From Aquisalinus luteolus (GTDB lineage: Bacteria; Pseudomonadota; Alphaproteobacteria; Caulobacterales; Parvularculaceae), in NCBI RefSeq assembly GCF_009712425.2, contig NZ_VCJR02000002.1, forward strand, positions 62,001 to 126,000: a stretch of DNA of 64,000 nt, written 5' to 3'. Below, in pieces: positions 1-64,000 of the stretch. The notes beneath the pieces were generated by a model. The model was not told the origin of the DNA. It saw only the letters and a program-made list of their open reading frames with translations, and ran no database searches. Both the position numbers and the translations under genes were made by a program. Within the stretch, counting starts at the first letter, position 1. Each line of letters begins with the position of its first letter.

Positions 1-47
1 GCCGGACAATCGTGCGATCTGGCTGGCTGACAGGGAGAAGCTTCGCA

Positions 48-902
48 TCAGCCCACCTTGCGCTGTTTCAGGTCGGCGGCCACGGCGGCAGCATAGAGGG
101 ATTTGAGGCGTGTGATCATCGCCACCTTTCCCGACGGCTCCTCCCCCAGGATATGGGCAGGCGAAATGCCCATCAGCGAATTGGTAATAAAGATCGGCCG
201 GTCCTGATAGTCACTGTCCTGAACATAGCCGGCTTCGACCTCCACGCCATCTGCGCGGGCAAGGTCGATGATCTTGCGCCGGACTATACCGGGCAACACG
301 CCGCAATCCGTGTTTGGCGTCAGCAGCTGGTTGTCTCCTGCGACGATGAAGATATTGCCAACACTGGTGCAGGTGACGAGCCCCTGATTGTTCAGCATGA
401 TCGCCTCGCCTGCGCCGGTCTGCTCTGCCTCCTGCCGGGCGAGGATATTGTCTATATAGGACAGCGTCTTCATCCGCGCGGCGGGCGAGCCCTCATTGCG
501 CCGGATCGAGGAATGAATGCACGATATTGATGTCCGCCGCACCGGCGGGGCCGGTGACAGGGCGATCGTCATGACCGGCTGGGCATCCCCGCTTTTCGGC
601 GGCAATATGCCCCGCGGCCCGACACCACGCGACAGGGTGATCCGCGCCGCCATATCGCCGTCACCCACGCCCGCCAGCTTTCTGATCGCCTTGTGGATCG
701 CTGTCTCGTCATAGCGAACCGGCACCTCCATGATCCTGGCGCTCGCATGCAGGCGCGAGAGATGTTCCGACAGGAATACCGGCTCACCTTCGCGCACCAG
801 CAACGTCTCGAACAGGCCGTCGCCTAGCGCAAACCCGCGATCGGCCAGCGCAATGACGTTGTCGGCTTTTTCCCGGTAAGTCCCGTTGATCCAGAAAGTC
901 AT
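48..902 (-). CDS. pabC: Class IV aminotransferase, probable aminodeoxychorismate lyase
   Basis: A 284-residue fold-type IV PLP enzyme. It probably removes pyruvate from 4-amino-4-deoxychorismate to give p-aminobenzoate for folate synthesis in the cytoplasm. The N-terminus carries the family signature around ALADRGFALGDGLFET (about residues 18-33). The PLP lysine is K145 in RMKTLSYIDN, and a VTCTSVGNIF stretch fits the cofactor phosphate-binding loop. Its ATG overlaps the stop of the upstream glutaminase gene as ATGA, so translation is probably coupled. The family also contains branched-chain and D-amino-acid aminotransferases, which are hard to separate by sequence; the pabB-pabA context is what favours PabC. 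Confidence 0.82.
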   Translation of the reverse strand: MTFWINGTYREKADNVIALADRGFALGDGLFETLLVREGEPVFLSEHLSRLHASARIMEVPVRYDETAIHKAIRKLAGVGDGDMAARITLSRGVGPRGILPPKSGDAQPVMTIALSPAPPVRRTSISCIHSSIRRNEGSPAARMKTLSYIDNILARQEAEQTGAGEAIMLNNQGLVTCTSVGNIFIVAGDNQLLTPNTDCGVLPGIVRRKIIDLARADGVEVEAGYVQDSDYQDRPIFITNSLMGISPAHILGEEPSGKVAMITRLKSLYAAAVAADLKQRKVG

Positions 903-1498
903 GATCCCCCGTCTATGGCAGTTTGACCTGAAGAGGCCGCGGCCATGGCCACGAAAGCCTCGATCATAGCCCTGCCCTCCGGCGTCAGCAATGATTCAGG
1001 GTGAAACTGCACGCCGTGATGGGGCCGGTCCCTATGACGCATCGCCATGATGTCCCCGTCCCCGGCGCGCGCCTGTATGATCAGGTCTGTCGCATCGATG
1101 ATGTCGACACTCAGCGAGTGATAGCGGCCAACCGTCAGCGGCGATGGCAGCCCGGCGAAGACGCCGGTGCCGTCATGCTCGATCACATTGGTGCGGCCAT
1201 GCATCGGCTCGCGCGAGGGCACGGTGGCACCGCCATAGACTTCCGCCAGCGCCTGATGACCGAGGCAGACGCCGAGGATCGGGATAGCGGGCGCAGCGGC
1301 GATCAGTGCCTTGCAGATTCCGGCATCGTCAGGCCTGCCCGGCCCGGGCGACAGGATAATGCCTGATGGCGACAGGACGAGGCAGTCTGCAACGCTGCGC
1401 TCGTCATTGCGCCAGACGACCGTCTCCTCCCCCGTCTCGCGGACATAGCGGGCGAGATTATGGACGAAGCTGTCGTAGTTATCGATGACGAGGATCAC
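899..1498 (-). CDS. pabA: Aminodeoxychorismate/anthranilate synthase glutamine amidotransferase subunit
   Basis: A 199-residue class I glutamine amidotransferase that supplies ammonia to its chorismate-binding partner. The start is a GTG whose last bases overlap the pabB stop (GTGA); the protein then begins with the family-typical ILVIDNYDSF. The catalytic cysteine is C78 in ILGVCLGHQ, and the histidine and glutamate of the triad lie in VQFHPES near the C-terminus. An oxyanion-loop SPGPG is at about residue 50. An open frame continues upstream of the GTG but has no family similarity. TrpG and PabA are not separable by sequence and one protein can serve both enzymes; position between pabB and pabC supports the PabA role. 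Confidence 0.9.
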   Translation of the reverse strand: MILVIDNYDSFVHNLARYVRETGEETVVWRNDERSVADCLVLSPSGIILSPGPGRPDDAGICKALIAAAPAIPILGVCLGHQALAEVYGGATVPSREPMHGRTNVIEHDGTGVFAGLPSPLTVGRYHSLSVDIIDATDLIIQARAGDGDIMAMRHRDRPHHGVQFHPESLLTPEGRAMIEAFVAMAAASSGQTAIDGGS

Positions 1499-2925
1499 GG
1501 GCCCTCCCCCGCAAACCGCCGCTCGATCAGCCGCCGAAACGGGCCCGCCTTGTCGACCGTCTCCTGATATTCCGCCTGCGGATCGGACAGGACGGTAATA
1601 CCCCCGCCCGCCCCATAGGTCAGGCGCGCACCCTTGGCGGAAGGTTCCAGAACAGCGGTTCGAATCGGTACGGACACCATCGCCCCGCCGCGATCGTCGA
1701 ACCAGCCAATGGCGCCGCAATAAACGCCCCTTCCTGTTTTTTGGGAGCCGTTCTGTTCCAGATCGGCGATGACCTGCATCGCGCGGATTTTCGGCGCGCC
1801 GGTGATCGACCCGCAGGGATAGCTGGCGCGCAACACATCGATCGCGCCCACCCCCTCGCGAAGCACACCGCTGACGCGTGAGACCAGATGATGCACCCCC
1901 GCAAAGCTCTGCAATTCGCAAACAGCTTCCTCCCGGATAGAATGATCCCGGCAGACACGCGACAGGTCGTTCCGAACAAGATCCGTGATCATCACATTTT
2001 CTGCGCGATCCTTCTCGTCACTCAACAAGTCCTTGATCACTGCCCTGTCCTCCACCGGATCCTCCCGGCGGCGGCGCGTGCCCTTTACCGGCTCCGCAAT
2101 GGCTTTCAAGCCACTAGCCTCCGGACGCACCTCGAGAAACTTCTCCGGTGAATCGCTCAGCACACAACCTTCCTCAAACTGCAGCAGTGCGCCGAAAGGC
2201 GAGGCGCTCGCCTCGTGCAGTCGCTCGAACAGGGGCAGGCCCAGCGCGCGCCAATCTGCACCTGGCAAGGCCGCACCCGGAAAGCCTGCCGTCAGGCGGC
2301 GGGTGATATTGGCCTGGAAGATCGAGCCATCGAGAATGCGCGCCTTGCACGCTTCGACGGCGGCAATGAAATCCCCTTCATCCGGGGGCGTGGTATTGTC
2401 TGCCCCGACAGGGCCTACCTCACGGGCTTGTTCTGTCTCGATCGCCTGCAACAATCGCGCTGCCGCATTCTCGCTGAGCGCGACCAGTTTTGCCGTCCCA
2501 GCCTTGCGATCAAACAGCACGCCTGCATCGTAAAAGCCGACCGCCATTTCCGGCAATGTGCCAGGCGCTGGCGGCAGGTCACCTAACACCGGCTCGATAT
2601 AGCGCGCCATCTCATAGGAGAGATAACCCACCGCCCCTGACATGAAACCATCTCCAGCGCCCTCGCGCTTGCGGGCCGTCAGCCGCTCGTTCAACAGGGC
2701 GAACGGATCGTTTTCGCTTGCCGGACCGATGGCCAGGCCATCGACCTCGACCTGTCCGTCGCGCACTACAAGGGTAGAGGATGGCGCGGCAACAATCATG
2801 TCCTGCGCCCCGCCCCAGCTGTGTGCCGCAGCAGCCCCGCCACTCAGCAAATGCGCGAAGGGCTGGCCTGCCAGCGGCGCAAAAGCGGCAAGAGGATCAG
2901 AAATGGGGAAATCTCGCTCGATCAT
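1495..2925 (-). CDS. pabB: Aminodeoxychorismate synthase component I
   Basis: A 476-residue chorismate-binding enzyme that aminates chorismate at C4 using ammonia from the PabA subunit. The key discriminator is the PVKGT motif: PabB-type enzymes carry lysine here, where anthranilate synthases (TrpE) have alanine (PIAGT). The C-terminal chorismate-binding signature CGSITGAPK and the MITDLVRNDL segment are intact. I chose the internal ATG at 2925 (MIERDFPISD) because the upstream 21 codons look non-family-like; translation from 2988 remains possible. The gene heads a compact pabB-pabA-pabC operon joined by 4-base overlaps. There is no obvious terminator between the genes. Confidence 0.88.
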   Translation of the reverse strand: MIERDFPISDPLAAFAPLAGQPFAHLLSGGAAAAHSWGGAQDMIVAAPSSTLVVRDGQVEVDGLAIGPASENDPFALLNERLTARKREGAGDGFMSGAVGYLSYEMARYIEPVLGDLPPAPGTLPEMAVGFYDAGVLFDRKAGTAKLVALSENAAARLLQAIETEQAREVGPVGADNTTPPDEGDFIAAVEACKARILDGSIFQANITRRLTAGFPGAALPGADWRALGLPLFERLHEASASPFGALLQFEEGCVLSDSPEKFLEVRPEASGLKAIAEPVKGTRRRREDPVEDRAVIKDLLSDEKDRAENVMITDLVRNDLSRVCRDHSIREEAVCELQSFAGVHHLVSRVSGVLREGVGAIDVLRASYPCGSITGAPKIRAMQVIADLEQNGSQKTGRGVYCGAIGWFDDRGGAMVSVPIRTAVLEPSAKGARLTYGAGGGITVLSDPQAEYQETVDKAGPFRRLIERRFAGEGP

Positions 2926-2993
2926 CGCCGCTGGCTTACGCCAATTGCAGGCTTCGATAAAGTGGCCTGCATCGCTCGTCCCCGGCACAAAGC

Positions 2994-3032
2994 CCGGCTG
3001 ACAGGTTCCGGCTGACAGGCCCCGGCTGACAG
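2994..3032. repeat. Three tandem 14-bp repeats between pabB and the exporter gene
   Basis: The unit CCGGCTGACAGG occurs at 2994-3005 and 3008-3019, and as CCGGCTGACAG at 3022-3032, with a 14-bp period. The repeats lie upstream of pabB (read on the minus strand) and upstream of the gene at 3088. They could be direct operator repeats or simply slippage products; nothing in the sequence decides. Confidence 0.6.
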
Positions 3033-3087
3033 CGACGCAGAACGCGGCTAATCAATATGCAGGGGCGGCAATTACCGGAACGGGACC

Positions 3088-4293
3088 ATGAACGACAGAC
3101 AAACCGATCACCTGCATATCGAACAGCGCGGTCTTGCCCGAGTTTTCTATGCGATCAGCATCGCCATCCTGATCGGATTCATTCTCTATGTCGCACGCGG
3201 CATCCTCATTCCGCTGGTCATCGCGATGTTCCTGTCTTTCCTTATCGTGACGCTGAAGACCGCGATCCGGCGCATCCCGTTTCTTGGCAAGCTACTGCCG
3301 GAGTTCATTGCCTATATATTGTCCTTCGCCGTCATCGCGCTGATCCTGATCACGCTGGGACAGATCATCACCGCCAATGCCACCGACATCATCCGTGCCG
3401 GGCCGGACTATCAGCGCCGCCTGCAGGCGATCCTGATCGATATCGGCAACTTCCTTGAAAGCCTGCCCTTCGTCACCGACTGGATCGTGTCCAATGTCGA
3501 GGCAGAGAACACGCTTTCAGAGGACGGCACGATCAGCCGGGAGGGCTATGCCGCCCTGCTGACCCAGTTCCAGCAGGAAGTACTTGGCTTCATCTCCGGC
3601 ATTGCCAGCGAGATCGGTCAGGCGATCCGCGCGCTGGCCCAGAACATCGTGACGATCCTTCTTTATACCAGCTTCATGCTGATCGAGCGTGGCGCCCTGT
3701 TGCGCAAGCTCGGCATCGTCGCCGGCATGCAGGAGGCCCAGCTCGACATCGGCCAGATCATCAACGATATCGGCGACCTGGTGCGCCAGTACATCTCGAT
3801 CAAGACGCTGATGGGCCTGACCACCGCGACCTTCTCCTTCATCATCATGACGCTCCTCGGCATCGACTTTGCCGGGTTCTGGGCATTGTTGATCTTCGCG
3901 CTCGGCTATGTGCCGATCATCGGGGCGATTTCCGGCGTCATGCTGCCCTCGATCCTGGCGCTGGTGCAGCCCGATGGCGGCGGCATCACCCTGTTCCTGT
4001 TGACCCTCGGCCTGCTGACCGTCGCCGAGCAGACCGTCTCTTCCGTCATCGAACCGCGCTTGATGGGCCGCTCGCTGAACCTGTCGCCTTTGATCATCCT
4101 GTTATCACTGACGGTCTGGGGCACGCTGTGGGGCTTTGCCGGCATGCTGCTCTGCGTGCCGATCACGGTGTCGCTGATGATCGTCTGCTCGCAGTTCCAG
4201 GATACGCGCCCCATCGCCGTCCTATTGTCTGACAATGGCGAGATTTCGCCGATCAAGCGGCTGGTGCGGGAAGAACAGGCCGAGGGAATCTAG
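3088..4293 (+). CDS. AI-2E family transporter (PerM/YdiK-like membrane protein)
   Basis: A 401-residue polytopic inner-membrane protein. Two hydrophobic segments lie near residues 16-50, another near 70-95, and a cluster of four or five in the C-terminal half, separated by a long soluble region. This layout, and the C-terminal stretch LALGYVPIIGAISGVMLP, are typical of the AI-2E exporter superfamily (Pfam AI-2E_transport). Members export autoinducer-2 or act as sodium/proton antiporters, so the substrate cannot be assigned. The last codons overlap the end of the convergent oxyR gene by four bases, leaving no room for a terminator. Confidence 0.85.
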   Translation: MNDRQTDHLHIEQRGLARVFYAISIAILIGFILYVARGILIPLVIAMFLSFLIVTLKTAIRRIPFLGKLLPEFIAYILSFAVIALILITLGQIITANATDIIRAGPDYQRRLQAILIDIGNFLESLPFVTDWIVSNVEAENTLSEDGTISREGYAALLTQFQQEVLGFISGIASEIGQAIRALAQNIVTILLYTSFMLIERGALLRKLGIVAGMQEAQLDIGQIINDIGDLVRQYISIKTLMGLTTATFSFIIMTLLGIDFAGFWALLIFALGYVPIIGAISGVMLPSILALVQPDGGGITLFLLTLGLLTVAEQTVSSVIEPRLMGRSLNLSPLIILLSLTVWGTLWGFAGMLLCVPITVSLMIVCSQFQDTRPIAVLLSDNGEISPIKRLVREEQAEGI

Positions 4294-5225
4294 GCCAGGA
4301 GTACATCGCCACGCACAGGCTTCTTCAGTGCCGCCTTCAATACGCCTGCGATGGCCTCCGCTTCCTGCTCGAAGCCGGAACCGCGCCGCCAGGCAAGGCC
4401 GATCTGGCGGGCAGGCACTTCGTCCGACTTGCCCGCAAACGGAATGGCAACAAGGTTCGACGCCTTGGCGAGGCCCTGGCGGATCGCCATTTGCGGCAAC
4501 AGCGTCGCGCCAAGACCGGAACGGGTCATCTGGGTCAGGGTGAACAGGCTGGTCGCGCCGAAGGTATTTGCCGTCTCGCGCATCTGCAGCTGGCAGGCCG
4601 ACAGCGCATGGTCGCGCAGGCAATGGCCGTCTTCCAGCAGCAGCAAATCCTCGCCGGTCAGGTCGGAAACTCCTATGCGCTTTCGTTCGGCGAGACGATG
4701 GGATGGCGCACAGACGAACCAGAACGGGTCCTCGGCGATATCCATCGTGTCCAGTCCCTCCGCCTCATAGGGAAAGGCTATGAGCGCGACATCGATCAGC
4801 CCGGCCCTCAGGCGCTCTATCAGGCTCGCAGTCAGGTCCTCGCGCAGATAGAGCGACAGTTCCGGGTAGCCCTTTTCGAATAGCGGCATCGCCTCCGGCA
4901 GGATGAACGGGCCAATGGTGGGGATCACGCCCAGCTTCATCACACCGGTCAATGGCTCCGGCCGACTCGCCGAGCGCATCATGTCTTCAGCCAGCGCGAT
5001 CAGCTCTTCTGCCTGGCGCAGCAACACCTCCCCGACCGGCGTCAGGGAAAAGGACCGGCTGGTGCGGTCGACCAGGGTCGCGTCCAGCACGGTCTCCAGC
5101 TCCTTGATCGCCGACGATAACGTCGATTGGGACACGAGGCAGTCCTCGGCGGCGCGGGAAAAGGATTCCCGGCGGGCAAGGGCGACGAAAAACTGTAACT
5201 GGCGAAGGGTCGGGAGTGCTTTCAT
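4290..5225 (-). CDS. oxyR: LysR-family peroxide sensor OxyR
   Basis: A 311-residue LysR regulator. The N-terminal winged helix (residues about 1-65) is followed by a substrate-binding-like domain. Two cysteines, C202 in LEDGHCLRDH and C211, are nine residues apart, exactly as the redox pair C199/C208 of Escherichia coli OxyR; this is the main reason for the specific name. Peroxide would oxidise the pair and switch on antioxidant genes. It is divergent from ahpC-ahpD, its classic target, across 157 bp that contain an AT-rich inverted repeat of LysR type. Its 3' end overlaps the neighbouring exporter gene by four bases. Confidence 0.93.
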   Translation of the reverse strand: MKALPTLRQLQFFVALARRESFSRAAEDCLVSQSTLSSAIKELETVLDATLVDRTSRSFSLTPVGEVLLRQAEELIALAEDMMRSASRPEPLTGVMKLGVIPTIGPFILPEAMPLFEKGYPELSLYLREDLTASLIERLRAGLIDVALIAFPYEAEGLDTMDIAEDPFWFVCAPSHRLAERKRIGVSDLTGEDLLLLEDGHCLRDHALSACQLQMRETANTFGATSLFTLTQMTRSGLGATLLPQMAIRQGLAKASNLVAIPFAGKSDEVPARQIGLAWRRGSGFEQEAEAIAGVLKAALKKPVRGDVLLA

Positions 5226-5237
5226 GGTGGGGGAAAC

Positions 5238-5258
5238 ATTATCAAATAAATCGATAAT
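5238..5258. promoter_or_regulatory. Candidate OxyR operator between oxyR and ahpC
   Basis: ATTATC (5238-5243) and GATAAT (5253-5258) form a perfect inverted repeat with a 9-bp spacer, including the T-N11-A/ATC-N9-GAT arrangement typical of LysR-family sites. It starts 13 bp upstream of the oxyR ATG and lies about 125 bp before ahpC. More AT-rich ATC/GAT half sites follow to about 5283, as expected for a tetramer footprint. Assignment to OxyR is inferred from position. Confidence 0.55.
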
Positions 5259-5382
5259 ATCAAGATGTATAATCTATTTGATCAAATACGCGTCATTGCG
5301 CCATAAGGCTCCTGACAGCGGGGGACCTCGTTGTTTTCAACCTGAGATTTTCAAGTTCACACCAACCTGCAAGGAGATTTCA

Positions 5383-5928
5383 ATGCTAGGTGTTGGCGAT
5401 AAACTGCCTGAATTCAAAGTTGTCGGCGTAAAGCCGGGCTTCAACGATATCGAAGAGAACGGTGAGTCCGCATTCGAGGACATCACGCAGGACTCCTTCG
5501 AAGGGAAATGGAAAGTCATCTATTTCTACCCGAAAGACTTCACTTTCGTCTGCCCGACCGAGATTGCCGAATTCGGCAAGCTGGCCAGTGAATTCGCTGA
5601 CCGTGATGCCATCGTCATGGGCGGTTCGACCGATAACGAGTTCGTCAAACTCGCATGGCGCCGCGACCATGCCGACCTGAACAAGCACCCGGCCTGGCAA
5701 TTTGCCGACACGACCGGTGCCCTTGTCGACGGTCTCGGCATCCGCTCCGATGAAGGCGTTGCCCTGCGCGCGACCTTCGTTGTCGACCCGCACAATGTCA
5801 TCCAGCACGTTTACGTAAATAATTTGAACGTTGGCCGGAACCCGCAGGACACGCTCCGTGTTATCGACGCACTTCAGACAGATGAGCTCTGTCCCTGCAA
5901 CCGCCCTGTTGGCGGGGACACACTGTAG
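5383..5928 (+). CDS. ahpC: Alkyl hydroperoxide reductase AhpC, three-cysteine type
   Basis: A 181-residue 2-Cys peroxiredoxin that reduces hydrogen peroxide and organic hydroperoxides in the cytoplasm. The peroxidatic cysteine is C57 in FYPKDFTFVCPTE. The C-terminus holds two cysteines, C170 and C172 in LCPCNRP; this three-cysteine arrangement matches mycobacterial AhpC (C61, C174, C176), which is recycled by AhpD rather than AhpF. The neighbouring ahpD fits. The start follows a strong AAGGAGA ribosome-binding site at 5371-5377; the open frame continues upstream but is the antisense of oxyR. It is divergent from oxyR with a candidate operator between them. Confidence 0.96.
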   Translation: MLGVGDKLPEFKVVGVKPGFNDIEENGESAFEDITQDSFEGKWKVIYFYPKDFTFVCPTEIAEFGKLASEFADRDAIVMGGSTDNEFVKLAWRRDHADLNKHPAWQFADTTGALVDGLGIRSDEGVALRATFVVDPHNVIQHVYVNNLNVGRNPQDTLRVIDALQTDELCPCNRPVGGDTL

Positions 5929-5941
5929 CGCTGATGAAGTT

Positions 5942-6031
5942 TTGGTTGCCGTTCCTGCCCTTTCAGGCAACCAAGTTCAGGAAGTACCGGCTCGACCCTC
6001 TCCCCTGCCCAAATGGCGAGCCGGTACTTCC
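5942..6031 (+). promoter_or_regulatory. Two consecutive hairpins in the ahpC-ahpD spacer
   Basis: The first stem pairs 5942-5950 with 5966-5974 (9 bp). The second pairs 5980-5994 with 6017-6031 as a perfect 15-bp inverted repeat around a 22-nt loop. Neither is followed by a U-run, so they are not classic terminators. They fill most of the 156-nt spacer and would sit in an ahpC-ahpD transcript, where they could stabilise ahpC mRNA or reduce read-through into ahpD. Confidence 0.7.
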
Positions 6032-6084
6032 AACTCTCTTCCTCATCGCACACAAAAAGCCTTCTCACACAGGAGACCTGCTCG

Positions 6085-6615
6085 ATGTCTATTGAAGCCC
6101 TTCGCGGCCGCATTCCCGATTACGCCAAGGATATCCGCCTCAATCTCGGCAGCCTGGCGAATGAAACCACCCTCAACGACCAGCAGAAATATGGCTGCTT
6201 CCTCGCCTCCGCCCTTGCCACAGGCAATGGCCATGTGATCCGCGCGATCAATGAGGAAGTTGCAGACAAGATGTCACCGGAAGCGATCGAAGCGGCAAAG
6301 TCCGCCGCGGCGATCATGGGCATGAACAATGTCTATTACCGCTTCCTGCACCTCACCAAAGAGCCGACCTACAAGACCTTGCCGGCCAAGCTGCGGATGA
6401 ACATCCTTGGCAATCCGGGTGTCGACAAGGCCGATTTCGAGCTCTGGTCGCTTGCCGTTTCCGCCATCAATGGCTGCGGCATGTGCATCGATGCCCATGA
6501 GGCCGTCGTGCGCAAGGCCGGGATGACCAGCGAAATGGTCCAGACCGCCGTGCGCATCGCTTCTGTAGTAGCTGCAGCCGGTGCCGTCATTGATGGCGAA
6601 GACGCGCTGAGCTGA
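6085..6615 (+). CDS. ahpD: Alkylhydroperoxidase AhpD
   Basis: A 176-residue AhpD-fold protein that passes electrons from lipoyl-dependent dehydrogenase components to AhpC. The active-site string [12 protein letters not shown] gives the CxxC pair C131/C134 with H138, and E119 lies just upstream. These correspond to E118, C130, C133 and H137 in mycobacterial AhpD with a one-residue offset. The start follows CAGGAGAC at about 6070-6077. It is downstream of ahpC on the same strand but separated by two strong hairpins, so the two may be expressed at different levels. A perfect rho-independent terminator follows. Confidence 0.95.
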
Positions 6616-6670
6616 TCCGGCGAATTCTCTCCCCCGAGGCTTGAGGCGCGTATCGCTTCGAGCATCCAGA

Positions 6671-6703
6671 AGGCCCTGCCCCCACCGGCAGGGCCTTTTT
6701 CTT
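6671..6703 (+). terminator. Rho-independent terminator of ahpC-ahpD
   Basis: AGGCCCTGCC (6671-6680) pairs perfectly with GGCAGGGCCT (6687-6696) around a 6-nt loop, followed by a T-rich tail. It lies 56 nt after the ahpD stop codon. Confidence 0.92.
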
Positions 6704-6945
6704 TATCCCCCGGGCGGCGAGAGCCACTAAAACAGGCCGGGCAAGATCTTTTTTCGAAAAAAATTTCGGCGGGTCTGGCTGCGGGGTGAGCCCTGCAAAC
6801 AGCGCGTCGAGCGCCCTGACGCGCCCGGCACCACTGCCGGTTCCATGACATCGGGTTTAACCTGAATTAACCGCTTTAGAAATTTCACCGGTTTTTCAGG
6901 GAGTTAACGGAACCCTAATTCCCCTCAAAACAACTCCACATACTC
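6704..6945. other. Non-coding stretch upstream of the sigma-factor leader
   Basis: I find no convincing gene here. It turns AT-rich after about 6850. At 6856-6870 there is TTTA-N7-TTAA, one mismatch from a CtrA box (equivalently two TTAA separated by 6 rather than 7). GGAAC occurs at 6909-6913, but no CGTT follows at the 16-17 bp spacing expected of a general-stress (EcfG-type) promoter. A promoter for the downstream sigma gene is probably here or just below. Confidence 0.4.
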
Positions 6946-7107
6946 ATGATGAGTAACCCCCTCCCCATGATGGTCCTGAGGGGCCTGATGGGCCTCATCA
7001 CCCCCCTCATGATGACGCAGTCACTCATGCTAAGTATATGTTTTTGTTTGCATTTTTTCTGTGGGGGCGTAATTTCGTCATCAGCAAAACGAACACAGGA
7101 GAGTTGA
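6946..7107 (+). CDS. Possible Met-rich hydrophobic leader peptide (53 residues)
   Basis: An unbroken 53-codon frame starts at tandem ATGs (6946, 6949) and stops at 7105-7107, two bases before the sigma factor's GTG. The peptide has eight methionines, several as MM pairs, a hydrophobic core from about residue 8 to 42 and three cysteines at 32-39. The nucleotide stretch is full of ATGATG/CATCAT words. No good Shine-Dalgarno precedes the ATGs, and the length is compatible with chance, so translation is uncertain. If translated, its stop position would couple it to the sigma gene. Confidence 0.3.
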   Translation: MMSNPLPMMVLRGLMGLITPLMMTQSLMLSICFCLHFFCGGVISSSAKRTQES

Positions 7108-7109
7108 TT

Positions 7110-7631
7110 GTGACGACCATTACTTCAGCAGAGCTTCAGGAAGTCCTTCCGGCGCTGAACCGGTTCGCGCTTAAACTGACCCGTAACGCCGACCGCGCCG
7201 ACGATCTGGTTCAGGACTGCGTAGAGCGCGCCCTTAACAAAGCCCATCTGTTCGATGGCCAGAATCTGCGCTCATGGATGTTTACCATCTGCCGCCGCGT
7301 CTTCCTCAACCAGATCCGCAAGGAAAAAAGCCGCGGTACCCAAGTCGATATCGAAAACACCCCAGAATCCAAATTTTCCGCCAAAGCCCTTCAGGAGGAT
7401 AAAATGCATTTCCAGGACGTCGTAGAGAACTTTTCCAAACTGCCGCTGAACGACAAGGTGATCCTGTCGCTGGTCGTTATCGAGGGACTGAAATACGACG
7501 AGGCCGCCGCTGTCCTTGAGATTCCGGTCGGTACCGTTCGCTCCCGCCTGTCGCGTGCCCGCGCCAAGCTGGTCGAGCTGATGGAAGACGAAGGCGTCGA
7601 GGAGGGAACTTCCCTGGCCGCTGTCGTGTAA
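7110..7631 (+). CDS. ECF-type RNA polymerase sigma factor
   Basis: A 173-residue sigma-70 family protein with only regions 2 and 4. Region 2 includes LTRNADRADDLVQDCVERAL and LRSWMFTICRRVFLNQ; region 4 ends in VLEIPVGTVRSRLSRARAKL, the helix-turn-helix that reads the -35 element. I chose the GTG at 7110 because ACAGGAGA (7095-7102) sits at ideal distance; an in-frame ATG at 7038 would add a hydrophobic segment not expected in the family. Eight bases downstream is a small anti-sigma-like gene. Region 2 resembles alphaproteobacterial EcfG/RpoE-like factors, but there is no nepR or phyR here, so I do not assign the general stress role. Confidence 0.88.
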   Translation: MTTITSAELQEVLPALNRFALKLTRNADRADDLVQDCVERALNKAHLFDGQNLRSWMFTICRRVFLNQIRKEKSRGTQVDIENTPESKFSAKALQEDKMHFQDVVENFSKLPLNDKVILSLVVIEGLKYDEAAAVLEIPVGTVRSRLSRARAKLVELMEDEGVEEGTSLAAVV

Positions 7632-7638
7632 GGAGGGT

Positions 7639-7929
7639 ATGACACAGCCACATTACCTCATACGCGAACAAGATTTACACGCTTATATCGACGGCGAGCT
7701 GTCCAAACCCAGACGGCGCGCCGTCGAACGCTTCCTGGCGGACCGGCATCTGACCCTTGAACGGGCAATCGAGCTGTTCCGCACCAATCTTGGCCTTCAT
7801 CGCTACCGCGAGAAGTTCTATGAGGATCAGGAACTGAAAACGGAAGTGGAGCGACTTCTTAAGAAGCACCGTTGTGCCGGCAATGAGCCGCCGCATTTTG
7901 AGAATGTGATGATGCACAATCGGGGCTGA
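7639..7929 (+). CDS. Short anti-sigma-factor-like protein
   Basis: A 96-residue soluble protein following the sigma gene by 7 bases with its own AAGGAGGGT ribosome-binding site. Its N-terminus, IREQDLHAYIDGELSKPRRR, resembles the start of anti-sigma factors of the RsiW/ChrR and FecR-adjacent type (DLHAYVDG...L...RR..VE.YL). It lacks the HxxxCxxC zinc motif and has no transmembrane segment. The rest is charged and helical, ending near a lone cysteine. Position and N-terminus suggest it binds the ECF factor, but the family is not certain. A strong terminator ends the pair. Confidence 0.6.
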   Translation: MTQPHYLIREQDLHAYIDGELSKPRRRAVERFLADRHLTLERAIELFRTNLGLHRYREKFYEDQELKTEVERLLKKHRCAGNEPPHFENVMMHNRG

Positions 7930-7968
7930 TGATCGACGATATATTCCCCGGCTATATTTTGATTTCGA

Positions 7969-7998
7969 GCCGCCTGCAGCAATGCAGGCGGCTTTTTT
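7969..7998 (+). terminator. Rho-independent terminator of the sigma/anti-sigma pair
   Basis: GCCGCCTGCA (7969-7978) pairs perfectly with TGCAGGCGGC (7983-7992) around a GCAA tetraloop, followed by six T's (7993-7998). Confidence 0.95.
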
Positions 7999-8083
7999 GA
8001 TGCGCGACCCTCACGTGCAGCTTGAGCGCCACCACAACTTCGGTAGAGTTGTGCAAAAGCGTTATGAAACGAGGGCGGAAAAT

Positions 8084-9289
8084 ATGAGTATCAGATCCTT
8101 CATGGCAGCGGCAGGCATCGCCTGCCTCCTGTCGATGTCGCCGACACTTGTTCAGGCGCAGGATTATCTCGACGCGTTCAAGGCCTACCAGGACGCCATA
8201 CAGAAGGGCGAGAACGAGCGCGCCATCGACAAGGCCGAACAAGCGTGGGAGCTGGCGGAAGCAAATGGCGACGTCGACCCGGCAACCTTGGCCGTCCTTG
8301 CCCAGAATATTGCCTATCTGACCGTCTTCGATGAACCGAAGCGCGCCATCGCACCGGCCGAGCGGGCACTGCAACTGGGCCTTGAGGGATATGGCACGGA
8401 CTCATTCTCGATACTAGAGCTGGAAATCCTCGCGGCGACAGCCAACTGCCTTCACCAGCCGGGCGGCAGGAACCGCGATGCCCTTCTTTCGGCACTGGAT
8501 AAGTGGTGGGCACAGGATATCGCGGAAGCGGCCGTGACTGAGCTGAGCCTCACAGCGAGCACCAGACTGGCGCAGGTCGCGCTTGAAAAGGGCGCGTGGC
8601 GCGATGCCGCGAAGGCCGCAGCTCCGGCCCGCCAGGCACTGGACGAAATGAGCCCGATTCTGGAAAGACAGCTTGGCGCTGTCACGATCATGGAAGTCGC
8701 TGCCATCATGAATGCCGGGGACATATTTTCGGTTGATATCGCCGTCAACAATTACAGCGGCACGACGCCCCCAATTTCCATGCCGGACAGGGACCGCGCT
8801 GACAAGGCTGCCGCCCTGCAGCAAGCAAGCACCATCCTCAGAAAGGCGACCCGAGCCTTTCCCACACAGGAAAGCATCGAAACATTCGATGACATTCTTG
8901 CCCGGCTGCACGCCTGGAATGCACTTGTTTCTGTCTATGCCTATGTCTTGCAGGTCGAGCTCGACTATCCGGAAGATGAGGCGCCGCGCCATCCATTCGA
9001 AAAATCCTGTCCGGAAGGGACAGACGTCTGGGCGAACGGGAAGCGGGAGCAGCCCGAATTCCCCCAGAGAGCCGCGCGGACACAAAAAAGCGGATCGATC
9101 CTTCTCGGCTTTCACCTTGATGAAAAGGGGAATGTCTACGGCCAGAGAATTCTGGCGGAGATACCGACAGCCACGTTTGGCGATGTCGTTCTTGAAAAAG
9201 TCAAAGACTGGAAAGCAGACGTGGACGGCGTTTCCGAAGATTGCCGAAGCAACCTCATCACGACGTTTCAGTTCAGCATAAGATCATAG
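8084..9289 (+). CDS. Secreted TPR-like protein with C-terminal TonB_C-type domain
   Basis: A 401-residue protein with a signal peptide (MSIRSFMAAAGIACLLSM, cleavage after VQAQ). A helical tandem-repeat-like region follows (about residues 28-310, for example YLDAFKAYQDAIQKGENERA). The last 75 residues match the TonB C-terminal fold: PEFPQRAARTQKSG..LLGFHLDEKGNV...RIL. The cytoplasmic anchor and proline-rich spanner of true TonB are missing, so it is probably a periplasmic protein rather than an energy transducer. The ATG at 8084 starts the signal peptide. A 7-bp inverted repeat (8033-8039/8047-8053) lies just upstream and may be an operator. Confidence 0.65.
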   Translation: MSIRSFMAAAGIACLLSMSPTLVQAQDYLDAFKAYQDAIQKGENERAIDKAEQAWELAEANGDVDPATLAVLAQNIAYLTVFDEPKRAIAPAERALQLGLEGYGTDSFSILELEILAATANCLHQPGGRNRDALLSALDKWWAQDIAEAAVTELSLTASTRLAQVALEKGAWRDAAKAAAPARQALDEMSPILERQLGAVTIMEVAAIMNAGDIFSVDIAVNNYSGTTPPISMPDRDRADKAAALQQASTILRKATRAFPTQESIETFDDILARLHAWNALVSVYAYVLQVELDYPEDEAPRHPFEKSCPEGTDVWANGKREQPEFPQRAARTQKSGSILLGFHLDEKGNVYGQRILAEIPTATFGDVVLEKVKDWKADVDGVSEDCRSNLITTFQFSIRS

Positions 9290-9304
9290 AGTTCAGGCAA
9301 CAAA

Positions 9305-9332
9305 AAAGCGCAGCCTGACGAGGCTGCGCTTT
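9305..9332. terminator. Bidirectional terminator between the TonB_C-type gene and dps
   Basis: AAAGCGCAGCCT (9305-9316) pairs perfectly with AGGCTGCGCTTT (9321-9332) around GACG. A-rich sequence on the left and T's on the right allow it to serve both convergent genes. Confidence 0.9.
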
Positions 9333-9356
9333 CCGTGACTTTTTGCCGGAGATGGA

Positions 9357-9893
9357 TCAATCGTCTGCGTGCAGAAGACCTTCCTTGTTTTCCACGATCA
9401 GGGAGTTGAGCATCCATGCCGCTTCTTCGTGGAACCCGATACGAGCGGTCAGCAGGTCTGCCGTATAGATATCCTCTGCCTCTTCTGCGGCCTCGGCGAT
9501 ATCGCGCATCTGGGCGGAAATCTTGTGATGATCCCGCGCCAGTTCATGGACCATGTGCGAGGCATCCGGGATGGACGAGACGCCTTCGATAACGCTGTCC
9601 CTGGAGTATTTCTCGAAACCGACCGGTGTCAGGAAGCCCAGTGCACGGATACGCTCGGCGATCTCGTCGATGGCTTCTGCCAGATTGACATATTGTTCAT
9701 CGGTCAGCTTGTGGATCGAATAGAACAGCGGGCCGGTAACGTTCCAGTGATAGGCATGGGTCTTGTGATAGAGCACATAGGTGCTCGCCAGTGCCTGGCC
9801 CAGTTTTTTGGCCAGCTTCTTGCGCTGGTCACGATCGATACCGGATTCTACCGGCAATTCTTCACTTCGTGCGTCAAATGCGGCGTTTGCCAT
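9357..9893 (-). CDS. dps: Dps/ferritin-like DNA-protection protein
   Basis: A 178-residue member of the Dps family: a dodecameric iron-storage protein that uses peroxide to oxidise Fe(II) and can bind DNA. The stretch KTHAYHWNVTGPLFYSIHKL, followed about 18 residues later by AIDEIAERIRALG, carries the His/Asp/Glu ligands of the inter-subunit ferroxidase centre. It has the usual family length plus an about 20-residue N-terminal tail. An AGGAGGTAATT ribosome-binding site precedes the ATG. Proximity to oxyR-ahpCD is consistent with a peroxide-defence neighbourhood, although no shared operator is evident. Confidence 0.93.
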   Translation of the reverse strand: MANAAFDARSEELPVESGIDRDQRKKLAKKLGQALASTYVLYHKTHAYHWNVTGPLFYSIHKLTDEQYVNLAEAIDEIAERIRALGFLTPVGFEKYSRDSVIEGVSSIPDASHMVHELARDHHKISAQMRDIAEAAEEAEDIYTADLLTARIGFHEEAAWMLNSLIVENKEGLLHADD

Positions 9894-10002
9894 GGGTAAT
9901 TACCTCCTCTTTGGATGTACAAGACTGTTGAATTGACAGGCGCTATTTCACCGCCCTGCCAAGGCAGCGCGGCACGCCCGGTGATGAAAACGGATTAAGG
10001 GG

Positions 10003-10200
10003 CTACGTCAGGTAGCTGGATGATATTGCTGTCGTTGCCGATCCTGTCGGCTGCTGCGCGGTCTCGGCGTCGCCACCTGTGTTGAAAAACAGGAAAGCAC
10101 CCAGTACCAGCACAGCAAGGATCGTCGAAATCAGCAGTACCCAGCGCATCTCGTTGCGCGTTTCGCCCTGACGTCCTTCTTCTTTTGATACTTCGACCAT
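10003..10200 (-). CDS. Small single-pass membrane protein, unknown function
   Basis: A 65-residue frame with an AAAGGATC ribosome-binding site before the ATG. A charged N-terminus (about 18 residues, KEEGRQGETRNEMR) is followed by one clear transmembrane helix, WVLLISTILAVLVLGAFLFF, and a short Ser/Thr/Ala-rich tail. The polarity suggests an N-in orientation. I do not recognise the family. It is located between dps and ccmA on the opposite strand from ccmA. A frame beginning at 10276 overlaps it but has no comparable pattern. Confidence 0.5.
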   Translation of the reverse strand: MVEVSKEEGRQGETRNEMRWVLLISTILAVLVLGAFLFFNTGGDAETAQQPTGSATTAISSSYLT

Positions 10201-10343
10201 GGTTTGATCCTTTCAGATTTCCTGCACTGTGATAACAGCCTGAAGGCCCGCAGGTTCCAAAAAATGCTGTTGGCACCGTTGGCCTAAAGCCCTGTAATCA
10301 CTGACATCTTGTGGCGCCCGTACAGCGCGTTCTATAGAGAACT

Positions 10344-10985
10344 ATGTCCATGGAGCATTCCGTCACCCTGTCTCTCGATAATGTGAGTGTTGCCCGCGGC
10401 GGCGCAGATGTCGTCGCGGGCGTAAGCATCACCTTGTCCGCCGGTGATGCGCTGATGCTGACGGGCCCGAATGGATCGGGAAAAACCAGCCTGCTGCGCG
10501 CGATCGCGGGATTTGCCCGGTTCGACGGCATGATCGCCTTTGCCGATGGGCGTGATGCACGCGACCGGCAGGAGGCGATTGCGACCCATGTCCATTATCT
10601 CGGCCATGAGAGTGGGGTGAACCGGCGGGCTGACGCGCTGGCGAATCTCTCCTTCTGGCGCGCGCTGCTGGGCAATCCGGCACCGACAGCAGGACTTGCC
10701 CCTGAAGCCGCGCTGAATGCGGTTGGCCTCGAAAACGGGCCTGTATGGAAATTCTCGGCAGGCCAGCAGCAACGCCTCGCCATTGCCCGGCTGCTGGTTG
10801 TACCACGGGCCGTCTGGCTGCTCGATGAACCGGTCACCGCCCTCGACGCCGCCGGGCGCGACATGCTGGTCGCCATCTGCCAGAACCATCGCGCACAGGG
10901 TGGCATCATCATCTCCTCCTCACACGGACTGTTCCCGCTTGCAGGGGTCATCACCCTGTCCCTGCAAAGGGCTGAGGCAGCATGA
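10344..10985 (+). CDS. ccmA: Cytochrome c biogenesis ABC ATPase CcmA
   Basis: A 213-residue ABC ATPase with Walker A GPNGSGKTS, the divergent signature FSAGQQQRLAIARLL and Walker B AVWLLDEP. The short length, SAGQQQR signature and fused downstream ccmB identify it as the heme-export ATPase of the system I cytochrome c maturation pathway. With CcmB and CcmC it releases holo-CcmE on the periplasmic side. The ATG could be at 10344 or 10350. It overlaps ccmB by four bases (ATGA). The other ccm genes are not nearby. Confidence 0.92.
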   Translation: MSMEHSVTLSLDNVSVARGGADVVAGVSITLSAGDALMLTGPNGSGKTSLLRAIAGFARFDGMIAFADGRDARDRQEAIATHVHYLGHESGVNRRADALANLSFWRALLGNPAPTAGLAPEAALNAVGLENGPVWKFSAGQQQRLAIARLLVVPRAVWLLDEPVTALDAAGRDMLVAICQNHRAQGGIIISSSHGLFPLAGVITLSLQRAEAA

Positions 10986-11635
10986 GCAAGGTGACTGCCC
11001 TTATAAGGGACGAACTGCGCCTGCGTGCCGGCGGGCCCGCACCTTATGTGGCATTCGGGTTCTTCGTGCTTGCGGGCATCCTCGCGCCCTTCGCCCTCGG
11101 CCCTGAACCTGACTTGCTACGGGAAATAGCGCCGGGCTATGTCTGGCTGATCGCGGCAATCTCGGTGCTTGTCGGGCTGGAAGGGCTGTTTCAGGAGGAT
11201 ATCGCCTCGGGCCGCATGGCGGTGTTGCGCCTGTCCGGCCTGCCCACATGGGCCATCGCGCTGATTACCATGGGCACCTACTGGCTGGTCGTTTGCCTGC
11301 CTGTGGTGCTGGCGAGCCTGCCGGTATCCTGGCTTCTCGCCGGCAGTGGCGAGGCCACCATGTCCATCGCACTGTCGCTGCTGATCGGCACGCCGGCGCT
11401 TGCCATGTTGGGGGCAACGCTCGCCGCCATTGCAGGCGTGGTCAAGCGCGGTACGGGCCTCGTCATCTTTCTCGCCCTGCCGTTCTTCGCACCAGCGCTG
11501 ATTTTCGGCACGCGCCTCGCTACCGGGGGCGAAGAGGCCCTGTCAGCCGGTCTTTTTCTTGCCGCTTTCAGCCTGCAAACTGTGGCCCTGTGCCCGCTGA
11601 TCACCGGCCTCGCCATTCGCCAGAACATGGAATAG
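10982..11635 (+). CDS. ccmB: Heme exporter membrane subunit CcmB
   Basis: A 217-residue integral membrane protein with six predicted helices (for example WLIAAISVLVGLEGLFQED and LAMLGATLAAIAGVV). The RMAVLRLSGLPTWAI stretch and length match CcmB, the permease partner of CcmA. Translation is coupled to ccmA by ATGA. Normally ccmC and ccmD follow; here the next gene is an unrelated IalB-like protein after 118 nt, so the remaining maturation genes must be elsewhere in the genome. Confidence 0.9.
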   Translation: MSKVTALIRDELRLRAGGPAPYVAFGFFVLAGILAPFALGPEPDLLREIAPGYVWLIAAISVLVGLEGLFQEDIASGRMAVLRLSGLPTWAIALITMGTYWLVVCLPVVLASLPVSWLLAGSGEATMSIALSLLIGTPALAMLGATLAAIAGVVKRGTGLVIFLALPFFAPALIFGTRLATGGEEALSAGLFLAAFSLQTVALCPLITGLAIRQNME

Positions 11636-11753
11636 CTTTAAATGGACAAGGCATGCGTGACATGGTCCACTAAAGCCCGGGATTGATGCAAGACAGCGTA
11701 GCGTTACCACTATTACTAGACCCTGCTGGGGAAGACACCACGGGAAGGAATAC

Positions 11754-12260
11754 ATGAAGAAGACCGGCCTGATTTTTCTGTTTTCGCTTATGTCCAGCCT
11801 CATCGCGCTGCCTGCCATGGCTGCGCCGCAGACCATCGCCAATTATCGCGACTGGGTCGTCTACAAGCAGGACCTGAATGGCGACACGATCTGCTATGTC
11901 GTGACCGAGCCGACGGAAAAGCTGCCGGCCGCCGTCAATCACGGCAATGTCTTCTTTCTGGTCTCGACGTGGAAATCCGGCGTCGCGAGGAACCAGCCGA
12001 GCCTGATGACCGGCTATGCCCTGCGCGATGCGCCCGAGCCGACGATCCGCATCGGCTCCGACAAATGGGACATGTTCATTTCCGAGACCGAAGGCTTCAT
12101 CGATGAAGCCAGCGACGAGGAGCGTCTCGTCGCCGCCATGCGCCGTGGATCTGACATGCGCATCTCTGCCGTTTCAGAACGCGGTACGGCGACGAACTAT
12201 ACCTTCTCGCTGATCGGCGTGTCCGACGCGCTGGAACGCGCCAGCCGGGAATGCCGCTGA
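11754..12260 (+). CDS. IalB-family (invasion-associated locus B-like) periplasmic protein
   Basis: A 168-residue protein with a cleavable signal peptide (MKKTGLIFLFSLMSSLIALP, cut after AMAA). The mature part begins with NYRDWVVYKQDLNGDTICYVV, the W..Y...C pattern of the IalB family; a second cysteine is next to the C-terminus (ASRECR), fitting a disulfide between the ends. IalB proteins were named from Bartonella and are widespread in non-pathogenic alphaproteobacteria, where the role is unknown. A GGAAGGAA ribosome-binding site precedes the ATG. Confidence 0.8.
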   Translation: MKKTGLIFLFSLMSSLIALPAMAAPQTIANYRDWVVYKQDLNGDTICYVVTEPTEKLPAAVNHGNVFFLVSTWKSGVARNQPSLMTGYALRDAPEPTIRIGSDKWDMFISETEGFIDEASDEERLVAAMRRGSDMRISAVSERGTATNYTFSLIGVSDALERASRECR

Positions 12261-12372
12261 GCCGCTAGCCGATTCCCGATTGCATTTCCAGCCTTATCAA
12301 CCTATGGTTGGTGGATTGCTTATTGCCCGCACCGTAGCGTGACCTTAACCGTGGGTTGCAAGGGGAACGGGG

Positions 12373-13167
12373 ATGAGCTGGGGGGCTTGTTTCAGACAGT
12401 ATAGCCTGACCGCGCCAGCATTCCTGCTGGCGGCCTTTCTTTCATTGTGGCCGGGCCTTGCCGAAGCCTCCGCCTGGACCAGGCCAGCCGGCGACATTCT
12501 CCTGATCAACCGTGGCGAATATTTCAGGGGAAGCCATTTCGCCGCGCGCTATGAACAGATTGCGACCAGTCTTTACGTCGAGGCAGGCCTGACCGACAGG
12601 GTCATGCTCGGCGGCTCTCTCTTCTATGCAGACCAGTTCAATGACGGAGCGTTTGCCGGTGCCTCCTCAGGTATCGCCACGGCAGAAGCCTTTGTTCAGG
12701 GCCGCCTCCACAAGACCGAAAACGCCGTCTTTTCCGCGAGCCTTCTCTACAGCGCAGAGACCAATATCAGCCGCGTGCTGGCGGCTGGAACTGGAGAGCT
12801 GGTCGAACAGGATGCGGCCATCGAACCCGCCCTTCATTATGGCCGCGATATCGGCAAGATATTCCTGTCGGCCAAGGCCGGATATCGCACCTCACTCGGG
12901 CTGGACCCGGAACGTCTCAACACCGAGCTGGTCATCGGCTGGAAGCCGGACGAGCGCTGGATGGTCATGGTCAAGTCACTGAACACGACCAGCCTGACCG
13001 ATGGCGACAGGCCCTTGGCCGACTACGACATCTATCGTCTGGAGCCTGTCATCGCGTGGACGCCGAAGGGGCCGACGAGCTATGAAATCGGCCTGCGCAC
13101 AGATATTGGCGGACGCAACATCGCGACCGGTACAGCGGCCTTCTTTGGCATATGGAGCCGGTTCTGA
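12373..13167 (+). CDS. Outer-membrane beta-barrel protein, XagA-like position
   Basis: A 264-residue protein with a signal peptide (to about residue 32, AEAS) and many alternating amphipathic strands, for example LYVEAGLTDRVMLGGSLFYA and GKIFLSAKAGYRTSLG. It ends in phenylalanine (FFGIWSRF), the usual recognition signal for barrel assembly. No specific family is evident. Its stop overlaps the next small gene (TGATG), which in turn overlaps a processive glycosyltransferase. The order barrel protein, glycosyltransferase, membrane protein resembles the xagABC attachment locus described in Xanthomonas, so it may act in surface polysaccharide export or attachment. Confidence 0.6.
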   Translation: MSWGACFRQYSLTAPAFLLAAFLSLWPGLAEASAWTRPAGDILLINRGEYFRGSHFAARYEQIATSLYVEAGLTDRVMLGGSLFYADQFNDGAFAGASSGIATAEAFVQGRLHKTENAVFSASLLYSAETNISRVLAAGTGELVEQDAAIEPALHYGRDIGKIFLSAKAGYRTSLGLDPERLNTELVIGWKPDERWMVMVKSLNTTSLTDGDRPLADYDIYRLEPVIAWTPKGPTSYEIGLRTDIGGRNIATGTAAFFGIWSRF

Positions 13168-13418
13168 TGCTGCGCATTTCGGCCCGGGCGGTCTTCGCCA
13201 TAGTCTGCATGCTAACGCTGTCTTCGCTGACGATCGCGCCGGACCCTGCTCCCGCCAAAGCAAGCATAGGCCTCGCCATCCAGCAGGTGGATATCGGTGA
13301 TGCGGTCGCGGGGCTGCGATTGCCCTCCCTGATGATCGTGTTCCTGCTGGTCGTACTGCCTGTTGGATACTGGTTGCTGGCAAGACGGCAGCTGCAGCGA
13401 CGGACCCGCAACAGATGA
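13167..13418 (+). CDS. Small bitopic membrane protein in the xag-like cluster
   Basis: An 83-residue protein with an N-terminal hydrophobic segment (about residues 5-25, cleavable or anchoring), a central DVGDAV-like periplasmic loop, and a C-terminal helix SLMIVFLLVVLPVGYWLLAR followed by a basic tail RRQLQRRTRNR. It overlaps the upstream stop by one base (TGATG) and the downstream glycosyltransferase start by four (ATGA), so it is translated as part of the cluster. The TM-plus-arginine tail superficially resembles sorting signals, but no exosortase or PEP motif is present. Function unknown; possibly an accessory subunit of the synthase. Confidence 0.65.
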   Translation: MLRISARAVFAIVCMLTLSSLTIAPDPAPAKASIGLAIQQVDIGDAVAGLRLPSLMIVFLLVVLPVGYWLLARRQLQRRTRNR

Positions 13419-14959
13419 GCGACAGGCAGGGACGCTCGGCGCAGGCAGCGCGCCTGCAGGCGCGGCTTGCCAGCGCGAAACATGGCGACATCCTTGCCAT
13501 CAGGCATGACAATGCCGGTTTCCTGGACTGGGCAGCGCTGGAAAAACTGCGCGACGACATGCCGATGCTGAGCGCCAGTCACCGGCTTTCGCGCAGGCAG
13601 AAGGCTGTATGCCTCGTGCTGGTCTTGCTCATCACCGCCTTACTGGCTGTGGCGCCATTCAGGACACTGACGGTCATCAATGGCCTGTTTGTTCTCTACT
13701 GCTGCGCGGGTCTTGCCCTGCGTGGCTGGATGCTGCTGTCAAACCTGAGGCCGCAGGCGAGAGCGGCCGCACCAGCGCAGGTCCATGACTGGCCGGTCGT
13801 GACCATCCTGATCCCGCTCTACAAGGAAGCGGCAACCCTGCCCCATCTGGTCGATGCGCTGCTCGGCCTCGACTATCCTCAGGACAGGCTTGACATCAAG
13901 ATCCTGCTGGAAGAGGACGATACAGAGACGCGCGCCCTGGCCGAAAGGATTTGCCGCGCGCCCTGTTTCGACCTCGTCCATGTGCCGGACAACCTGCCGC
14001 GCACCAAGCCCAAGGCCTGCAATTACGGCCTGTGGACGGCACTGGGTGAGATCACCGTCATCTACGATGCCGAGGACCGTCCGGAAGCGGACCAGTTGAA
14101 AAAGGCCGTGATAGCCTTTCGCGCCGGCGAAGACCGGCTGGCATGCGTGCAGGCTCGCCTCAACTATTACAATCGTCGCAAGAACTGGCTGACGCAGCTG
14201 TTCTCCATGGAATATGCGCTGCTGTTCGATATCGTGCTGCCATCCCTCGCAAGGGTCGGCGCCCCGATCCCGCTTGGCGGGACATCGAATTTCTTCCGCA
14301 CACGCATCCTGCAGGATATCGGCGGCTGGGACCCCTATAACGTCACCGAGGATGCCGATCTCGGCCTGCGCCTCGCCGCAGTGGGCTATAGTGTCGGTGT
14401 CATCAACTCGACGACCTACGAGGAGGCGGTCAGCCATGCAGGCCAGTGGGTGCGCCAGCGCTCGCGCTGGCTGAAGGGCTATTTCCAGACATGGCTGGTG
14501 CACACGCGGCGCAATCCCTATTTCGCCAAGCCACCGCTGTTCTCCAGGGCAGGCTTTACCCGGTTCATTACACTCCACCTTGTCATGGGCGGGGTGCTCG
14601 TCTCGGCCGTCGTCAACCCGATCTTCTGGCTGCTGTATATTCTCTGGCTTTCGGGCCATGGCGACTGGCTGGCAAACATCTACCCTTCGCCGCTTCTGGA
14701 AATTTCAGTCTTCACCCTGCTCGGGGGCAATGCCTTCATGGCCTATCTGACCATCGTCGCGCCATTGCGCCGGCGCTGGTACGATCATTGTGTCTATGTC
14801 GTCCTGATGCCGGTCTACTGGCTGATGCTGTCGGTTGCCGGGTACAAGGCACTGTGGCAACTGATCGTCAAGCCGTTCTATTGGGAAAAGACCATGCATG
14901 GCGCACCCGATGCTGAGGGGAATGACACGGTGACGTCGCTGGTGGCGGACAAGTCATGA
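13415..14959 (+). CDS. Processive family 2 glycosyltransferase (XagB-like)
   Basis: A 514-residue inner-membrane glycosyltransferase of the cellulose-synthase type. Two N-terminal helices (about 65-110) precede a GT-A domain beginning VTILIPLYKEAATLPHLV. The catalytic motifs are all present: DAED (DxD metal site), TEDADLGLR (TED base) and QRSRW (QxxRW). Four C-terminal hydrophobic segments follow, ending in PFYWEKTMHG, a string common in this subfamily. It would polymerise a nucleotide sugar and push the glycan through the membrane. No PilZ domain is visible. It overlaps both neighbours by ATGA. The polymer cannot be told from sequence. Confidence 0.85.
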   Translation: MSDRQGRSAQAARLQARLASAKHGDILAIRHDNAGFLDWAALEKLRDDMPMLSASHRLSRRQKAVCLVLVLLITALLAVAPFRTLTVINGLFVLYCCAGLALRGWMLLSNLRPQARAAAPAQVHDWPVVTILIPLYKEAATLPHLVDALLGLDYPQDRLDIKILLEEDDTETRALAERICRAPCFDLVHVPDNLPRTKPKACNYGLWTALGEITVIYDAEDRPEADQLKKAVIAFRAGEDRLACVQARLNYYNRRKNWLTQLFSMEYALLFDIVLPSLARVGAPIPLGGTSNFFRTRILQDIGGWDPYNVTEDADLGLRLAAVGYSVGVINSTTYEEAVSHAGQWVRQRSRWLKGYFQTWLVHTRRNPYFAKPPLFSRAGFTRFITLHLVMGGVLVSAVVNPIFWLLYILWLSGHGDWLANIYPSPLLEISVFTLLGGNAFMAYLTIVAPLRRRWYDHCVYVVLMPVYWLMLSVAGYKALWQLIVKPFYWEKTMHGAPDAEGNDTVTSLVADKS

Positions 14960-15754
14960 CCGCATTGCGTCGACAACTTGCCCCTTGGCGGCAAAGGGTA
15001 CGGCAGGCCGCCATCGCGCTCCTGATACTGACCAATCCGCTGATCGTCACGCTTTTCCCCGATACCCAGGCCCTGTTGCTGGTCGCCGGGCTGGGCCTTG
15101 TCTTCATGGCAGCAGGCCTGCTGCCACGCGCCGGGCTGCAGCAGTCAAGCGTGCTCGCAGGCACCAGCCTCCGCGCTTTACCTCTCCAGCGCCTACAGCA
15201 TTCTCTACATGCCTTTCCTGATCGCAGGGCTGGTGATCATCATGCCGCGACGACACCTGCATCGGCATACTGTCGGCTTTCTCATCGTGCTGTTGTTGCC
15301 GGTCATTCTCGCGATCTTCTCTGCCGCCTATCTCGATTTTCTCGGCGCGTTCGACCGGACAGCGGCGATATTCAGCGCCCGCGACTGGTTCGCGGCCCGG
15401 CAGGCCCTGCCGGGGGCGGATATATGGCTTGCGCGTTTTGGTGGCCATTTCCAGACGGCAGCAGCAAGCGCCCTTGTCTGGACGGTATTCACCGCGCCGC
15501 TGCCTGTTTTGTGCCTGGTGCGAGAGCGGCTGCAGACAGGCGGCAGGCATGCGGCCTATGTGATGCTCAGCCTGATCCTCGCCCCGGCCATTGCCGCGCA
15601 TTTTACGCTGCCGGTTTCTCCGCTGGTGTTTCTGGGCGCGATGCTTGCCGCGAATATCCCGTTCATCGCGGCAACGCCATCACGCATGGCACTCGCCGGG
15701 CTGACCCTTGCATGGGCAAGCGGCATGGGCGCGGTATGGCTCTACGCTTCGTGA
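14956..15754 (+). pseudogene. Polytopic membrane protein with an internal frameshift (XagC-like position)
   Basis: Reading starts at an ATG overlapping the glycosyltransferase stop (ATGA) and gives a normal hydrophobic N-terminus to about 15160 (LLLVAGLGLVFMAAGLLP). After that the first frame becomes Arg/His-rich nonsense running to 15882, while the +1 frame carries a clean multi-helix protein from about ALYLSSAYSILYMPFL to the stop at 15752-15754. One extra base near 15169-15175 (CTCCGCG) would explain this. Corrected, the protein has about 265 residues and six or so helices. It is either a real inactivating mutation or a sequencing or assembly error; no slippery heptamer is visible. Confidence 0.75.
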
Positions 15755-15811
15755 AACCTGCCGACACGATTGGCAGTTGGCGGCCTTGCCTTTTTGTGGC
15801 ATCGCAGGGTC

Positions 15812-16672
15812 ATGGATACGCCCTCTCCTCTCGGCGATCTTGCCGGCCTGCCCTTTCGCAAGATGAACGGCCTCGGCAATGATTTCGTCATCATCGACCT
15901 GCGCGCCCACCGTGGCGTGAAGGTGACGGAGGAGGCTGCGCAATATCTGGGTGACCGTAACGGGCCCTATGGCTGCGACCAGATCATCACGATAGAGGAG
16001 CGCGCAGGCGAGCCCTTCATGGGCATCTGGAATGCCGATGGCAGCGCGGTCGGCGCCTGCGGCAATGCCACGCGCTGCGTCGGCCAGATCCTGATGGATG
16101 AGAGCGGCGAGGATGCCGTCGCCTTCATGACGCCGTCAGGCCCGATCAGCGCCGAGCGCGTCGGCAGCAATCGCGTCGTCGTCGACATGGGCGAGCCACG
16201 CCTGAAATGGGAAGATATTCCGCTGGCGGAAGAGACACAGGACACGCGCTATGTCGATATCAAGCTCGGGCCCATCGACAAGCCGGTGCTGTGGGGGCCA
16301 TCCGCCGTCAATATGGGCAACCCACATTGCATCTTCTTCGTCGAGGATGTGGAGGCACAGGCGCTCGACCGCTTCGGACCGATGATCGAGCATCATCCGA
16401 TGTTCCCCGAACGCGCCAATGTTTCCGTTGCGCAGGTAAAGTCGAAATACGAGATCCGCCTGCGGGTATGGGAACGCGGCGCCGGCATTACGCAGGCCTG
16501 CGGTACCGCTGCCTGCGCTGCCCTCGTCGCCGCCCATCGCCGCCGCCTGACTGCGCGCAAGGCAAGCGTCGTGCTGGATGGCGGCACGCTCGCCATCGAG
16601 TGGCGTGAAAGCGATAATCACGTAATGATGGCCGGCCCCGTCGCCTTCGAATATGACGGTATTCTCGAGTAG
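15812..16672 (+). CDS. dapF: Diaminopimelate epimerase
   Basis: A 286-residue PLP-independent epimerase that converts LL- to meso-diaminopimelate for lysine and peptidoglycan. Both catalytic cysteines are visible: C83 in GACGNATRC and C230 in TQACGTAAC. The start region FRKMNGLGNDFVIIDLR is diagnostic. I chose ATG 15812 (MDTPSPLGDL); the upstream in-frame extension overlaps a different gene. It is 57 nt downstream of the frameshifted membrane protein gene and convergent with a DUF3833 lipoprotein gene 5 bases away, with no room for a terminator. dapB is found elsewhere in the window (37.4 kb). Confidence 0.96.
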   Translation: MDTPSPLGDLAGLPFRKMNGLGNDFVIIDLRAHRGVKVTEEAAQYLGDRNGPYGCDQIITIEERAGEPFMGIWNADGSAVGACGNATRCVGQILMDESGEDAVAFMTPSGPISAERVGSNRVVVDMGEPRLKWEDIPLAEETQDTRYVDIKLGPIDKPVLWGPSAVNMGNPHCIFFVEDVEAQALDRFGPMIEHHPMFPERANVSVAQVKSKYEIRLRVWERGAGITQACGTAACAALVAAHRRRLTARKASVVLDGGTLAIEWRESDNHVMMAGPVAFEYDGILE

Positions 16673-16677
16673 CCGTT

Positions 16678-17223
16678 TTACTCCGTGACCGGCGTGATCG
16701 TCAGGTCGACCTTGCCTACGCGGAAGCCCCATTTGCCGACCGTTGCCTTGTTGATGATGACGCCATCTGCCTGCCTGACCAGCACGTCGCGGAACTTCAC
16801 CGTCATGCCCTTGCCGCCGTCTTCACCCGGCAACAGGACCGTATATTCCAGCCGGAAGGCCTCACCGTCCATATAGCCACGCGCCGTATCCACCACATCC
16901 TCGCGCGTGCCGGAGTATTCACCATTCTCAAGCTTTGTCAGCCGCCATGTTTTCTTGTCGGTCTCGCCGTCATCATATTCGAAATCCTCGAGCAGTGTCA
17001 GCGTCTCGCCATCCCACGAGCCATCGAGCCAGGCCGTGAAGGAACGGTTCGTGCCATTGATCGCAGAGAAAGATCCTTCGCCGATGGTCCTGCCGGCCAG
17101 ATCACGCTCGACCACGAAGGGCTCGATCGCCGCTTCATCGAGCGGCACGGCGGGGCGGCCTGCACAGGCGGAGATCGTCAGTATGGCAAGCGCCATTGCT
17201 GCAAGAATGCGAAAGGCAGTCAT
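16678..17223 (-). CDS. DUF3833-family lipoprotein, copy 1
   Basis: A 181-residue protein with a lipoprotein signal: LAILTISAC places the lipidated cysteine at C20. The mature protein has the DUF3833 pattern: RTIGEGSFSAINGTNRSF, a WDGETLTLLEDFEYDDGE segment, TWRLTKLENGEYSGTREDVV, and a C-terminal TVGKWGFRVGKVDLTITP. The family is common in proteobacteria and uncharacterised; the beta-rich pattern suggests a lipocalin-like envelope protein. The next gene upstream is a clear paralogue, so this is a tandem duplication. No functional clue comes from other neighbours. Confidence 0.85.
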   Translation of the reverse strand: MTAFRILAAMALAILTISACAGRPAVPLDEAAIEPFVVERDLAGRTIGEGSFSAINGTNRSFTAWLDGSWDGETLTLLEDFEYDDGETDKKTWRLTKLENGEYSGTREDVVDTARGYMDGEAFRLEYTVLLPGEDGGKGMTVKFRDVLVRQADGVIINKATVGKWGFRVGKVDLTITPVTE

Positions 17224-17312
17224 CGTCTTTCCCCTTCGGGTTTGCTATTGAGAGAGATAGATTGAGGGTGCCCCGGGCCAAGCGCCTGCGGCAAGGTGGA
17301 CCACCTGTCGTG

Positions 17313-17855
17313 TCATTGCGTTTTTTCGACCGGCACGATTGTCATGGTCGCCTTGCCAATCCGGATGCCGAACTTGCCGACGGTGACAATATTCACGATC
17401 ACTCCGTCCTGCCGCTTGATGATGGCATGCTCGAATGACGCCTTCATGCCCTGCCCGTCTTCGCTGCCCTGAAGTTGGCCATTATAGGATAGCCGGAAGA
17501 CAGGCCCGTCCTGCCACCCCCGCGCCACGCCGATGACATTATCGCGCGTACCAATCCATGTGCCATCGGAAAGCTTCGTGAGCTGCCATGTCTGACGCTC
17601 CTCGCGCCCGTCTTCATAGGTGAAGTCCTCAACATAGATCAGCGTGCCATCCTTGAACTGCCCGTTCATCTGCGCGGCGAACTCTGTGTCAGTACCGTTG
17701 ATCGCCGTAAAGTTTGCATTGGCGATGAACGCACCCTGCAGGTCGCGGCTGATATCGATCGTTGTCGTTTCGGCAGTGTCATAGGGATTGGCCGGCGGCC
17801 CCTGACAGGCCGAGGTGAGCGCCATAACAAACACGAATGCGGCAAAGAGCTTCAT
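17313..17855 (-). CDS. DUF3833-family lipoprotein, copy 2
   Basis: A 180-residue paralogue of the downstream gene. The signal sequence MKLFAAFVFVMALTSAC gives lipidated C17. Shared blocks with the first copy include NFTAINGTDTEF, TWQLTKLSDGTWIGTRDNVI and TVGKFGIRIGKATMTIVP, at matching spacing. I chose the ATG at 17855 that begins the signal peptide; the longer upstream frame is antisense to the promoter and start region of the methylthiotransferase gene. The pair is divergent from mtaB. Function unknown. Confidence 0.85.
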   Translation of the reverse strand: MKLFAAFVFVMALTSACQGPPANPYDTAETTTIDISRDLQGAFIANANFTAINGTDTEFAAQMNGQFKDGTLIYVEDFTYEDGREERQTWQLTKLSDGTWIGTRDNVIGVARGWQDGPVFRLSYNGQLQGSEDGQGMKASFEHAIIKRQDGVIVNIVTVGKFGIRIGKATMTIVPVEKTQ

Positions 17856-17975
17856 GGAATGTCCGGTATTGCTTGTCTGTGTATATAGCCCGCGCGCCAT
17901 GACGGGACAGCGAGAAGGGTTTTGAAGCCACGGCCCCGCTTGCAAGAGGCCCGCTCATGCCTCATGTACCCTGAC

Positions 17976-19316
17976 ATGACAGACAACACCGCTGCTTCCA
18001 ACGCACCAGCAACAGGCAGGAAAACCGAGGTCGTGACCCTCGGCTGCCGGCTGAATGCGTATGAGTCTGAAAAGATGAGCGAGCTGGCAAGCGCGAGTGG
18101 TCTGTCTGACACGATCATCATCAATACCTGTGCAGTGACGAACGAGGCCGTGCGACAGGCACGCCAGGCCGTGCGCAAGGCCCGCAAGCGCGCGCCGGAG
18201 GCCCGCATCGTGGTGACGGGCTGCGCGGCGCAGATCGATCCTGAAGGCTTCTCCAGCCTGCCGGAAGTCGATGTCGTTATCGGCAATGCCGACAAGCTGA
18301 CCGCGAAAGCATGGCAGTCCGTATCCGGAGGCTCCGTACCCGCCGTCAGCGACATCATGGAAGAGACAAAAGCCCCGACCGCAGCGCCGCTGCCAAAGGT
18401 CGAGCGTGCCCGCGCCTATGTGCAAATCCAGAATGGCTGCGATCACCGATGCACGTTCTGCATCATCCCCTTTGGCCGCGGCAATTCCCGCTCGGTGCCG
18501 ATTGCTGACGTCGTTGAAGAGTGCCGCGCCATCGCCGCGCAGGGGGTGAAGGAGATCGTGCTGACCGGTGTCGACGTTACCTCCTATGGTCCAGACCTGC
18601 CGGGCAATCCGACACTGGGCATGCTCGTCTCGCGCATCCTGAAAAACGTGCCCGACCTGCCGCGCCTGCGCCTGTCCTCCATCGATGGCGCGGAGATAGA
18701 CGAACACCTGTTCGAGCTGATGGTCAGCGAGAGCCGTATCGCGCCCTATCTGCATTTATCTTTGCAGGCGGGTGACAACATGATCCTGAAACGGATGAAG
18801 CGCCGCCACACGCGCGAACAGGCAATCGAGTTCTGTGCCCGTATCAAGGCACGCCGCCCTGAGGTGACTTTCGGGGCAGACATCATCGCCGGTTTCCCGA
18901 CGGAGACGGACGAGATGTTCGCGAACTCGCTGAAACTGGTCGAGGAATGCGGCCTGACCTTCCTGCATGTGTTCCCGTATTCTGCGCGCAAGGGCACACC
19001 CGCCGCACGCATGCCGCAGCTGGATGGCACGATTATCAAGGATCGGGCCGCCCTCCTGCGTGCCGCAGGAGACGCGGCGCTGGAACGTCATCTTGCAGGA
19101 TTTGTTGACAAGACGGTGAGCGTTCTGACCGAGAAGGCCGGAAAGGATGGCACCGGCCATGCGCGCCTCGCCGATTTTACCGAGGTACGGTTTGACGCCG
19201 GTGACAATGGCCATCTGCGCGAACCGGGACATATAACCAATGTCACCATCACCGGCCATGACGGTCGCGCGTTAATCGCCACGCTGCATGAGACAACGGA
19301 ACGGACAAAGGGATGA
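17976..19316 (+). CDS. mtaB: tRNA t6A37 methylthiotransferase MtaB
   Basis: A radical-SAM methylthiotransferase of about 446 residues that converts t6A37 to ms2t6A37 in tRNAs. The N-terminal MTTase domain starts with VVTLGCRLNAYESE and has its cluster cysteines in LGC, NTCAVTNEA and VTGCAAQ; the radical-SAM cluster is CDHRCTFC. The LGCRLN start is typical of MtaB rather than MiaB. Candidate starts are 17922, 17964 and 17976; none has a strong ribosome-binding site, and I prefer 17976 (MTDNTAAS). The stop overlaps ftsY by four bases, forming an mtaB-ftsY pair seen in many alphaproteobacteria. Confidence 0.9.
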   Translation: MTDNTAASNAPATGRKTEVVTLGCRLNAYESEKMSELASASGLSDTIIINTCAVTNEAVRQARQAVRKARKRAPEARIVVTGCAAQIDPEGFSSLPEVDVVIGNADKLTAKAWQSVSGGSVPAVSDIMEETKAPTAAPLPKVERARAYVQIQNGCDHRCTFCIIPFGRGNSRSVPIADVVEECRAIAAQGVKEIVLTGVDVTSYGPDLPGNPTLGMLVSRILKNVPDLPRLRLSSIDGAEIDEHLFELMVSESRIAPYLHLSLQAGDNMILKRMKRRHTREQAIEFCARIKARRPEVTFGADIIAGFPTETDEMFANSLKLVEECGLTFLHVFPYSARKGTPAARMPQLDGTIIKDRAALLRAAGDAALERHLAGFVDKTVSVLTEKAGKDGTGHARLADFTEVRFDAGDNGHLREPGHITNVTITGHDGRALIATLHETTERTKG

Positions 19317-20887
19317 GCGAGAAAAAGGGATTCTTCAGCCGCCTGTTCGGCGCACGCGATGCTGCCGAGACTGACAAAGGCGACGAAGTCAAGAATGACG
19401 AGAAGGCGACCGAGGGCCGTCAGGGCGTCACCGACCGCGATGCACACGATGTCCATGCGCAGCGCCCTGATGACGACAAGGAAAAAGCTGCCGCCACCGC
19501 CGTTGAAGACAGCGAAGCCGGTGCCCCCGTCACCCTGCAGGAAGGGTTACAGGCCGAAGCCGAAGTACCGGCACAACGCGAGGATGAAGACAATCTCGCC
19601 CCCAATGCTAACGCAGATGGCTATCTCGAGATCGAGGACGAAGAGGCGATGCCCGTCGCCGATACCGGCCCTGCCGTGCCCGATGTCGAGGCGCGTCACC
19701 TCAACGACATTCCGGTTACGGAAACGGAAGGCGATGTCGCGCCAGAAATACAGGAAGAAAAACCATTCGAGGGAACCAGTACGGGCGAAGCGGCTTCCGC
19801 CCCGATTGCCGATATTCCTGAGCCGGTTGAAGGCATTGCTGAAGAGACACCATCGCCGGAAGCTGAACCGGAAAGCCCGGTCATCGATTATCCGGAACCC
19901 GATGTTCAGGACACAACTCAGGCACAGGCTGAAACCCCGTCGACACCGGAACCGCAAAAAAAAGGCGGCTTCTTCTCGCGTCTGCGCGATGGTCTTTCCA
20001 GGTCGTCCGAAAAACTCTCCGGCGGTGTCAGCGCGATCTTCACCAAGCGCAAGCTTGACGATGAGACGCTGGAGGAACTGGAAGACCTGCTGATCTCTGC
20101 TGACCTTGGCCTGCCCGCGACCACACGGATCATCGAGGCCCTGTCCGAAGGGCGATACGACAAGAACGTCTCGCCGGAAGAAGTGCGCGATGTCCTGGCT
20201 AGTGAAGTTGCAAAGACACTGGAGCCGCTGGAGCGGCCGCTGCAGATCGGTACCGGCCACGCGCCCCATGTCATCCTGATGACCGGCGTCAATGGCGCGG
20301 GCAAGACAACGACTATCGGCAAGCTGGCGAAGAAATTCGCCGATGACGGAAAATCCGTGATGCTGGCGGCGGGCGATACGTTCCGTGCCGCCGCGATCGA
20401 GCAGCTGCAGGTCTGGGGCGAGCGCACAGGCGCCCCTGTGATCACCCGCCCTGTCGGCTCTGACGCAGCCGGTCTTGCCTTCGACGCCTTGAAGGAAGCG
20501 AAGGAAAAGAACATCGACGTCCTGATGATCGATACCGCCGGGCGCCTGCAAAACCGACGCGAGCTGATGGATGAACTCGCCAAGATCGTCCGTGTCATCA
20601 AGAAGCTGGACGAAACTGCACCGCATGATGCGATCCTGGTCCTCGATGCGACCGTTGGCCAGAACGCGCTGAGTCAGGCGGAGGCGTTTTCACAGACAGC
20701 GAACATCACAGGGCTTGTCATGACCAAGCTCGACGGCACGGCGCGCGGTGGTGTGCTGGTCGCCCTCGCAGACAAGTTCGCAATTCCGATCCACTATATC
20801 GGGGTTGGCGAAAGCGTCGAAGACCTGCAGCCTTTTCAGGCACGCAAATTCGCACGGGCGCTGGCAGGTATCGCCACGGATCAATAG
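19313..20887 (+). CDS. ftsY: Signal recognition particle receptor FtsY
   Basis: A 524-residue SRP GTPase that docks ribosome-SRP complexes at the inner membrane. After a short basic start (EKKGFFSRLFGARD) there is a very acidic, low-complexity A domain of roughly 200 residues, then a second KKGGFFSRLRDGLSRS amphipathic stretch leading into the NG domain. GTPase motifs are GVNGAGKTTT, DTFRAAAIEQL, DTAGRLQN and TKLDGTARGG. The NG domain alone is about 300 residues, so the acidic region accounts for the extra length. The repeated FFSRL motif at both ends of the acidic domain is likely a membrane-binding element used twice. Confidence 0.96.
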   Translation: MSEKKGFFSRLFGARDAAETDKGDEVKNDEKATEGRQGVTDRDAHDVHAQRPDDDKEKAAATAVEDSEAGAPVTLQEGLQAEAEVPAQREDEDNLAPNANADGYLEIEDEEAMPVADTGPAVPDVEARHLNDIPVTETEGDVAPEIQEEKPFEGTSTGEAASAPIADIPEPVEGIAEETPSPEAEPESPVIDYPEPDVQDTTQAQAETPSTPEPQKKGGFFSRLRDGLSRSSEKLSGGVSAIFTKRKLDDETLEELEDLLISADLGLPATTRIIEALSEGRYDKNVSPEEVRDVLASEVAKTLEPLERPLQIGTGHAPHVILMTGVNGAGKTTTIGKLAKKFADDGKSVMLAAGDTFRAAAIEQLQVWGERTGAPVITRPVGSDAAGLAFDALKEAKEKNIDVLMIDTAGRLQNRRELMDELAKIVRVIKKLDETAPHDAILVLDATVGQNALSQAEAFSQTANITGLVMTKLDGTARGGVLVALADKFAIPIHYIGVGESVEDLQPFQARKFARALAGIATDQ

Positions 20888-20913
20888 TCACCACTCAAGG
20901 GCAGGAATAAAAG

Positions 20914-21705
20914 ATGAGCACAGGCACCAAGGGGCGCAAACTATCTGGCTGGCAAAAAGCGGCGGTCGACTTCGGACCACTCGCGCTTTTCTTCATCGGC
21001 TACTTCCTGCCGGATCGCGTTGGCCCGATCGTCAACAATTTGTTCTCGACGGGCTTCTTCACCGAGGATGGCAACGAGCTTTATCTCGCGCTGACGCTGT
21101 TCCTGCCTGCTTACATCGTTGCCTTCATCGCCTCACTGATCATCGAGCGGCGTATTGCACCGATGCTGCTGGTCAATGGCGTCATTGCCATCGGCCTTGG
21201 CGGACTGACATTACTGTCCGGCAACAAGACGCTGTTCTACATGAAACCGACGGTGATCTACGTGCTGTTTGCACTGGTGCTGACAGGCGGTTTGCTGACC
21301 GGAAAGAATTTCCTGAAGCTGCTCTTTGACGATGCCTTCCGCATGCCCGACAAGGCCTGGTACACACTGACATGGCGATTTGCTGCCGCTTTCCTCGTCA
21401 TGGCAATCGCCAATGAAATCGCATGGCGCACGCTGACGGCTGGCTGCGTGCCCGATGCCGAATGCGCCGGTGAAGGCACGTGGGTGAATATCAAGATCTT
21501 CGGCTTCTCTGCAGCCTATATCCTGTTCATCATCACGCAGGGCCCCTTCATTGCCAAACACATGGAAGACAGCAAGAAAGACGGCGCAAAGGTCGTAGAC
21601 GGCCCGGACGATACGGCGGCCTTCGTCAACACGGACAATGTCAGCGATGCAGATGACGAGACCACGGCTGCAAAAGGCAGTGAAGGCGATAACAAGCCGG
21701 GCTGA
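20914..21705 (+). CDS. yciB: YciB/IspZ-family inner membrane protein
   Basis: A 263-residue protein with about five transmembrane helices, for example FGPLALFFIGYFLPDRVGPI and YLALTLFLPAYIVAFIASLI. The pattern and the MPDKAWYTLTWRFAAAFLVMA block match the YciB (IspZ, septation protein A) family, which affects envelope integrity. It is longer than the usual 180-200 residues because of a charged C-terminal tail of about 50 residues (EDSKKDGAKVVDGPDD). The gene follows ftsY by 26 nt with an AGGAAT ribosome-binding site. Its last 190 bases overlap the end of the convergent NUDIX gene. Confidence 0.82.
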   Translation: MSTGTKGRKLSGWQKAAVDFGPLALFFIGYFLPDRVGPIVNNLFSTGFFTEDGNELYLALTLFLPAYIVAFIASLIIERRIAPMLLVNGVIAIGLGGLTLLSGNKTLFYMKPTVIYVLFALVLTGGLLTGKNFLKLLFDDAFRMPDKAWYTLTWRFAAAFLVMAIANEIAWRTLTAGCVPDAECAGEGTWVNIKIFGFSAAYILFIITQGPFIAKHMEDSKKDGAKVVDGPDDTAAFVNTDNVSDADDETTAAKGSEGDNKPG

Positions 21706-22253
21706 AGCCCTTCGACAGGATTGGTGAAGGGCGGGAAAGCGTCACTGTCCTTGACCTGATGATAATGCCGCAGCGCCCAGGCGACACTGGGGAAGGCAAG
21801 CTCGTCCCACGGGATATCATCCCATTCGAACAGAGCCACCTCTTCACTTTCAGGCCCCGGTGCAATCGTTTCCGGATTTTCCAGCGTTGCCCGGAACATG
21901 AGCTGCACCTGCGATATATGCATGATCGAATAGGTAGCGAGCATTTGGTGGATCGTCAGTGTTGCGCAGGCCTCTTCGCGCGCTTCGCGCATCGCACCGT
22001 CCTCTGCGGTTTCCCTGTGTTCGAGGTAGCCGGCGGGCAAGGTCCAGAACCCTTTGCGCGGATTGATCGCACGCCGGCACAAAAGAATGCGCGTTCCTGA
22101 CGTGGCGACAGAGCCGACAACAATCTTCGGATTGTCGTATGCAATGAAGCCGCACCGGGTACAGACAGAGCGCTCCATGTTGTCGCCGTCCGGCACCTTT
22201 CGCGTAAAGTCCGGTTCCATCCTATCTGGTTTTTGCTCGTCCGAACCGGCCAT
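21516..22253 (-). CDS. NUDIX hydrolase with one-half zinc-ribbon motif
   Basis: A 245-residue NUDIX hydrolase that cleaves nucleoside diphosphate-linked substrates. The NUDIX box is complete: GYLEHRETAEDGAMREAREEA (G-x5-E-x7-REAREEA; positions about 83-103). It is preceded by CTRCGFIAYDNPKIVVG, which resembles NudC-like enzymes but has only one CxxC pair. The ATG at 22253 follows a GGGAGGG ribosome-binding site. The domain is complete by about residue 190; the remaining 60 residues are read antisense to the 3' end of yciB, and may be non-conserved. Confidence 0.82.
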   Translation of the reverse strand: MAGSDEQKPDRMEPDFTRKVPDGDNMERSVCTRCGFIAYDNPKIVVGSVATSGTRILLCRRAINPRKGFWTLPAGYLEHRETAEDGAMREAREEACATLTIHQMLATYSIMHISQVQLMFRATLENPETIAPGPESEEVALFEWDDIPWDELAFPSVAWALRHYHQVKDSDAFPPFTNPVEGLQPGLLSPSLPFAAVVSSSASLTLSVLTKAAVSSGPSTTFAPSFLLSSMCLAMKGPCVMMNRI

Positions 22254-22503
22254 GTCACCCTCCCTGAATTTCGGTGCGCTGGTATGGTCTTGCCACAGAT
22301 ATTCCGTTTTACCCCTTTTTCCGTCGAAAAATGTGGAAAAAATCTTGCAAAATGCTCCGACACCGGACACCGTGAAAATGTTTGTTAACATGCGCGATGC
22401 AAACAAGGACCACCAGGGCGGTTATAAGCGGGGACACCTTCTCCATATCGTCTGGCTAAAGCCGGTACTGAAGATCGGCTCGTTGAAAGATAAGAGGAAG
22501 ACA

Positions 22504-23283
22504 ATGGCTAATTTTTCGCTCGAACAATCCCCCGGTCACCTGCTCCGCCGGGCTCAACAATATGCATACGACCTGTATGCAAAGGAAGTGGGCAAAACCG
22601 GCCCGACACCGCGTCAGTTCGCGGTGCTGCATACCGTGTCTGAAAACGAAGGCCTGAGCCAGACCGACCTGGTCCGCAAGACAGGCATCGACCGGTCCAC
22701 CCTGGCAGACATGATTTCCCGTCTGATCAAGAAAGGCATGCTCGCTCGCGAGCGCACGAAAGCCGATGCTCGGGCGAACTCTGTAAAACTGACAGCTGCT
22801 GGCAAGCGCGTTCTGTCATCTGCAACGGCAAAAGTCGAAAAAGCGGAAGCTGCCGCTCTCGACGTCCTGCCAAAAACCCAACAGGCAGCGTTCATGAAAG
22901 GTCTGTCGACCTATGCAGAGGCGCTGGACAAAATAGAGGCTGAACAAATGGCACCGAAGAAACGCGCGCCGCGCAAGGCAACCAAGAAGAAAGCTGCAAC
23001 CACCAAGAAAGCTGCTGCGAAGAAAGCACCGGCCAAGAAGGCTGCAAAGAAAACAACTGCCAAGAAGGCAACCACCAAGAAGACCACTGCCAAGAAGGCA
23101 ACTACCAAAAAGGTAGCGGCGAAGAAAGCACCGGCAAAGAAAGCCACAGCGAAGAAAGCGCCGGCCAAGAAAGCCGCTGCGAAGAAAACCACCGCCAAGA
23201 AAGCCCCGGCGAAAAAAGCTGCTGCGAAAAAAGCACCGGCAAAGAAAACCACCAAAAAACGCGCAACGAAGAAGAAAGCCTGA
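22504..23283 (+). CDS. MarR-family regulator fused to a histone-H1-like Lys/Ala tail
   Basis: A 259-residue protein in two parts. Residues 1-148 are a MarR-type winged helix (GPTPRQFAVLHTVSENEGLS, then TDLVRKTGIDRSTLADMISR and a KADARANSVKLTAAG wing). Residues 149-259 are almost only Lys, Ala, Thr and Pro in AKKAPAKK/AKKTTAKK repeats, like eukaryotic histone H1 tails and bacterial HctB/AlgP-type proteins. The join is at MAPKKRAPRKAT. The tail would bind DNA without sequence specificity, suggesting a nucleoid-associated or bridging regulator. An AAGAGGAAG ribosome-binding site precedes the ATG. It stands alone and ends at a strong terminator. The frame is uninterrupted through the junction. 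Confidence 0.88.
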   Translation: MANFSLEQSPGHLLRRAQQYAYDLYAKEVGKTGPTPRQFAVLHTVSENEGLSQTDLVRKTGIDRSTLADMISRLIKKGMLARERTKADARANSVKLTAAGKRVLSSATAKVEKAEAAALDVLPKTQQAAFMKGLSTYAEALDKIEAEQMAPKKRAPRKATKKKAATTKKAAAKKAPAKKAAKKTTAKKATTKKTTAKKATTKKVAAKKAPAKKATAKKAPAKKAAAKKTTAKKAPAKKAAAKKAPAKKTTKKRATKKKA

Positions 23284-23310
23284 GACGGCCTGACTCGCGC
23301 ATGAACGAGC

Positions 23311-23339
23311 AAAACGCCACCGCTAGCCGGTGGCGTTTT
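23311..23339. terminator. Bidirectional terminator between the MarR-H1 gene and the SPOUT methylase gene
   Basis: AAAACGCCACCG (23311-23322) pairs perfectly with CGGTGGCGTTTT (23328-23339) around CTAGC; A- and T-tracts at the ends fit termination in both directions. Confidence 0.93.
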
Positions 23340-23350
23340 CTTTTGTTCGG

Positions 23351-23872
23351 TTATTCATCTGAGACGGCGCGCTTTTTCCAGCGTGAGACGGGCGGCGGCC
23401 CACCTGTCATTACGGGCCGGTTCTCGAACGTTCCCATCGAGATCATCCGGTCATAGAGAATGACCGCTGTTGCTACGGCGACATTGACGCAAAAGCGCGT
23501 CGGGATCTTGATCACATGATCGCACATCGCTGTCGCCTCGTCAGACAGGCTACCCTTCTCAGGCCCGAACAGATAGGCCGCCTGCATGGGATGGCGAAAG
23601 CTTGGCAACGGAATCGCCTCATCGGTCAACTCGACCCCGACAAGCGTACACCTTGCGGGCAGCTGCATCTCCTCAAGGCTTGGCCATGGATAGAATGGAA
23701 GGTGCTGCGCCCCCTTGGAGGTGTCGGCAGAGTTGATATCCCGCAGGCTGTGATGCATCTGAACAGTAAAGACGAAACTCGCGCCGAACCCGTTTGCGGT
23801 GCGCAGGATCGTCCCGAGATTGCGCGCCTTTGAAATGCGCTCGGCACCGACGCCGAAATAGCCCCGCATCAT
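23351..23872 (-). CDS. TrmH/SpoU-family RNA 2'-O-methyltransferase
   Basis: A 173-residue SPOUT methyltransferase that modifies tRNA or rRNA ribose. The three knot motifs are seen: NLGTILRTANGFGA near the N-terminus, AYLFGPEKGSLSDE, and IKIPTRFCVNVAVATAVILYD. Length fits the small TrmH-like enzymes without an N-terminal RNA-binding domain. The ATG at 23872 follows GAGGGAG; a second ATG follows immediately. The target RNA cannot be decided. It lies 28 bases downstream of xth and is probably co-transcribed with it. Confidence 0.82.
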   Translation of the reverse strand: MMRGYFGVGAERISKARNLGTILRTANGFGASFVFTVQMHHSLRDINSADTSKGAQHLPFYPWPSLEEMQLPARCTLVGVELTDEAIPLPSFRHPMQAAYLFGPEKGSLSDEATAMCDHVIKIPTRFCVNVAVATAVILYDRMISMGTFENRPVMTGGPPPVSRWKKRAVSDE

Positions 23873-23900
23873 CGCGTTACACTCCCTCTTGCCGCTTCCC

Positions 23901-24701
23901 TCACAGCGCCAGTGTAAGCGAAACCGGTGCGTGATCGGAAGGTTTCTCCCAGCTGCGCGCGTCCTCGTGGATCGTATACGCATCGCGCCCGCCGGCGAGC
24001 GCCGCTTTCTTCAAGGCAGGCGTGACCCAGATATGATCGAGACGGCGGCCGCGGTTCGATGCCTTCCAGTCCTTCGCGCGGTATGACCACCAGGTGTAGA
24101 GCTTTTCCGGCTCCGGGATCAGTTCGCGTGCGACATCGACCCAGCCCGTGCGTTCGATGATCCGCGCCATATGCTCGACCTCCACCGGCGTGTGCGACAC
24201 GACCTTCAGGAGCTGCTTGTGCGACCACACATCATGTTCGCGCGGCGCGACGTTGAGATCGCCGACGAGAATCGACTTCTTGTCGACCGTATCGGCAAAG
24301 CGCTCGGCCATTTCTGTCATGAAGTCGAGCTTGTGTGCGAACTTGTCGTTGACGGCAGGGTCCGGTTCGTCCCCGCCGGCCGGCACATAGAAATTGTGGA
24401 TGTGCACATTGCCTTTCAGGCGGATTGCGATGTGGCGGCAATCTTCCTTGCTGCAGAACTGGTCTGCCCGCTCCTCCTCGAACGGGGTGCGCGAGGCGAT
24501 GGCAACGCCGTGATAGCCCTTTTGCCCGTGTACGGCGATGTGCGGATAGCCGGCCTTCTCGAACGCCTTGCGCGGAAACTGGTCGTTCAGGCACTTGATC
24601 TCCTGCAGGCACAGAATGTCAGGGCTTTCTTCTTTCAGGAAACGCTCTACGAGACCGATGCGCAGGCGGACGGAATTGATGTTCCAGGTGGTGATTTTCA
24701 T
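23901..24701 (-). CDS. xth: Exodeoxyribonuclease III (AP endonuclease)
   Basis: A 266-residue member of the EEP nuclease superfamily acting on abasic sites and 3' blocks in base excision repair. Visible motifs: WNINSVR at the start, LCLQEIKC (metal-binding Glu), YVPAGGDEPDP, VGDLNVAPREHDVW, and the C-terminal SDHAPVSLTL catalytic His/Asp. The ATG at 24701 begins MKITTWNIN; the extra upstream codons are not conserved. In many alphaproteobacteria xth lies near lolA and ftsK; here several genes separate them, so the cluster is loosened but in the same orientation. Confidence 0.95.
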   Translation of the reverse strand: MKITTWNINSVRLRIGLVERFLKEESPDILCLQEIKCLNDQFPRKAFEKAGYPHIAVHGQKGYHGVAIASRTPFEEERADQFCSKEDCRHIAIRLKGNVHIHNFYVPAGGDEPDPAVNDKFAHKLDFMTEMAERFADTVDKKSILVGDLNVAPREHDVWSHKQLLKVVSHTPVEVEHMARIIERTGWVDVARELIPEPEKLYTWWSYRAKDWKASNRGRRLDHIWVTPALKKAALAGGRDAYTIHEDARSWEKPSDHAPVSLTLAL

Positions 24702-24782
24702 GGTCAGGCTTCCGGGACGTTGCAAGCACTCGCCTTAACCCACATCGCCGCTATGCGCCACCCGCACGCACCTGCACCAGCG

Positions 24783-25427
24783 CTAGAAACTGCCTAATCG
24801 CGCGGCGATGGCCAATACGACATTGGCGAGGACAACCAGAACAGCGATGGCAATGCCGACAATCCAGCGGAACGGATTTACAGCGCGGCTGAGATAACGC
24901 GTTTGGGTTCCGGCATCCCATCGGGTGATGCCGTTTTCCTTCAGGCGATTGTAGGATAGCACATGCGCCACGAGAGTGAGGATGGGCAATCCCATGCCAA
25001 GCCCCAGAATGAGAGCACCATAGGTGCGGCGCAAGGCCTGACCGAACCCCAGCTTGCTGCCATCTGTCGTGCGCAGGGAAATACCCATCAGCGATTTGCC
25101 CGGTGTAGATCCGATGCCGCTGATGATTGCGGCTTCGACCAGGGGATAGATCGTAAGGATCGTGATGACGCCAAGCGCCAGGTCGAAGAAGTAGCTGTAA
25201 TCCGAGTAGAGTACGTCATCCAGCCAGTAACCCAGAGGCTCGACGAACAACCCTGTCAGGCCGACAAGGAAACCGACGATCAGTACCGGCACGAAATAAA
25301 GCAGCAACAAGTCTATTTGCTTGGCGACATATCGCGCCCAAGGCCGCGTCTTGACCGGTTTTTCTTCGATGCCTGCCTCTGGCTGACCGGCCCTGCCCAT
25401 AGCCTGCTCTTCCGGTGTCGTATTCAT
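24783..25427 (-). CDS. RDD-family membrane protein
   Basis: A 214-residue protein with an about 27-residue hydrophilic N-terminus followed by the RDD domain: ARYVAKQIDLLLLYFVPVLIVG (the R...D.. signature, with Gln in place of the usual Arg-x-x-Ala), a second long hydrophobic region, TPGKSLMGISLRTTDG, and two C-terminal helices. The STPGKSLMGI loop is a hallmark of the family. RDD proteins are of unclear function; some have been linked to ion exchange. No operon partner is evident. Confidence 0.8.
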   Translation of the reverse strand: MNTTPEEQAMGRAGQPEAGIEEKPVKTRPWARYVAKQIDLLLLYFVPVLIVGFLVGLTGLFVEPLGYWLDDVLYSDYSYFFDLALGVITILTIYPLVEAAIISGIGSTPGKSLMGISLRTTDGSKLGFGQALRRTYGALILGLGMGLPILTLVAHVLSYNRLKENGITRWDAGTQTRYLSRAVNPFRWIVGIAIAVLVVLANVVLAIAARLGSF

Positions 25428-25501
25428 GCTGACTGTCCCCGTCCGTTTTCCCGATCAAAACCTTACGGGAAACTGTCGAGAAGAACAGCCTGAATTCATG
25501 T

Positions 25502-26110
25502 TCAGCGTCGCGGGTCAGTCGACTTGAACAGATCCTGCGCCAGCTGTTCATCCACCCACGCCGCCATATCGGGATAGTCCGTGCGCCAGCCAAGCTCCGG
25601 CATGCGAAAATCGAGATAGTCGAGCGTGGTGACGAAAGCGATCGACGCCATGGTCTTGTGATCGGTAATCTCATCCAGGCTAGCAGCCATGGCCTTGACG
25701 CCTGTCGCCACATTGTCCGCCCAGCGCTGCATCCACCACGGCGATTGCGCCTCGCCATCGGGTGTACGCAGGCGCATCATCGTGCGGCTGACACAGGCAT
25801 CAAGGACGCCATTGCACAGGGCAAGGAGCGTCCTGATCCGCCATGGCGGCAGGTCTTCGTTCACGAACAGGCTGTCGCCTTCGCCGATAGTGTCGAGGTA
25901 ATCGCAGATCACGGCGCTGTCATAGATCATCTCGCCATCATCGGTTTCCAGCACCGGTATCTTGCCCAGCGGGTTCATCGCCTGCAGGTGCGCGCGATCC
26001 CCTGCCGTATCTATGCGGACGACCTCGAGCGACTCACCAAGTCCGTGATGGGCAGCCACCAGGAAACAATTGCGAACGAAGGGTGATGTGGTCGATCCGT
26101 AGAGTTTCAT
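25502..26110 (-). CDS. Glutathione S-transferase family protein
   Basis: A 202-residue protein with the thioredoxin-like N-terminal domain MKLYGSTTSPFVRNCFLVA, the glutathione-contacting GKIPVLETDDGEMIYDSAVI (cis-Pro and ES/DS motif), and an all-helical C-terminal half. Ser or Thr in STTSPF is the probable activating residue. Resembles bacterial GSTs of the YfcG/YibF-type, whose substrates are unknown. It stands between an RDD protein and a TauE-type transporter with no sign of co-transcription with the latter. Confidence 0.88.
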   Translation of the reverse strand: MKLYGSTTSPFVRNCFLVAAHHGLGESLEVVRIDTAGDRAHLQAMNPLGKIPVLETDDGEMIYDSAVICDYLDTIGEGDSLFVNEDLPPWRIRTLLALCNGVLDACVSRTMMRLRTPDGEAQSPWWMQRWADNVATGVKAMAASLDEITDHKTMASIAFVTTLDYLDFRMPELGWRTDYPDMAAWVDEQLAQDLFKSTDPRR

Positions 26111-26226
26111 GGGAGGACTTCCTGTCTGTCGTGGGCGGAGACTAACAGCTCAAGCCCGTCCTGTGCGACCAACTTTTCTGCAGTCGATTGATTTCAATTG
26201 CAGGCAGCTTGATCTAGAGCAACGCC

Positions 26227-27006
26227 ATGGACATGCTCAGCTCCCTTCCCCCATTGATACCAGCCGACCTTACGCTGTGGCAGGCCATTATCGTCATCCT
26301 TGTCAGCCTGATCGGCGCGGCAATGACCGCCGCGACATCGATCGGCGGCGGGCTGTTGCTGGTGGCGATCATGAGTGCGTTCTTCCCGCCTGCTGCCGTC
26401 ATCCCCGTTCATGCTGTGATCATGATCGGGTCGAATGCCGGGCGCTCCATCCTGCTGATAAAGTATGTCAACTGGCGTATCTGGGGCTGGTTCGTCATCG
26501 GGCTTGTCGCGGGTGGCCTCGTCGGCAGCCAGGTCGTCTTCTCCCTGCCGGCCCAGATCCTGCGGCTCGCCATTGCCGCCTTCATCCTGTTTACCCAGTG
26601 GGGGCCGAAGATCGGCAGCTTCGTTTCCGGCGAAGGGCGCAAGGGCAGCATCGTTTATATCGTCACCGGGGCAATTTCCACCTTCCTGACCCTTTTCGTC
26701 GGCGCCACCGGCCCGTTCATGACCGCCGTCCTGTCAAAGGACCGGCTGACGCGGCAACAAATCGTCGCGACGGCAGGCGTCTCCATGACTTTTCAGCATA
26801 CGGTCAAGGTACTGATCTTCGGCTTTGGCGGCTTTTTGTTTGCGCCATGGCTGCCCTTCATCGCGCTATGCATCGCGGCAGGATTTGTCGGCACCTTTAT
26901 CGGCACACGCGTCCTGCACAATATCGATGAAGCGATGTATCGCAGCCTGCTGAAATGGATCCTGACCGGCATCGCCGCCTATCTGGTGCTTCTCGTTCTC
27001 TTCTAG
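26227..27006 (+). CDS. TauE/SafE-family transporter
   Basis: A 259-residue inner-membrane protein with about eight helices. The repeated small-residue pattern LIGAAMTAATSIGGGLLLVAI and its second-half counterpart FVGATGPFMTAVL are typical of the TauE/SafE (sulfite or anion exporter) family. Substrates in the family include sulfite, sulfoacetate and organosulfur anions; none can be chosen here. The ATG may be at 26227 or 26233. A palindromic repeat of a kind frequent in alphaproteobacterial genomes begins right after the stop. Confidence 0.85.
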   Translation: MDMLSSLPPLIPADLTLWQAIIVILVSLIGAAMTAATSIGGGLLLVAIMSAFFPPAAVIPVHAVIMIGSNAGRSILLIKYVNWRIWGWFVIGLVAGGLVGSQVVFSLPAQILRLAIAAFILFTQWGPKIGSFVSGEGRKGSIVYIVTGAISTFLTLFVGATGPFMTAVLSKDRLTRQQIVATAGVSMTFQHTVKVLIFGFGGFLFAPWLPFIALCIAAGFVGTFIGTRVLHNIDEAMYRSLLKWILTGIAAYLVLLVLF

Positions 27007-27048
27007 CGCCGCACCGAAAAGTGGGAACCGGTTTTCGGTTCAGCGGCG
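27007..27048. repeat. Rhizobial-type palindromic intergenic element
   Basis: CGCCGC (27007-27012) pairs with GCGGCG (27043-27048) and ACCGAAAA (27013-27020) with TTTTCGGT (27032-27039). The core CCGAAAA..GGGAACCGG..TTTTCGG is, from memory, the consensus of a short palindrome scattered through Rhizobiales genomes (Brucella, Agrobacterium, Mesorhizobium). It begins one base after the TauE stop codon, so it is also a candidate 3' hairpin for that transcript. Confidence 0.7.
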
Positions 27049-27061
27049 CGCAGCAAAAAGA

Positions 27062-27676
27062 TCAGAAAATGTTGAAGCTGGAACCGATGACCGAGACCGG
27101 CCAGCGACCCTGTTCGAACAGGCGGAATTTCAGCGCGAAAAGATGATCGGCCGGATCGAGGTCCGGATCGACAGCGGCGGCAAGCAGCGTCAGCGCCGCA
27201 TTGTGGGTCGTCTGCACGGCCGAGCCGACGGAAAGGTTGTGTACTTCCTCATCGACCATGTCCCACAGGGCGGCGGTATCCAGCAGCGCACTTTTGACGG
27301 CGTGGCCTGCCTTGTCGGAGACGACGGACAGGCCAAGCTGCAACGCTTCCTCGGAAATCGCCTCCAGCGCCCGGCCCGTCAGGTCGGCGCGAGCAAGCTC
27401 CTCGGCTTCCCAGGCCGGGCTGGACCAGTCAAAGGTCTCCGACGCGGCGGCGGCCTCGTCCCAGCTCGGCAGGACGGCAACTTCGGTGCCCGGGAAACCG
27501 AGACGGTCGAGATAGTCATCGGCAAGCTGGCGGGTGGAGCGGCTAAGCGGCTCTCCGAGGCGGGAAAACCACGGAATAAGCTCCAGCCCGTCGGCAAAGC
27601 GACGCAGGCGGGAGAGAACGGGCACTTCCCGTTCCAGCTGTTCAAGATCGATATCGTCTGGATACATGTCTGACAT
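27062..27676 (-). CDS. Conserved-looking hypothetical protein, acidic and helical
   Basis: A 204-residue cytoplasmic protein without signal or membrane segments. It is acidic (starting MSDMYPDDIDLEQLEREVPV) with long amphipathic helices, and ends in WPVSVIGSSFNIF. Codon usage and third-position G+C look native, and it fills the space between two terminator/palindrome elements, so I believe it is a gene. I do not recognise a family. The ATG at 27676 is only about 40 nt from the terminator of the upstream lolA, so its promoter must overlap that terminator or lie within it. Confidence 0.6.
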   Translation of the reverse strand: MSDMYPDDIDLEQLEREVPVLSRLRRFADGLELIPWFSRLGEPLSRSTRQLADDYLDRLGFPGTEVAVLPSWDEAAAASETFDWSSPAWEAEELARADLTGRALEAISEEALQLGLSVVSDKAGHAVKSALLDTAALWDMVDEEVHNLSVGSAVQTTHNAALTLLAAAVDPDLDPADHLFALKFRLFEQGRWPVSVIGSSFNIF

Positions 27677-27714
27677 ACCATAGAGGTGGCGCGGAGCCGT
27701 GGATGTTTCAAGCG

Positions 27715-27743
27715 AAAAAAAAGCGCCCGGCCGAGCCGGGCGC
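27715..27743 (-). terminator. Rho-independent terminator of lolA
   Basis: On the minus strand GCGCCCGGC pairs with GCCGGGCGC (27723-27731 with 27735-27743) around a 3-nt loop, followed by eight T's (27715-27722). It is about 185 nt downstream of the lolA stop. Confidence 0.92.
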
Positions 27744-27928
27744 AAATTTGCGCTGTAGCGCTTCTTCAACACCGGGAGGGGAATCCGGCGACGCGGAAGC
27801 AGCTCTGCAAGCGGGGGGCGACGCTGAACTGCTCAAACCTAACGCGTAGTGTTACTTTCACGCATCAGTCAGGAATTTTCAAGTTACAGAATGGAAAAAA
27901 TTCCTTGATTGTTGCGCGAATACAAATG

Positions 27929-28750
27929 TTAGCGGTCCCTCAGGAATGACCCACCAGCTTCCGGCGCCCTGAAAGCGTTGTTGGCGATGCGCACACCGGT
28001 TTTCGGGTCATGCAGCTCAACGACCGTGACACCGCCACGCGGGTCATAAACGGCCCAGCGCATCAGTTCGAGATCAGGCGCGGCAAATTCCAGTACCAGC
28101 TGGCCTTCCGTCTCGATATCGCTCGACTCCAGCGTCAGGGAGACAGTGTCAGCCTGGCGATTGACCGCTGTCAGCTCCGCATCGGCGCTGTCGATCTGCT
28201 CGGCCAGCAGGAATTTCAGCGGTGTCTTGTTGACCGGATAGCTGTCGGTCGTCTCCAACTCGCTGTCATGGACATAGACGAGGCCCTGATTGGCAACGAT
28301 CAGCGTCGGGACAGGCTTGTCATATTCGAACCGCAGGCGGCCCGGGCGCGACAGCTGCATCGTGCCTTCGGTGACATTGCCGCTCGGCGCAATCTGCGTG
28401 AAGCGGGCCTCCATCGTGGAAATGCCTTGCAGATAATCGACAGCCTTGGCGAAAATCTCGTCATCGCTGAGATCGGCAAAGACGGCATTTTCAACGCCGA
28501 CGGGCTCTTCCAGATCAGCTGGTGTCATGGCCGGCGCTGTGGACTGATCAGCCAGTTCGGGAGGTTGCGTCAGGTCACGCGCCTCGCCGATCGGCTCGAC
28601 ATCGTCCTGCGCATCTTCCTGCACCACTGCGACAGCCGAAGCAGCGGAGGTTACGGGTGTTGTCGCGACAGACGCCTGAGCGGACATTGCGGGCGTGGCG
28701 GTTGCCAGCGCGAACACGCTGAGGCACGGGTAAAGGGCGGATATGGTCAT
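27929..28750 (-). CDS. lolA: Outer-membrane lipoprotein carrier LolA-like protein
   Basis: A 273-residue periplasmic carrier that ferries lipoproteins from LolCDE to the outer membrane. A signal peptide (cut near PAMSAQA) is followed by an unusual acidic/proline linker of about 65 residues, then the LolA fold: MEARFTQIAPSGNVTEGTMQ, LSRPGRLRFEYDKPVPTLIV, and PVNKTPLKFLLAEQI. These are diagnostic. It is longer than usual because of the linker. The stop is followed, after about 185 nt, by a strong terminator. Several lipoproteins in this window (for example at 42.1 and 58.6 kb) would be potential clients. Confidence 0.88.
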   Translation of the reverse strand: MTISALYPCLSVFALATATPAMSAQASVATTPVTSAASAVAVVQEDAQDDVEPIGEARDLTQPPELADQSTAPAMTPADLEEPVGVENAVFADLSDDEIFAKAVDYLQGISTMEARFTQIAPSGNVTEGTMQLSRPGRLRFEYDKPVPTLIVANQGLVYVHDSELETTDSYPVNKTPLKFLLAEQIDSADAELTAVNRQADTVSLTLESSDIETEGQLVLEFAAPDLELMRWAVYDPRGGVTVVELHDPKTGVRIANNAFRAPEAGGSFLRDR

Positions 28751-28872
28751 GAGAGGCTCCTCACCAATTCATTTAGTTGATACGCAATCTAGGGGGCCGG
28801 TCCGGTCAAAGGAAGGGCAAGGTGCGGCCAGATTGTGGCGCGTCATCACATGATTGTGGGCGGTTTTACCGA

Positions 28873-29349
28873 TTAGCTGGCGCACATCGCCTTGATCACG
28901 TCCTGCGCGGCGCGCGACCAGCCTGCCTCGCCCAGCAACGCCTCGCGATCTGCCAGTTCGAAATCGGCAAAGTCGAACCCCGGCGCGACAGTGCAGCCGA
29001 CTAGAGAATGCGCAGTGCCTGACGCAGGCCGCGCCCCGAACCATGTGCCGGCGGGCACGACATGCTGGGGATTGTCCTGCGACAGCCGGGTGACATGCAC
29101 CTCGCCATCTCGCAATTCATGAACCAGCAGCGGCCCGCCCTCATAGAAGTGCCAGACCTCGTCCGAGGCAATTCGGTGAAGATGGGAGACGTTGCCGGCG
29201 GCCAGCAGGAACAGGATCGCCGTCGATGCTGCACGCGGTCCTTTCAATGTATCGACCGTCACTCCGGCGCGATAGGTCTCCGCAAACCAGCCCCCTTCGG
29301 GGTGAGGCTGGAGGTCATAGCGATCTATCAGCCGGTCAAAACCAGCCAT
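28873..29349 (-). CDS. Cupin-superfamily protein (DUF985 type)
   Basis: A 158-residue single-domain cupin. The start DRLIDRYDLQPHPEGGWFAETYR is typical of the DUF985/cupin_5 group, and the metal-site strand is HLHRIASDEVWHFYEGG, with the second cupin motif at VPAGTWFGARP. The reaction is unknown for this group, though members bind sugar or small polar ligands. I chose the ATG at 29349, which overlaps the upstream gene's stop only slightly at most; a start at 29370 would overlap it by 20 bases. It is probably in an operon with two small membrane protein genes and ftsK, all on the same strand. Confidence 0.82.
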   Translation of the reverse strand: MAGFDRLIDRYDLQPHPEGGWFAETYRAGVTVDTLKGPRAASTAILFLLAAGNVSHLHRIASDEVWHFYEGGPLLVHELRDGEVHVTRLSQDNPQHVVPAGTWFGARPASGTAHSLVGCTVAPGFDFADFELADREALLGEAGWSRAAQDVIKAMCAS

Positions 29350-29350
29350 G

Positions 29351-29713
29351 TCAGGCCTTTCGCCCGGCAAGCGCCGCCATGGCGAAGAGGATCATCAGCG
29401 CGGTCAGCCCTGCAAGGGCAATGGTCAGCGCCAGATGGCCCGGCGGGGCGGGGCGCACGAGCAGCATCATGGCTGCCGCCATCAGGGCAACGAACAATGT
29501 CGCCAGCAGGGACCGCCCGAAGGTCGGCGGCGCGGACGGCTTGACGACGATGAAGGTGATCAGCGCGAGGATGACAAAGAGGAACGCATAGCCCCAGCCC
29601 CCGGCCATGGACGTCAAAACGCCGCCAGCGACATGGCCGCCAATGGGAATGGCGTAGTAGAGGATCGCGACCAGTGCGGCGAGGCAGTAGGCGAAAAACA
29701 GAAAATAACGCAT
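29351..29713 (-). CDS. Small polytopic membrane protein, unknown function
   Basis: A 120-residue protein made almost entirely of four hydrophobic helices: MRYFLFFAYCLAALVAILYY, WGYAFLFVILALITFIVV, LLATLFVALMAAAMMLLV, and ALTIALAGLTALMILFAMAA. No family motif is recognised. It is placed between the duplicated 2-TM protein and the cupin gene with spacing that suggests co-transcription. Confidence 0.65.
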   Translation of the reverse strand: MRYFLFFAYCLAALVAILYYAIPIGGHVAGGVLTSMAGGWGYAFLFVILALITFIVVKPSAPPTFGRSLLATLFVALMAAAMMLLVRPAPPGHLALTIALAGLTALMILFAMAALAGRKA

Positions 29714-29782
29714 TTGTTTCGTCCCCGTATCGTTTCCGGAGGCAAGCGTAGCATGGCGTCAGGGCTTGCGCACCATCATGGT

Positions 29783-30295
29783 TTAAGCTCGGCGGCCAAT
29801 AGCACGAAGCACACCGACAAGGGCGAGCGAGACGAGAACCGCCAGAACCGCCCAGAGGATCGTCAGCACGACCATCAGCAACAGAAGCGGCGTGACCATC
29901 TGCAGGACACTGCCATCGGTGAGGCCCGTCAGCCAGGCCTGTGCCGTCAGTACGAAGAAAAGAAGGCATGGCCCCCAGATGAAGACACGCTGGTACCGGG
30001 ATGTGAAACGCTCGCCAAACCCTGCCTGCCTGGCAGATGCAGGGCGCAGCACCTGTTCCAGACCCAACAGGACCAGCGTGAAGAAAACGGCAGCAATGGC
30101 CCAGACAACAGCGAGCACGGTGGCAAGCAGGAGGAGCCTTGGAATATCCATCGGCCCGGCAACGCCTTCGGCAAGGGTGAGATAGGCCTGCACCGAGGCG
30201 GGCAGGAACAGCAGGCTGATGCCCCACTGGAACACCCGCCTGTACCAGACGGTGAAAGTCATATGGAATGGCGGTGACACCGGCTGGTCTGACAT
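29783..30295 (-). CDS. Membrane protein built from two tandem copies of a 2-TM unit
   Basis: A 170-residue protein with four helices that fall into two homologous halves. YRRVFQWGISLLFLPASVQA (from about residue 18) aligns with YQRVFIWGPCLLFFVLTAQA (from about residue 97); both are followed by a LLLL...ILWA/VVWA...LVLLG helix and a basic end. No family is recognised. The ATG at 30295 follows the C-rich region downstream of ftsK by 67 nt. The internal duplication implies that the single unit may act as a dimer elsewhere. Confidence 0.65.
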   Translation of the reverse strand: MSDQPVSPPFHMTFTVWYRRVFQWGISLLFLPASVQAYLTLAEGVAGPMDIPRLLLLATVLAVVWAIAAVFFTLVLLGLEQVLRPASARQAGFGERFTSRYQRVFIWGPCLLFFVLTAQAWLTGLTDGSVLQMVTPLLLLMVVLTILWAVLAVLVSLALVGVLRAIGRRA

Positions 30296-30362
30296 GGCTC
30301 CCCCCCTGATGCATGGCCCGAAAACTGAGCCCGGAAACCTTTGCACTTGCAGACGGGAAAAT

Positions 30363-32813
30363 CTAGGCCGCGTCCTCGCCCAGCAGCACGTCGCGCTTGC
30401 CGGCATGGTTGGCTGGCGAGATGACGCCCTCTTCTTCCAGCTTCTCGATCAGCGTCGCGGCGCGGTTATAGCCGATAGATAGGCGGCGCTGGATGTAAGA
30501 CGTCGAGGCCTTGCGGTCGCGCACGACGATGGCGAGCGCCTGATCGTAGAGCGCATCGCCGGAGGAGGTGTTGCCTCCGATGGACATGCCGTCGGCCCAG
30601 TCCGGATTCTCGCCGTCCTCGTCGCCTTCGGTGACTTCCTGGACATAGTCCGGGGCACCCTGCTTCTTCAGGTGGGCGACGACCTTTTCGACTTCATCAT
30701 CGGAGACGAAGGCACCATGCACACGGGTCAGGCGGCCGCCGCCGGCCATGTAGAGCATGTCGCCCTGGCCGAGTAGTTGCTCCGCGCCCTGCTCACCCAG
30801 AATGGTGCGCGAGTCGATCTTGGAGGTGACCTGGAAGGAGATCCGTGTCGGGAAGTTCGCCTTGATCGTGCCGGTGATGACGTCGACCGACGGACGTTGC
30901 GTGGCCATGATCAGGTGGATACCGGCGGCCCGCGCCATCTGGGCGAGGCGCTGGACCATGCCTTCGATATCCTTGCCCGCAACCATCATCAGGTCGGCAA
31001 CCTCGTCGATAACGACGACGATGAACGGCATGGTCTCGAAATCGAGTTCCTCGGTCTCGTAGACGGGCTCGCCCGTCTCCTTGTCGTAACCGGTGTGCAC
31101 GGTGCGGGAGAGGACCTCGCCGCGATCCTCTGCCTCACGGATGCGCTCGTTGAAGCCGGAGATATTCCGTACACCGACCTTGGACATTTTCTGGTAGCGT
31201 TCTTCCATCTCGCGCACGGTCCATTTCAGCGCGACGACGGCCTTGCGCGGATCGGTGACGACAGGGGCCAGCAGGTGCGGAATGCCTTCGTAGACGGACA
31301 GTTCCAGCATTTTCGGGTCGACCATGATCAGCTTGCACTGGTCAGGCGGCAGGCGATAGAGCAGCGACAGGATCATGGTGTTGATCCCGACGGATTTGCC
31401 CGAGCCTGTCGTGCCCGCGATCAGCAGGTGGGGCATGCGCGACAGGTCGGCGAATTCAGGCTCGCCGCCAATATTCTTGCCCAGCGACAGGGTCAACGCG
31501 CCCTTGGCATGCTCGAACTCGGTCGCAGACACCATCTCGCGGAAGAAGACCGTCTCGCGGTCGAGGTTCGGCAACTCGATGCCGATGGCGTTGCGGCCCG
31601 GCACGACGGCGACACGGCAGGCAACGGCGCTCATCGAGCGGGCGATATCGTCGGCGAGGTTGATAACGCGGGAGGATTTGACCCCGGCGGCGGGCTCCAG
31701 CTCGTACAGGGTGACGACCGGGCCGGGGCGGACATTTATGATCTCGCCGCGCACGCCGAAATCGGCCAGCACCGTTTCCAGCATGCGCGCGTTCTGCTCA
31801 AGCGCCTCGTCGGACACGGCGATGCGGTCGCGGTCCGTCGGCTTGGCCAGCAGGTTCAGCGGCGGCAGGCGGTAATTGCCGGCATCGAAGACAGGGAATT
31901 CGGGCTGGACCTCGGCGGCCTCACGGTTCGACTTGGCCTTTTTCTTCTGGTTGCGAATGATCTTGCGCTTGACCTCGTCAGAGACGCCAGTGCGCCCATC
32001 TGCGCGAAGGGCCGGGTCGGCGACGAGGCGATCTTCATCCTCTTCCTCATCGTTTTCCTCTTCATATACTTCGTCTTCTGCAACGGCTTCGTCTTCGTAT
32101 TCGACGTCTTCTTCCTCGTCGCGACGGTCACGCATGACCAGGGCGGCGAGCGCCTCCATCTTTTCGCGGGCGGCATCCCAGATCTCGAAGGCAGCTTCCA
32201 TGGCCAGTTCGACATGCCAGCGCTCCACCCCACAGGCGACGCAGGTCGCCCAGGTTGCAATGGCAAGCCAGATCGCCCCGGCGAAGGCAACGGCGCCGGG
32301 AATGCCGACAAGGGCGAACGGCCAGGTCAGCATGGCGGACAATCCGCCACCGATCAGCCCGCCCATGGAGACGAGATAGGGCCAGTCCGCCGTCAGCGGC
32401 AGGCCACCTGCAAAGCCGGCCATGGCGAAGAAACCGACAATCCAGCACAGGAACTTGGCCCAGGCGCTCAAGGGCGTCGCACCCTCCGGCGCGCCATGGC
32501 GCAGGCCCGACCAGCCCCAAACGATCAGCGTGACGGGCAGCAAGAGCGCACCGCCGCCAAGCAGCTGCAACAGGAAATCGGCGATATTGGCGCCAACCGG
32601 CCCGGCGAGGTTCGTTACCGGATTACCCGTGGCGTTATTGAAGGTCGGATCGTTGATAGAAAAGCTGGCCACCGCCAGCCAGCACATTGCGGCAAGGAAG
32701 ATCAACGCCGCGCCGCCGCAGCGCACGACCAACCCCTTGACCGCGTTGCCGGCACGGGCGAGCGCGGAAATTTCCGGTTCTGGCTGTATGGGTCGGCGGG
32801 CTGTGCGGCTCAT
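30363..32813 (-). CDS. ftsK: DNA translocase FtsK
   Basis: An 816-residue septal DNA pump that clears chromosomes from the closing septum. Four N-terminal transmembrane segments (about residues 28-180) are followed by an acidic, Glu/Asp-rich linker (about 230-290), the motor domain with Walker [14 protein letters not shown] and Walker [13 protein letters not shown], and the winged-helix gamma domain ([20 protein letters not shown]) that reads KOPS sites. A perfect CtrA-type box lies 83 bp upstream of the ATG. A very long antisense frame covers the gene but is a codon-bias shadow. Confidence 0.97.
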
Positions 32814-32895
32814 CGAAACGGTTGGTACTTGCTCTGGTTTTTACGCGAACTTCAGTCTGAACTGACAGGCTGCCATGCGCTTTGCAAAGATTAGG

Positions 32896-32910
32896 TTAAC
32901 GCCTGATTAA
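32896..32910. promoter_or_regulatory. CtrA-type box (TTAA-N7-TTAA) upstream of ftsK
   Basis: TTAA (32896-32899), seven bases, TTAA (32907-32910): a perfect match to the CtrA consensus of Caulobacter relatives. It lies 83 bp upstream of ftsK, in promoter position, and supports cell-cycle control of division. Confidence 0.6.
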
Positions 32911-32969
32911 GCATTGCGCGAGGGCACATGACAATCGGGTAAGCTGCCGCAAACGGCGCTGAATCGGCA

Positions 32970-33004
32970 AAAAGCCCGGCATCCATGACAGATGCCGGGC
33001 TTTT
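32970..33004 (-). terminator. Rho-independent terminator of amt
   Basis: AAAAGCCCGGCATC (32970-32983) pairs perfectly with GATGCCGGGCTTTT (32991-33004) around a 7-nt loop. Located 24 nt after the amt stop on the minus strand, with T's following in that direction. Confidence 0.93.
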
Positions 33005-33028
33005 GTTTTCCACAACCGGGGCTTTGCG

Positions 33029-34348
33029 TTAGCCGGCGCGGAATTCCGGATAGGCCTCGAGGCCCAGCTCGGCCTTGTCGAGGCCGACCTGTTCGTCCGC
33101 CTCGCTCGCCCTGATGCCGATGGTGAATTTCAGGATCACCCAGATCAGTGCAGAGACGATGGAGACGAAGGCACCGATGGAGACGACACCGATCAGCTGC
33201 CAGACGATGTTTGTATCGGCGTTGGACAGCGGCACGATCAGCGTGCCCCAGATGCCGCAGACTAGGTGGGCCGGGATGGCACCGACGACGTCGTCGATCT
33301 TCAGCTTGTCGAGCAGCGGCACGGTCAGGCAGACGAGGACGCCGCCGACGGCACCGATGAACACGGCCTGCCAGATGACCGGAGCCAGCGGCTCGGCCGT
33401 AATGGAAACGAGGCCGCCGATGGCGCCGTTGAGCGCCAGCGTCAGGTCGACTTTCTTGTACAGGAAGTGCGAGGCAATCATCGCGGCGACGACACCGGCT
33501 GCAGCAGCGGCATTGGTGTTAACGAAGATCGTGGCGACAGCGATGATGTCTTCCGCCGTACCGGCAGCGAGCTGAGAGCCACCGTTGAAGCCGAACCAGC
33601 CGAGCCAGAGGATGAACGTGCCGAGCGTTGCCAAGGGCAGGTTCGAGCCAGGCATCGCACTGACCTTGCCATCCATGTATTTGCCGATACGCGGGCCGAG
33701 GATGATCGCGCCCATCAGCGCCGCCCAGCCACCGGTGGAGTGCACGAGGGTGGAACCGGCAAAGTCGGAGAAGCCACCTGCGGCGAGCCAGCCGCCGCCC
33801 CACTGCCAGCCAGCCTGGATCGGATAGATGAAGCCGGTCAGGATCGCGGTGAAGATCAGGAAAGGCAGAAGCTTGATGCGCTCTGCCAGCGTGCCGGAAA
33901 CGATCGAGGCTGCCGTGGCGACGAAAACCATCTGGAAGTACCAGTCGGAGTGGGCCGCATAGCCGACAGCAAGCTGTTCGATGGCCGAGCCCTGGGCGTC
34001 ACTCTTCCACAAACCGAAATCGCTGGTCAGGAAGCCGCCTTCACTGACACCATAGATGAAGTCATAGCCGAACAGCCAGACCATGATGCCCGCAATGGAG
34101 TACAGCGCGATGTTCTTCAGGCAGATCGTGGCCGCGTTCTTGGAACGGACCATGCCGACCTCGAGCATGCAGAAGCCCGCAGCCATGAACATGACGACCA
34201 TGCCCGAGATAAGGAACAGGATCGAGTTGAAGACGAATGCCGAAGTTTCGGTAGCCGGCTGAATTTCCTGCGCCATGGCACCGCTGGCCATGACCATGCC
34301 GAGCATGGACACGACCCCGCCGGCAATCAGTTGTCTGGTTAATTTCAT
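33029..34348 (-). CDS. amt: Ammonium transporter Amt
   Basis: A 439-residue Amt/MEP/Rh channel for ammonium uptake. A signal peptide (cut at AMAQE) is followed by eleven helices, for example NSILFLISGMVVMFMAAGFC. Diagnostic strings are GFCMLEVGMVRSKNAATICLKN and DFAGSTLVHSTGGWAALMGA, with the pore His in HSTGG and a second in ASHFLY. There is no glnK adjacent, which is unusual because amtB is normally paired with a PII gene; the regulator must be elsewhere. The promoter region is shared with the divergent porin gene. Confidence 0.95.
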   Translation of the reverse strand: MKLTRQLIAGGVVSMLGMVMASGAMAQEIQPATETSAFVFNSILFLISGMVVMFMAAGFCMLEVGMVRSKNAATICLKNIALYSIAGIMVWLFGYDFIYGVSEGGFLTSDFGLWKSDAQGSAIEQLAVGYAAHSDWYFQMVFVATAASIVSGTLAERIKLLPFLIFTAILTGFIYPIQAGWQWGGGWLAAGGFSDFAGSTLVHSTGGWAALMGAIILGPRIGKYMDGKVSAMPGSNLPLATLGTFILWLGWFGFNGGSQLAAGTAEDIIAVATIFVNTNAAAAAGVVAAMIASHFLYKKVDLTLALNGAIGGLVSITAEPLAPVIWQAVFIGAVGGVLVCLTVPLLDKLKIDDVVGAIPAHLVCGIWGTLIVPLSNADTNIVWQLIGVVSIGAFVSIVSALIWVILKFTIGIRASEADEQVGLDKAELGLEAYPEFRAG

Positions 34349-34687
34349 GAGAATAAACCCTCGTCGGTGTTATTGTTTTTGGGCTTGTGCCGCCCGTCAC
34401 TCGAACTGTCATCCTATTGTCATTCGAAACGAGTGGCAACACGAAAACTTGTGCGGCGCAGCACGAAATTTCTATTTTATGCTCTGAATCGCCTTATACT
34501 AGCATTTAATATCAAGCCAACCCCTGCCAATAGCACTAATTGTTGCATACACGTCACAGCATTGGTTGGATTTTACAGTTTTGTAAAAAAGGCGTTGATT
34601 TCGCAACGCAGCAATTTTAGGCATTTTGTGTCACGTATGGATGCGCCGCGGCAAATCCATATACAGAGAGGTAACAAGGAGATAGTA
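34349..34687. other. Divergent promoter region between amt and the TorF-type porin gene
   Basis: 339 bp, AT-rich, without an open frame I trust. It contains TATGGAT (34636-34642) paired with ATCCATA (34655-34661) just before the porin's ribosome-binding site, a possible 5' UTR hairpin. I looked for a sigma-54 -24/-12 element for amt: TGGCA occurs near 34431 but the -12 GC is not at the required spacing. Direct identification of the promoters is not possible by eye. Confidence 0.5.
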
Positions 34688-35398
34688 ATGCTCAAAAAAC
34701 TGATGATCAGTGCAGCAGCGCTGTGCGTAGCCGCCCCGGCAGTAATGTCCACGGCTTCCGCCCAAGAACTCGGCGTATCTGCGTCGATCGATTATGTATC
34801 CCAGTATGTATTCCGCGGCGTTGGCCTGGCCGAGGGCGCCATCCAGCCGGGTATCGAGCTGTCCTATGGCGGCCTGTACGGCGGTGTCTGGTACTCCGCT
34901 CCGGTAGAAGACGACTTCTACTACCTGGAAGAGACCGATTACTACATCGGTTACGGTTTCGCCCTGTCCGAAAGCATTTCCGCTGACGTCGGCGTCACGT
35001 CCTACACCTATTCCGATGGTTTCGACTCCACGACTGAAATCTACGGCGGCCTGAGCTTCGACACCGTTGCTTTCGCACCGGCTGTGTATGCTTATTACGA
35101 CTTCGACCTGGAAGCCTTCACGCTTGAAGGTTCTGGCGGTTATTCCTGGCCGCTGGGCGAAGCCACGAGCCTCGACTTCGGCGCTGCCCTGGGCTTCGTC
35201 GAGCCGGATGAAGGCGACGGCTACCAGTACGGTTCTGTCGGCCTTGCACTGAGCCAGGCTTTCTCTGAATCCGTCAGCGGCTATGCAGGCGTCAACGCCG
35301 GCTACAGCTCCGAAGACACGTTCATCGATGACATCGAGAACGGTGAATTCGACTCCACAGGCATCTGGGCCGGTATCGGTCTGTCTTTCTCCAACTAA
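34688..35398 (+). CDS. TorF-family putative porin
   Basis: A 236-residue outer-membrane protein. The signal peptide MLKKLMISAAALCVAAPAVM ends at ASAQE. The mature start LGVSASIDYVSQYVFRGVGL followed by QPGIELSYGGLYGGVWYS is the signature of the TorF/Gcw_chp family, and the chain is highly acidic and beta-rich, ending in IGLSFSN. These small porins are common in marine proteobacteria. AACAAGGAGATAG precedes the ATG. It is divergent from amt and ends with a clear terminator. Confidence 0.88.
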   Translation: MLKKLMISAAALCVAAPAVMSTASAQELGVSASIDYVSQYVFRGVGLAEGAIQPGIELSYGGLYGGVWYSAPVEDDFYYLEETDYYIGYGFALSESISADVGVTSYTYSDGFDSTTEIYGGLSFDTVAFAPAVYAYYDFDLEAFTLEGSGGYSWPLGEATSLDFGAALGFVEPDEGDGYQYGSVGLALSQAFSESVSGYAGVNAGYSSEDTFIDDIENGEFDSTGIWAGIGLSFSN

Positions 35399-35469
35399 GA
35401 CCTTCTCCCGATACGGGGAAGATCGGCGCTTTCGCTCGGGGGAGGAAAGCGCCAGTATCTGAGAGAGTG

Positions 35470-35503
35470 AAAACGCCCTGCCATCTGGCGGGGCGTTTTT
35501 TCT
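35470..35503 (+). terminator. Rho-independent terminator of the porin gene
   Basis: AAAACGCCCTGCC pairs with GGCGGGGCGTTTT (one G-U pair) around ATCT (35470-35499), followed by a run of T's to 35503. Confidence 0.9.
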
Positions 35504-35572
35504 TTCAGATCAGCTCCTGAAGCGCACAATGTCACGCTCGACCCGGCGGCAAAGCCTGCCTATGTTCAGGAC

Positions 35573-36808
35573 ATGGAAAAACAAGCAGACATCATCGTCG
35601 CCGGTGGCGGCCTCGGCGGCAGCCTTGCGGCGCTCGCCCTTTCCCATCAAGGTTTTACCGTCTGCATGGTCGATGCGGCCCCGCCAGCAGACAAGACCCT
35701 GCCTGACTTCGACGGTCGCACCACGGCGCTTGCCTATGCCTCGGTGCGCCTGTTCAGGCGTCTTGGCCTGTGGGATGACCTTGCCGCCGATGCTGGCGCG
35801 ATCAACGATATTCTGGTTACGGACGGTCGTCCTGCGGACCGGTTTCGCAAGGGCCACCAGGCCACTGGTTTCCTGCATTTTGACTCATCGCAGCTGGCGG
35901 AAGACACGCCGCTCGGCTGGATCGTGGAAAACCGCCGCCTGCGCCAGGTGATGAATGCCGCACTGGAAGCCAGCGAAGCAATCAGGGTTATCGCCCCGGC
36001 AACCGTCGGCCCGGTGGAAACCGGCCCCGCCTCGGTCTCGGTGCCGCTCAGCACTGGTGAAACGCTGACCGCCAGCTTGCTGGTCGCTGCCGATGGCCGC
36101 CGCTCGCCCCTGCGTGAACGGGCCGGTATCCGCACACTGAACTGGTCCTATCCACAGACAGGCATAGTCTGCACCGTTGCCCATGAGAAAGATCATCTTG
36201 GCATCGCGCAGGAATTCTTCCTGCCGTCAGGACCGTTTGCTATCCTGCCCCTGACGAATAATCGCTCATCCCTGGTGTGGACGGAGAAGGCAGATCGCGC
36301 CGGATCCTTCCTGGCCCTGAGCGACGAGGATTTCGTTACAGAAATCGAGAAGCGCTTCGGGCCCTATCTTGGCGCCCTCTCGCTAGACGGGCCGCGCTGG
36401 TCCTATCCCCTCGCCTTTCACTTGGCGACGAAGTTCCATGGCGACCGCATGGCGCTGGTCGGCGATGCCGCCCATGGTATCCACCCGATTGCCGGCCAGG
36501 GCTATAATCTGGGTGTCAAGGATATCGCCGCGCTATGCGATGTGCTGGCCGAACATCGCGGTGCCGGGCTCGATATCGGCCATGGCACGGCGCTGGCGCA
36601 GTACGATCGCTGGCGGCAATTCGACAGCGCCAGCCTGGCCTTTGGCACCGATGTGCTGAACCGGCTTTTCTCCAACGACAATCCGGCACTGCGGCTGGTG
36701 CGTTCGACCGGCATGGGCCTGGTCAACAGGGTCGATCCCTTGCGGAACATGTTCATGAAACAGGCGGGCGCCGATCTCGGCACATTACCGAGCCTGATGC
36801 AGCCCTGA
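35573..36808 (+). CDS. ubiH: UbiH/UbiF-family FAD-dependent ubiquinone hydroxylase
   Basis: A 411-residue flavoprotein monooxygenase of ubiquinone ring hydroxylation. The dinucleotide motif ADIIVAGGGLGGSLAALAL opens the protein; the DGR..PLRE stretch (LLVAADGRRSPLRERAG) and the C-terminal FAD motif GDAAHGIHPIAGQGYNLG are both intact. The position of the hydroxylated carbon (UbiH, UbiF, UbiI or UbiL) cannot be told from sequence alone. It is convergent with the PerP-like gene, 14 bases apart. Confidence 0.9.
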   Translation: MEKQADIIVAGGGLGGSLAALALSHQGFTVCMVDAAPPADKTLPDFDGRTTALAYASVRLFRRLGLWDDLAADAGAINDILVTDGRPADRFRKGHQATGFLHFDSSQLAEDTPLGWIVENRRLRQVMNAALEASEAIRVIAPATVGPVETGPASVSVPLSTGETLTASLLVAADGRRSPLRERAGIRTLNWSYPQTGIVCTVAHEKDHLGIAQEFFLPSGPFAILPLTNNRSSLVWTEKADRAGSFLALSDEDFVTEIEKRFGPYLGALSLDGPRWSYPLAFHLATKFHGDRMALVGDAAHGIHPIAGQGYNLGVKDIAALCDVLAEHRGAGLDIGHGTALAQYDRWRQFDSASLAFGTDVLNRLFSNDNPALRLVRSTGMGLVNRVDPLRNMFMKQAGADLGTLPSLMQP

Positions 36809-36822
36809 CCGCTCGGTAGCGC

Positions 36823-37365
36823 TTACCCGGCACGACTGTCCAGCACCAGCCTGTCGCCGCGGAAGGATACTTCGCCGAACTGCGACAGGACATTCATGCC
36901 GAGCAGGTTCGTTGCCAGCGCCTCATCCGGGAGGATGAAGGCTTCGACATTCCGGATGCGGACCGTGCCTATCGTCAGCTCACGAACTTCAGCGCCGGCG
37001 GCCATGACAGTGCCGTTCGCCGTTGAAACAGAGTAGGTATAGTCATCCCGGCGCGGATAGATACCGGCCTTGCGGGCATCGCTTTCGCGCAGGGCGAGAA
37101 GGCTGGCGCCCGTGTCGATCATGACCGGGACATCGGCATAATTCAGCTTCACGGTCGTGCGGAAATGGCCATCCCGGCCCTTGGATATCTCTATTGCGCG
37201 ACCAGTCGAGACCGGTGAGGCGGTTGCCGACATCATGACCGGTCGGCGGCTCACACCTTCTTCGGTGTCCGGCTGTGACAATTGCCCGTTATTACTCTCG
37301 AAAAAAGAGACACCAGCGGCAATGACAAAGCCGATAAACAGCGTGGCAGCCAGTTGTTTGAGCAT
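36823..37365 (-). CDS. PerP-like periplasmic retropepsin-type aspartyl protease
   Basis: A 180-residue membrane-anchored or secreted protein (N-terminal helix LKQLAATLFIGFVIAAGVSF) with a clan AA aspartic protease domain. The catalytic triad motif is VMIDTGASLLALRE (D84-T85-G86), and a NLLGMNVLSQFGEVSF block follows near the end, as in the TIGR02281 family. In Caulobacter a protein of this type, PerP, truncates the polarity factor PodJ and its transcription depends on CtrA. A perfect TTAA-N7-TTAA box lies 77 bp upstream of the ATG here, which supports the parallel. Orthology to PerP is inferred. Confidence 0.8.
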   Translation of the reverse strand: MLKQLAATLFIGFVIAAGVSFFESNNGQLSQPDTEEGVSRRPVMMSATASPVSTGRAIEISKGRDGHFRTTVKLNYADVPVMIDTGASLLALRESDARKAGIYPRRDDYTYSVSTANGTVMAAGAEVRELTIGTVRIRNVEAFILPDEALATNLLGMNVLSQFGEVSFRGDRLVLDSRAG

Positions 37366-37441
37366 GCGGTGACCCTTGGCGCAGCATTGATCCTGCGCAC
37401 ATCCTGAGGCCAAGGAATGAAAATCCGGGTAAGGAACAGGG

Positions 37442-37456
37442 TTAAGGGAAGCTTAA
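37442..37456. promoter_or_regulatory. CtrA-type box upstream of the PerP-like gene
   Basis: TTAA (37442-37445), seven bases, TTAA (37453-37456). The second half overlaps the dapB stop codon. It lies 77-91 bp before the PerP-like ATG at 37365. It is the second perfect match in the window. Confidence 0.6.
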
Positions 37457-38262
37457 AGCCCCAGCACGTCGCGCATGGAATAAAGGCCGGGCTCACGCCC
37501 CGCGACCCAGCCTGCTGCCGTGACGGCGCCACGGGCAAAGACCGAGCGGTCCAGCGCCTTGTGGGACAAACTGATGATTTCCTCTTCTGCCCCGAAAAGA
37601 ACCTCGTGCTCGCCGATGATACCGCCGGCGCGGGTTACGGAGAAGCCTATCGCGCCTTCCGGGCGCACACCCGTCTGGCCCTCTCGGGCGTAGACTGCCT
37701 GGTCCTTCAGCGAGACCTTGCGCCCTGTTGCAGCGGCCTCGCCCAGCATCAGAGCCGTGCCGGAGGGGGCGTCCTTTTTATGGCGGTGATGGGCCTCATG
37801 GATCTCGATGTCATAATCCGGGCCAAGAGCAGCGGCGGCCTGTTCGACCAGCAGGGTCAACAGGTTGATGCCGAGGCTCATATTGCCCGCTTTCACGATG
37901 GCGATTTTTTCCGCAGCCTGACGGATTTTCTCTTCCTGTTCATCGCTGAAGCCGGTGGTGCCGATGACCAGTGCCGACTTTTCCCTGAGGCAGGTCTCCA
38001 GCAATGACATCGTATGATCCGGTGCGGTGAAATCGATGACCACATCCGGCACGCCGTCGAACTTCGCCAGATCATCCGTGACGGGAATATCATGCGCGGT
38101 GTCGCGGGTATCTGTCATCGCGATCGTGTCACCAGCGAGACTGTCACTGGCAGGCACGGTACCGCCGCTCAGCGCCAGTTTTTCACTGTCGAGCACGAGA
38201 CGTGCGATCTGGCGGCCCATGCGGCCCCTGATCCCCGCGACGATAACGTTCGGGTTTGACAT
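37453..38262 (-). CDS. dapB: 4-hydroxy-tetrahydrodipicolinate reductase
   Basis: A 269-residue NAD(P)H-dependent reductase in lysine and diaminopimelate synthesis. The N-terminal nucleotide-binding motif is VAGIRGRMGRQIARLV; DFTAPDHT and the substrate loop EIHEAHHRHKKDAPSGTAL, with the catalytic His and Lys, are complete. Its ATG shares a base with the dnaJ stop (TGATG), so the two are co-transcribed. A CtrA-type box for the downstream gene overlaps its stop codon. Confidence 0.96.
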   Translation of the reverse strand: MSNPNVIVAGIRGRMGRQIARLVLDSEKLALSGGTVPASDSLAGDTIAMTDTRDTAHDIPVTDDLAKFDGVPDVVIDFTAPDHTMSLLETCLREKSALVIGTTGFSDEQEEKIRQAAEKIAIVKAGNMSLGINLLTLLVEQAAAALGPDYDIEIHEAHHRHKKDAPSGTALMLGEAAATGRKVSLKDQAVYAREGQTGVRPEGAIGFSVTRAGGIIGEHEVLFGAEEEIISLSHKALDRSVFARGAVTAAGWVAGREPGLYSMRDVLGL

Positions 38263-39428
38263 CAGGACGGGTCCTTCATCGAGGCCCAGAAGTCCTTGGC
38301 CTTTTCGAAGAAGTTCTTCGATTCCGGGCAGCGGTCGTCGCCGCCTTCGCGGCAGAATTCCTGAAGCAGTTCCTTCTGGCGCGGGGTCAGGTCGACCGGC
38401 GTTTCGACATGCAGCTCGACGATCATGTCGCCGCGGCCTTTCCGGCGCAGCATGGTCATACCCTTGCCGCGCAGGCGGAATTTCTTGCCCGACTGGCTGC
38501 CCGGCGGAATTTTCAGCTTCACGCGGCCGCCATCGATGACAGGCGCCTCGATCTCTCCGCCAAGGGCCGCCGTCGTCATCGGCACGTGGGCCATGCAGTA
38601 GAGCTCTGGCCCGTCACGCTCGAACAGCTCGTGGTCCTTGACCGAGACGAAGAGATAGAGATCGCCGAACGGCCCGCCGCGCACGCCAGCTTCACCTTCG
38701 CCGGCAAGGCGGATGCGGGTGCCGTCCTCGACGCCTGCGGGGATCTCGATCTGCAGGGTGCGGTCCTTGCGCACGCGGCCCTGGCCATTGCAGGCCTTGC
38801 ACGGATCGGTGATGACCTGGCCGCGACCGGAACAGGTCGGGCAGGTGCGCTCGACCGTGAAGAAGCCCTGCTGCGCACGCACGCGGCCGACGCCGCCGCA
38901 GGTGCCGCAGGTCGTCGGGCCCGAGCCCGGCTCAGCGCCGGAGCCTTCACAAGGCTCGCATGCTTCTGACGAGGGTACGGTGATCGTCTGCTTCTTGCCT
39001 TCGAAGGCATCGCGCAGGGAGATCGTCATTTCGTGCTTGAGGTCGGCACCGCGACCGGGACTGCGCCGCTGGCCGCCACCGCGCTGGCCACCCATGAATT
39101 CGCCGAAGATATCGTCAAAAATGTCGGAGAAAGCACCGGCCCCGAAGCCCTGCGCCCCGCCGCCGAAGCCGCCACCCATACCGCCGGGGCCACCGCCCCC
39201 GCCATTCTTGAAGGCAGCATGACCGAACCGGTCATAGGCGGCGCGTTTCTGCTCGTTGGAGAGAACCTCGTAGGCCTCGCCGATTTCCTTGAACTTGGCC
39301 TCGGCCTCGGCGTCACCCGGATTGCGGTCGGGGTGGTATTTCATGGCAAGCTTGCGATAGGCCGACTTGATCGTCGGCCCGTCGGCATCCTTCGCCACCC
39401 CCAGCATTGTGTAAAAATCCTGCGCCAT
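38262..39428 (-). CDS. dnaJ: Chaperone DnaJ
   Basis: A 388-residue class I J-protein co-chaperone of DnaK. The J domain carries the HPD motif ([12 protein letters not shown]). A Gly/Phe-rich linker (about 75-105) is followed by four zinc-binding repeats: [24 protein letters not shown] and CKACNGQG, then the C-terminal substrate-binding and dimer domains. It is separated from dnaK by about 150 nt including dnaK's terminator and is coupled to dapB downstream. Confidence 0.97.
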
Positions 39429-39533
39429 AACCCATGCGCCCTATCACGCTTCTTGTGTCAGCGCCACAAATTGAGAATTGGCAAGCCCTGACTGTAAAAC
39501 GGCGCCTGCTGTAAAAGCCGACGCCGCTAAAGG

Positions 39534-39570
39534 AAAAACGAACGGCCCGGCTCATCATCTGAGCCGGGCC
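39534..39570 (-). terminator. Rho-independent terminator of dnaK
   Basis: GGCCCGGCTC (39544-39553) pairs with GAGCCGGGCC (39561-39570) around a 7-nt loop; on the minus strand it is followed by GTTCGTTTTT. It begins 8 nt after the dnaK stop. Confidence 0.88.
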
Positions 39571-39578
39571 TGAATGTC

Positions 39579-41498
<1,920 letters not shown>

Positions 41499-41782
41499 GT
41501 TTTCTGTCTCCATTTAGCAGGCTGGCCTTAAAGGAGCCTCTGGCGCCTGAGACGCCGTTGTGAGCACTCGCGGGCGGCTAGCCCCTTTAAAGATAATGAT
41601 TTGGGCCGGGAAAACCGGCTTCGAAGCGCATATAGGCAGGGCCTCACGGGTCCGCAACCGTTACGGCCAGTGCAGGATCACATTTTTGCGATAAATCTGA
41701 ACGGCACTGGATTGATCGGTGTTGTTGATGCACATTGTTATTGTAATCGATTTTGCAGATATATAGTCCCGGGAGTAGCACC

Positions 41783-42025
41783 ATGGTCAGGATTGCAACA
41801 AATGCGCTGAAAAGCAGGTCCGCGCTGAAGACCGCTACCTATGGAATTATGCACCTGACTGTGGCGTTCCTCGTCGCCTATGCGCTGACCGGATCGGTCG
41901 CCATCGCCCTGTCCATCGGCTTGATCGAGCCTTTCGTGCAGACCATCTTCTATAATATTCACGAAACACTCTGGTCGAAAGCCGGTGAGCCTCGCAAACC
42001 GCACAATCATGGCCTTGCCGCCTGA
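41783..42025 (+). CDS. DUF2061 small membrane protein
   Basis: An 80-residue protein with two helices: TATYGIMHLTVAFLVAYALT and GSVAIALSIGLIEPFVQTIF. The YG.MH...AF.VAY.LTG..AIA..IGL.EP..QT..Y..HE..W pattern is that of the DUF2061 family (small bacterial membrane proteins of unknown function). The ATG follows GGGAG. An upstream start at 41753 would add ten unrelated residues. It is divergent from dnaK across about 280 bp, which also contain its promoter. Confidence 0.8.
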   Translation: MVRIATNALKSRSALKTATYGIMHLTVAFLVAYALTGSVAIALSIGLIEPFVQTIFYNIHETLWSKAGEPRKPHNHGLAA

Positions 42026-42130
42026 CGCGCCCGGCCGACAGGCGCAATCATAGACACTCCCTTAACCATGCATTCATCCGGGTCTGGTACATCCTGAGGC
42101 AGAGTATTCTTTTGCACAGGGGAACCGGGC

Positions 42131-43306
42131 ATGATGCGCACGGCAAATATCTTCACTCTGATGATCGCGGCAGCCACGATGGCAGCATGCCAGTCGGCTG
42201 GCGGCGGTGGCACACCGAACCCGACCTTGCCGGTGGTTGATGGCAGCGGCAATACGGCGCCCCCATCCAACTTCATCCTGACAGATGTCTCCTATGCCCA
42301 CCCGTCAAACGGTGACGGCGTCGATCAGACCTTTGCCGTTGCGGCGACAACCATGCGCCTGGGCGTTGCGCCGAACGGCGCGCTTTCCTTGCGCGAATCC
42401 GTGCGAGGCTCCTTCGATGATGGCAACACCATGTTCTATGACCGGGACATGCAGACCTTCACTTTCGATATCTCTTCCGGCGACGTGACCATGGAGGAGA
42501 CGTTCCGCAATGTCATCTTGACCATGCCCGACCCTGAAACGACGGGTTGGGAATATTCCAATGAAGCCATTGTGATCTCCTCCCTGCCGTCTGCTTTCGG
42601 CTTTGGCGCCGAATATGATGGCAACCCCAACGCGGTGGACAGCTACCTGATCGGACTGGAGAATTCAGAAGATGAGGACGACCAGGAGCGGCTCACCGCC
42701 CTGCAGGAAAGTGTCGATCGCTACCTGACCGACCGCGATTTCTTCACCTACACCAGCAATGGCGTTACCTACAGCCATCTTCGGCTGAACAATTATGCAA
42801 CGACCACGAACTATACCTCCCTTGGCATCTGGTTCGACCAGACACAGGCCGATGAGGCCAGTTACGGTGTTGCGGTATTCGGCCTGCCGACCCCGCGCTA
42901 TGAAGTGCCACGCACCGGCACGGCAAGCTATGCCGCTGCCATGGCCGGGCACATCCTGCAGAACAACAACACCCAGTTCCTGACAGGTGCCATCAATTTC
43001 GATTTCGATTTCACCGCCCAGACCATGGCCTTCACCATGGATGCCGATATCGCCGAGACCGGTATCAATGGCCGTACGGACTATTTCGACTATGACACCT
43101 TCACCGGATCCGGGAATGTCTATGTCGATACTTTCTTTGGCGAGTTCATCAGCGACAGTGACGAGTCAATCATCGGCGAGCTTGAAGGCGGCTTCTTCGG
43201 TGCCGATGCGGATGAAGTTGCAGGCACGTTTGTCTTCGGCAACGAGAATGTCCACGGCATTGGCGGCTTTGTCGGCTCCAACCCGGACGCGACATCGCAG
43301 CAATAA
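42131..43306 (+). CDS. TbpB-like surface lipoprotein, probable Slam substrate
   Basis: A 391-residue lipoprotein: MIAAATMAAC places the lipidated cysteine at C20, followed by a Gly/Pro-rich linker (SAGGGGTPNP). The C-terminal part shows the beta-barrel pattern of transferrin-binding protein B-type domains: alternating strands, GNVYVDTFFGEF, then GELEGGFFGADADEVAGTFVF and a terminal GIGGFVG. It resembles TbpB/HpuA-like ligand-binding lipoproteins. The gene faces a Slam translocon gene tail to tail, 81 bp away; Slams export such lipoproteins to the cell surface. There is no TonB-dependent receptor beside it, so the ligand is unknown. Confidence 0.75.
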   Translation: MMRTANIFTLMIAAATMAACQSAGGGGTPNPTLPVVDGSGNTAPPSNFILTDVSYAHPSNGDGVDQTFAVAATTMRLGVAPNGALSLRESVRGSFDDGNTMFYDRDMQTFTFDISSGDVTMEETFRNVILTMPDPETTGWEYSNEAIVISSLPSAFGFGAEYDGNPNAVDSYLIGLENSEDEDDQERLTALQESVDRYLTDRDFFTYTSNGVTYSHLRLNNYATTTNYTSLGIWFDQTQADEASYGVAVFGLPTPRYEVPRTGTASYAAAMAGHILQNNNTQFLTGAINFDFDFTAQTMAFTMDADIAETGINGRTDYFDYDTFTGSGNVYVDTFFGEFISDSDESIIGELEGGFFGADADEVAGTFVFGNENVHGIGGFVGSNPDATSQQ

Positions 43307-43342
43307 CTCGCAGGAATAAAACTTACCTCTCGGAAAAACTCG

Positions 43343-43376
43343 CCCGGCCTTTTCACGAAGGCCGGGTCCTCTTTTG
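43343..43376. terminator. Terminator shared by the TbpB-like and Slam genes
   Basis: CCCGGCCTT (43343-43351) pairs perfectly with AAGGCCGGG (43358-43366) around TTCACG; T-rich stretches follow in both directions (CCTCTTTTG to the right, GAGTTTTTCC to the left). Confidence 0.85.
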
Positions 43377-43387
43377 CCTGAATGAAG

Positions 43388-44755
43388 TCAGAACTCTCGC
43401 GTCGCGCTGACATCGACAGAGTGGCGATCATATTCATACTGGCTCAGGGTCGATGAATTGGTCAGGTAGCTGTAGCGGAAAACCGGCGCAAAGCCGTGAT
43501 AGCTCCAGTCCCGCTTGGTGATCTGCATGCTGAGGGCCCATGCCTCGTCCTCGCGGATTTCCGGATCGATGATGGCGCGCTCGTCGAACTCGCGACGGAT
43601 ATATTCAGGACGAACGGCCGCCGTGATGCCCCAGGGAAATTCGCGCATGATCGAGACATAGATTTGCGTCTGCGTATTCTTCAGCGGGTCGGCCTCTGCA
43701 TCCTCTCGCGTGATCTGGATACCGACATCGCCGCGCGTGCGCCGGTCGAGAATACGGGCAAGACTGACACCGCCAGACCAGACCGGGCCATTGCGGGCAA
43801 TCGCCTGATCGTAATCGACTTCCTGACCGGAGAGATTGACGGAGAACCGGGTGCGCTGGGACAGCGATGTCGTCAGCACAAGCCGGGCGCCATAACTGGT
43901 CGAGTAGTTGTCCCCACCGAACTGGCGCCTGGAGGTCGTTGCCAGTACCGCCGCATTGAGGCGACCGACGGAAATGCGCGGGCCTGCCTCGGCATAAGCG
44001 AACGCATCGTCAAATCCCGCACCTTCATAATCCGTGTAGCGAATACCGGCGCGCGCCTCCAGCCGGGCACGGCTGTTGATCTGTGGCATGGCAGAGATGT
44101 TGAGCGACGTCGACACGCCGACGCCCGATTGCGACAGCGCATCGTCGCTAAGCTGGAATGGCAGGCCGAACAGGGTGACGCGCTCGTCATCAGGCCCGGC
44201 ATTGATATTGGTCGAGGGCTCCGCCGCCATCGACAGCGAGACGCGCCAGACCTTCCGATTCTCGATCACTGTCAGATAGCGTTTGACGTTGGCGATCACT
44301 TCATCGGGCAGGCCATTGCCCATGACAAGACGGAAGTGATAGGCGGCGGCGGTATCCTTTTCCTGTTCGAACAGGACGCGCGCCAGTTCCAGCCGTATAC
44401 GGACAAGGTCAGGACGATCGGCCAGGATATCGCGAAAAATCTTTTCCGCCGCTTCATAGTCTTCGCGGCTGGCAGCGATCATGCCTTTCAGGAAAGATAC
44501 TTGCGTCTGGTCGATGCCATCCGGCTGCTCAATCATCAGGCGGTCGATGATGACCTCCGCCTCTTCCAGCTTGCCCTTGGCGACCAGCTCGCCGGCAATG
44601 GCCAGTGCCTGATCGCTCGTGACCGTAACCGTTGCAGCCGACTGCGCTGAGTTGTTCTGCGCGAATGCAGGCACACCAAGCATGGCCGTTCCCGAGAGGA
44701 GAACAGCCGCCAGCATGCCCCGGCGGGGCCGTGAGGGTGTAAGCGAGCTAACCAT
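43388..44755 (-). CDS. Slam-family surface lipoprotein assembly modifier
   Basis: A 455-residue outer-membrane protein. A signal peptide (LAAVLLSGTAMLGVPAFAQ) is followed by TPR-like helices (about 45-160, for example KGKLEEAEVIIDRLMIEQPD) and a C-terminal barrel ending in TREF. The junction string VIANVKRYLTVIENRKVWRV followed by NINAG is the DUF560/Slam hallmark. Slams move surface lipoproteins such as TbpB and HpuA, or soluble hemophores, across the outer membrane. A TbpB-like lipoprotein gene is directly adjacent. The length is at the short end for the family. It is convergent with its presumed substrate and is not part of another operon. Confidence 0.85.
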   Translation of the reverse strand: MVSSLTPSRPRRGMLAAVLLSGTAMLGVPAFAQNNSAQSAATVTVTSDQALAIAGELVAKGKLEEAEVIIDRLMIEQPDGIDQTQVSFLKGMIAASREDYEAAEKIFRDILADRPDLVRIRLELARVLFEQEKDTAAAYHFRLVMGNGLPDEVIANVKRYLTVIENRKVWRVSLSMAAEPSTNINAGPDDERVTLFGLPFQLSDDALSQSGVGVSTSLNISAMPQINSRARLEARAGIRYTDYEGAGFDDAFAYAEAGPRISVGRLNAAVLATTSRRQFGGDNYSTSYGARLVLTTSLSQRTRFSVNLSGQEVDYDQAIARNGPVWSGGVSLARILDRRTRGDVGIQITREDAEADPLKNTQTQIYVSIMREFPWGITAAVRPEYIRREFDERAIIDPEIREDEAWALSMQITKRDWSYHGFAPVFRYSYLTNSSTLSQYEYDRHSVDVSATREF

Positions 44756-44821
44756 GCGGGCCGCAGTCTCGGCCCGGCATGGTTAAGACTTGTTTACGAT
44801 TAGGCCAGACCTGGCAGGCGT

Positions 44822-45433
44822 TTACTCGCCGGAAGAAACGGTGACCATCGCCGCGCGCAGGACGCGCTCACCCAGCACGAAGCCCGGCTGGGCAACATCG
44901 ACGACATGGCCGGCCGGCTTGCCATTGCCCGGCACATGGGCGATCGCCTGGTGCAGGTGCGGATCGAACTTTTCCCCTTCCGGGAAGACGCGCTTGACGC
45001 CGTTGCGCTCGAACACGCTCAGCAATTCCTTCTCGGTCATGCGAATGCCGTTGATCAGGCCTGCCATCGTCTCGGCGGTTACTTCCGCGCCCTCTTCCGG
45101 GGCCGATTGCAGCGCGCGCTGGAAATTGTCAGCGACGGACAGAAGATCGCGGGCAAAGCCGGAAATGCCGTATTGCGCGGCCTCGGTCTTTTCCTTCTGG
45201 GCCCGGCGGCGGGTGTTCTCCAGATCGGCAGCAAGGCGCAGCATACGGTCTTTCGTCGCGGCCAGTTCCTCTTCCAGCTGGGCGGCGCGAGAGCCCTCGT
45301 CGGTCAGGTCCTCATCGCCCAGATCCATGCTTTCCGGGTCGCCGAGACCGAACTCATCGCCCAGATCTTCGTCATCCAGAAGGCCCGGCTCGTTTTCCAG
45401 GTCATCATTTTCAAGATCGTTACGGTCGCTCAT
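44822..45433 (-). CDS. grpE: Nucleotide exchange factor GrpE
   Basis: A 203-residue partner of DnaK. A very acidic N-terminal tail (about 50 residues) precedes a coiled coil (LEEELAATKDRMLRLAADLE) and the beta domain with RVFPEGEKFDPHLHQAI and VVDVAQPGFVLGERVLRAA, diagnostic for the family. On the minus strand, CTTGAAA (45511-45505), a match to the sigma-32 -35 element, lies 72 bp upstream, but I see no convincing -10. hrcA is not nearby. Confidence 0.95.
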   Translation of the reverse strand: MSDRNDLENDDLENEPGLLDDEDLGDEFGLGDPESMDLGDEDLTDEGSRAAQLEEELAATKDRMLRLAADLENTRRRAQKEKTEAAQYGISGFARDLLSVADNFQRALQSAPEEGAEVTAETMAGLINGIRMTEKELLSVFERNGVKRVFPEGEKFDPHLHQAIAHVPGNGKPAGHVVDVAQPGFVLGERVLRAAMVTVSSGE

Positions 45434-45512
45434 CGACTAGCCTTTTCATCGCGGAGTGTGTCAGGGAAATTGGAGAACCGGGATGTACGCATATTAGAGG
45501 AGTATTTCAAGC

Positions 45513-45863
45513 ATGAGTGAAGAGAGCCAGATCACGAGTGGGGTCCGCGACCTGATCGCCGTGCACGTGACGACTTCCAGCGAGGAAGACGCAGAAAAGA
45601 TCGCCCGCGCGGTGCTGGACGCACGGCTTGCTGCCTGTGTCCAGATCAGCGAAATCGCCAGCCAGTATCGCTGGCAGGGCAAGATAGAGGAAGATACCGA
45701 GTTCCTCCTGGTGATGAAGACCATGGGCGGCGCGTTCGATCCGCTCGCCCGGCTGGTGATGGAAAACCATGCCTATGACGAGCCGGAAATCATTGCCCTG
45801 CCGGTCATTGCCGCCACCAATGGCTATGCCGCGTGGGTGCGCAAATGCGTGTCGGTGCAGTGA
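45513..45863 (+). CDS. cutA: CutA1-family divalent cation tolerance protein
   Basis: A 116-residue small trimeric protein. VHVTTSSEEDAEKIARAVLD, AACVQISEIASQYRWQGKIE and the signature YDEPEIIALPV are typical of CutA1. The name comes from copper tolerance in E. coli, but the role is not firmly known. It is divergent from grpE, and its start region contains the CTTGAAA motif of that promoter. It is convergent with fur, 3 bp apart. Confidence 0.92.
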   Translation: MSEESQITSGVRDLIAVHVTTSSEEDAEKIARAVLDARLAACVQISEIASQYRWQGKIEEDTEFLLVMKTMGGAFDPLARLVMENHAYDEPEIIALPVIAATNGYAAWVRKCVSVQ

Positions 45864-45866
45864 GGC

Positions 45867-46283
45867 TTACTTGTCGTCGTCTTTCAAAGGAACGCCGTAA
45901 AGCTCCAGCCGGTGATCGACGAGGCGGAAGCCATGCTCGCGGGCGATCTTTTCCTGCAGCTTCTCGATCTCCTCATTGACGAACTCGATCACCTCGCCGC
46001 TTTTCAGGTTTATGAGGTGGTCGTGATGGTCTTCCGTCGCTTCTTCATAGCGCGAGCGGCCATCATTGAAGTCGTGGCGTTCGACAATGCCGTACTCCTC
46101 GAACAGGCGCATGGTGCGGTAGACGGTGGCTATCGAGATGCGTTCGTCGATGCCATTGGCCCGATGGTGAATTTCCTCAACGTCAGGATGATCTTCCGCT
46201 TCCGAAATGACCCTTGCAATCACACGGCGTTGGTCGGTCATGCGCAGGCCTTTTTCAAGACAGAGATTTTCGATGCGGTTCAT
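45867..46283 (-). CDS. fur: Fur-family metal-responsive regulator
   Basis: A 138-residue Fur protein. The winged helix includes RMTDQRRVIARVISEAEDHP and ISIATVYRTMRLFEEYGIVE; the metal region is EDHHDHLINLKSGEVIEF. The CxxC zinc pair of E. coli Fur is absent, which is common in alphaproteobacterial Fur/Mur proteins, so iron or manganese could be the signal. I chose ATG 46283 (MNRIENLCLEKG); a start at 46325 would overlap rimI. It is downstream of rimI and tsaB, a conserved alphaproteobacterial order (tsaB-rimI-fur). Confidence 0.9.
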   Translation of the reverse strand: MNRIENLCLEKGLRMTDQRRVIARVISEAEDHPDVEEIHHRANGIDERISIATVYRTMRLFEEYGIVERHDFNDGRSRYEEATEDHHDHLINLKSGEVIEFVNEEIEKLQEKIAREHGFRLVDHRLELYGVPLKDDDK

Positions 46284-46299
46284 GGATGTCCTGCCTTTG

Positions 46300-46764
46300 T
46301 TAAAGCGCCGGTGGTCGTAGTTCATGCGCCATCATCACTGCGTCGGCGCCGTTCCTGTAATATTTACGGCGTAACCCCGTGCGGGCAAAGCCCGCTTTTT
46401 CATAAAGCGCGATGGCGGCGTGGTTATCGGCGGAAACCTCCAGATGCAGCCGGGTGACGCCGCGGCCGGCAGCATCTCCGATGACGGCTTCCAGCAGCGC
46501 CCCGCCCAGGCCCTGACGGCGGCAGGCTGGCAGGATGCCGATAGTCAGAATTTCGGCTTCATCGGCGACGGCGCTGGTGAGCGCCAGTCCTGTAGGCTCG
46601 TCGTCTCGTGACAGGATCAGGCCTGAAACCGCCGGATTGAGCAGCATGCGGCCGAACCAGTTAGCGTCCCAAGGCTCCGAAACGAATATTTCGGCATGGA
46701 GACGAGCCAGCAAATCCGCATGTGTCGGGCCTGCTAGCGAGCAGGAAATCGTCTGGCCGCTCAT
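46300..46764 (-). CDS. rimI: GNAT acetyltransferase RimI
   Basis: A 154-residue N-acetyltransferase predicted to acetylate the N-terminus of ribosomal protein bS18. The GNAT acetyl-CoA loop is ILPACRRQGLGGALLEAVIG (Q/RxxGxG/A), and HLEVSADNHAAIALYEKAGF is the diagnostic C-terminal block. It overlaps the tsaB stop by four bases (ATGA). The target cannot be proven by sequence, but the tsaB-rimI pairing is widespread and supports the assignment. Confidence 0.88.
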   Translation of the reverse strand: MSGQTISCSLAGPTHADLLARLHAEIFVSEPWDANWFGRMLLNPAVSGLILSRDDEPTGLALTSAVADEAEILTIGILPACRRQGLGGALLEAVIGDAAGRGVTRLHLEVSADNHAAIALYEKAGFARTGLRRKYYRNGADAVMMAHELRPPAL

Positions 46765-47423
46765 AGCATGGGCCGGGCAGGTTTGGCGTCGGGCGGACGC
46801 AGGTAGAAGGCCGCTGGCGGCTCCGCATCAGCGGGACGAGCCGCGGAGAGAGACGCGATGACCACCGCGTCCGGCTGCTGCGTGGCCCAGTCAAAATCAT
46901 CCATGCGGTCGGGGAAGGCAAGCGGCACGCCGGTGCCGGCGAGCACGAGGTCTCGCCCGGCGGCCTGATCACGCAGCAGGGTCGCGGCGATATCCGGGTT
47001 CTCGACGAAGGGCTCTGCCAGCGGCATCAGCGATGCACCGTCGAAGAGCTGGCCATAGACCTGGCCTCGGCGGCCATCGATGAGCACGCCGCGCACCGCG
47101 CCATCATGCACGGTTACACCGGCGGCGATCGCCTCCAGCGTCGAGATGCCGACAAGCTCGACAGGCCGCGCCACGGCGAGGCCGCGGGCGAAGGCAAGGC
47201 CGACGCGCACGCCGGTAAACGAGCCGGGGCCTGTCGTCACGCCGATGCGGGTGATCTGTGCCGGGTTGGTGCCTGCTGCGTCCAGCACCTCAGCGACGAG
47301 CGGCGCGAGGCGCTCTGCATGGCCCTTCTCGCGGGCCTCCGAGCGCACGGCCAATGGCGCGCCATCCTTTACGATGGCAGCGGAGCAGGCCTGCAGGCAG
47401 GTGTCGATGGACAGAACGATCAT
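46761..47423 (-). CDS. tsaB: tRNA t6A biosynthesis protein TsaB
   Basis: A 220-residue ASKHA-fold scaffold of the t6A-forming TsaBDE complex. MIVLSIDTCLQACSAAI at the start and the block GVTTGPGSFTGVRVGLAFAR are diagnostic. Its partners tsaD and tsaE are not in this window. It heads the tsaB-rimI-fur operon. The mtaB gene at 18 kb makes the next modification on the same nucleotide. Confidence 0.94.
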   Translation of the reverse strand: MIVLSIDTCLQACSAAIVKDGAPLAVRSEAREKGHAERLAPLVAEVLDAAGTNPAQITRIGVTTGPGSFTGVRVGLAFARGLAVARPVELVGISTLEAIAAGVTVHDGAVRGVLIDGRRGQVYGQLFDGASLMPLAEPFVENPDIAATLLRDQAAGRDLVLAGTGVPLAFPDRMDDFDWATQQPDAVVIASLSAARPADAEPPAAFYLRPPDAKPARPML

Positions 47424-47477
47424 GGCGCCCTCATCGGGACAAAACCTGACATTGTCAAATAGTGAGGTCGCTATCCG

Positions 47478-48107
47478 TCAGAGTATCTCGCAAGCCTCGT
47501 CGAAGGACAGGCGCGGGGAACGCGGGAACAGGTTCTTCGTCGTGCCATAGCCGATATTGCACAGCCAGTTCGACTTAAGCGGCGTGCCCTTGAAGAACTC
47601 CTCGTCGACGCCGGCCTTGTCGAAGCCGGACATCGGCCCGCAATCGAGGCCCAGCGCGCGGGCGGCGAGCATCAGGTAAGCGCCCTGAAGCGTGCCGTTG
47701 CGGAAGGCCGTCTCCTCGATCTTGGCCGCGTCGCCCTCGAACCAGCTTTTCGCATCGGTGTGCGGAAACAGCTTCGGCAATTTCTCGTAGAACTCCATGT
47801 CATGGGCGATGATGACATTGAGCGGGCATTTCATCGTCTTGGCGCGGTTCTGGTCGGTCAGGTGCGGGGCGAGCCGCTCCTTCGCCTCTTTCGAGGTGAT
47901 GAACACGAACCGGGCGGGCGAGGAATTGGCCGATGTCGCGCCCCATTTGGTCAGCTCGTAGAGCGCCTTGATCATCGCGTCGGAGACGGGCTCCTCGGAG
48001 AAATCATTATAGGTGCGCGCCTCGCGCAGGATCTGGTCGAGCGCGTGATCGCCGATCGGCTTGTTGTCAGTCGGCTTTTCTTTCAGCGTTTCGGGCTGGT
48101 CGGCCAT
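47478..48107 (-). CDS. Nitroreductase-family flavoprotein (RutE-like)
   Basis: A 209-residue FMN enzyme. [60 protein letters not shown] and the C-terminal [20 protein letters not shown] match the malonic semialdehyde reductase RutE / HadB-type nitroreductases (COG0778). RutE works in uracil breakdown, but no rut genes are adjacent, so the substrate is open. It shares the strand with dodecin and nfu without obvious coupling. Confidence 0.85.
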
Positions 48108-48131
48108 AAAGATCGTCCCCTTGGTCGTGAA

Positions 48132-48344
48132 TTATTTCTGGTAGCGGAAGCCCAGTTCGATGGTGACCTGATACCAGGCGACCTTGCCGTCCTCGATATA
48201 GCCGCGGGTCTCGCAGACATTGAACCAGTCGAGGTTCTTCAGCGTCTTGGCCGCCGTGCCGATGGCGTTCTGGATGGCGTCCTCGATGGAATTCTTCGAC
48301 GTGCCGACAATCTTCGATACGGCATAGACCTTGTCATCAGACAT
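48132..48344 (-). CDS. Dodecin-family flavin-storage protein
   Basis: A 70-residue protein that forms 12-mers and binds flavins. It matches over its full length: VYAVSKIVGTSKNSIEDAIQ, NLDWFNVCETRGYIEDGKVA and YQVTIELGFR. The flavin-stacking tryptophan is in NLDWFNV. The GGAGAACCTCC ribosome-binding region fits the ATG at 48344. The upstream neighbour is nfu and the downstream one a flavin-dependent nitroreductase, so a flavin link is conceivable. Confidence 0.93.
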   Translation of the reverse strand: MSDDKVYAVSKIVGTSKNSIEDAIQNAIGTAAKTLKNLDWFNVCETRGYIEDGKVAWYQVTIELGFRYQK

Positions 48345-48411
48345 GGAGGTTCTCCTCTGGTTGCTCTCGAGTTGATAATTAGAGCGTTTGGTCGCGAGGC
48401 AAACCCGCAGA

Positions 48412-48996
48412 TCACATCACCGCCTCAACCGCATTCACTTCCGGCACATAGTGCTTGAGCAGGTTCTCGATGCCGTTCTTGAGCGTGATGGTCGAGGACG
48501 GGCAGCCGGCGCAGGCGCCGCGCATGGTCAGGTAGACGAGGCCACTATCCTCTTCGAACCGGTGGAAGATGATGTCGCCGCCATCATTGGCGACGGCCGG
48601 GCGCACGCGGGTGTCGATCAGCTCGATGATCTGTTCGACGATCTCTTTCGTCTCGCCGTCATAATCCTCCGCCGATCCGGCGGTCAGGTCCTTCGTCTCC
48701 GCGCCTTCGCTCAGCACCGGCAGGCCGGCCGTGAGATAATCGGCAATGGTGCCGAGAATCGCCGGCTTGATGTGGTGCCATTCTGTGCCGTCGGTCTTCG
48801 TCACCGTGACGAAATCAGCGCCGAGAAAGATGCTGTCGACACCATCGATATCGAACAGCGCCTCGGCCATCGGGGCCTTGGCGGCGGAGTCGCGCGAGGG
48901 GAAATCCATGCCCATCTTGCCCTCGCCCAGCACCGGCTGGCCGGGCAGGAATTTCATCGAGGCGGGGTTCGGGGTGTCTTCGGTCTGGATGAACAT
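48412..48996 (-). CDS. NfuA/Nfu-type iron-sulfur carrier
   Basis: A 194-residue two-domain protein. The N-terminal Nfu domain opens with MFIQTEDTPNPASMKFLPG, and the C-terminal NifU-like domain has the cluster ligands in GACAGCPSSTITLKNGIE (CxxC), with RPAVANDGGDIIFH before it. It delivers [4Fe-4S] clusters to target enzymes. This two-domain form, with an N-terminal domain like that of mitochondrial NFU1, is typical of alphaproteobacteria. The gene is a single unit divergent from the malic enzyme gene. Confidence 0.93.
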   Translation of the reverse strand: MFIQTEDTPNPASMKFLPGQPVLGEGKMGMDFPSRDSAAKAPMAEALFDIDGVDSIFLGADFVTVTKTDGTEWHHIKPAILGTIADYLTAGLPVLSEGAETKDLTAGSAEDYDGETKEIVEQIIELIDTRVRPAVANDGGDIIFHRFEEDSGLVYLTMRGACAGCPSSTITLKNGIENLLKHYVPEVNAVEAVM

Positions 48997-49160
48997 GAAA
49001 CTTACCTTTCAGCTTGCGCCACATATGCGGCCTGATAGCGTTAAAAACAACCATCACTGCTTGCGGGCCCGTTGCGCGCTCTTGCAGGAAGGGACGCATT
49101 GGGCTTGAACGGACCACATAATGATAATGCCCGGAATAGAGACGAGGAAAGCCAGATAAT

Positions 49161-51464
49161 ATGCCATCACAAACGGATGACCGCGCCAAGGTAACCGACG
49201 AGGAAGCGCTGGAGTTTCACGCCCGCGGCAAGCCCGGCAAGCTGGAGATCAACGCGACCAAGCCGATGGCGACGCAGCGCGACCTGTCGCTGGCCTATTC
49301 CCCCGGCGTCGCGGCGCCGGTCAAGGCGATCGCCGAGGATCCCGACAAGGCATACGACTATACCTCCAAGGGCAACATGGTCGCGGTCATTTCCAACGGC
49401 ACGGCGATCCTCGGGCTTGGCGATCTCGGCGCGCTGGCCTCCAAGCCGGTGATGGAGGGCAAGTCGGTGCTGTTCAAGCGCTTCGCCGATATCGACTCGG
49501 TCGACCTGGAAGTCGACACATCCGACCCGGAAGCCTTCATCAATTGCGTGAAATATCTGGGGCCTGCCTTTGGTGGCATCAACTTGGAAGACATCAAGGC
49601 GCCGGACAGTTTCATTATCGAGCAGCAGCTGAAAGAGCTGATGGACATTCCGGTGTTCCATGACGACCAGCACGGCACCGCGATCATCGCCGCCGCCGGA
49701 CTGATCAATGCGCTGGAGATTGCGGGCAAGGACATCAAGGACGTGAAGGTCGCCGTGTCCGGTGCCGGGTCGTCCGCGCTCGCCGTGATCGGCTTGATCA
49801 AGGCGATGGGCCTGCCCCATGAGAACGCGATCCTGTGCGACCGCGAGGGCGTCATCTACAAGGGCCGCGACGAAAAGATGGACCAGTGGCGTTCCGCCCA
49901 TGCGGTCAATACCGACAAGCGCACGCTGGCCGAAGCGATGGAAGGGGCGGACGTTGCCATCGGGCTGTCCGTGGCCGGCGCGTTCACCCAGGACATGATA
50001 AAATCGATGGCGAAGGACCCGATCATCTTCGCCATGGCCAACCCGACCCCGGAAATCTCGCCGGAGGAAGTCCACGCCGTGCGCGATGACGCGATCATGG
50101 CGACGGGCCGGTCGGACTATCCCAACCAGGTCAACAATGTGCTCGGCTTTCCTTACATCTTCCGTGGGGCGCTTGACGCCCGTGCACGGACGATCAATGA
50201 AGAAATGAAGATCGCCTGCGCCAAGGCGCTGGCTGAACTTGCCCGCGAGGACGTGCCCGACGAGGTCGCCGCAGCCTATGGCAAACGGCTGCAGTTCGGG
50301 CGCGAATACATCATCCCGACGCCGTTCGACCCGCGCCTTGTCACCCACATCCCGCCGGCCGTGGCGAAAGCCGCGATGGACACGGGCGTTGCCCGACGAC
50401 CGATCAAGGACATGGAGGCCTACAAGGCAACACTACAGACGCGCCTCGATCCGTCAGCGTCCTTCCTGCAGAAGGTCTATGGTTCCGTACGCGCCAGTGC
50501 GATGAAGCGTATCGTGTTTGCCGAGGGTGAGGACGACACGGTGATCCGCGCGGCATACGCGTTCCAGAGCCAGGGGCTGGGACAGGCGATCCTGATCGGA
50601 AGGGAAGACCGGGTACAGCGGCAGCTCGACCATCTCGGCATCCCGGCGAACCCGGATATCGAAATCTGGAACGCCCGCGCCTCGTCCCATAATAAAGAGT
50701 ACACGGAATATCTCTATGCCCGCCAGCAACGGCGCGGCATGCTGTATCGGGACTGCGAACGCCTCGTCAACAATGACCGGAACGTCTTCGGCGCCTGCAT
50801 GCTGGCTATGGACCACGCAGACGGCATGGTGACCGGCGTCACCCGCCACTACAATGTCGCGTTCGAGAACGTGAAACTGGCGATCGACCCGAAGCCCGGC
50901 GAGCGGGTCATCGGCCTGTCCGCCATTCTCGCGCGGGGCAGGGCTATTTTCATGGCTGACACGACGATCACCGAAATGCCGACATCGCACCAGCTCGCCG
51001 ACATCGCCGTGCAGGCAGCCCACGCCGTGCGACAGCTGGGCTTCAACCCGCGCGTCGCCTTCCTGTCCTATTCCAATTTCGGCAATCCGCTGACGGAATA
51101 TTCGGAACGCGTGTCCATCGCGGTAAAGGAACTCGACAGCCGCGAGGATATCGACTTCGAGTATGAAGGCGAGATGACGCCGCGCATGGCGCTGAATGAG
51201 GAACACCGCAGGATCTATCCGTTCTCGCGCCTGACCGGAGCGGCGAACGTGCTGATCGCACCGGGCATCCATTCGGGCTCCGTCGCGACCAAGCTGATGA
51301 GCGAGGCCGGCGGTGCCATCGTCATCGGGCCGCTGCTGATCGGCATGGAAAAGCCGGTGCAGATCGTCCAGACCGGTGGCAAGGTCGTCGATGTTGTCAC
51401 GCTGGCGGCGATGTCTGCCTATGACCTCGACCGCGCCCACCGCGACTGGGCCGAGAAGCACTAG
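49161..51464 (+). CDS. maeB: NADP-dependent malic enzyme with phosphotransacetylase-like domain
   Basis: A 767-residue hybrid enzyme that decarboxylates malate to pyruvate, making NADPH. The malic N-terminal domain has TQRDLSLAYSPGVAAPVKAI and VFHDDQHGTAIIAAAGLINA; the NAD(P) domain has VAVSGAGSSALAVIGLIKAM. From about residue 430 it carries a phosphotransacetylase-type domain (IVFAEGEDDTVIRAAYAFQS to GAIVIGPLLIGMEKPVQ) that in MaeB proteins is non-catalytic and regulatory, binding acetyl-CoA. No strong ribosome-binding site precedes the ATG. Confidence 0.95.
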   Translation: MPSQTDDRAKVTDEEALEFHARGKPGKLEINATKPMATQRDLSLAYSPGVAAPVKAIAEDPDKAYDYTSKGNMVAVISNGTAILGLGDLGALASKPVMEGKSVLFKRFADIDSVDLEVDTSDPEAFINCVKYLGPAFGGINLEDIKAPDSFIIEQQLKELMDIPVFHDDQHGTAIIAAAGLINALEIAGKDIKDVKVAVSGAGSSALAVIGLIKAMGLPHENAILCDREGVIYKGRDEKMDQWRSAHAVNTDKRTLAEAMEGADVAIGLSVAGAFTQDMIKSMAKDPIIFAMANPTPEISPEEVHAVRDDAIMATGRSDYPNQVNNVLGFPYIFRGALDARARTINEEMKIACAKALAELAREDVPDEVAAAYGKRLQFGREYIIPTPFDPRLVTHIPPAVAKAAMDTGVARRPIKDMEAYKATLQTRLDPSASFLQKVYGSVRASAMKRIVFAEGEDDTVIRAAYAFQSQGLGQAILIGREDRVQRQLDHLGIPANPDIEIWNARASSHNKEYTEYLYARQQRRGMLYRDCERLVNNDRNVFGACMLAMDHADGMVTGVTRHYNVAFENVKLAIDPKPGERVIGLSAILARGRAIFMADTTITEMPTSHQLADIAVQAAHAVRQLGFNPRVAFLSYSNFGNPLTEYSERVSIAVKELDSREDIDFEYEGEMTPRMALNEEHRRIYPFSRLTGAANVLIAPGIHSGSVATKLMSEAGGAIVIGPLLIGMEKPVQIVQTGGKVVDVVTLAAMSAYDLDRAHRDWAEKH

Positions 51465-51496
51465 GCATTAGTGAGAGGCTCGGGAGGGGAGACACG

Positions 51497-52423
51497 ATGA
51501 CAGAAGCTGCGATAGAAGTCTCCGGCCTGCGCAAGGCCTTTCCGGGCGTGCAGGCCGTTGCCGGGGTCGATCTGTCGATCCGTACCGGGACGATATTTGC
51601 GTTGCTCGGCCCCAATGGCGCAGGCAAGACGACGACGGTCGAAATCCTCGAAGGGTATCAGCAGCGCGACAGCGGCGAGGTCAGCGTTCTCGGCTTCGAC
51701 CCGGCCCGGAACCAGCTGGAGATGAAGCGGCGCATCGGCATCGTGTCGCAGGAAACGGCAGCGGATTCATTCCTAACCGTGCGCGAAATCATGGCGATGA
51801 TTGCAGGCGCCTATCCAGCCCCCCGCAATGTCGACGAGGTAATCGCGCTGGTCGGCCTCTCCGACAAGGCAGGCACCCGCGTCGGCAAGCTGTCCGGCGG
51901 GCAGAAGCGGCGCCTCGATGTCGGGCTCGCTATCGTCGGCAACCCGGACCTCTGCTTCCTCGATGAGCCGACCACCGGCTTCGACCCGGATGCACGGCAG
52001 GAAGCCTGGGCGATGATCCGGGAGCTGAAGGATATGGGCAAGACTGTGCTCCTGACCACGCACTACATGGACGAGGCCCAGAACCTTGCCGATGAAGTCG
52101 CGGTGATTGCCGTCGGGCGCATCATCGCCACTGGCACGCCGGAGACGCTGGGCGGCAGGGCCGAGGCGGCGAGCACGATCAGCTTTCGCCTGCCCGCAGG
52201 CACTGACCTGCCGGACCGCTTCGCGGCAGAGGCGCGCATGACACGACGTGGCGCGATGCAGATCATCGCCGATGATCCAGTACCACTGCTCAACGACCTC
52301 ACCGGCTGGGCGATGGCCGAAAGCGTCAGCCTGACCGACCTGACAGTCGAGCGCCCGACACTCGAAGAAATCTACCTGTCGCTCATCGCAAATGACACGG
52401 CAGAACGGAAGGAAGGGGCATGA
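51497..52423 (+). CDS. ABC transporter ATPase, drug/daunorubicin-export type
   Basis: A 308-residue ABC ATPase: Walker A GPNGAGKTTT, signature LSGGQKRRLDVGLA, Walker B LCFLDEPTTGFD and the H-loop THYMDEAQNLAD. It has the roughly 80-residue C-terminal extension (DLTVERPTLEEIYLSL) seen in the DrrA/CcmA-like ABC-2 exporters. It precedes and overlaps its permease by ATGA. The substrate (drug, lipid, polysaccharide precursor) cannot be told. A GGGAGGGGAG ribosome-binding region precedes the ATG. Confidence 0.9.
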   Translation: MTEAAIEVSGLRKAFPGVQAVAGVDLSIRTGTIFALLGPNGAGKTTTVEILEGYQQRDSGEVSVLGFDPARNQLEMKRRIGIVSQETAADSFLTVREIMAMIAGAYPAPRNVDEVIALVGLSDKAGTRVGKLSGGQKRRLDVGLAIVGNPDLCFLDEPTTGFDPDARQEAWAMIRELKDMGKTVLLTTHYMDEAQNLADEVAVIAVGRIIATGTPETLGGRAEAASTISFRLPAGTDLPDRFAAEARMTRRGAMQIIADDPVPLLNDLTGWAMAESVSLTDLTVERPTLEEIYLSLIANDTAERKEGA

Positions 52424-53181
52424 TGCGCTGGCTTTCCATCACCTTCCTGCATTACCGCTATGCCGGGATATCCTTCCTGCGCAATCCGATGGCGGCGTTT
52501 TTCGGAACGCTCTTCCCACTGATGTTCCTGACCATCAACTCGCTGGTGTTCGGCGATTTTGCCGCCCCTGACGGCGGCGATTTGCCGATGACCGCGTTCT
52601 ATACCGCCGGCATGTCGGTCTTCTCCGTCATCATGACGTGCTTTACGAATCTCGCCGCCGGGCTGCTCTATGATCGCGACATGGGCCGGCTGAAGCGCAT
52701 TCGCGGCACGCCGACGCCGATCTCGTCTTACATTGCCGCGCGTATCCTGCTGGCGATGAGCGTCGGCGTCATCACTTCGATCCTGTGCGTGATCCTTGGT
52801 GTGACCGCCTTTGGCGTGCCGCTGAACCTGTCGATCCTGCCGGGCTTTCTCGCCATCATCATCCTCGGCGCCGCGAGCCTGTCGGCGCTTGGCCTTGCGA
52901 TCACCGCGTTTATCCCCAATGCGCAGGCGGGCCCGGCGATCCTCAACGCGATCTCCTTCCCGATCATCTTCGGCTCGAACGTGTTCTTCCCGATCCCGAA
53001 CATGCCGCGCTGGCTGGACCTTGCCGCCAACGCACTGCCAGTGCGCCCGTTTGCCGATGCCGCGACAGCAACGTTCTTCGGCGGTCGGGCAGACCTGCAC
53101 GACTTGATCATCATCGCGGCATGGGGCGGTATCGGCGCGATCATCGCCTGGCGCAGCTTCCGGTGGCAACCGGCCCGGTAA
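52420..53181 (+). CDS. ABC-2 type permease
   Basis: A 253-residue membrane protein with six helices. RLKRIRGTPTPISSYIAARI is the characteristic cytoplasmic loop and IIILGAASLSALGLAITAFI with FPIIFGSNVFFPI are typical of the ABC-2/DrrB family. It overlaps the ATPase gene by four bases and is followed 8 bp later by an isoprenylcysteine methyltransferase-like gene, suggesting a three-gene operon. Confidence 0.88.
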   Translation: MMRWLSITFLHYRYAGISFLRNPMAAFFGTLFPLMFLTINSLVFGDFAAPDGGDLPMTAFYTAGMSVFSVIMTCFTNLAAGLLYDRDMGRLKRIRGTPTPISSYIAARILLAMSVGVITSILCVILGVTAFGVPLNLSILPGFLAIIILGAASLSALGLAITAFIPNAQAGPAILNAISFPIIFGSNVFFPIPNMPRWLDLAANALPVRPFADAATATFFGGRADLHDLIIIAAWGGIGAIIAWRSFRWQPAR

Positions 53182-53189
53182 GGAGAGAA

Positions 53190-53639
53190 ATGATGCGCAT
53201 ACCCCCCGTCCTGCAAGTTGCCTTCTGGGCCTTCATCGCGTGGGGGCTGGCGCGGCTTTTTCCTGATCTTGAATGGGACTGGCCCGGCCAGGATGTCACA
53301 GCCGCAGTGCTTTCGATCAGTGCTGTTGTCATTGCCATCGCAGGTATTGTCCAGTTCCACCGCCACAAGACGACAGTCAGCCCTGTCGCGCTGGAACAGG
53401 CAAGCACCATCGTGACGGACGGTATCTACCGTTACACCCGCAACCCGATGTATCTCGGCATGGCGCTCTTACTGACAGGCTGGGTGATCAAGCTCGGCAA
53501 TCCGCTCGGCGCCCTGACCATCATCGGGTTCGTGCTGGTGATGACGGCCATCCAGATCGTGCCGGAAGAGCGTGTGCTGGCTCAGAAATTCGGCGCCGCG
53601 CATACTGACTACCTGCAGAAAACGCGGCGCTGGATCTAA
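53190..53639 (+). CDS. Isoprenylcysteine carboxyl methyltransferase-family membrane protein
   Basis: A 149-residue integral membrane methyltransferase with four helices. The SAM-binding signature is TDGIYRYTRNPMYLGMALLL with PEERVLAQKFGAAHTDYLQK near the C-terminus, as in the ICMT/PEMT group. Bacterial members have mostly unknown substrates. The ATG at 53190 follows AGGAGAG at 53181-53187; the open frame runs upstream inside the permease gene but is not native there. It is convergent with putA, 3 bp apart. Confidence 0.88.
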   Translation: MMRIPPVLQVAFWAFIAWGLARLFPDLEWDWPGQDVTAAVLSISAVVIAIAGIVQFHRHKTTVSPVALEQASTIVTDGIYRYTRNPMYLGMALLLTGWVIKLGNPLGALTIIGFVLVMTAIQIVPEERVLAQKFGAAHTDYLQKTRRWI

Positions 53640-53642
53640 TTA

Positions 53643-56600
53643 TTAGTTCGCCAGTGCAATCAGCGAGGCGTTGCCGCCGGCTGCTGCGGTGTTGACGGAG
53701 ACCGCTTTCTCCTCGCAGAAACGTTGGAGGTAGTTCGGCCCGCCTGCCTTTGGCCCTGTACCGGAAAGACCGGCACCACCGAAAGGCTGTACACCGACGA
53801 TTGCGCCGATGATGTTGCGGTTGACGTAGATATTACCCGCCTTCACCCGCGGCAGCACATAGTCGGCGATGCCGTCGATGCGCGAGTGGATGCCGAAGGT
53901 CAGACCGTAGCCCGTCGCGTTGACCGCTTCCAGAACCTGGTCGAGCTGATCGTTCTTCCAGCGCACGACATGCAGGATCGGGCCGAAGGCTTCCGTCTTC
54001 AGGGCATCGAGCGCATCAAGCTCGAAAATATGCGGCGCCATGAAAGTGCCGCTCAGGCCTTCAGGCGTCTTGCCTTTCCAGACAAGCCTGCCCTGTTTTT
54101 CCATCTTGTCGGCATGGGCCTGGAGATTGTCCATCGCTTCCTTGTCGATAACCGGGCCGATATCGGTCTTCGGATCAGACGGATCGCCGAAGCGGCGCGC
54201 CTCTGCTGCACCGATAATCATTTCCAGCATGTCGTCGGCGACATCATCCTGCAGGTAGAGAATGCGCAGGGCGGAACATCTTTGCCCGGACGACTGGAAG
54301 GCGGAGGTGACGACATCGTCGGCAACCTGTTCCGGCAAGGCCGTCGAATCGACGACGAGGGCGTTGATGCCGCCGGTCTCCGCGATCAGCGGCGTGATCG
54401 GCCCGTCCTTGGCCGCCAGCGCGCGGTTAATGGCATGGGCGGTCGCGGTCGAGCCGGTAAAGCAGACGCCGTTGATGTCGTCATGCTCGACCAGCGCCTT
54501 ACCGGTCTCACCTTCGCCGAGCACGAGGTTGCAGACGCCATCGGGGAAGCCTGCCTGTTTCATCAACTCCACCGCCACATGGGCGATGTATGGGGTTTGT
54601 TCGGCGGGCTTCGCCACGACTGTGTTGCCGGCGGCAAGCGCCGCCGTGACTTGACCGATGAAAATCGCCAGCGGGAAATTCCACGGTGAGATACAGGCGA
54701 AGATGCCACGCGGCTCCAGCTGCCAGCTGTCGCGCTGGCCGGTCGGACCATCCAGCTCGATGCGGCCACCCATCTGTTTTTCCGCTTGCAGGGCGTAATA
54801 GCGGCAGAAATCTGCTGCCTCGCGCACCTCGGCGACTGCATCGTCGATGGTCTTGCCGGCCTCGACAGCACAGAGCGAGAAGAAGCGGTCCATGTTCTGC
54901 TCAAGGATATCGGCATAACGGGTAAGGTAAAGCGCGCGGTCCTCTGCCTCCGTCCGGCCCCATGTCTGGAACGCATCACGGGCGGCCTTGACCGCCTTGT
55001 CGACCGTTTCCGGTGAGGAGATCAGCATGCTGCCGAATTCTTCGCCCGTGGTCGGGTTGAGCAGCGGCGATGTCTCTTTATCGCCACGCTCTTCCTTGCC
55101 ATTGATGATCGCGGCAATCGGCTGCGATGGCGGCGTAAAGTCCGCCGTTACTTTTGCGACATGATCGAGCACCGGTTTGTGGCCGAACTCCATCCCGGCG
55201 GAATTCTTGCGATCTGAATAGAGATTATGCGGACGGCGGATCAGCGGATGGCGGCCATCGCCGGAACCGGTGATCGTTGCCGCGACATGTTCCTGCGGGG
55301 AGACGAGCAGCGCCTCGCGCGTGATATGCGGGTCTGCGATCTGTGACACGAAAGACGAGTTCGCCGTGTTTTCCAGCATCCGCCGGACGAGATAGGCGAG
55401 AAGGTCCTTGTACCCCCCAACCGGCGCATAGATACGGGCGGGCACGCCTTCCAGCTTGATTTCGAGGTCATAGAGGGACTCGCCCATGCCATGCAGGCGC
55501 TGGAACTCGTATCCCACCTTGTCGCCGGCAATCTCGAAGATTGCGGCGAGGGTGACGGCGTTGTGGGTGGCGAATTGCGGGAAGATATGCGGCCGCGCAT
55601 CGAGCAGGCGCCGGGCGCAGTCGAGAAAGCACAGATCGGTGGCAGCCTTCCGTGTAAAGACGGGGAAGTCTTCCAGCCCCCGCTCCTGCGCGCGCTTGAT
55701 CTCGGTGTCCCAGTATGCGCCCTTGACGAGGCGGACCATAAACTTGCGATCGAGGGACTTGGCAAGACCGGCAACCCAGTCGACTACTTCCGGGGCGCGT
55801 TTCTGATAGGCCTGGACGGCGAGGCCAAGACCCATCCAGTCGTCAAGACCAGGGTCTTCGGCCACAGCGCGGAAGACGTCGAGGGACAGTTCCAGCCTGT
55901 CGGCTTCTTCCGCATCAATGGTCAGGTTGAGCTGGTATTCCTTGGCGCGCTTTGCAAGCTCGATCACCTTGGGCACCAACTCACGCATCACCTCGTCGCG
56001 ATTGCGGGCCTCGTAGCGCGGATGCAGCGCCGACAGCTTGACGGAAAGACCCGGGCGGGATGGCAGCTCGGAATCGAAGCTCTTCGACTGCTCGCCAATG
56101 GCGTCGAGAGCATCGGAATAGGATTCGAGGTAGCGGTCAGCGTCCTTTTGCGTTCGTGCGCCCTCGCCCAGCATGTCGAAGGAGAACCAGAACCCTTCAC
56201 GTCTCTGTTTCTCGGCGCGTTTCAGCGCATCCTTTATCGTCTGTCCGAGCACGAAGTGGCGGCCGAGATAGTGCATCGCCTGGCGCGTGCCCTGACGGAT
56301 GACAGGCACGCCAAGGCGCTTGACCATGCCATGCAGAACGGCGCCGGGTTTTTCGCGCGGGCGGACGATATTGGCCGACATGCCGATGCCCCAGCTGGCG
56401 GCCATCAACAGCCAGCTGTCGTCGTGGTCGTCGTCATCCTCATCTTCCTCGTCCCAGTCACCGGCGGAGAGTTTTTCCTCGATCAACCGGTCCTGCGTCT
56501 TGGCGTCGGGCACACGCAATAGCGCCTCGGCGAGGACCATCAGCGCGAGGCCTTCCTTGGTCGACAGGGAATATTCCTGCATGAACTCTTCAAGTCCGGT

Positions 56601-56768
56601 CGTGTGCTTGGTGTTCTTGATCCCGTCGATAAAGCGGGTTGCCCTGTCGCGAATACGCTGCGCCATTTGCGGGTCGTGCCGGTTATCGTCCAGCATTTTC
56701 AGGATCAGCTCCCGGTCATCGGGGGCGTAGTCGGCTTCAAACGGCGGGTAAGCGGAGTCTCGGGCCAT
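53643..56768 (-). CDS. putA: Bifunctional proline dehydrogenase / pyrroline-5-carboxylate dehydrogenase
   Basis: A 1041-residue enzyme oxidising proline to glutamate. The proline dehydrogenase barrel spans roughly residues 130-460 (SFDSELPSRPGLSVKLSALH, VRLVKGAYWDTEIKRAQERG). The aldehyde dehydrogenase part is about 560-1000, with the NAD site ISPWNFPLAIFIGQVTAALA, Glu in AETGGINALVV and the catalytic Cys in SSGQRCSALR. The DNA-binding RHH domain of E. coli-type PutA is absent, so another factor regulates it. ATG 56768 follows AAAAAGGA. The open frame extends to 57002 but lacks family similarity. Confidence 0.95.
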   Translation of the reverse strand: MARDSAYPPFEADYAPDDRELILKMLDDNRHDPQMAQRIRDRATRFIDGIKNTKHTTGLEEFMQEYSLSTKEGLALMVLAEALLRVPDAKTQDRLIEEKLSAGDWDEEDEDDDDHDDSWLLMAASWGIGMSANIVRPREKPGAVLHGMVKRLGVPVIRQGTRQAMHYLGRHFVLGQTIKDALKRAEKQRREGFWFSFDMLGEGARTQKDADRYLESYSDALDAIGEQSKSFDSELPSRPGLSVKLSALHPRYEARNRDEVMRELVPKVIELAKRAKEYQLNLTIDAEEADRLELSLDVFRAVAEDPGLDDWMGLGLAVQAYQKRAPEVVDWVAGLAKSLDRKFMVRLVKGAYWDTEIKRAQERGLEDFPVFTRKAATDLCFLDCARRLLDARPHIFPQFATHNAVTLAAIFEIAGDKVGYEFQRLHGMGESLYDLEIKLEGVPARIYAPVGGYKDLLAYLVRRMLENTANSSFVSQIADPHITREALLVSPQEHVAATITGSGDGRHPLIRRPHNLYSDRKNSAGMEFGHKPVLDHVAKVTADFTPPSQPIAAIINGKEERGDKETSPLLNPTTGEEFGSMLISSPETVDKAVKAARDAFQTWGRTEAEDRALYLTRYADILEQNMDRFFSLCAVEAGKTIDDAVAEVREAADFCRYYALQAEKQMGGRIELDGPTGQRDSWQLEPRGIFACISPWNFPLAIFIGQVTAALAAGNTVVAKPAEQTPYIAHVAVELMKQAGFPDGVCNLVLGEGETGKALVEHDDINGVCFTGSTATAHAINRALAAKDGPITPLIAETGGINALVVDSTALPEQVADDVVTSAFQSSGQRCSALRILYLQDDVADDMLEMIIGAAEARRFGDPSDPKTDIGPVIDKEAMDNLQAHADKMEKQGRLVWKGKTPEGLSGTFMAPHIFELDALDALKTEAFGPILHVVRWKNDQLDQVLEAVNATGYGLTFGIHSRIDGIADYVLPRVKAGNIYVNRNIIGAIVGVQPFGGAGLSGTGPKAGGPNYLQRFCEEKAVSVNTAAAGGNASLIALAN

Positions 56769-57070
56769 GAATATCCTTTTTAGATCGTGTCGACAGAACC
56801 CCCACCAACGGGTCGAGGTCTCCCCTTGTTCCTCAAGATATTTTAAAACGGATGTATCCCGATTGCCGAAACGGGCGAGCCAATGCAAGCAAAGCCGGGC
56901 CGCTTTGACCGTAATTGGTGACTTCGCCTTCGCAGGCGGTGCCGGGCGTTCCGCAAGCTGCACCCCCTTAGCAGAAAATTGCTCAGTGTTGCCCCAACTC
57001 AACTGGACAGGCCGACAGGGTGTGCTTACAGTCGGCGGCTGGACCAGCGACGTTTGACGAGGGGAATGCC
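56769..57070. other. Divergent promoter region between putA and the AGCS symporter gene
   Basis: About 300 bp. The putA frame stays open upstream (78 more codons on the minus strand) but does not look like protein. No strong hairpin or palindromic operator stands out; I cannot place the promoters. A shared regulator of amino-acid use, such as an Lrp/PutR type, would be expected to bind here but no motif is convincing. Confidence 0.45.
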
Positions 57071-58480
57071 GTGAATATTGCCGATCTTATCAGCCAGGTG
57101 AATGGTATTGTCTGGGGCCCGCCCATGCTGGCTCTTCTGCTCCTGACGGGCCTCTTCCTGACCATCGGCCTCAAGCTGATGCCGCTGGGCAAGATTCCCT
57201 ATGCGTTCGGCGAGATGTTCCGCAAACGCGAAGGCAGCGACGAAGGCGACGTCTCGCCGTTCGGCGCACTGATGACGGCCCTCGCCTCGACAATCGGTAC
57301 GGGCAATATCGCCGGGGTGGCCGTGGCCATCGCCGTCGGCGGGCCGGGCGCGCTGTTCTGGATGTGGATGACCGCCCTTGTTGGCATGGCGACCAAGTTT
57401 TCCGAAGCCGTGCTGGCCGTGAAATATCGTGAGGTCGACCATCGCGGCAAGCGGGTCGGCGGGCCGATGTATTACATCAAGAACGGCCTCGGCAAGAAAT
57501 GGGTCTGGCTGGGCTTCCTGTTCGCAGCTTTCGGCATGCTGGCAAGCTGGGGCACTGGCGCCTCGATCCAATCGAACTCCGTCGCTGACGTGCTGCAAAA
57601 CTCTTTTGCCATTCCACCGCTTGTCACCGGTCTTGTTCTCGCAGCCACCGCGGGCCTCGTGATCCTCGGCGGGATTAACTGGATTGCGAATGTCGCCACC
57701 AAGCTCGTTCCGGCCATGGCGCTGACCTACATATTCTTCGGCGTTATCGTGATCATCATGAATGCCCCGGCGATACCGGCGGCGTTCGGGCTGATTTTCA
57801 AAGGGGCCTTCGGATATGATGCAGCTGTTGGCGGTTTCACCGGCGGCGCCCTTATGCTGGCCATGCAGTTCGGTGTCGCACGCGGTATCTTCTCCAACGA
57901 GGCAGGCCAGGGTTCCGCCCCGATCGCGCACGCCGCTGCCCAGAACAATGACCCGGTCAACCAGGGCATCGTAGCCATGCTGGGCACGCTGATCGACACG
58001 ATCATCGTGTGCTCGATCACCGGCCTCGTCATTATCACGACCGGCGCCTATTCTATCATCGACCCGCAGACCGGCTTTGCCTTCACCGGCGCCCCGCTGA
58101 CGGCAGAGGCCTTTTCCCACGGCCTGCCAGGTGACTGGGGTCAGTATGTCGTCTCCATCGGCCTTGCCATCTTCGCCTTCACCACCATTCTGGGGTGGAG
58201 CTATTACGGCGAGCGGTGCGCGGAATACCTGTTCGGTGAGTGGGTCATCTTCCCGTTCAAGGTCATCTGGATTGTCGTCGTGTTTGCGGGCTGCTGGGTA
58301 CTGACCCTTGAAGGAAGTGGCGCAGAGGCAGGCGGCGTGCAGGGTATCGTCAACCTTTTCTGGCTCGTCGCAGACACGCTGACTGGCATGATGGCGGCAC
58401 CGAACCTGATCGCATTATTGCTGCTCTCGCCAATAGTCTTCAAAATGTCGAAGGAATATTTCGATAAGCGCAAAAATTAA
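57071..58480 (+). CDS. AGCS-family sodium:alanine symporter
   Basis: A 469-residue sodium-coupled amino-acid transporter with about eleven helices. GALMTALASTIGTGNIAGVAVA and FGVARGIFSNEAGQGSAPIA are the family signatures; KRVGGPMYYIKNGLGKKW is also typical. The start is the GTG at 57071 preceded by GAGGGGA; an upstream ATG at 57020 would add 17 unrelated residues. It is divergent from putA, which suggests coordinated amino-acid uptake and catabolism; alanine, glycine or proline are candidate substrates. Confidence 0.93.
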   Translation: MNIADLISQVNGIVWGPPMLALLLLTGLFLTIGLKLMPLGKIPYAFGEMFRKREGSDEGDVSPFGALMTALASTIGTGNIAGVAVAIAVGGPGALFWMWMTALVGMATKFSEAVLAVKYREVDHRGKRVGGPMYYIKNGLGKKWVWLGFLFAAFGMLASWGTGASIQSNSVADVLQNSFAIPPLVTGLVLAATAGLVILGGINWIANVATKLVPAMALTYIFFGVIVIIMNAPAIPAAFGLIFKGAFGYDAAVGGFTGGALMLAMQFGVARGIFSNEAGQGSAPIAHAAAQNNDPVNQGIVAMLGTLIDTIIVCSITGLVIITTGAYSIIDPQTGFAFTGAPLTAEAFSHGLPGDWGQYVVSIGLAIFAFTTILGWSYYGERCAEYLFGEWVIFPFKVIWIVVVFAGCWVLTLEGSGAEAGGVQGIVNLFWLVADTLTGMMAAPNLIALLLLSPIVFKMSKEYFDKRKN

Positions 58481-58520
58481 ACGCGATTGTGAACTAAACC
58501 CACCCGGTTGAGGTTACCAA

Positions 58521-58570
58521 GATATCATACGCTTTAACTTGCAATTGGCGTGTTTCTGGCGTGTGATATC
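58521..58570. promoter_or_regulatory. Long inverted repeat upstream of a lipoprotein gene
   Basis: GATATCATACGC (58521-58532) and GCGTGTGATATC (58559-58570) are inverted repeats with 11 of 12 bases matching and a 26-nt spacer. The right arm ends 26 bp before the chosen ATG. It could be a looped operator or a hairpin in the 5' UTR. Confidence 0.5.
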
Positions 58571-58596
58571 ACGCAATGGTGAGGCAACGGGTAGAT

Positions 58597-59394
58597 ATGC
58601 TACGCATTGGGCTTCTGAGTTCTGTTCTCCTGCTCAGCGCAGGCTGCGCGTCCATGAAGACGGACGACCAGGTCACGAGTCGCTTTGATCCGGACCGGAT
58701 CGAAGTGGACATGGATCGCGAAAGCATCACCAAGTCATTCCAGTCCCCTCTCTACATACTGAATATCAAGAAGGAAGAAATTCCAAATCATCTTCCGGGA
58801 CCGGACGAGACCTATGACGAGCCGACTTCATGCCTGGTCGCCAAGGTCGAATATGATAACCTCAACAAGCTTCTCGGTATTGACGAGGCGGCGCTGGATG
58901 CTGAAGAATTCGGCATGATCAGCCTCGATGCCAGCGACGCGATCGAGTCGACGATCAGCGATTTCATTCCGTTCGAGGACGTCATCAAATATGTCTCCGG
59001 CGCGACCAAACACGAAAAGAAGGTTGCCGCTGCTTATTTCCGTGGCCAGATCCGCCGGGCCTACCTGCGTGGTTATATTCACCGGAATACCTGCGAGACG
59101 CCGACGCCGACGACAAAGCCGGGCGACAGTACCATCACGGCCAGCAATACTCTTGTTGAAGACGACCGCCGCATCGGGATGACGGAAACCGGCGAGGAGT
59201 TTGACATCTATGTCTCGCCGAAACCGCGCACTTATGACAGCACCTATGATGACGTCGTACAGCTTGAGCCGGTAAATGTTGACGAGACACCTGGCCGGGG
59301 CGACACTCGCGAGACAAAGAAAATCGAAAGAGTGTCGGATTCAGATGACAGACCTGCCCCGCTGCCAATGCGCGCCATCGCTGCCAGAGACTAG
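58597..59394 (+). CDS. Hypothetical lipoprotein
   Basis: A 265-residue protein: MLRIGLLSSVLLLSAGC gives lipidated C17. The mature part is hydrophilic and rich in Asp, Glu and Thr, with two cysteines (SCLVAKVEY and NTCETPTP) that might pair. The last 90 residues are low in predicted structure (PGDSTITASN...). I recognise no family. An alternative ATG at 58576 adds seven residues. Its 3' end overlaps the start of the asparaginase gene by 50 bases in another frame, so the two are probably expressed together. Confidence 0.65.
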   Translation: MLRIGLLSSVLLLSAGCASMKTDDQVTSRFDPDRIEVDMDRESITKSFQSPLYILNIKKEEIPNHLPGPDETYDEPTSCLVAKVEYDNLNKLLGIDEAALDAEEFGMISLDASDAIESTISDFIPFEDVIKYVSGATKHEKKVAAAYFRGQIRRAYLRGYIHRNTCETPTPTTKPGDSTITASNTLVEDDRRIGMTETGEEFDIYVSPKPRTYDSTYDDVVQLEPVNVDETPGRGDTRETKKIERVSDSDDRPAPLPMRAIAARD

Positions 59395-60379
59395 AACCAG
59401 CGTTCTTCCCGGGGTTGCAGCGACACTGCTTGTCCTCTTCTCCATGACGACAGAAGCTATTGCACAGACCGACGCGGCCTGTGCTGGTTCTGATATTTAC
59501 GGCGTGATCGTCCATGGTGGCACAGCCCGGTTCGGGACCGAAAGCGAGGAGCGGCTTGCCCTGTTCAGGGAGATGCTGCCCCGGCTTCGCGATGAACTTG
59601 CCGCCGGGGCAACCGCGCTCGACACCGTCGAAAAGGCCATCGTGACGATGGAAGATTCAGGCCTGTTCAACGCAGGCAGGGCCGCCATCAACAATGCCGG
59701 TGGCTTCGTTGAAACCGACGCCTCGATCATGGATGGCGAGACAATGGAAGCGGGGGCCGTTGCCTCAATGCGCCTCGTCAAGAACCCGATCCGGGCGGCA
59801 CGCCTTGTCATGGACGAGACACGGCATGTCATGATGGTCGGCGATCGTGGCGAGGCAGCCGTGACCGAGCGCGGCGCCGAGACAGTCGAGCCCTCCTATT
59901 TCAGGAATAATAAGCATACGGATGAACCTGAAGAACATGGCACGGTGGGCGCAGCTGTGCTTGATCGTTGTGGCAACCTGGCCGCTGGCACGTCCACCGG
60001 CGGGTATGATGCGAAAATCCCGGGTCGCGTCGGGGACTCGCCCGTCATCGGCGCAGGCACCTATGCCCGCAACGGCGTGCTCGCCGCTTCGGCAACCGGT
60101 CATGGCGAGTATTTCATTCGCTTCACCGCAACCCGCTCTGCCGCAGCGCGCATGGAATATGGCGGGATGAGCCTGAATGATGCCGTGGCCGCATCCATTG
60201 AGGAAATGGCGGCAGCAGGCGAAGATGGTGCAGGCACTGGCGGCATTGTCGCCATCGGGGCCGATGGCACCGTTACCTATCCTCACAGTACGGAGGGTAT
60301 GTACCGCGCCTATGCCACGCCGGACGTGCTCTATTCCGTCGGCGTCTTCGACGAGATGGAAACACGCCGGCCTGACTGA
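59345..60379 (+). CDS. Secreted Ntn-type asparaginase / isoaspartyl peptidase
   Basis: A 344-residue plant-type asparaginase that self-cleaves. A signal-like hydrophobic segment (SVLPGVAATLLVLFSMTTEA, cut near AIAQT) suggests periplasmic export, unlike cytoplasmic IaaA. The alpha domain shows GVIVHGGTARFG and GLFNAGRAAINNAGGFVETD; the autocleavage site is EEHGTVGAAVLD with the Thr nucleophile, followed by GTSTGGYDAKIPGRVGDSP and ASATGHGEYF, as in the family. The ATG at 59345 overlaps the previous gene by 50 bases. It would hydrolyse isoaspartyl dipeptides and asparagine. Confidence 0.88.
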   Translation: MTDLPRCQCAPSLPETRTSVLPGVAATLLVLFSMTTEAIAQTDAACAGSDIYGVIVHGGTARFGTESEERLALFREMLPRLRDELAAGATALDTVEKAIVTMEDSGLFNAGRAAINNAGGFVETDASIMDGETMEAGAVASMRLVKNPIRAARLVMDETRHVMMVGDRGEAAVTERGAETVEPSYFRNNKHTDEPEEHGTVGAAVLDRCGNLAAGTSTGGYDAKIPGRVGDSPVIGAGTYARNGVLAASATGHGEYFIRFTATRSAAARMEYGGMSLNDAVAASIEEMAAAGEDGAGTGGIVAIGADGTVTYPHSTEGMYRAYATPDVLYSVGVFDEMETRRPD

Positions 60380-60489
60380 CGCAGTCCACCTCCCACTAGC
60401 TACTGCTCACGATTGACCTGACTGCCTTGTGAGAAGACAGAACCGGGTGGAATTGTATCGTGCTGTTGGAACTCAGGGAGTATCAGCAC

Positions 60490-61089
60490 ATGCCTGCAAA
60501 CCTATCCTTCATTGTCCGGCCCGTAGCCGGCATTTTCTGCCTTGTCATTGCATCACTGTTTTCTGTAGCAGTGGCGCAGGAAGGGACTGGCCTCGGTCCT
60601 GAAGTGGGCGAGACAATTCCCCATGACCTTGCACTGGACGGCGCACCCGGATTTGACGAGTTGAAAGGCGAGAATGGCATGGTGCTGTTCTTCGTGCGCT
60701 CGGTCGACTGGTGCCCATATTGCAAGGCGCAGGTGATCGAGGCCTCAGGCGCCCATGACGATTTCGCTGCGCTGGGGCTGGAGCCTGTCTATCTCAGCTA
60801 TGACACCGTTGAAAAGCAGACTGCCTTCACCAGCCAGCGGGACATTTCCGGCAGCTTCGTATCCGACCCGCAATCGGAAATCATCAAGGCTTTCGGCCTG
60901 CTGAACACCAACCACAAGCCCGGCGAGTTCGGCTATGGCATCCCCTTCCCGGCGATTTTCATCGTCGATGCAAATGGTGTGGTTCGGGCCCGGCTTTATG
61001 AAGAAGATTATCTCACCAATACGAAAAGCTATCAGGATCGCCCGGCAATCGAAATCGTTCTGGAGGCCGCGGCGTCTGTGTCCAGTTAG
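60490..61089 (+). CDS. Secreted AhpC/TSA-type redoxin with a CPYC motif
   Basis: A 199-residue protein with an N-terminal signal peptide (FIVRPVAGIFCLVIASLFSV, cut near AVAQE) and a thioredoxin fold. The active-site string VDWCPYCKAQ has both cysteines in a CxxC arrangement, rather than the lone peroxidatic Cys of classic peroxiredoxins; IVDANGVVRARLYEEDY matches AhpC/TSA family ends. It may be a periplasmic peroxidase or thiol-disulfide exchanger. ATG 60490 follows AGGGAG. A start at 60460 adds ten residues. A strong hairpin follows the stop by 18 nt. Confidence 0.82.
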   Translation: MPANLSFIVRPVAGIFCLVIASLFSVAVAQEGTGLGPEVGETIPHDLALDGAPGFDELKGENGMVLFFVRSVDWCPYCKAQVIEASGAHDDFAALGLEPVYLSYDTVEKQTAFTSQRDISGSFVSDPQSEIIKAFGLLNTNHKPGEFGYGIPFPAIFIVDANGVVRARLYEEDYLTNTKSYQDRPAIEIVLEAAASVSS

Positions 61090-61107
61090 ATGGCACCGCA
61101 TAAAGGC

Positions 61108-61172
61108 GGGGCCGCAGTTGCCTGCGGCCCCTTCCGTTTACTCGTTCAGGGGGGAGAGAGAAGTTGAACGAG
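61108..61172. ncRNA. Structured element, copy 1: GC hairpin plus G/A-loop hairpin
   Basis: Hairpin A: GGGGCCGCAG (61108-61117) pairs perfectly with CTGCGGCCCC (61122-61131). Hairpin B: CTCGTTCA (61141-61148) pairs with TGAACGAG (61165-61172), exposing a 16-nt loop containing GGGGGGAGAGAGA. On the plus strand hairpin A could terminate the redoxin transcript. On the minus strand the loop of hairpin B reads as a CU-rich anti-Shine-Dalgarno-like sequence and hairpin A would be its 3' terminator. Strand is undecided. Confidence 0.5.
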
Positions 61173-61369
61173 GACGGAGTCTCGTATTTCAGGAGATGAA
61201 AGTCTGCCTCAGTCAGTCGATACTGAAGTGGCTATGCTCCAGCCCGATTACATGTCACGCAAGTGGGTGACATGCTGAATTTATTTTCGGCACCCAGGCC
61301 AGATCTTGCTTCCTTTGGTGCTTTGCAAATGACTGCAGATCTCATGCAGCCGAAAAGCCCCGAAATGGG

Positions 61370-61447
61370 AGGGGCCGCGGGCGGTTGCTCCGCGGCCCCT
61401 GGCATTCCCGTTCCAGAAGAGGGGGGAGAGAGAGATTTCTGAACGAG
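61370..61447. ncRNA. Structured element, copy 2 with compensatory stem changes
   Basis: Hairpin A: AGGGGCCGCGG (61370-61380) pairs perfectly with CCGCGGCCCCT (61390-61400). Hairpin B: CGTTCCAGAA (61409-61418) pairs with TTCTGAACG (61437-61445) with one bulged C, around an 18-nt loop again holding GGGGGGAGAGAGA. The stem is longer than in copy 1 and uses different bases below the shared CGTTC/GAACG, so the structure rather than the sequence is preserved. The surrounding 200 bp between copies, and the GA-rich stretch after 61448, hold no gene I can support. Confidence 0.5.
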
Positions 61448-61541
61448 AAATGCAAGCAGCAGAGCGAGAACGAGGGAAGGAGGAGGAGAGTGCTCCGCCC
61501 TGCTGTTAGCGATCACATAATGTAAGAAAATTGAAATTACA

Positions 61542-61563
61542 ATGTCCCGGAGTTACGGGACAT
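61542..61563 (-). terminator. Candidate terminator of the luxR-type gene
   Basis: ATGTCCCG (61542-61549) pairs perfectly with CGGGACAT (61556-61563) around GAGTTA. On the minus strand it lies about 58 nt after the luxR stop and is followed by TTGTAATTTCAATTTTCTT, which is T-rich but broken. Confidence 0.6.
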
Positions 61564-61620
61564 CTGAATCCACAAAGGCAATTCAGATATGGGCAAGAAA
61601 TCAAACGCGCAAACAGTGCG

Positions 61621-62415
61621 TTAGCTTTTGATCAGCCCAGCCCCCACACCACGAAGTGCTGCACTGACGCGGTTGGTCACACCCAATTTGGAGAAACAAC
61701 GGCGCACCAGCGTGTCGACGGTATGGTCGGAGATATCGAGAATGCTGGCGATGACAGAATTACTCTTGCCCTGTGCGATCCAATAAAGGACTTCCTTTTC
61801 GCGGGGCGACAGGACAATGAAGTCAGGCTGCAGCACACCGCCGATCTCGAGGTATTTCAGATGGGTCTGCTGGCAGGCGACCTGCATTTCCAGCACCTTG
61901 CCTTCGGTCAGCCTGAAATTTTCGGTCGTCGCCCCGAACCCGAAATAGGCGATCGTTCCTTTCGCGTTGAATACTGGAACGGCCAGGCCTTCCTTGTAGC
62001 CGTATCTCGAAAAGTCGCGGATATAGCCCTTCTGCTCTTCGCTCAGGGTCGTGAGCCTGCCTATGTCGCTCCAGTAGAAGGGTTTGGACTGTAACGGGCT
62101 CTGGTTAACGATCGGATCGATATCGAAATAATTTTTCTGGGTATAAAGCTCCAGCCATTCCGGCGGGAAATTGTGATAGATCAGCGCCTTGCCGAGCTCC
62201 ATCGCCTGCATTTCCTTGCGCAGGATCGCATAGACGCAGCTCGCGAAGCCATAGACCTGATGAAGATCTTCAAACAGGCCCATCAGCTCGGAAACGTCGT
62301 CAACGCCGCCGAGAGCATCGAGATACCGCTCCAGCGGACCCGAGAACTCGCTCGTCTCTCCAGGTGGGACCATGATGGTCTGTTTCACTCCTCCGGCGCG
62401 GGCCTGCAACACCAT
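61621..62415 (-). CDS. LuxR-family regulator with autoinducer-binding domain (solo)
   Basis: A protein of about 264 residues. The N-terminal autoinducer-binding domain keeps the conserved contacts: FPPEWLELYTQKNYFDIDPI (W..Y..D-P), PFYWSDI and GYKEGLAVPVF (G). The C-terminal HTH is LSPREKEVLYWIAQGKSNSV followed by LDISDHTVDTLVRRCFSKLG, a GerE type. No luxI-type synthase is within reach, so it is a candidate LuxR solo responding to exogenous or other signals. The start is uncertain: 62415 or 62373 are both plausible, and 62502 less so. It neighbours polysaccharide genes on the opposite strand. Confidence 0.85.
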   Translation of the reverse strand: MVLQARAGGVKQTIMVPPGETSEFSGPLERYLDALGGVDDVSELMGLFEDLHQVYGFASCVYAILRKEMQAMELGKALIYHNFPPEWLELYTQKNYFDIDPIVNQSPLQSKPFYWSDIGRLTTLSEEQKGYIRDFSRYGYKEGLAVPVFNAKGTIAYFGFGATTENFRLTEGKVLEMQVACQQTHLKYLEIGGVLQPDFIVLSPREKEVLYWIAQGKSNSVIASILDISDHTVDTLVRRCFSKLGVTNRVSAALRGVGAGLIKS

Positions 62416-62586
62416 GCAGTACCTGTCCGGCCCTTCCTTCCACTTAACAGTGTAGCACTGAAAAGCACTGATGATGAAGGTTTTCCGCACATGATGCTGC
62501 AAACGGCGGAAATCCTGCGGCTAACGGCCCGTTAAGTGGCGCGCGCTATAAGGAAGCGAACTCGGCTTAACCATGGGATGCGCCCG

Positions 62587-63915
62587 ATGAAACTGTCTAT
62601 TTTCGGCCTTGGCTATGTCGGCGCGGTTTCTGGCGCGTGCCTTGCCGACCTTGGCCACCAGGTGACCGGCGTAGACCTGAACCCGGACAAGGTCGCCCGC
62701 ATAAATGCCGGGGAAGCCCCGATCTATGAGGCGCTGATCGGCGAACTGACCGGGAAGATGGTCGCAGAGGGCAGGTTCTCGGCAACGACCGACCAGCAGG
62801 CGGCCGTGCGCGAGACAGACCTGTCGATCATCTCCGTCGGCACGCCCACCGCCGCAGATGGCAGCCCGATGATGGGCGCTGTCGAGGCTGTGACCCGCAT
62901 GATCGGCGATACGGTGCGCGAAAGCGGCAAGACGCATACGGTCGTGGTGCGCTCCACCGTCACGCCCGGCTATTGCGTCGGCACGCTGGCCCCGGTTCTG
63001 GAAAAAGCGGCCGGACGCAAGATCGGCGACGGGCTGCACCTTGTCTTCAACCCTGAATTCCTGCGTGAAGGATCGTCCGTACGCGATTTCCGCGAACCGC
63101 CCTTCACCATTCTCGGCTCCATGACCAGCGAAGGCGCAGAAATTGCCGCGCGGCTTTATGACGGCATCGATGCGCCGGTGATCCGTACAGAACCGGGCGT
63201 CGCGGAGTCGATCAAGATCCTGTCCAACGCCTTCCATGCGCTGAAGATTTCCTTTGCCAATGAGGCAGGGCGACTGCTGAAATCCTCCGGCATCGATGCA
63301 ACCGAGGCGATGCGCATTTTCGTTCAGGACACGGCGCTGAATGCATCCGGCGCCTATCTGCGCCCCGGCTTTGCCTTTGGCGGGTCATGCCTGCCCAAGG
63401 ATATCCGCGCGATCCTGTCCATGGCCGCGATGAGCCGCACAGACCTGCCGGTCCTGTCTGCCGTGATGGGGTCCAACCGCGCGCATATTGACAGCGTGCT
63501 CGACATGATCATGGCGCGCATCGCCGGAGGCAAGCCGCGCAAGGCGGCGTTGTTCGGCCTGTCCTTCAAACCGGGTACGGACGACCTGCGTGAAAGCCCT
63601 TATGTCGCGCTGGCGGAAAAACTGATCGGCAAGGGGTTCGACCTGTCGATCATCGACCCATGGGTCAAGACCAGCCGGTTGCTTGGCAAGAACAAGGCAT
63701 TCATCGAGCAGGAGATCCCGCATTTCGAAGCACTGTTGAACCGGGACCTTGAGACGACCCTCGCTCAGAACGACATCCTGATCATCGGTCATGCCTCCAA
63801 GGACCATCTCGCCATGATCGGCGAGCATGCAGGCGGCAAGACGGTGATCGACCTTGCCAATATCTCTTCGCTTCGCGCGCGCGACGACATCGATTATGAA
63901 GGCGTGTGCTGGTAA
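62587..63915 (+). CDS. GDP-mannose 6-dehydrogenase-like (UDP-Glc/GDP-Man dehydrogenase family)
   Basis: A 442-residue NAD-dependent sugar-nucleotide dehydrogenase making a uronic acid donor. The Rossmann start is MKLSIFGLGYVGAVSGACLA; the catalytic cysteine is in FGGSCLPKD; NPEFLREGSSVRDFREPPFT, NAFHALKISFANEAGRLLKS and FKPGTDDLRESPYV resemble AlgD more closely than Ugd. The ATG at 62587 opens the Rossmann fold; an upstream start at 62536 is not conserved. A TAATG overlap joins it to the next glycosyltransferase gene, so it begins a polysaccharide operon. Between it and luxR, 62520-62535 holds CTAA-N7-TTAA, one base off a CtrA box. Confidence 0.87.
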   Translation: MKLSIFGLGYVGAVSGACLADLGHQVTGVDLNPDKVARINAGEAPIYEALIGELTGKMVAEGRFSATTDQQAAVRETDLSIISVGTPTAADGSPMMGAVEAVTRMIGDTVRESGKTHTVVVRSTVTPGYCVGTLAPVLEKAAGRKIGDGLHLVFNPEFLREGSSVRDFREPPFTILGSMTSEGAEIAARLYDGIDAPVIRTEPGVAESIKILSNAFHALKISFANEAGRLLKSSGIDATEAMRIFVQDTALNASGAYLRPGFAFGGSCLPKDIRAILSMAAMSRTDLPVLSAVMGSNRAHIDSVLDMIMARIAGGKPRKAALFGLSFKPGTDDLRESPYVALAEKLIGKGFDLSIIDPWVKTSRLLGKNKAFIEQEIPHFEALLNRDLETTLAQNDILIIGHASKDHLAMIGEHAGGKTVIDLANISSLRARDDIDYEGVCW

Positions 63916-64000
63916 TGGCAGCGCAAGACGACACGCGGCCAACTCTCCTCTTCGTCTCGCCGCAATTCCTGTTTCCGCTCGATGCGGGCGGAAAGATTCG
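63915..64000 (+). CDS. Glycosyltransferase (family 4-like N-terminus), truncated by the window end
   Basis: Only the first 28 codons are present. The ATG shares its A with the preceding stop (TAATG). The peptide TLLFVSPQFLFPLDAGGKIR is the typical N-terminus of GT-B glycosyltransferases of family 4, with the G-G-K-I-R donor/acceptor loop. It continues beyond the window. It is the second gene of a polysaccharide operon started by the sugar-nucleotide dehydrogenase. Confidence 0.7.
   Translation, partial: MAAQDDTRPTLLFVSPQFLFPLDAGGKI

Follow-up and report, generated by a model that had tools for sequence, protein, structure and literature searches.

The locus and its neighbourhood

The window, a stretch of 64,000 nucleotides from the genome of Aquisalinus luteolus, harbors a gene whose predicted product combines a MarR-type winged-helix domain with a histone H1-like tail made up mainly of lysine, alanine, threonine and proline. 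Its features and those of its conserved neighbours are compiled in Table 1. The position of the reading frame and its unbroken course through the joint, as described in an earlier note on this DNA, were recovered exactly, and the gene does end at a terminator-like hairpin. The putative Shine-Dalgarno motif belongs to the sequence AAGAGG, which is present in five other aligned promoters of the genus Aquisalinus.

Table 1. Features of the tail gene and its surroundings (window coordinates)
Feature	Position	Strand	Basis and details
ORF (MarR domain and H1-like tail)	22504–23283	+	259 residues; ATG at 22504, stop TGA at 23281–23283
Shine-Dalgarno-like AGAGG	22493–22497	+	From the sequence; 6 bases ahead of the ATG
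MarR-family winged-helix domain, residues 1–145	22504–22938	+	Pfam, AlphaFold2 model, VIA structure matches
Predicted recognition helix, residues 64–76	22693–22731	+	AlphaFold2 helix; near-invariant across aligned orthologs
H1-like Lys/Ala/Thr/Pro tail, residues 146–259	22939–23280	+	Translation, HC2 match, charge, low pLDDT
Intrinsic terminator-like hairpin with T-rich tail	23311–23349	+	Hairpin at 23311–23339 with 12 pairs, 7 of them GC, and T run
ftsY, conserved upstream neighbour	19313–20887	+	TIGR00064, 341 bits (cut-off 261); synteny
ispZ (septation protein A), conserved upstream neighbour	20914–21705	+	PF04279, E 1e-44; synteny
Candidate operator TGTTTG-N15-CAAACA	22379–22405		Inverted repeat, 98 bases ahead of the start codon

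In the window, domain and tail are encoded by a single open frame. The ortholog of Aquisalinus flavus D11M-2, the nearest named genome (MarR part 99% identical), has an identical joint and a tail that stays in frame up to its own stop codon. Genome contigs were scanned once, which yielded 352 relatives, and the best 80 of them were used as named loci. Since two of these (L049 and L079) are cut off by contig ends, 78 complete ORFs were available, and all 78 showed the two-part layout. The comparison supports the claim that the fusion of a MarR domain with an H1-like tail is genuine. The boundary itself needs a small correction: it had been set at residue 149, while the composition typical of the tail begins at about residue 146 and the last helix of the MarR fold is predicted to extend to residue 149.

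Opposite the tail, an antisense frame of 133 codons (22911–23312, minus strand) was noticed. Its translation is rich in Phe, Ala and Val, mirrors the lysine codons of the tail, and is probably not a gene.

The MarR domain

Pfam MarR_2 matched residues 33–91 (E 3e-14, 53.3 bits, cut-off 27), and Pfam MarR gave 48.7 bits against a cut-off of 24.6. The Pfam families matching residues 1–145 are winged-helix families, and no HU family is among the 12 families matched at E 0.01. An AlphaFold2 monomer model, built with 46 sequences, reached a pLDDT of at least 90 for 107 residues; the lowest block mean within the domain was 69 (residues 81–90). The N- and C-terminal helices of the MarR fold were predicted at residues 10–29 and 124–149. 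When the model was compared with known structures (VIA), the 50 matches listed had Z scores between 14.4 and 17.3 and mostly carried titles such as MarR, SlyA or MexR, a few being entitled just "transcriptional regulator". BpsR, HosA and PcaV headed the list (Z 17.0–17.3), with entries that include ligand complexes. The five best matches superimposed with an rmsd of 1.5–2.1 over 130–141 residues at 26–34% identity.

Across 26 aligned orthologs, 42 columns of the MarR part never vary. Residues 60–71 and 73, which precede and partly form the predicted recognition helix, are invariant both in this alignment and in a larger one (46/46). According to the parts of PMC6882365 consulted, residues L6, G11, H12 and R15 of one PcaV subunit contribute to the ligand pocket. 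Residues 1–143 of the model align with residues 1–141 of the PcaV chain, and all four residues are present in the window protein, H12 and R15 being invariant in 26/26 aligned orthologs. Because these pocket residues are retained, a small-molecule input to the protein is plausible.

The degree of conservation was compared with that of neighbouring genes in loci classified as Parvularculaceae-like by titles and identity (L004–L055 without L053, plus L065); L053 was excluded because it falls outside the family on the domain tree. Over 43 such loci, the median identity to the window was 73.1% for the MarR domain and 73.4% for the FtsY NG domain, the MarR domain being the more similar one in 23. 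It surpassed ispZ in 42/42 and xth in 15/20 Parvularculaceae-like loci. In 16 other loci it exceeded FtsY in seven, with medians of 54.1 versus 54.5. Conservation of the MarR domain in the Parvularculaceae-like loci is thus close to that of the FtsY GTPase domain.

The H1-like tail

The tail has a net charge of +47, compared to +7 for the MarR domain. Residues 148–257 matched HC2 (PF07382) with 35.7 bits in a whole-protein scan and 63.1 bits in a six-frame search, the cut-off being 40. Past residue 149 AlphaFold2 predicted no secondary structure, and block means of pLDDT ranged from 51 to 63. The tail is therefore predicted to be disordered, low confidence being consistent with disorder and no proof of it. 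A strict AKKAxAKKA codon pattern occurs seven times in the 3.68-Mb genome, each time within the tail gene, and not at all in the reversed control; the repeat pattern is beyond chance. Neither PF07382 at E 0.01 nor the codon pattern detected another H1-like stretch in the genome; among 14 control genomes, two gave matches with PF07382, in neither case above the cut-off.

Among the 78 complete ORFs, 19–132 residues follow position 145. Lysine and arginine account for 31–59% of these tails (median 50%), and the net charge lies between +3 and +78. Lysine-rich tails that also contain Asp and Glu are found in f2 and several other families of the order. The window and A. flavus are identical at 422 of 435 positions of MarR-domain DNA (13 differences, no gaps) and at 268 of 306 positions of tail DNA, the latter with 39 gapped positions; the 400 bases downstream are 85% identical. 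Within one alphaproteobacterial genus, the tails measure 48, at least 388 (L221, which reaches the contig end) and 857 residues (L220, stop codon present). The suspicion in the earlier note that the repetitive tail DNA varies in length between strains thus holds between species, each represented by one genome. Related genomes had also been suggested there as the place to look for the same layout and to compare tails: beyond the shared layout of the complete ORFs, tail lengths of about 20 to 857 residues were found across the loci inspected.

The longest of these proteins (L220, 2195–5197) is an ortholog of 1000 residues, consisting of a MarR domain and the 857-residue H1-like tail. This tail contains 37% Lys and 25% Arg (62% together), almost no acidic residues, and carries a net charge of +524. 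Its DNA yields 2505 distinct 30-mers out of 2542 and uses varied codons for the same residues, which argues that the protein composition is what is kept, rather than that the DNA has simply expanded. Overall, positive charge of the tail is kept while its length is free.

Distribution and gene order

Within the family, Parvularculaceae, 60 of 62 genomes gave matches with E values of 1e-10 or lower, the own genome counted. With a profile of 26 rows, 177 of the 200 genomes grouped under the order by the search were positive at E 1e-20 (own genome included; G587 reached merely 4.1e-21), as were 96 of the 387 genomes of the class, where many of the weaker matches are probably other MarR proteins. 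When 299 genomes were sampled from the phylum, 17 passed E 1e-35, all of them within the same class. No near ortholog was found when 22 match-free genomes were rechecked (20 of the 23 in the order and both of those in the family). Ten of them had any match at E 1e-6, the best with 8.7e-13, and the two family genomes are less than 90% complete. As the gene is common in the order yet absent from the rechecked genomes, some lineages have presumably lost it or altered it so far that it is no longer recognizable.

The 20 complete genomes of the order without a near ortholog include members of the genera g274, g279, g290, g294 and g295 (family f157), of g275 and, with one genome, g293 (f156), and two genomes of g280 (f2). 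They have sister genera with a match, and in g275, g280 and g293 also fellow members of the genus. These genomes constitute a natural deletion set.

The neighbourhood is conserved as well. Of 52 Parvularculaceae-like named loci, 47 carry ispZ upstream in the same orientation, as do 14 of the 28 other named loci, 25 of 28 loci from the order's other families, 12 of 24 from the remaining class and 1 of 12 that are more distant; ftsY is ahead in 45, 6, 16, 4 and 2 loci of the respective groups, some loci being too short to show their neighbours. This gene order argues that the loci are genuine orthologs of old origin.

A tree of the domain was calculated from the window, 37 of the 80 named loci and 63 of 69 other loci, six near-duplicates being omitted; L096 and the window's own copy had been set aside before the 69 loci were counted. 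The tree is a quick one that leaves 37 forks open and brings some long branches together; 87 of its rows form one supported set (SH-aLRT 97). By thresholds that we set ourselves, 78 of the 87 have basic tails, compared to none of the 14 rows outside. The nine rows of the set falling short of the thresholds include L132, L133, L136–L138 and L207, these six with ispZ upstream and with at most 19 residues remaining as a tail. The MarR domain with a basic tail represents an old family, common to many Alphaproteobacteria, rather than a fusion confined to this locus, and the gene appears to be vertically inherited, adjoining ispZ and ftsY.

The promoter region

An inverted repeat, TGTTTG-N15-CAAACA, was identified ahead of the gene. 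In each of six Aquisalinus genomes it occurs at a single place, always upstream of the tail gene, and the reversed control gave no hit. The half-sites within AAATGTTTGTTAACA and GCAAACA are conserved over the six aligned promoters of the genus, while part of the spacer is not. Uniqueness by itself is weak evidence, since 12 fixed bases are expected by chance in about one genome in five. Retention at one place in 6/6 genomes is stronger, though the promoters share ancestry. The repeat is regarded as a candidate self-operator, found in the genus Aquisalinus only. Its half-sites are spaced by 21 bases, which is longer than expected for one MarR dimer. In the window's genome, GCAARNGTTYGTTAAS with one mismatch was found in the gene's own promoter only. 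If the repeat does serve as operator, the lack of exact copies elsewhere would mean that other targets are degenerate or reached via the tail.

Other elements were not relied upon. A palindrome common to the upstream regions of all orthologs was sought with exact half-sites of five bases in four groups, and was dismissed because each candidate covered too small a share of the related promoters: the highest counts were those of TTCAT-N1-ATGAA, present in 5 of 31 loci of the order's families, and CGTCT-N0-AGACG, in 4 of 24 other loci of the class, which exceeds the two or fewer in any of 20 shuffles. Of 53 loci, 16 contain the element [GT]CAANNNTTNNTTA, whereas 50 shuffles gave a mean of 0.08 and a maximum of 1; it was set aside as well, being absent from the window and drawn from promoters of shared ancestry.

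Comparison with known DNA-binding proteins

The window protein shares its fold with the MarR repressors PcaV, HosA and BpsR, including the PcaV pocket residues H12 and R15. What separates it from them is the tail: these and the other structure matches listed have chains of 125–169 residues and no tail of this size, although the limits of the constructs may play a part. Among curated models, the NCBIfam MarR entries Saro_0803 (NF053777) and BagL/FevM fitted the domain best and were matched by 46/46 aligned members at E 1e-5. Nevertheless, the window protein scored far below their cut-offs (64.4 of 200 and 56.5 of 230 bits, respectively). As it reached the cut-off of no listed NCBIfam model, the family seems to be without a curated name there.

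Regarding the tail, Hc2 and the Burkholderia H1-like proteins (PF07382, NF038053) have a similar composition. They are stand-alone basic proteins, whereas the H1-like part of the window protein forms one end of a MarR regulator in a continuous frame. The actinobacterial HU proteins HupB and HupS resemble it in possessing a folded DNA-binding domain followed by a C-terminal PAKK/KAAK tail; their folded part, however, is HU, while the window protein has a winged helix and no HU match at E 0.01. Lysine repeats of the H1 type also occur on TopA, Ku and the sigma factor HrdB, which belong to the enzymes, repair proteins or sigma factors and not to the MarR regulators. HrdB chains matched the window protein through the tail alone (query from residue 141). 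According to PMC5676037, HupB depends on its tail to associate with the nucleoid. Excerpts of PMC7398561 report lysine repeats on TopA, Ku, HupS and HrdB, on TopA also in Caulobacter, and describe the tails of Ku and HupB as needed for DNA interaction, with acetylation of the HupB tail affecting binding.

Several bacterial DNA proteins are thus known to carry lysine tails of the H1 type. For a MarR-type regulator we found no report: among the matches listed from the open-licence literature, in the portions seen, none described a MarR protein with such a tail, which is weak evidence of absence, and no locus tag of a Caulobacter crescentus ortholog was obtained. One hit, PMC5815017, was discarded as a source because in the part consulted the "MarR family" match was a reference entry only.

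Possible function and alternative explanations

From the data above we consider it reasonably probable that the gene encodes a conserved dimeric MarR regulator whose tail adds general DNA affinity, possibly with a role in the nucleoid. The protein would work as a dimer, so that each complex carries two tails. The winged helices would read a specific site, probably including the gene's own promoter at the inverted repeat, while the tails would bind the DNA backbone regardless of sequence and thereby raise the overall affinity. They might keep the regulator on the nucleoid and could bridge nearby segments. Tail length may tune affinity; small changes in length would cost little because mainly charge matters. 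Acetylation of tail lysines, as in HupB, could act as a natural switch. Architecture, conservation, charge, gene order and the single repeat were observed directly, whereas dimerization, autoregulation, non-specific binding by the tail, the nucleoid role and ligand control are inferred. A general role of the gene is supported by its deep conservation and synteny. A strictly required nucleoid organizer is disfavoured since 20 complete genomes of the order are without a near ortholog and the f2 tails mix lysine with Asp and Glu. A bolder version, which we put forward tentatively and regard as rather doubtful, would make the family an undescribed class of alphaproteobacterial chromatin proteins: MarR dimers with linker-histone tails would nucleate at sites including their own promoter and condense the surrounding DNA, with tail length (about 20 to 857 residues) as an evolvable compaction dial.

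The protein might instead be an ordinary local repressor of a few genes, in which the tail merely speeds up target search or lengthens residence by hopping and segment transfer, without contributing to the structure of the nucleoid. In favour of this, the candidate operator occurs once per genome; the protein's nearest folds include ligand-bound PcaV, HosA and BpsR, with the pocket residues H12 and R15 kept in 26/26 orthologs, and loss in some lineages would fit a non-essential regulator. The references of PMC4204827 also include papers on DNA search aided by disordered tails. On the other hand, a conservation like that of the FtsY domain is, in our judgement, unusual for a repressor of this kind, the recurring genes among the window neighbours sought are ispZ and ftsY and not a pathway, and a tail of 857 residues seems to be beyond the needs of a search aid. 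On balance we hold this explanation to be rather unlikely.

The remaining alternatives concern the tail itself. It may not serve chromosomal DNA at all and may instead bind RNA or ribosomes, anchor the protein to acidic partners or the membrane, or recruit another protein. Polycations bind many polyanions, and the composition ranging from K/A/P/T to K with D/E would agree with such a task; since the tail is joined to a DNA-reading domain and the lysine-repeat tails named in excerpts of PMC7398561 sit on DNA-binding proteins, it is nonetheless improbable. That an internal start at Met149 (22948–22950) additionally yields a free H1-like protein of 111 residues is very improbable: an AGAGG does precede ATG149 by eight bases in the window and in A. 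flavus, and a Met before APK or APR recurs in Aquisalinus- and Parvularcula-type loci, yet only 5 of 15 distinct Met-bearing loci have GAGG (window, L004, L008, L020, L092) against GAAG in the other ten, and the Met is absent from Marinicaulis-type orthologs. Low-complexity repeats can be misassembled, which could suggest a frame error or a chance read-through; this is hardly conceivable given that all 78 complete ORFs among the best 80 of 352 relatives share the layout in frame with a stop codon and that the window gene has its own terminator.

If the preferred reading of a tail-bearing MarR regulator is true, a linker-histone-like regulator resides beside ispZ and ftsY in a whole branch of the Alphaproteobacteria. 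The order searched presumably includes relatives of the cell-cycle model Caulobacter, following the GTDB grouping. The family would then also offer a clean natural system for how a disordered charged tail alters a sequence-specific regulator, because evolution has made many tail lengths on nearly one reading head.

A minor observation concerns the upstream neighbour. Ahead of its GTPase part, FtsY of the window carries some 230 residues of acidic, repeat-like sequence, encoded a few kb from the gene with the basic tail.
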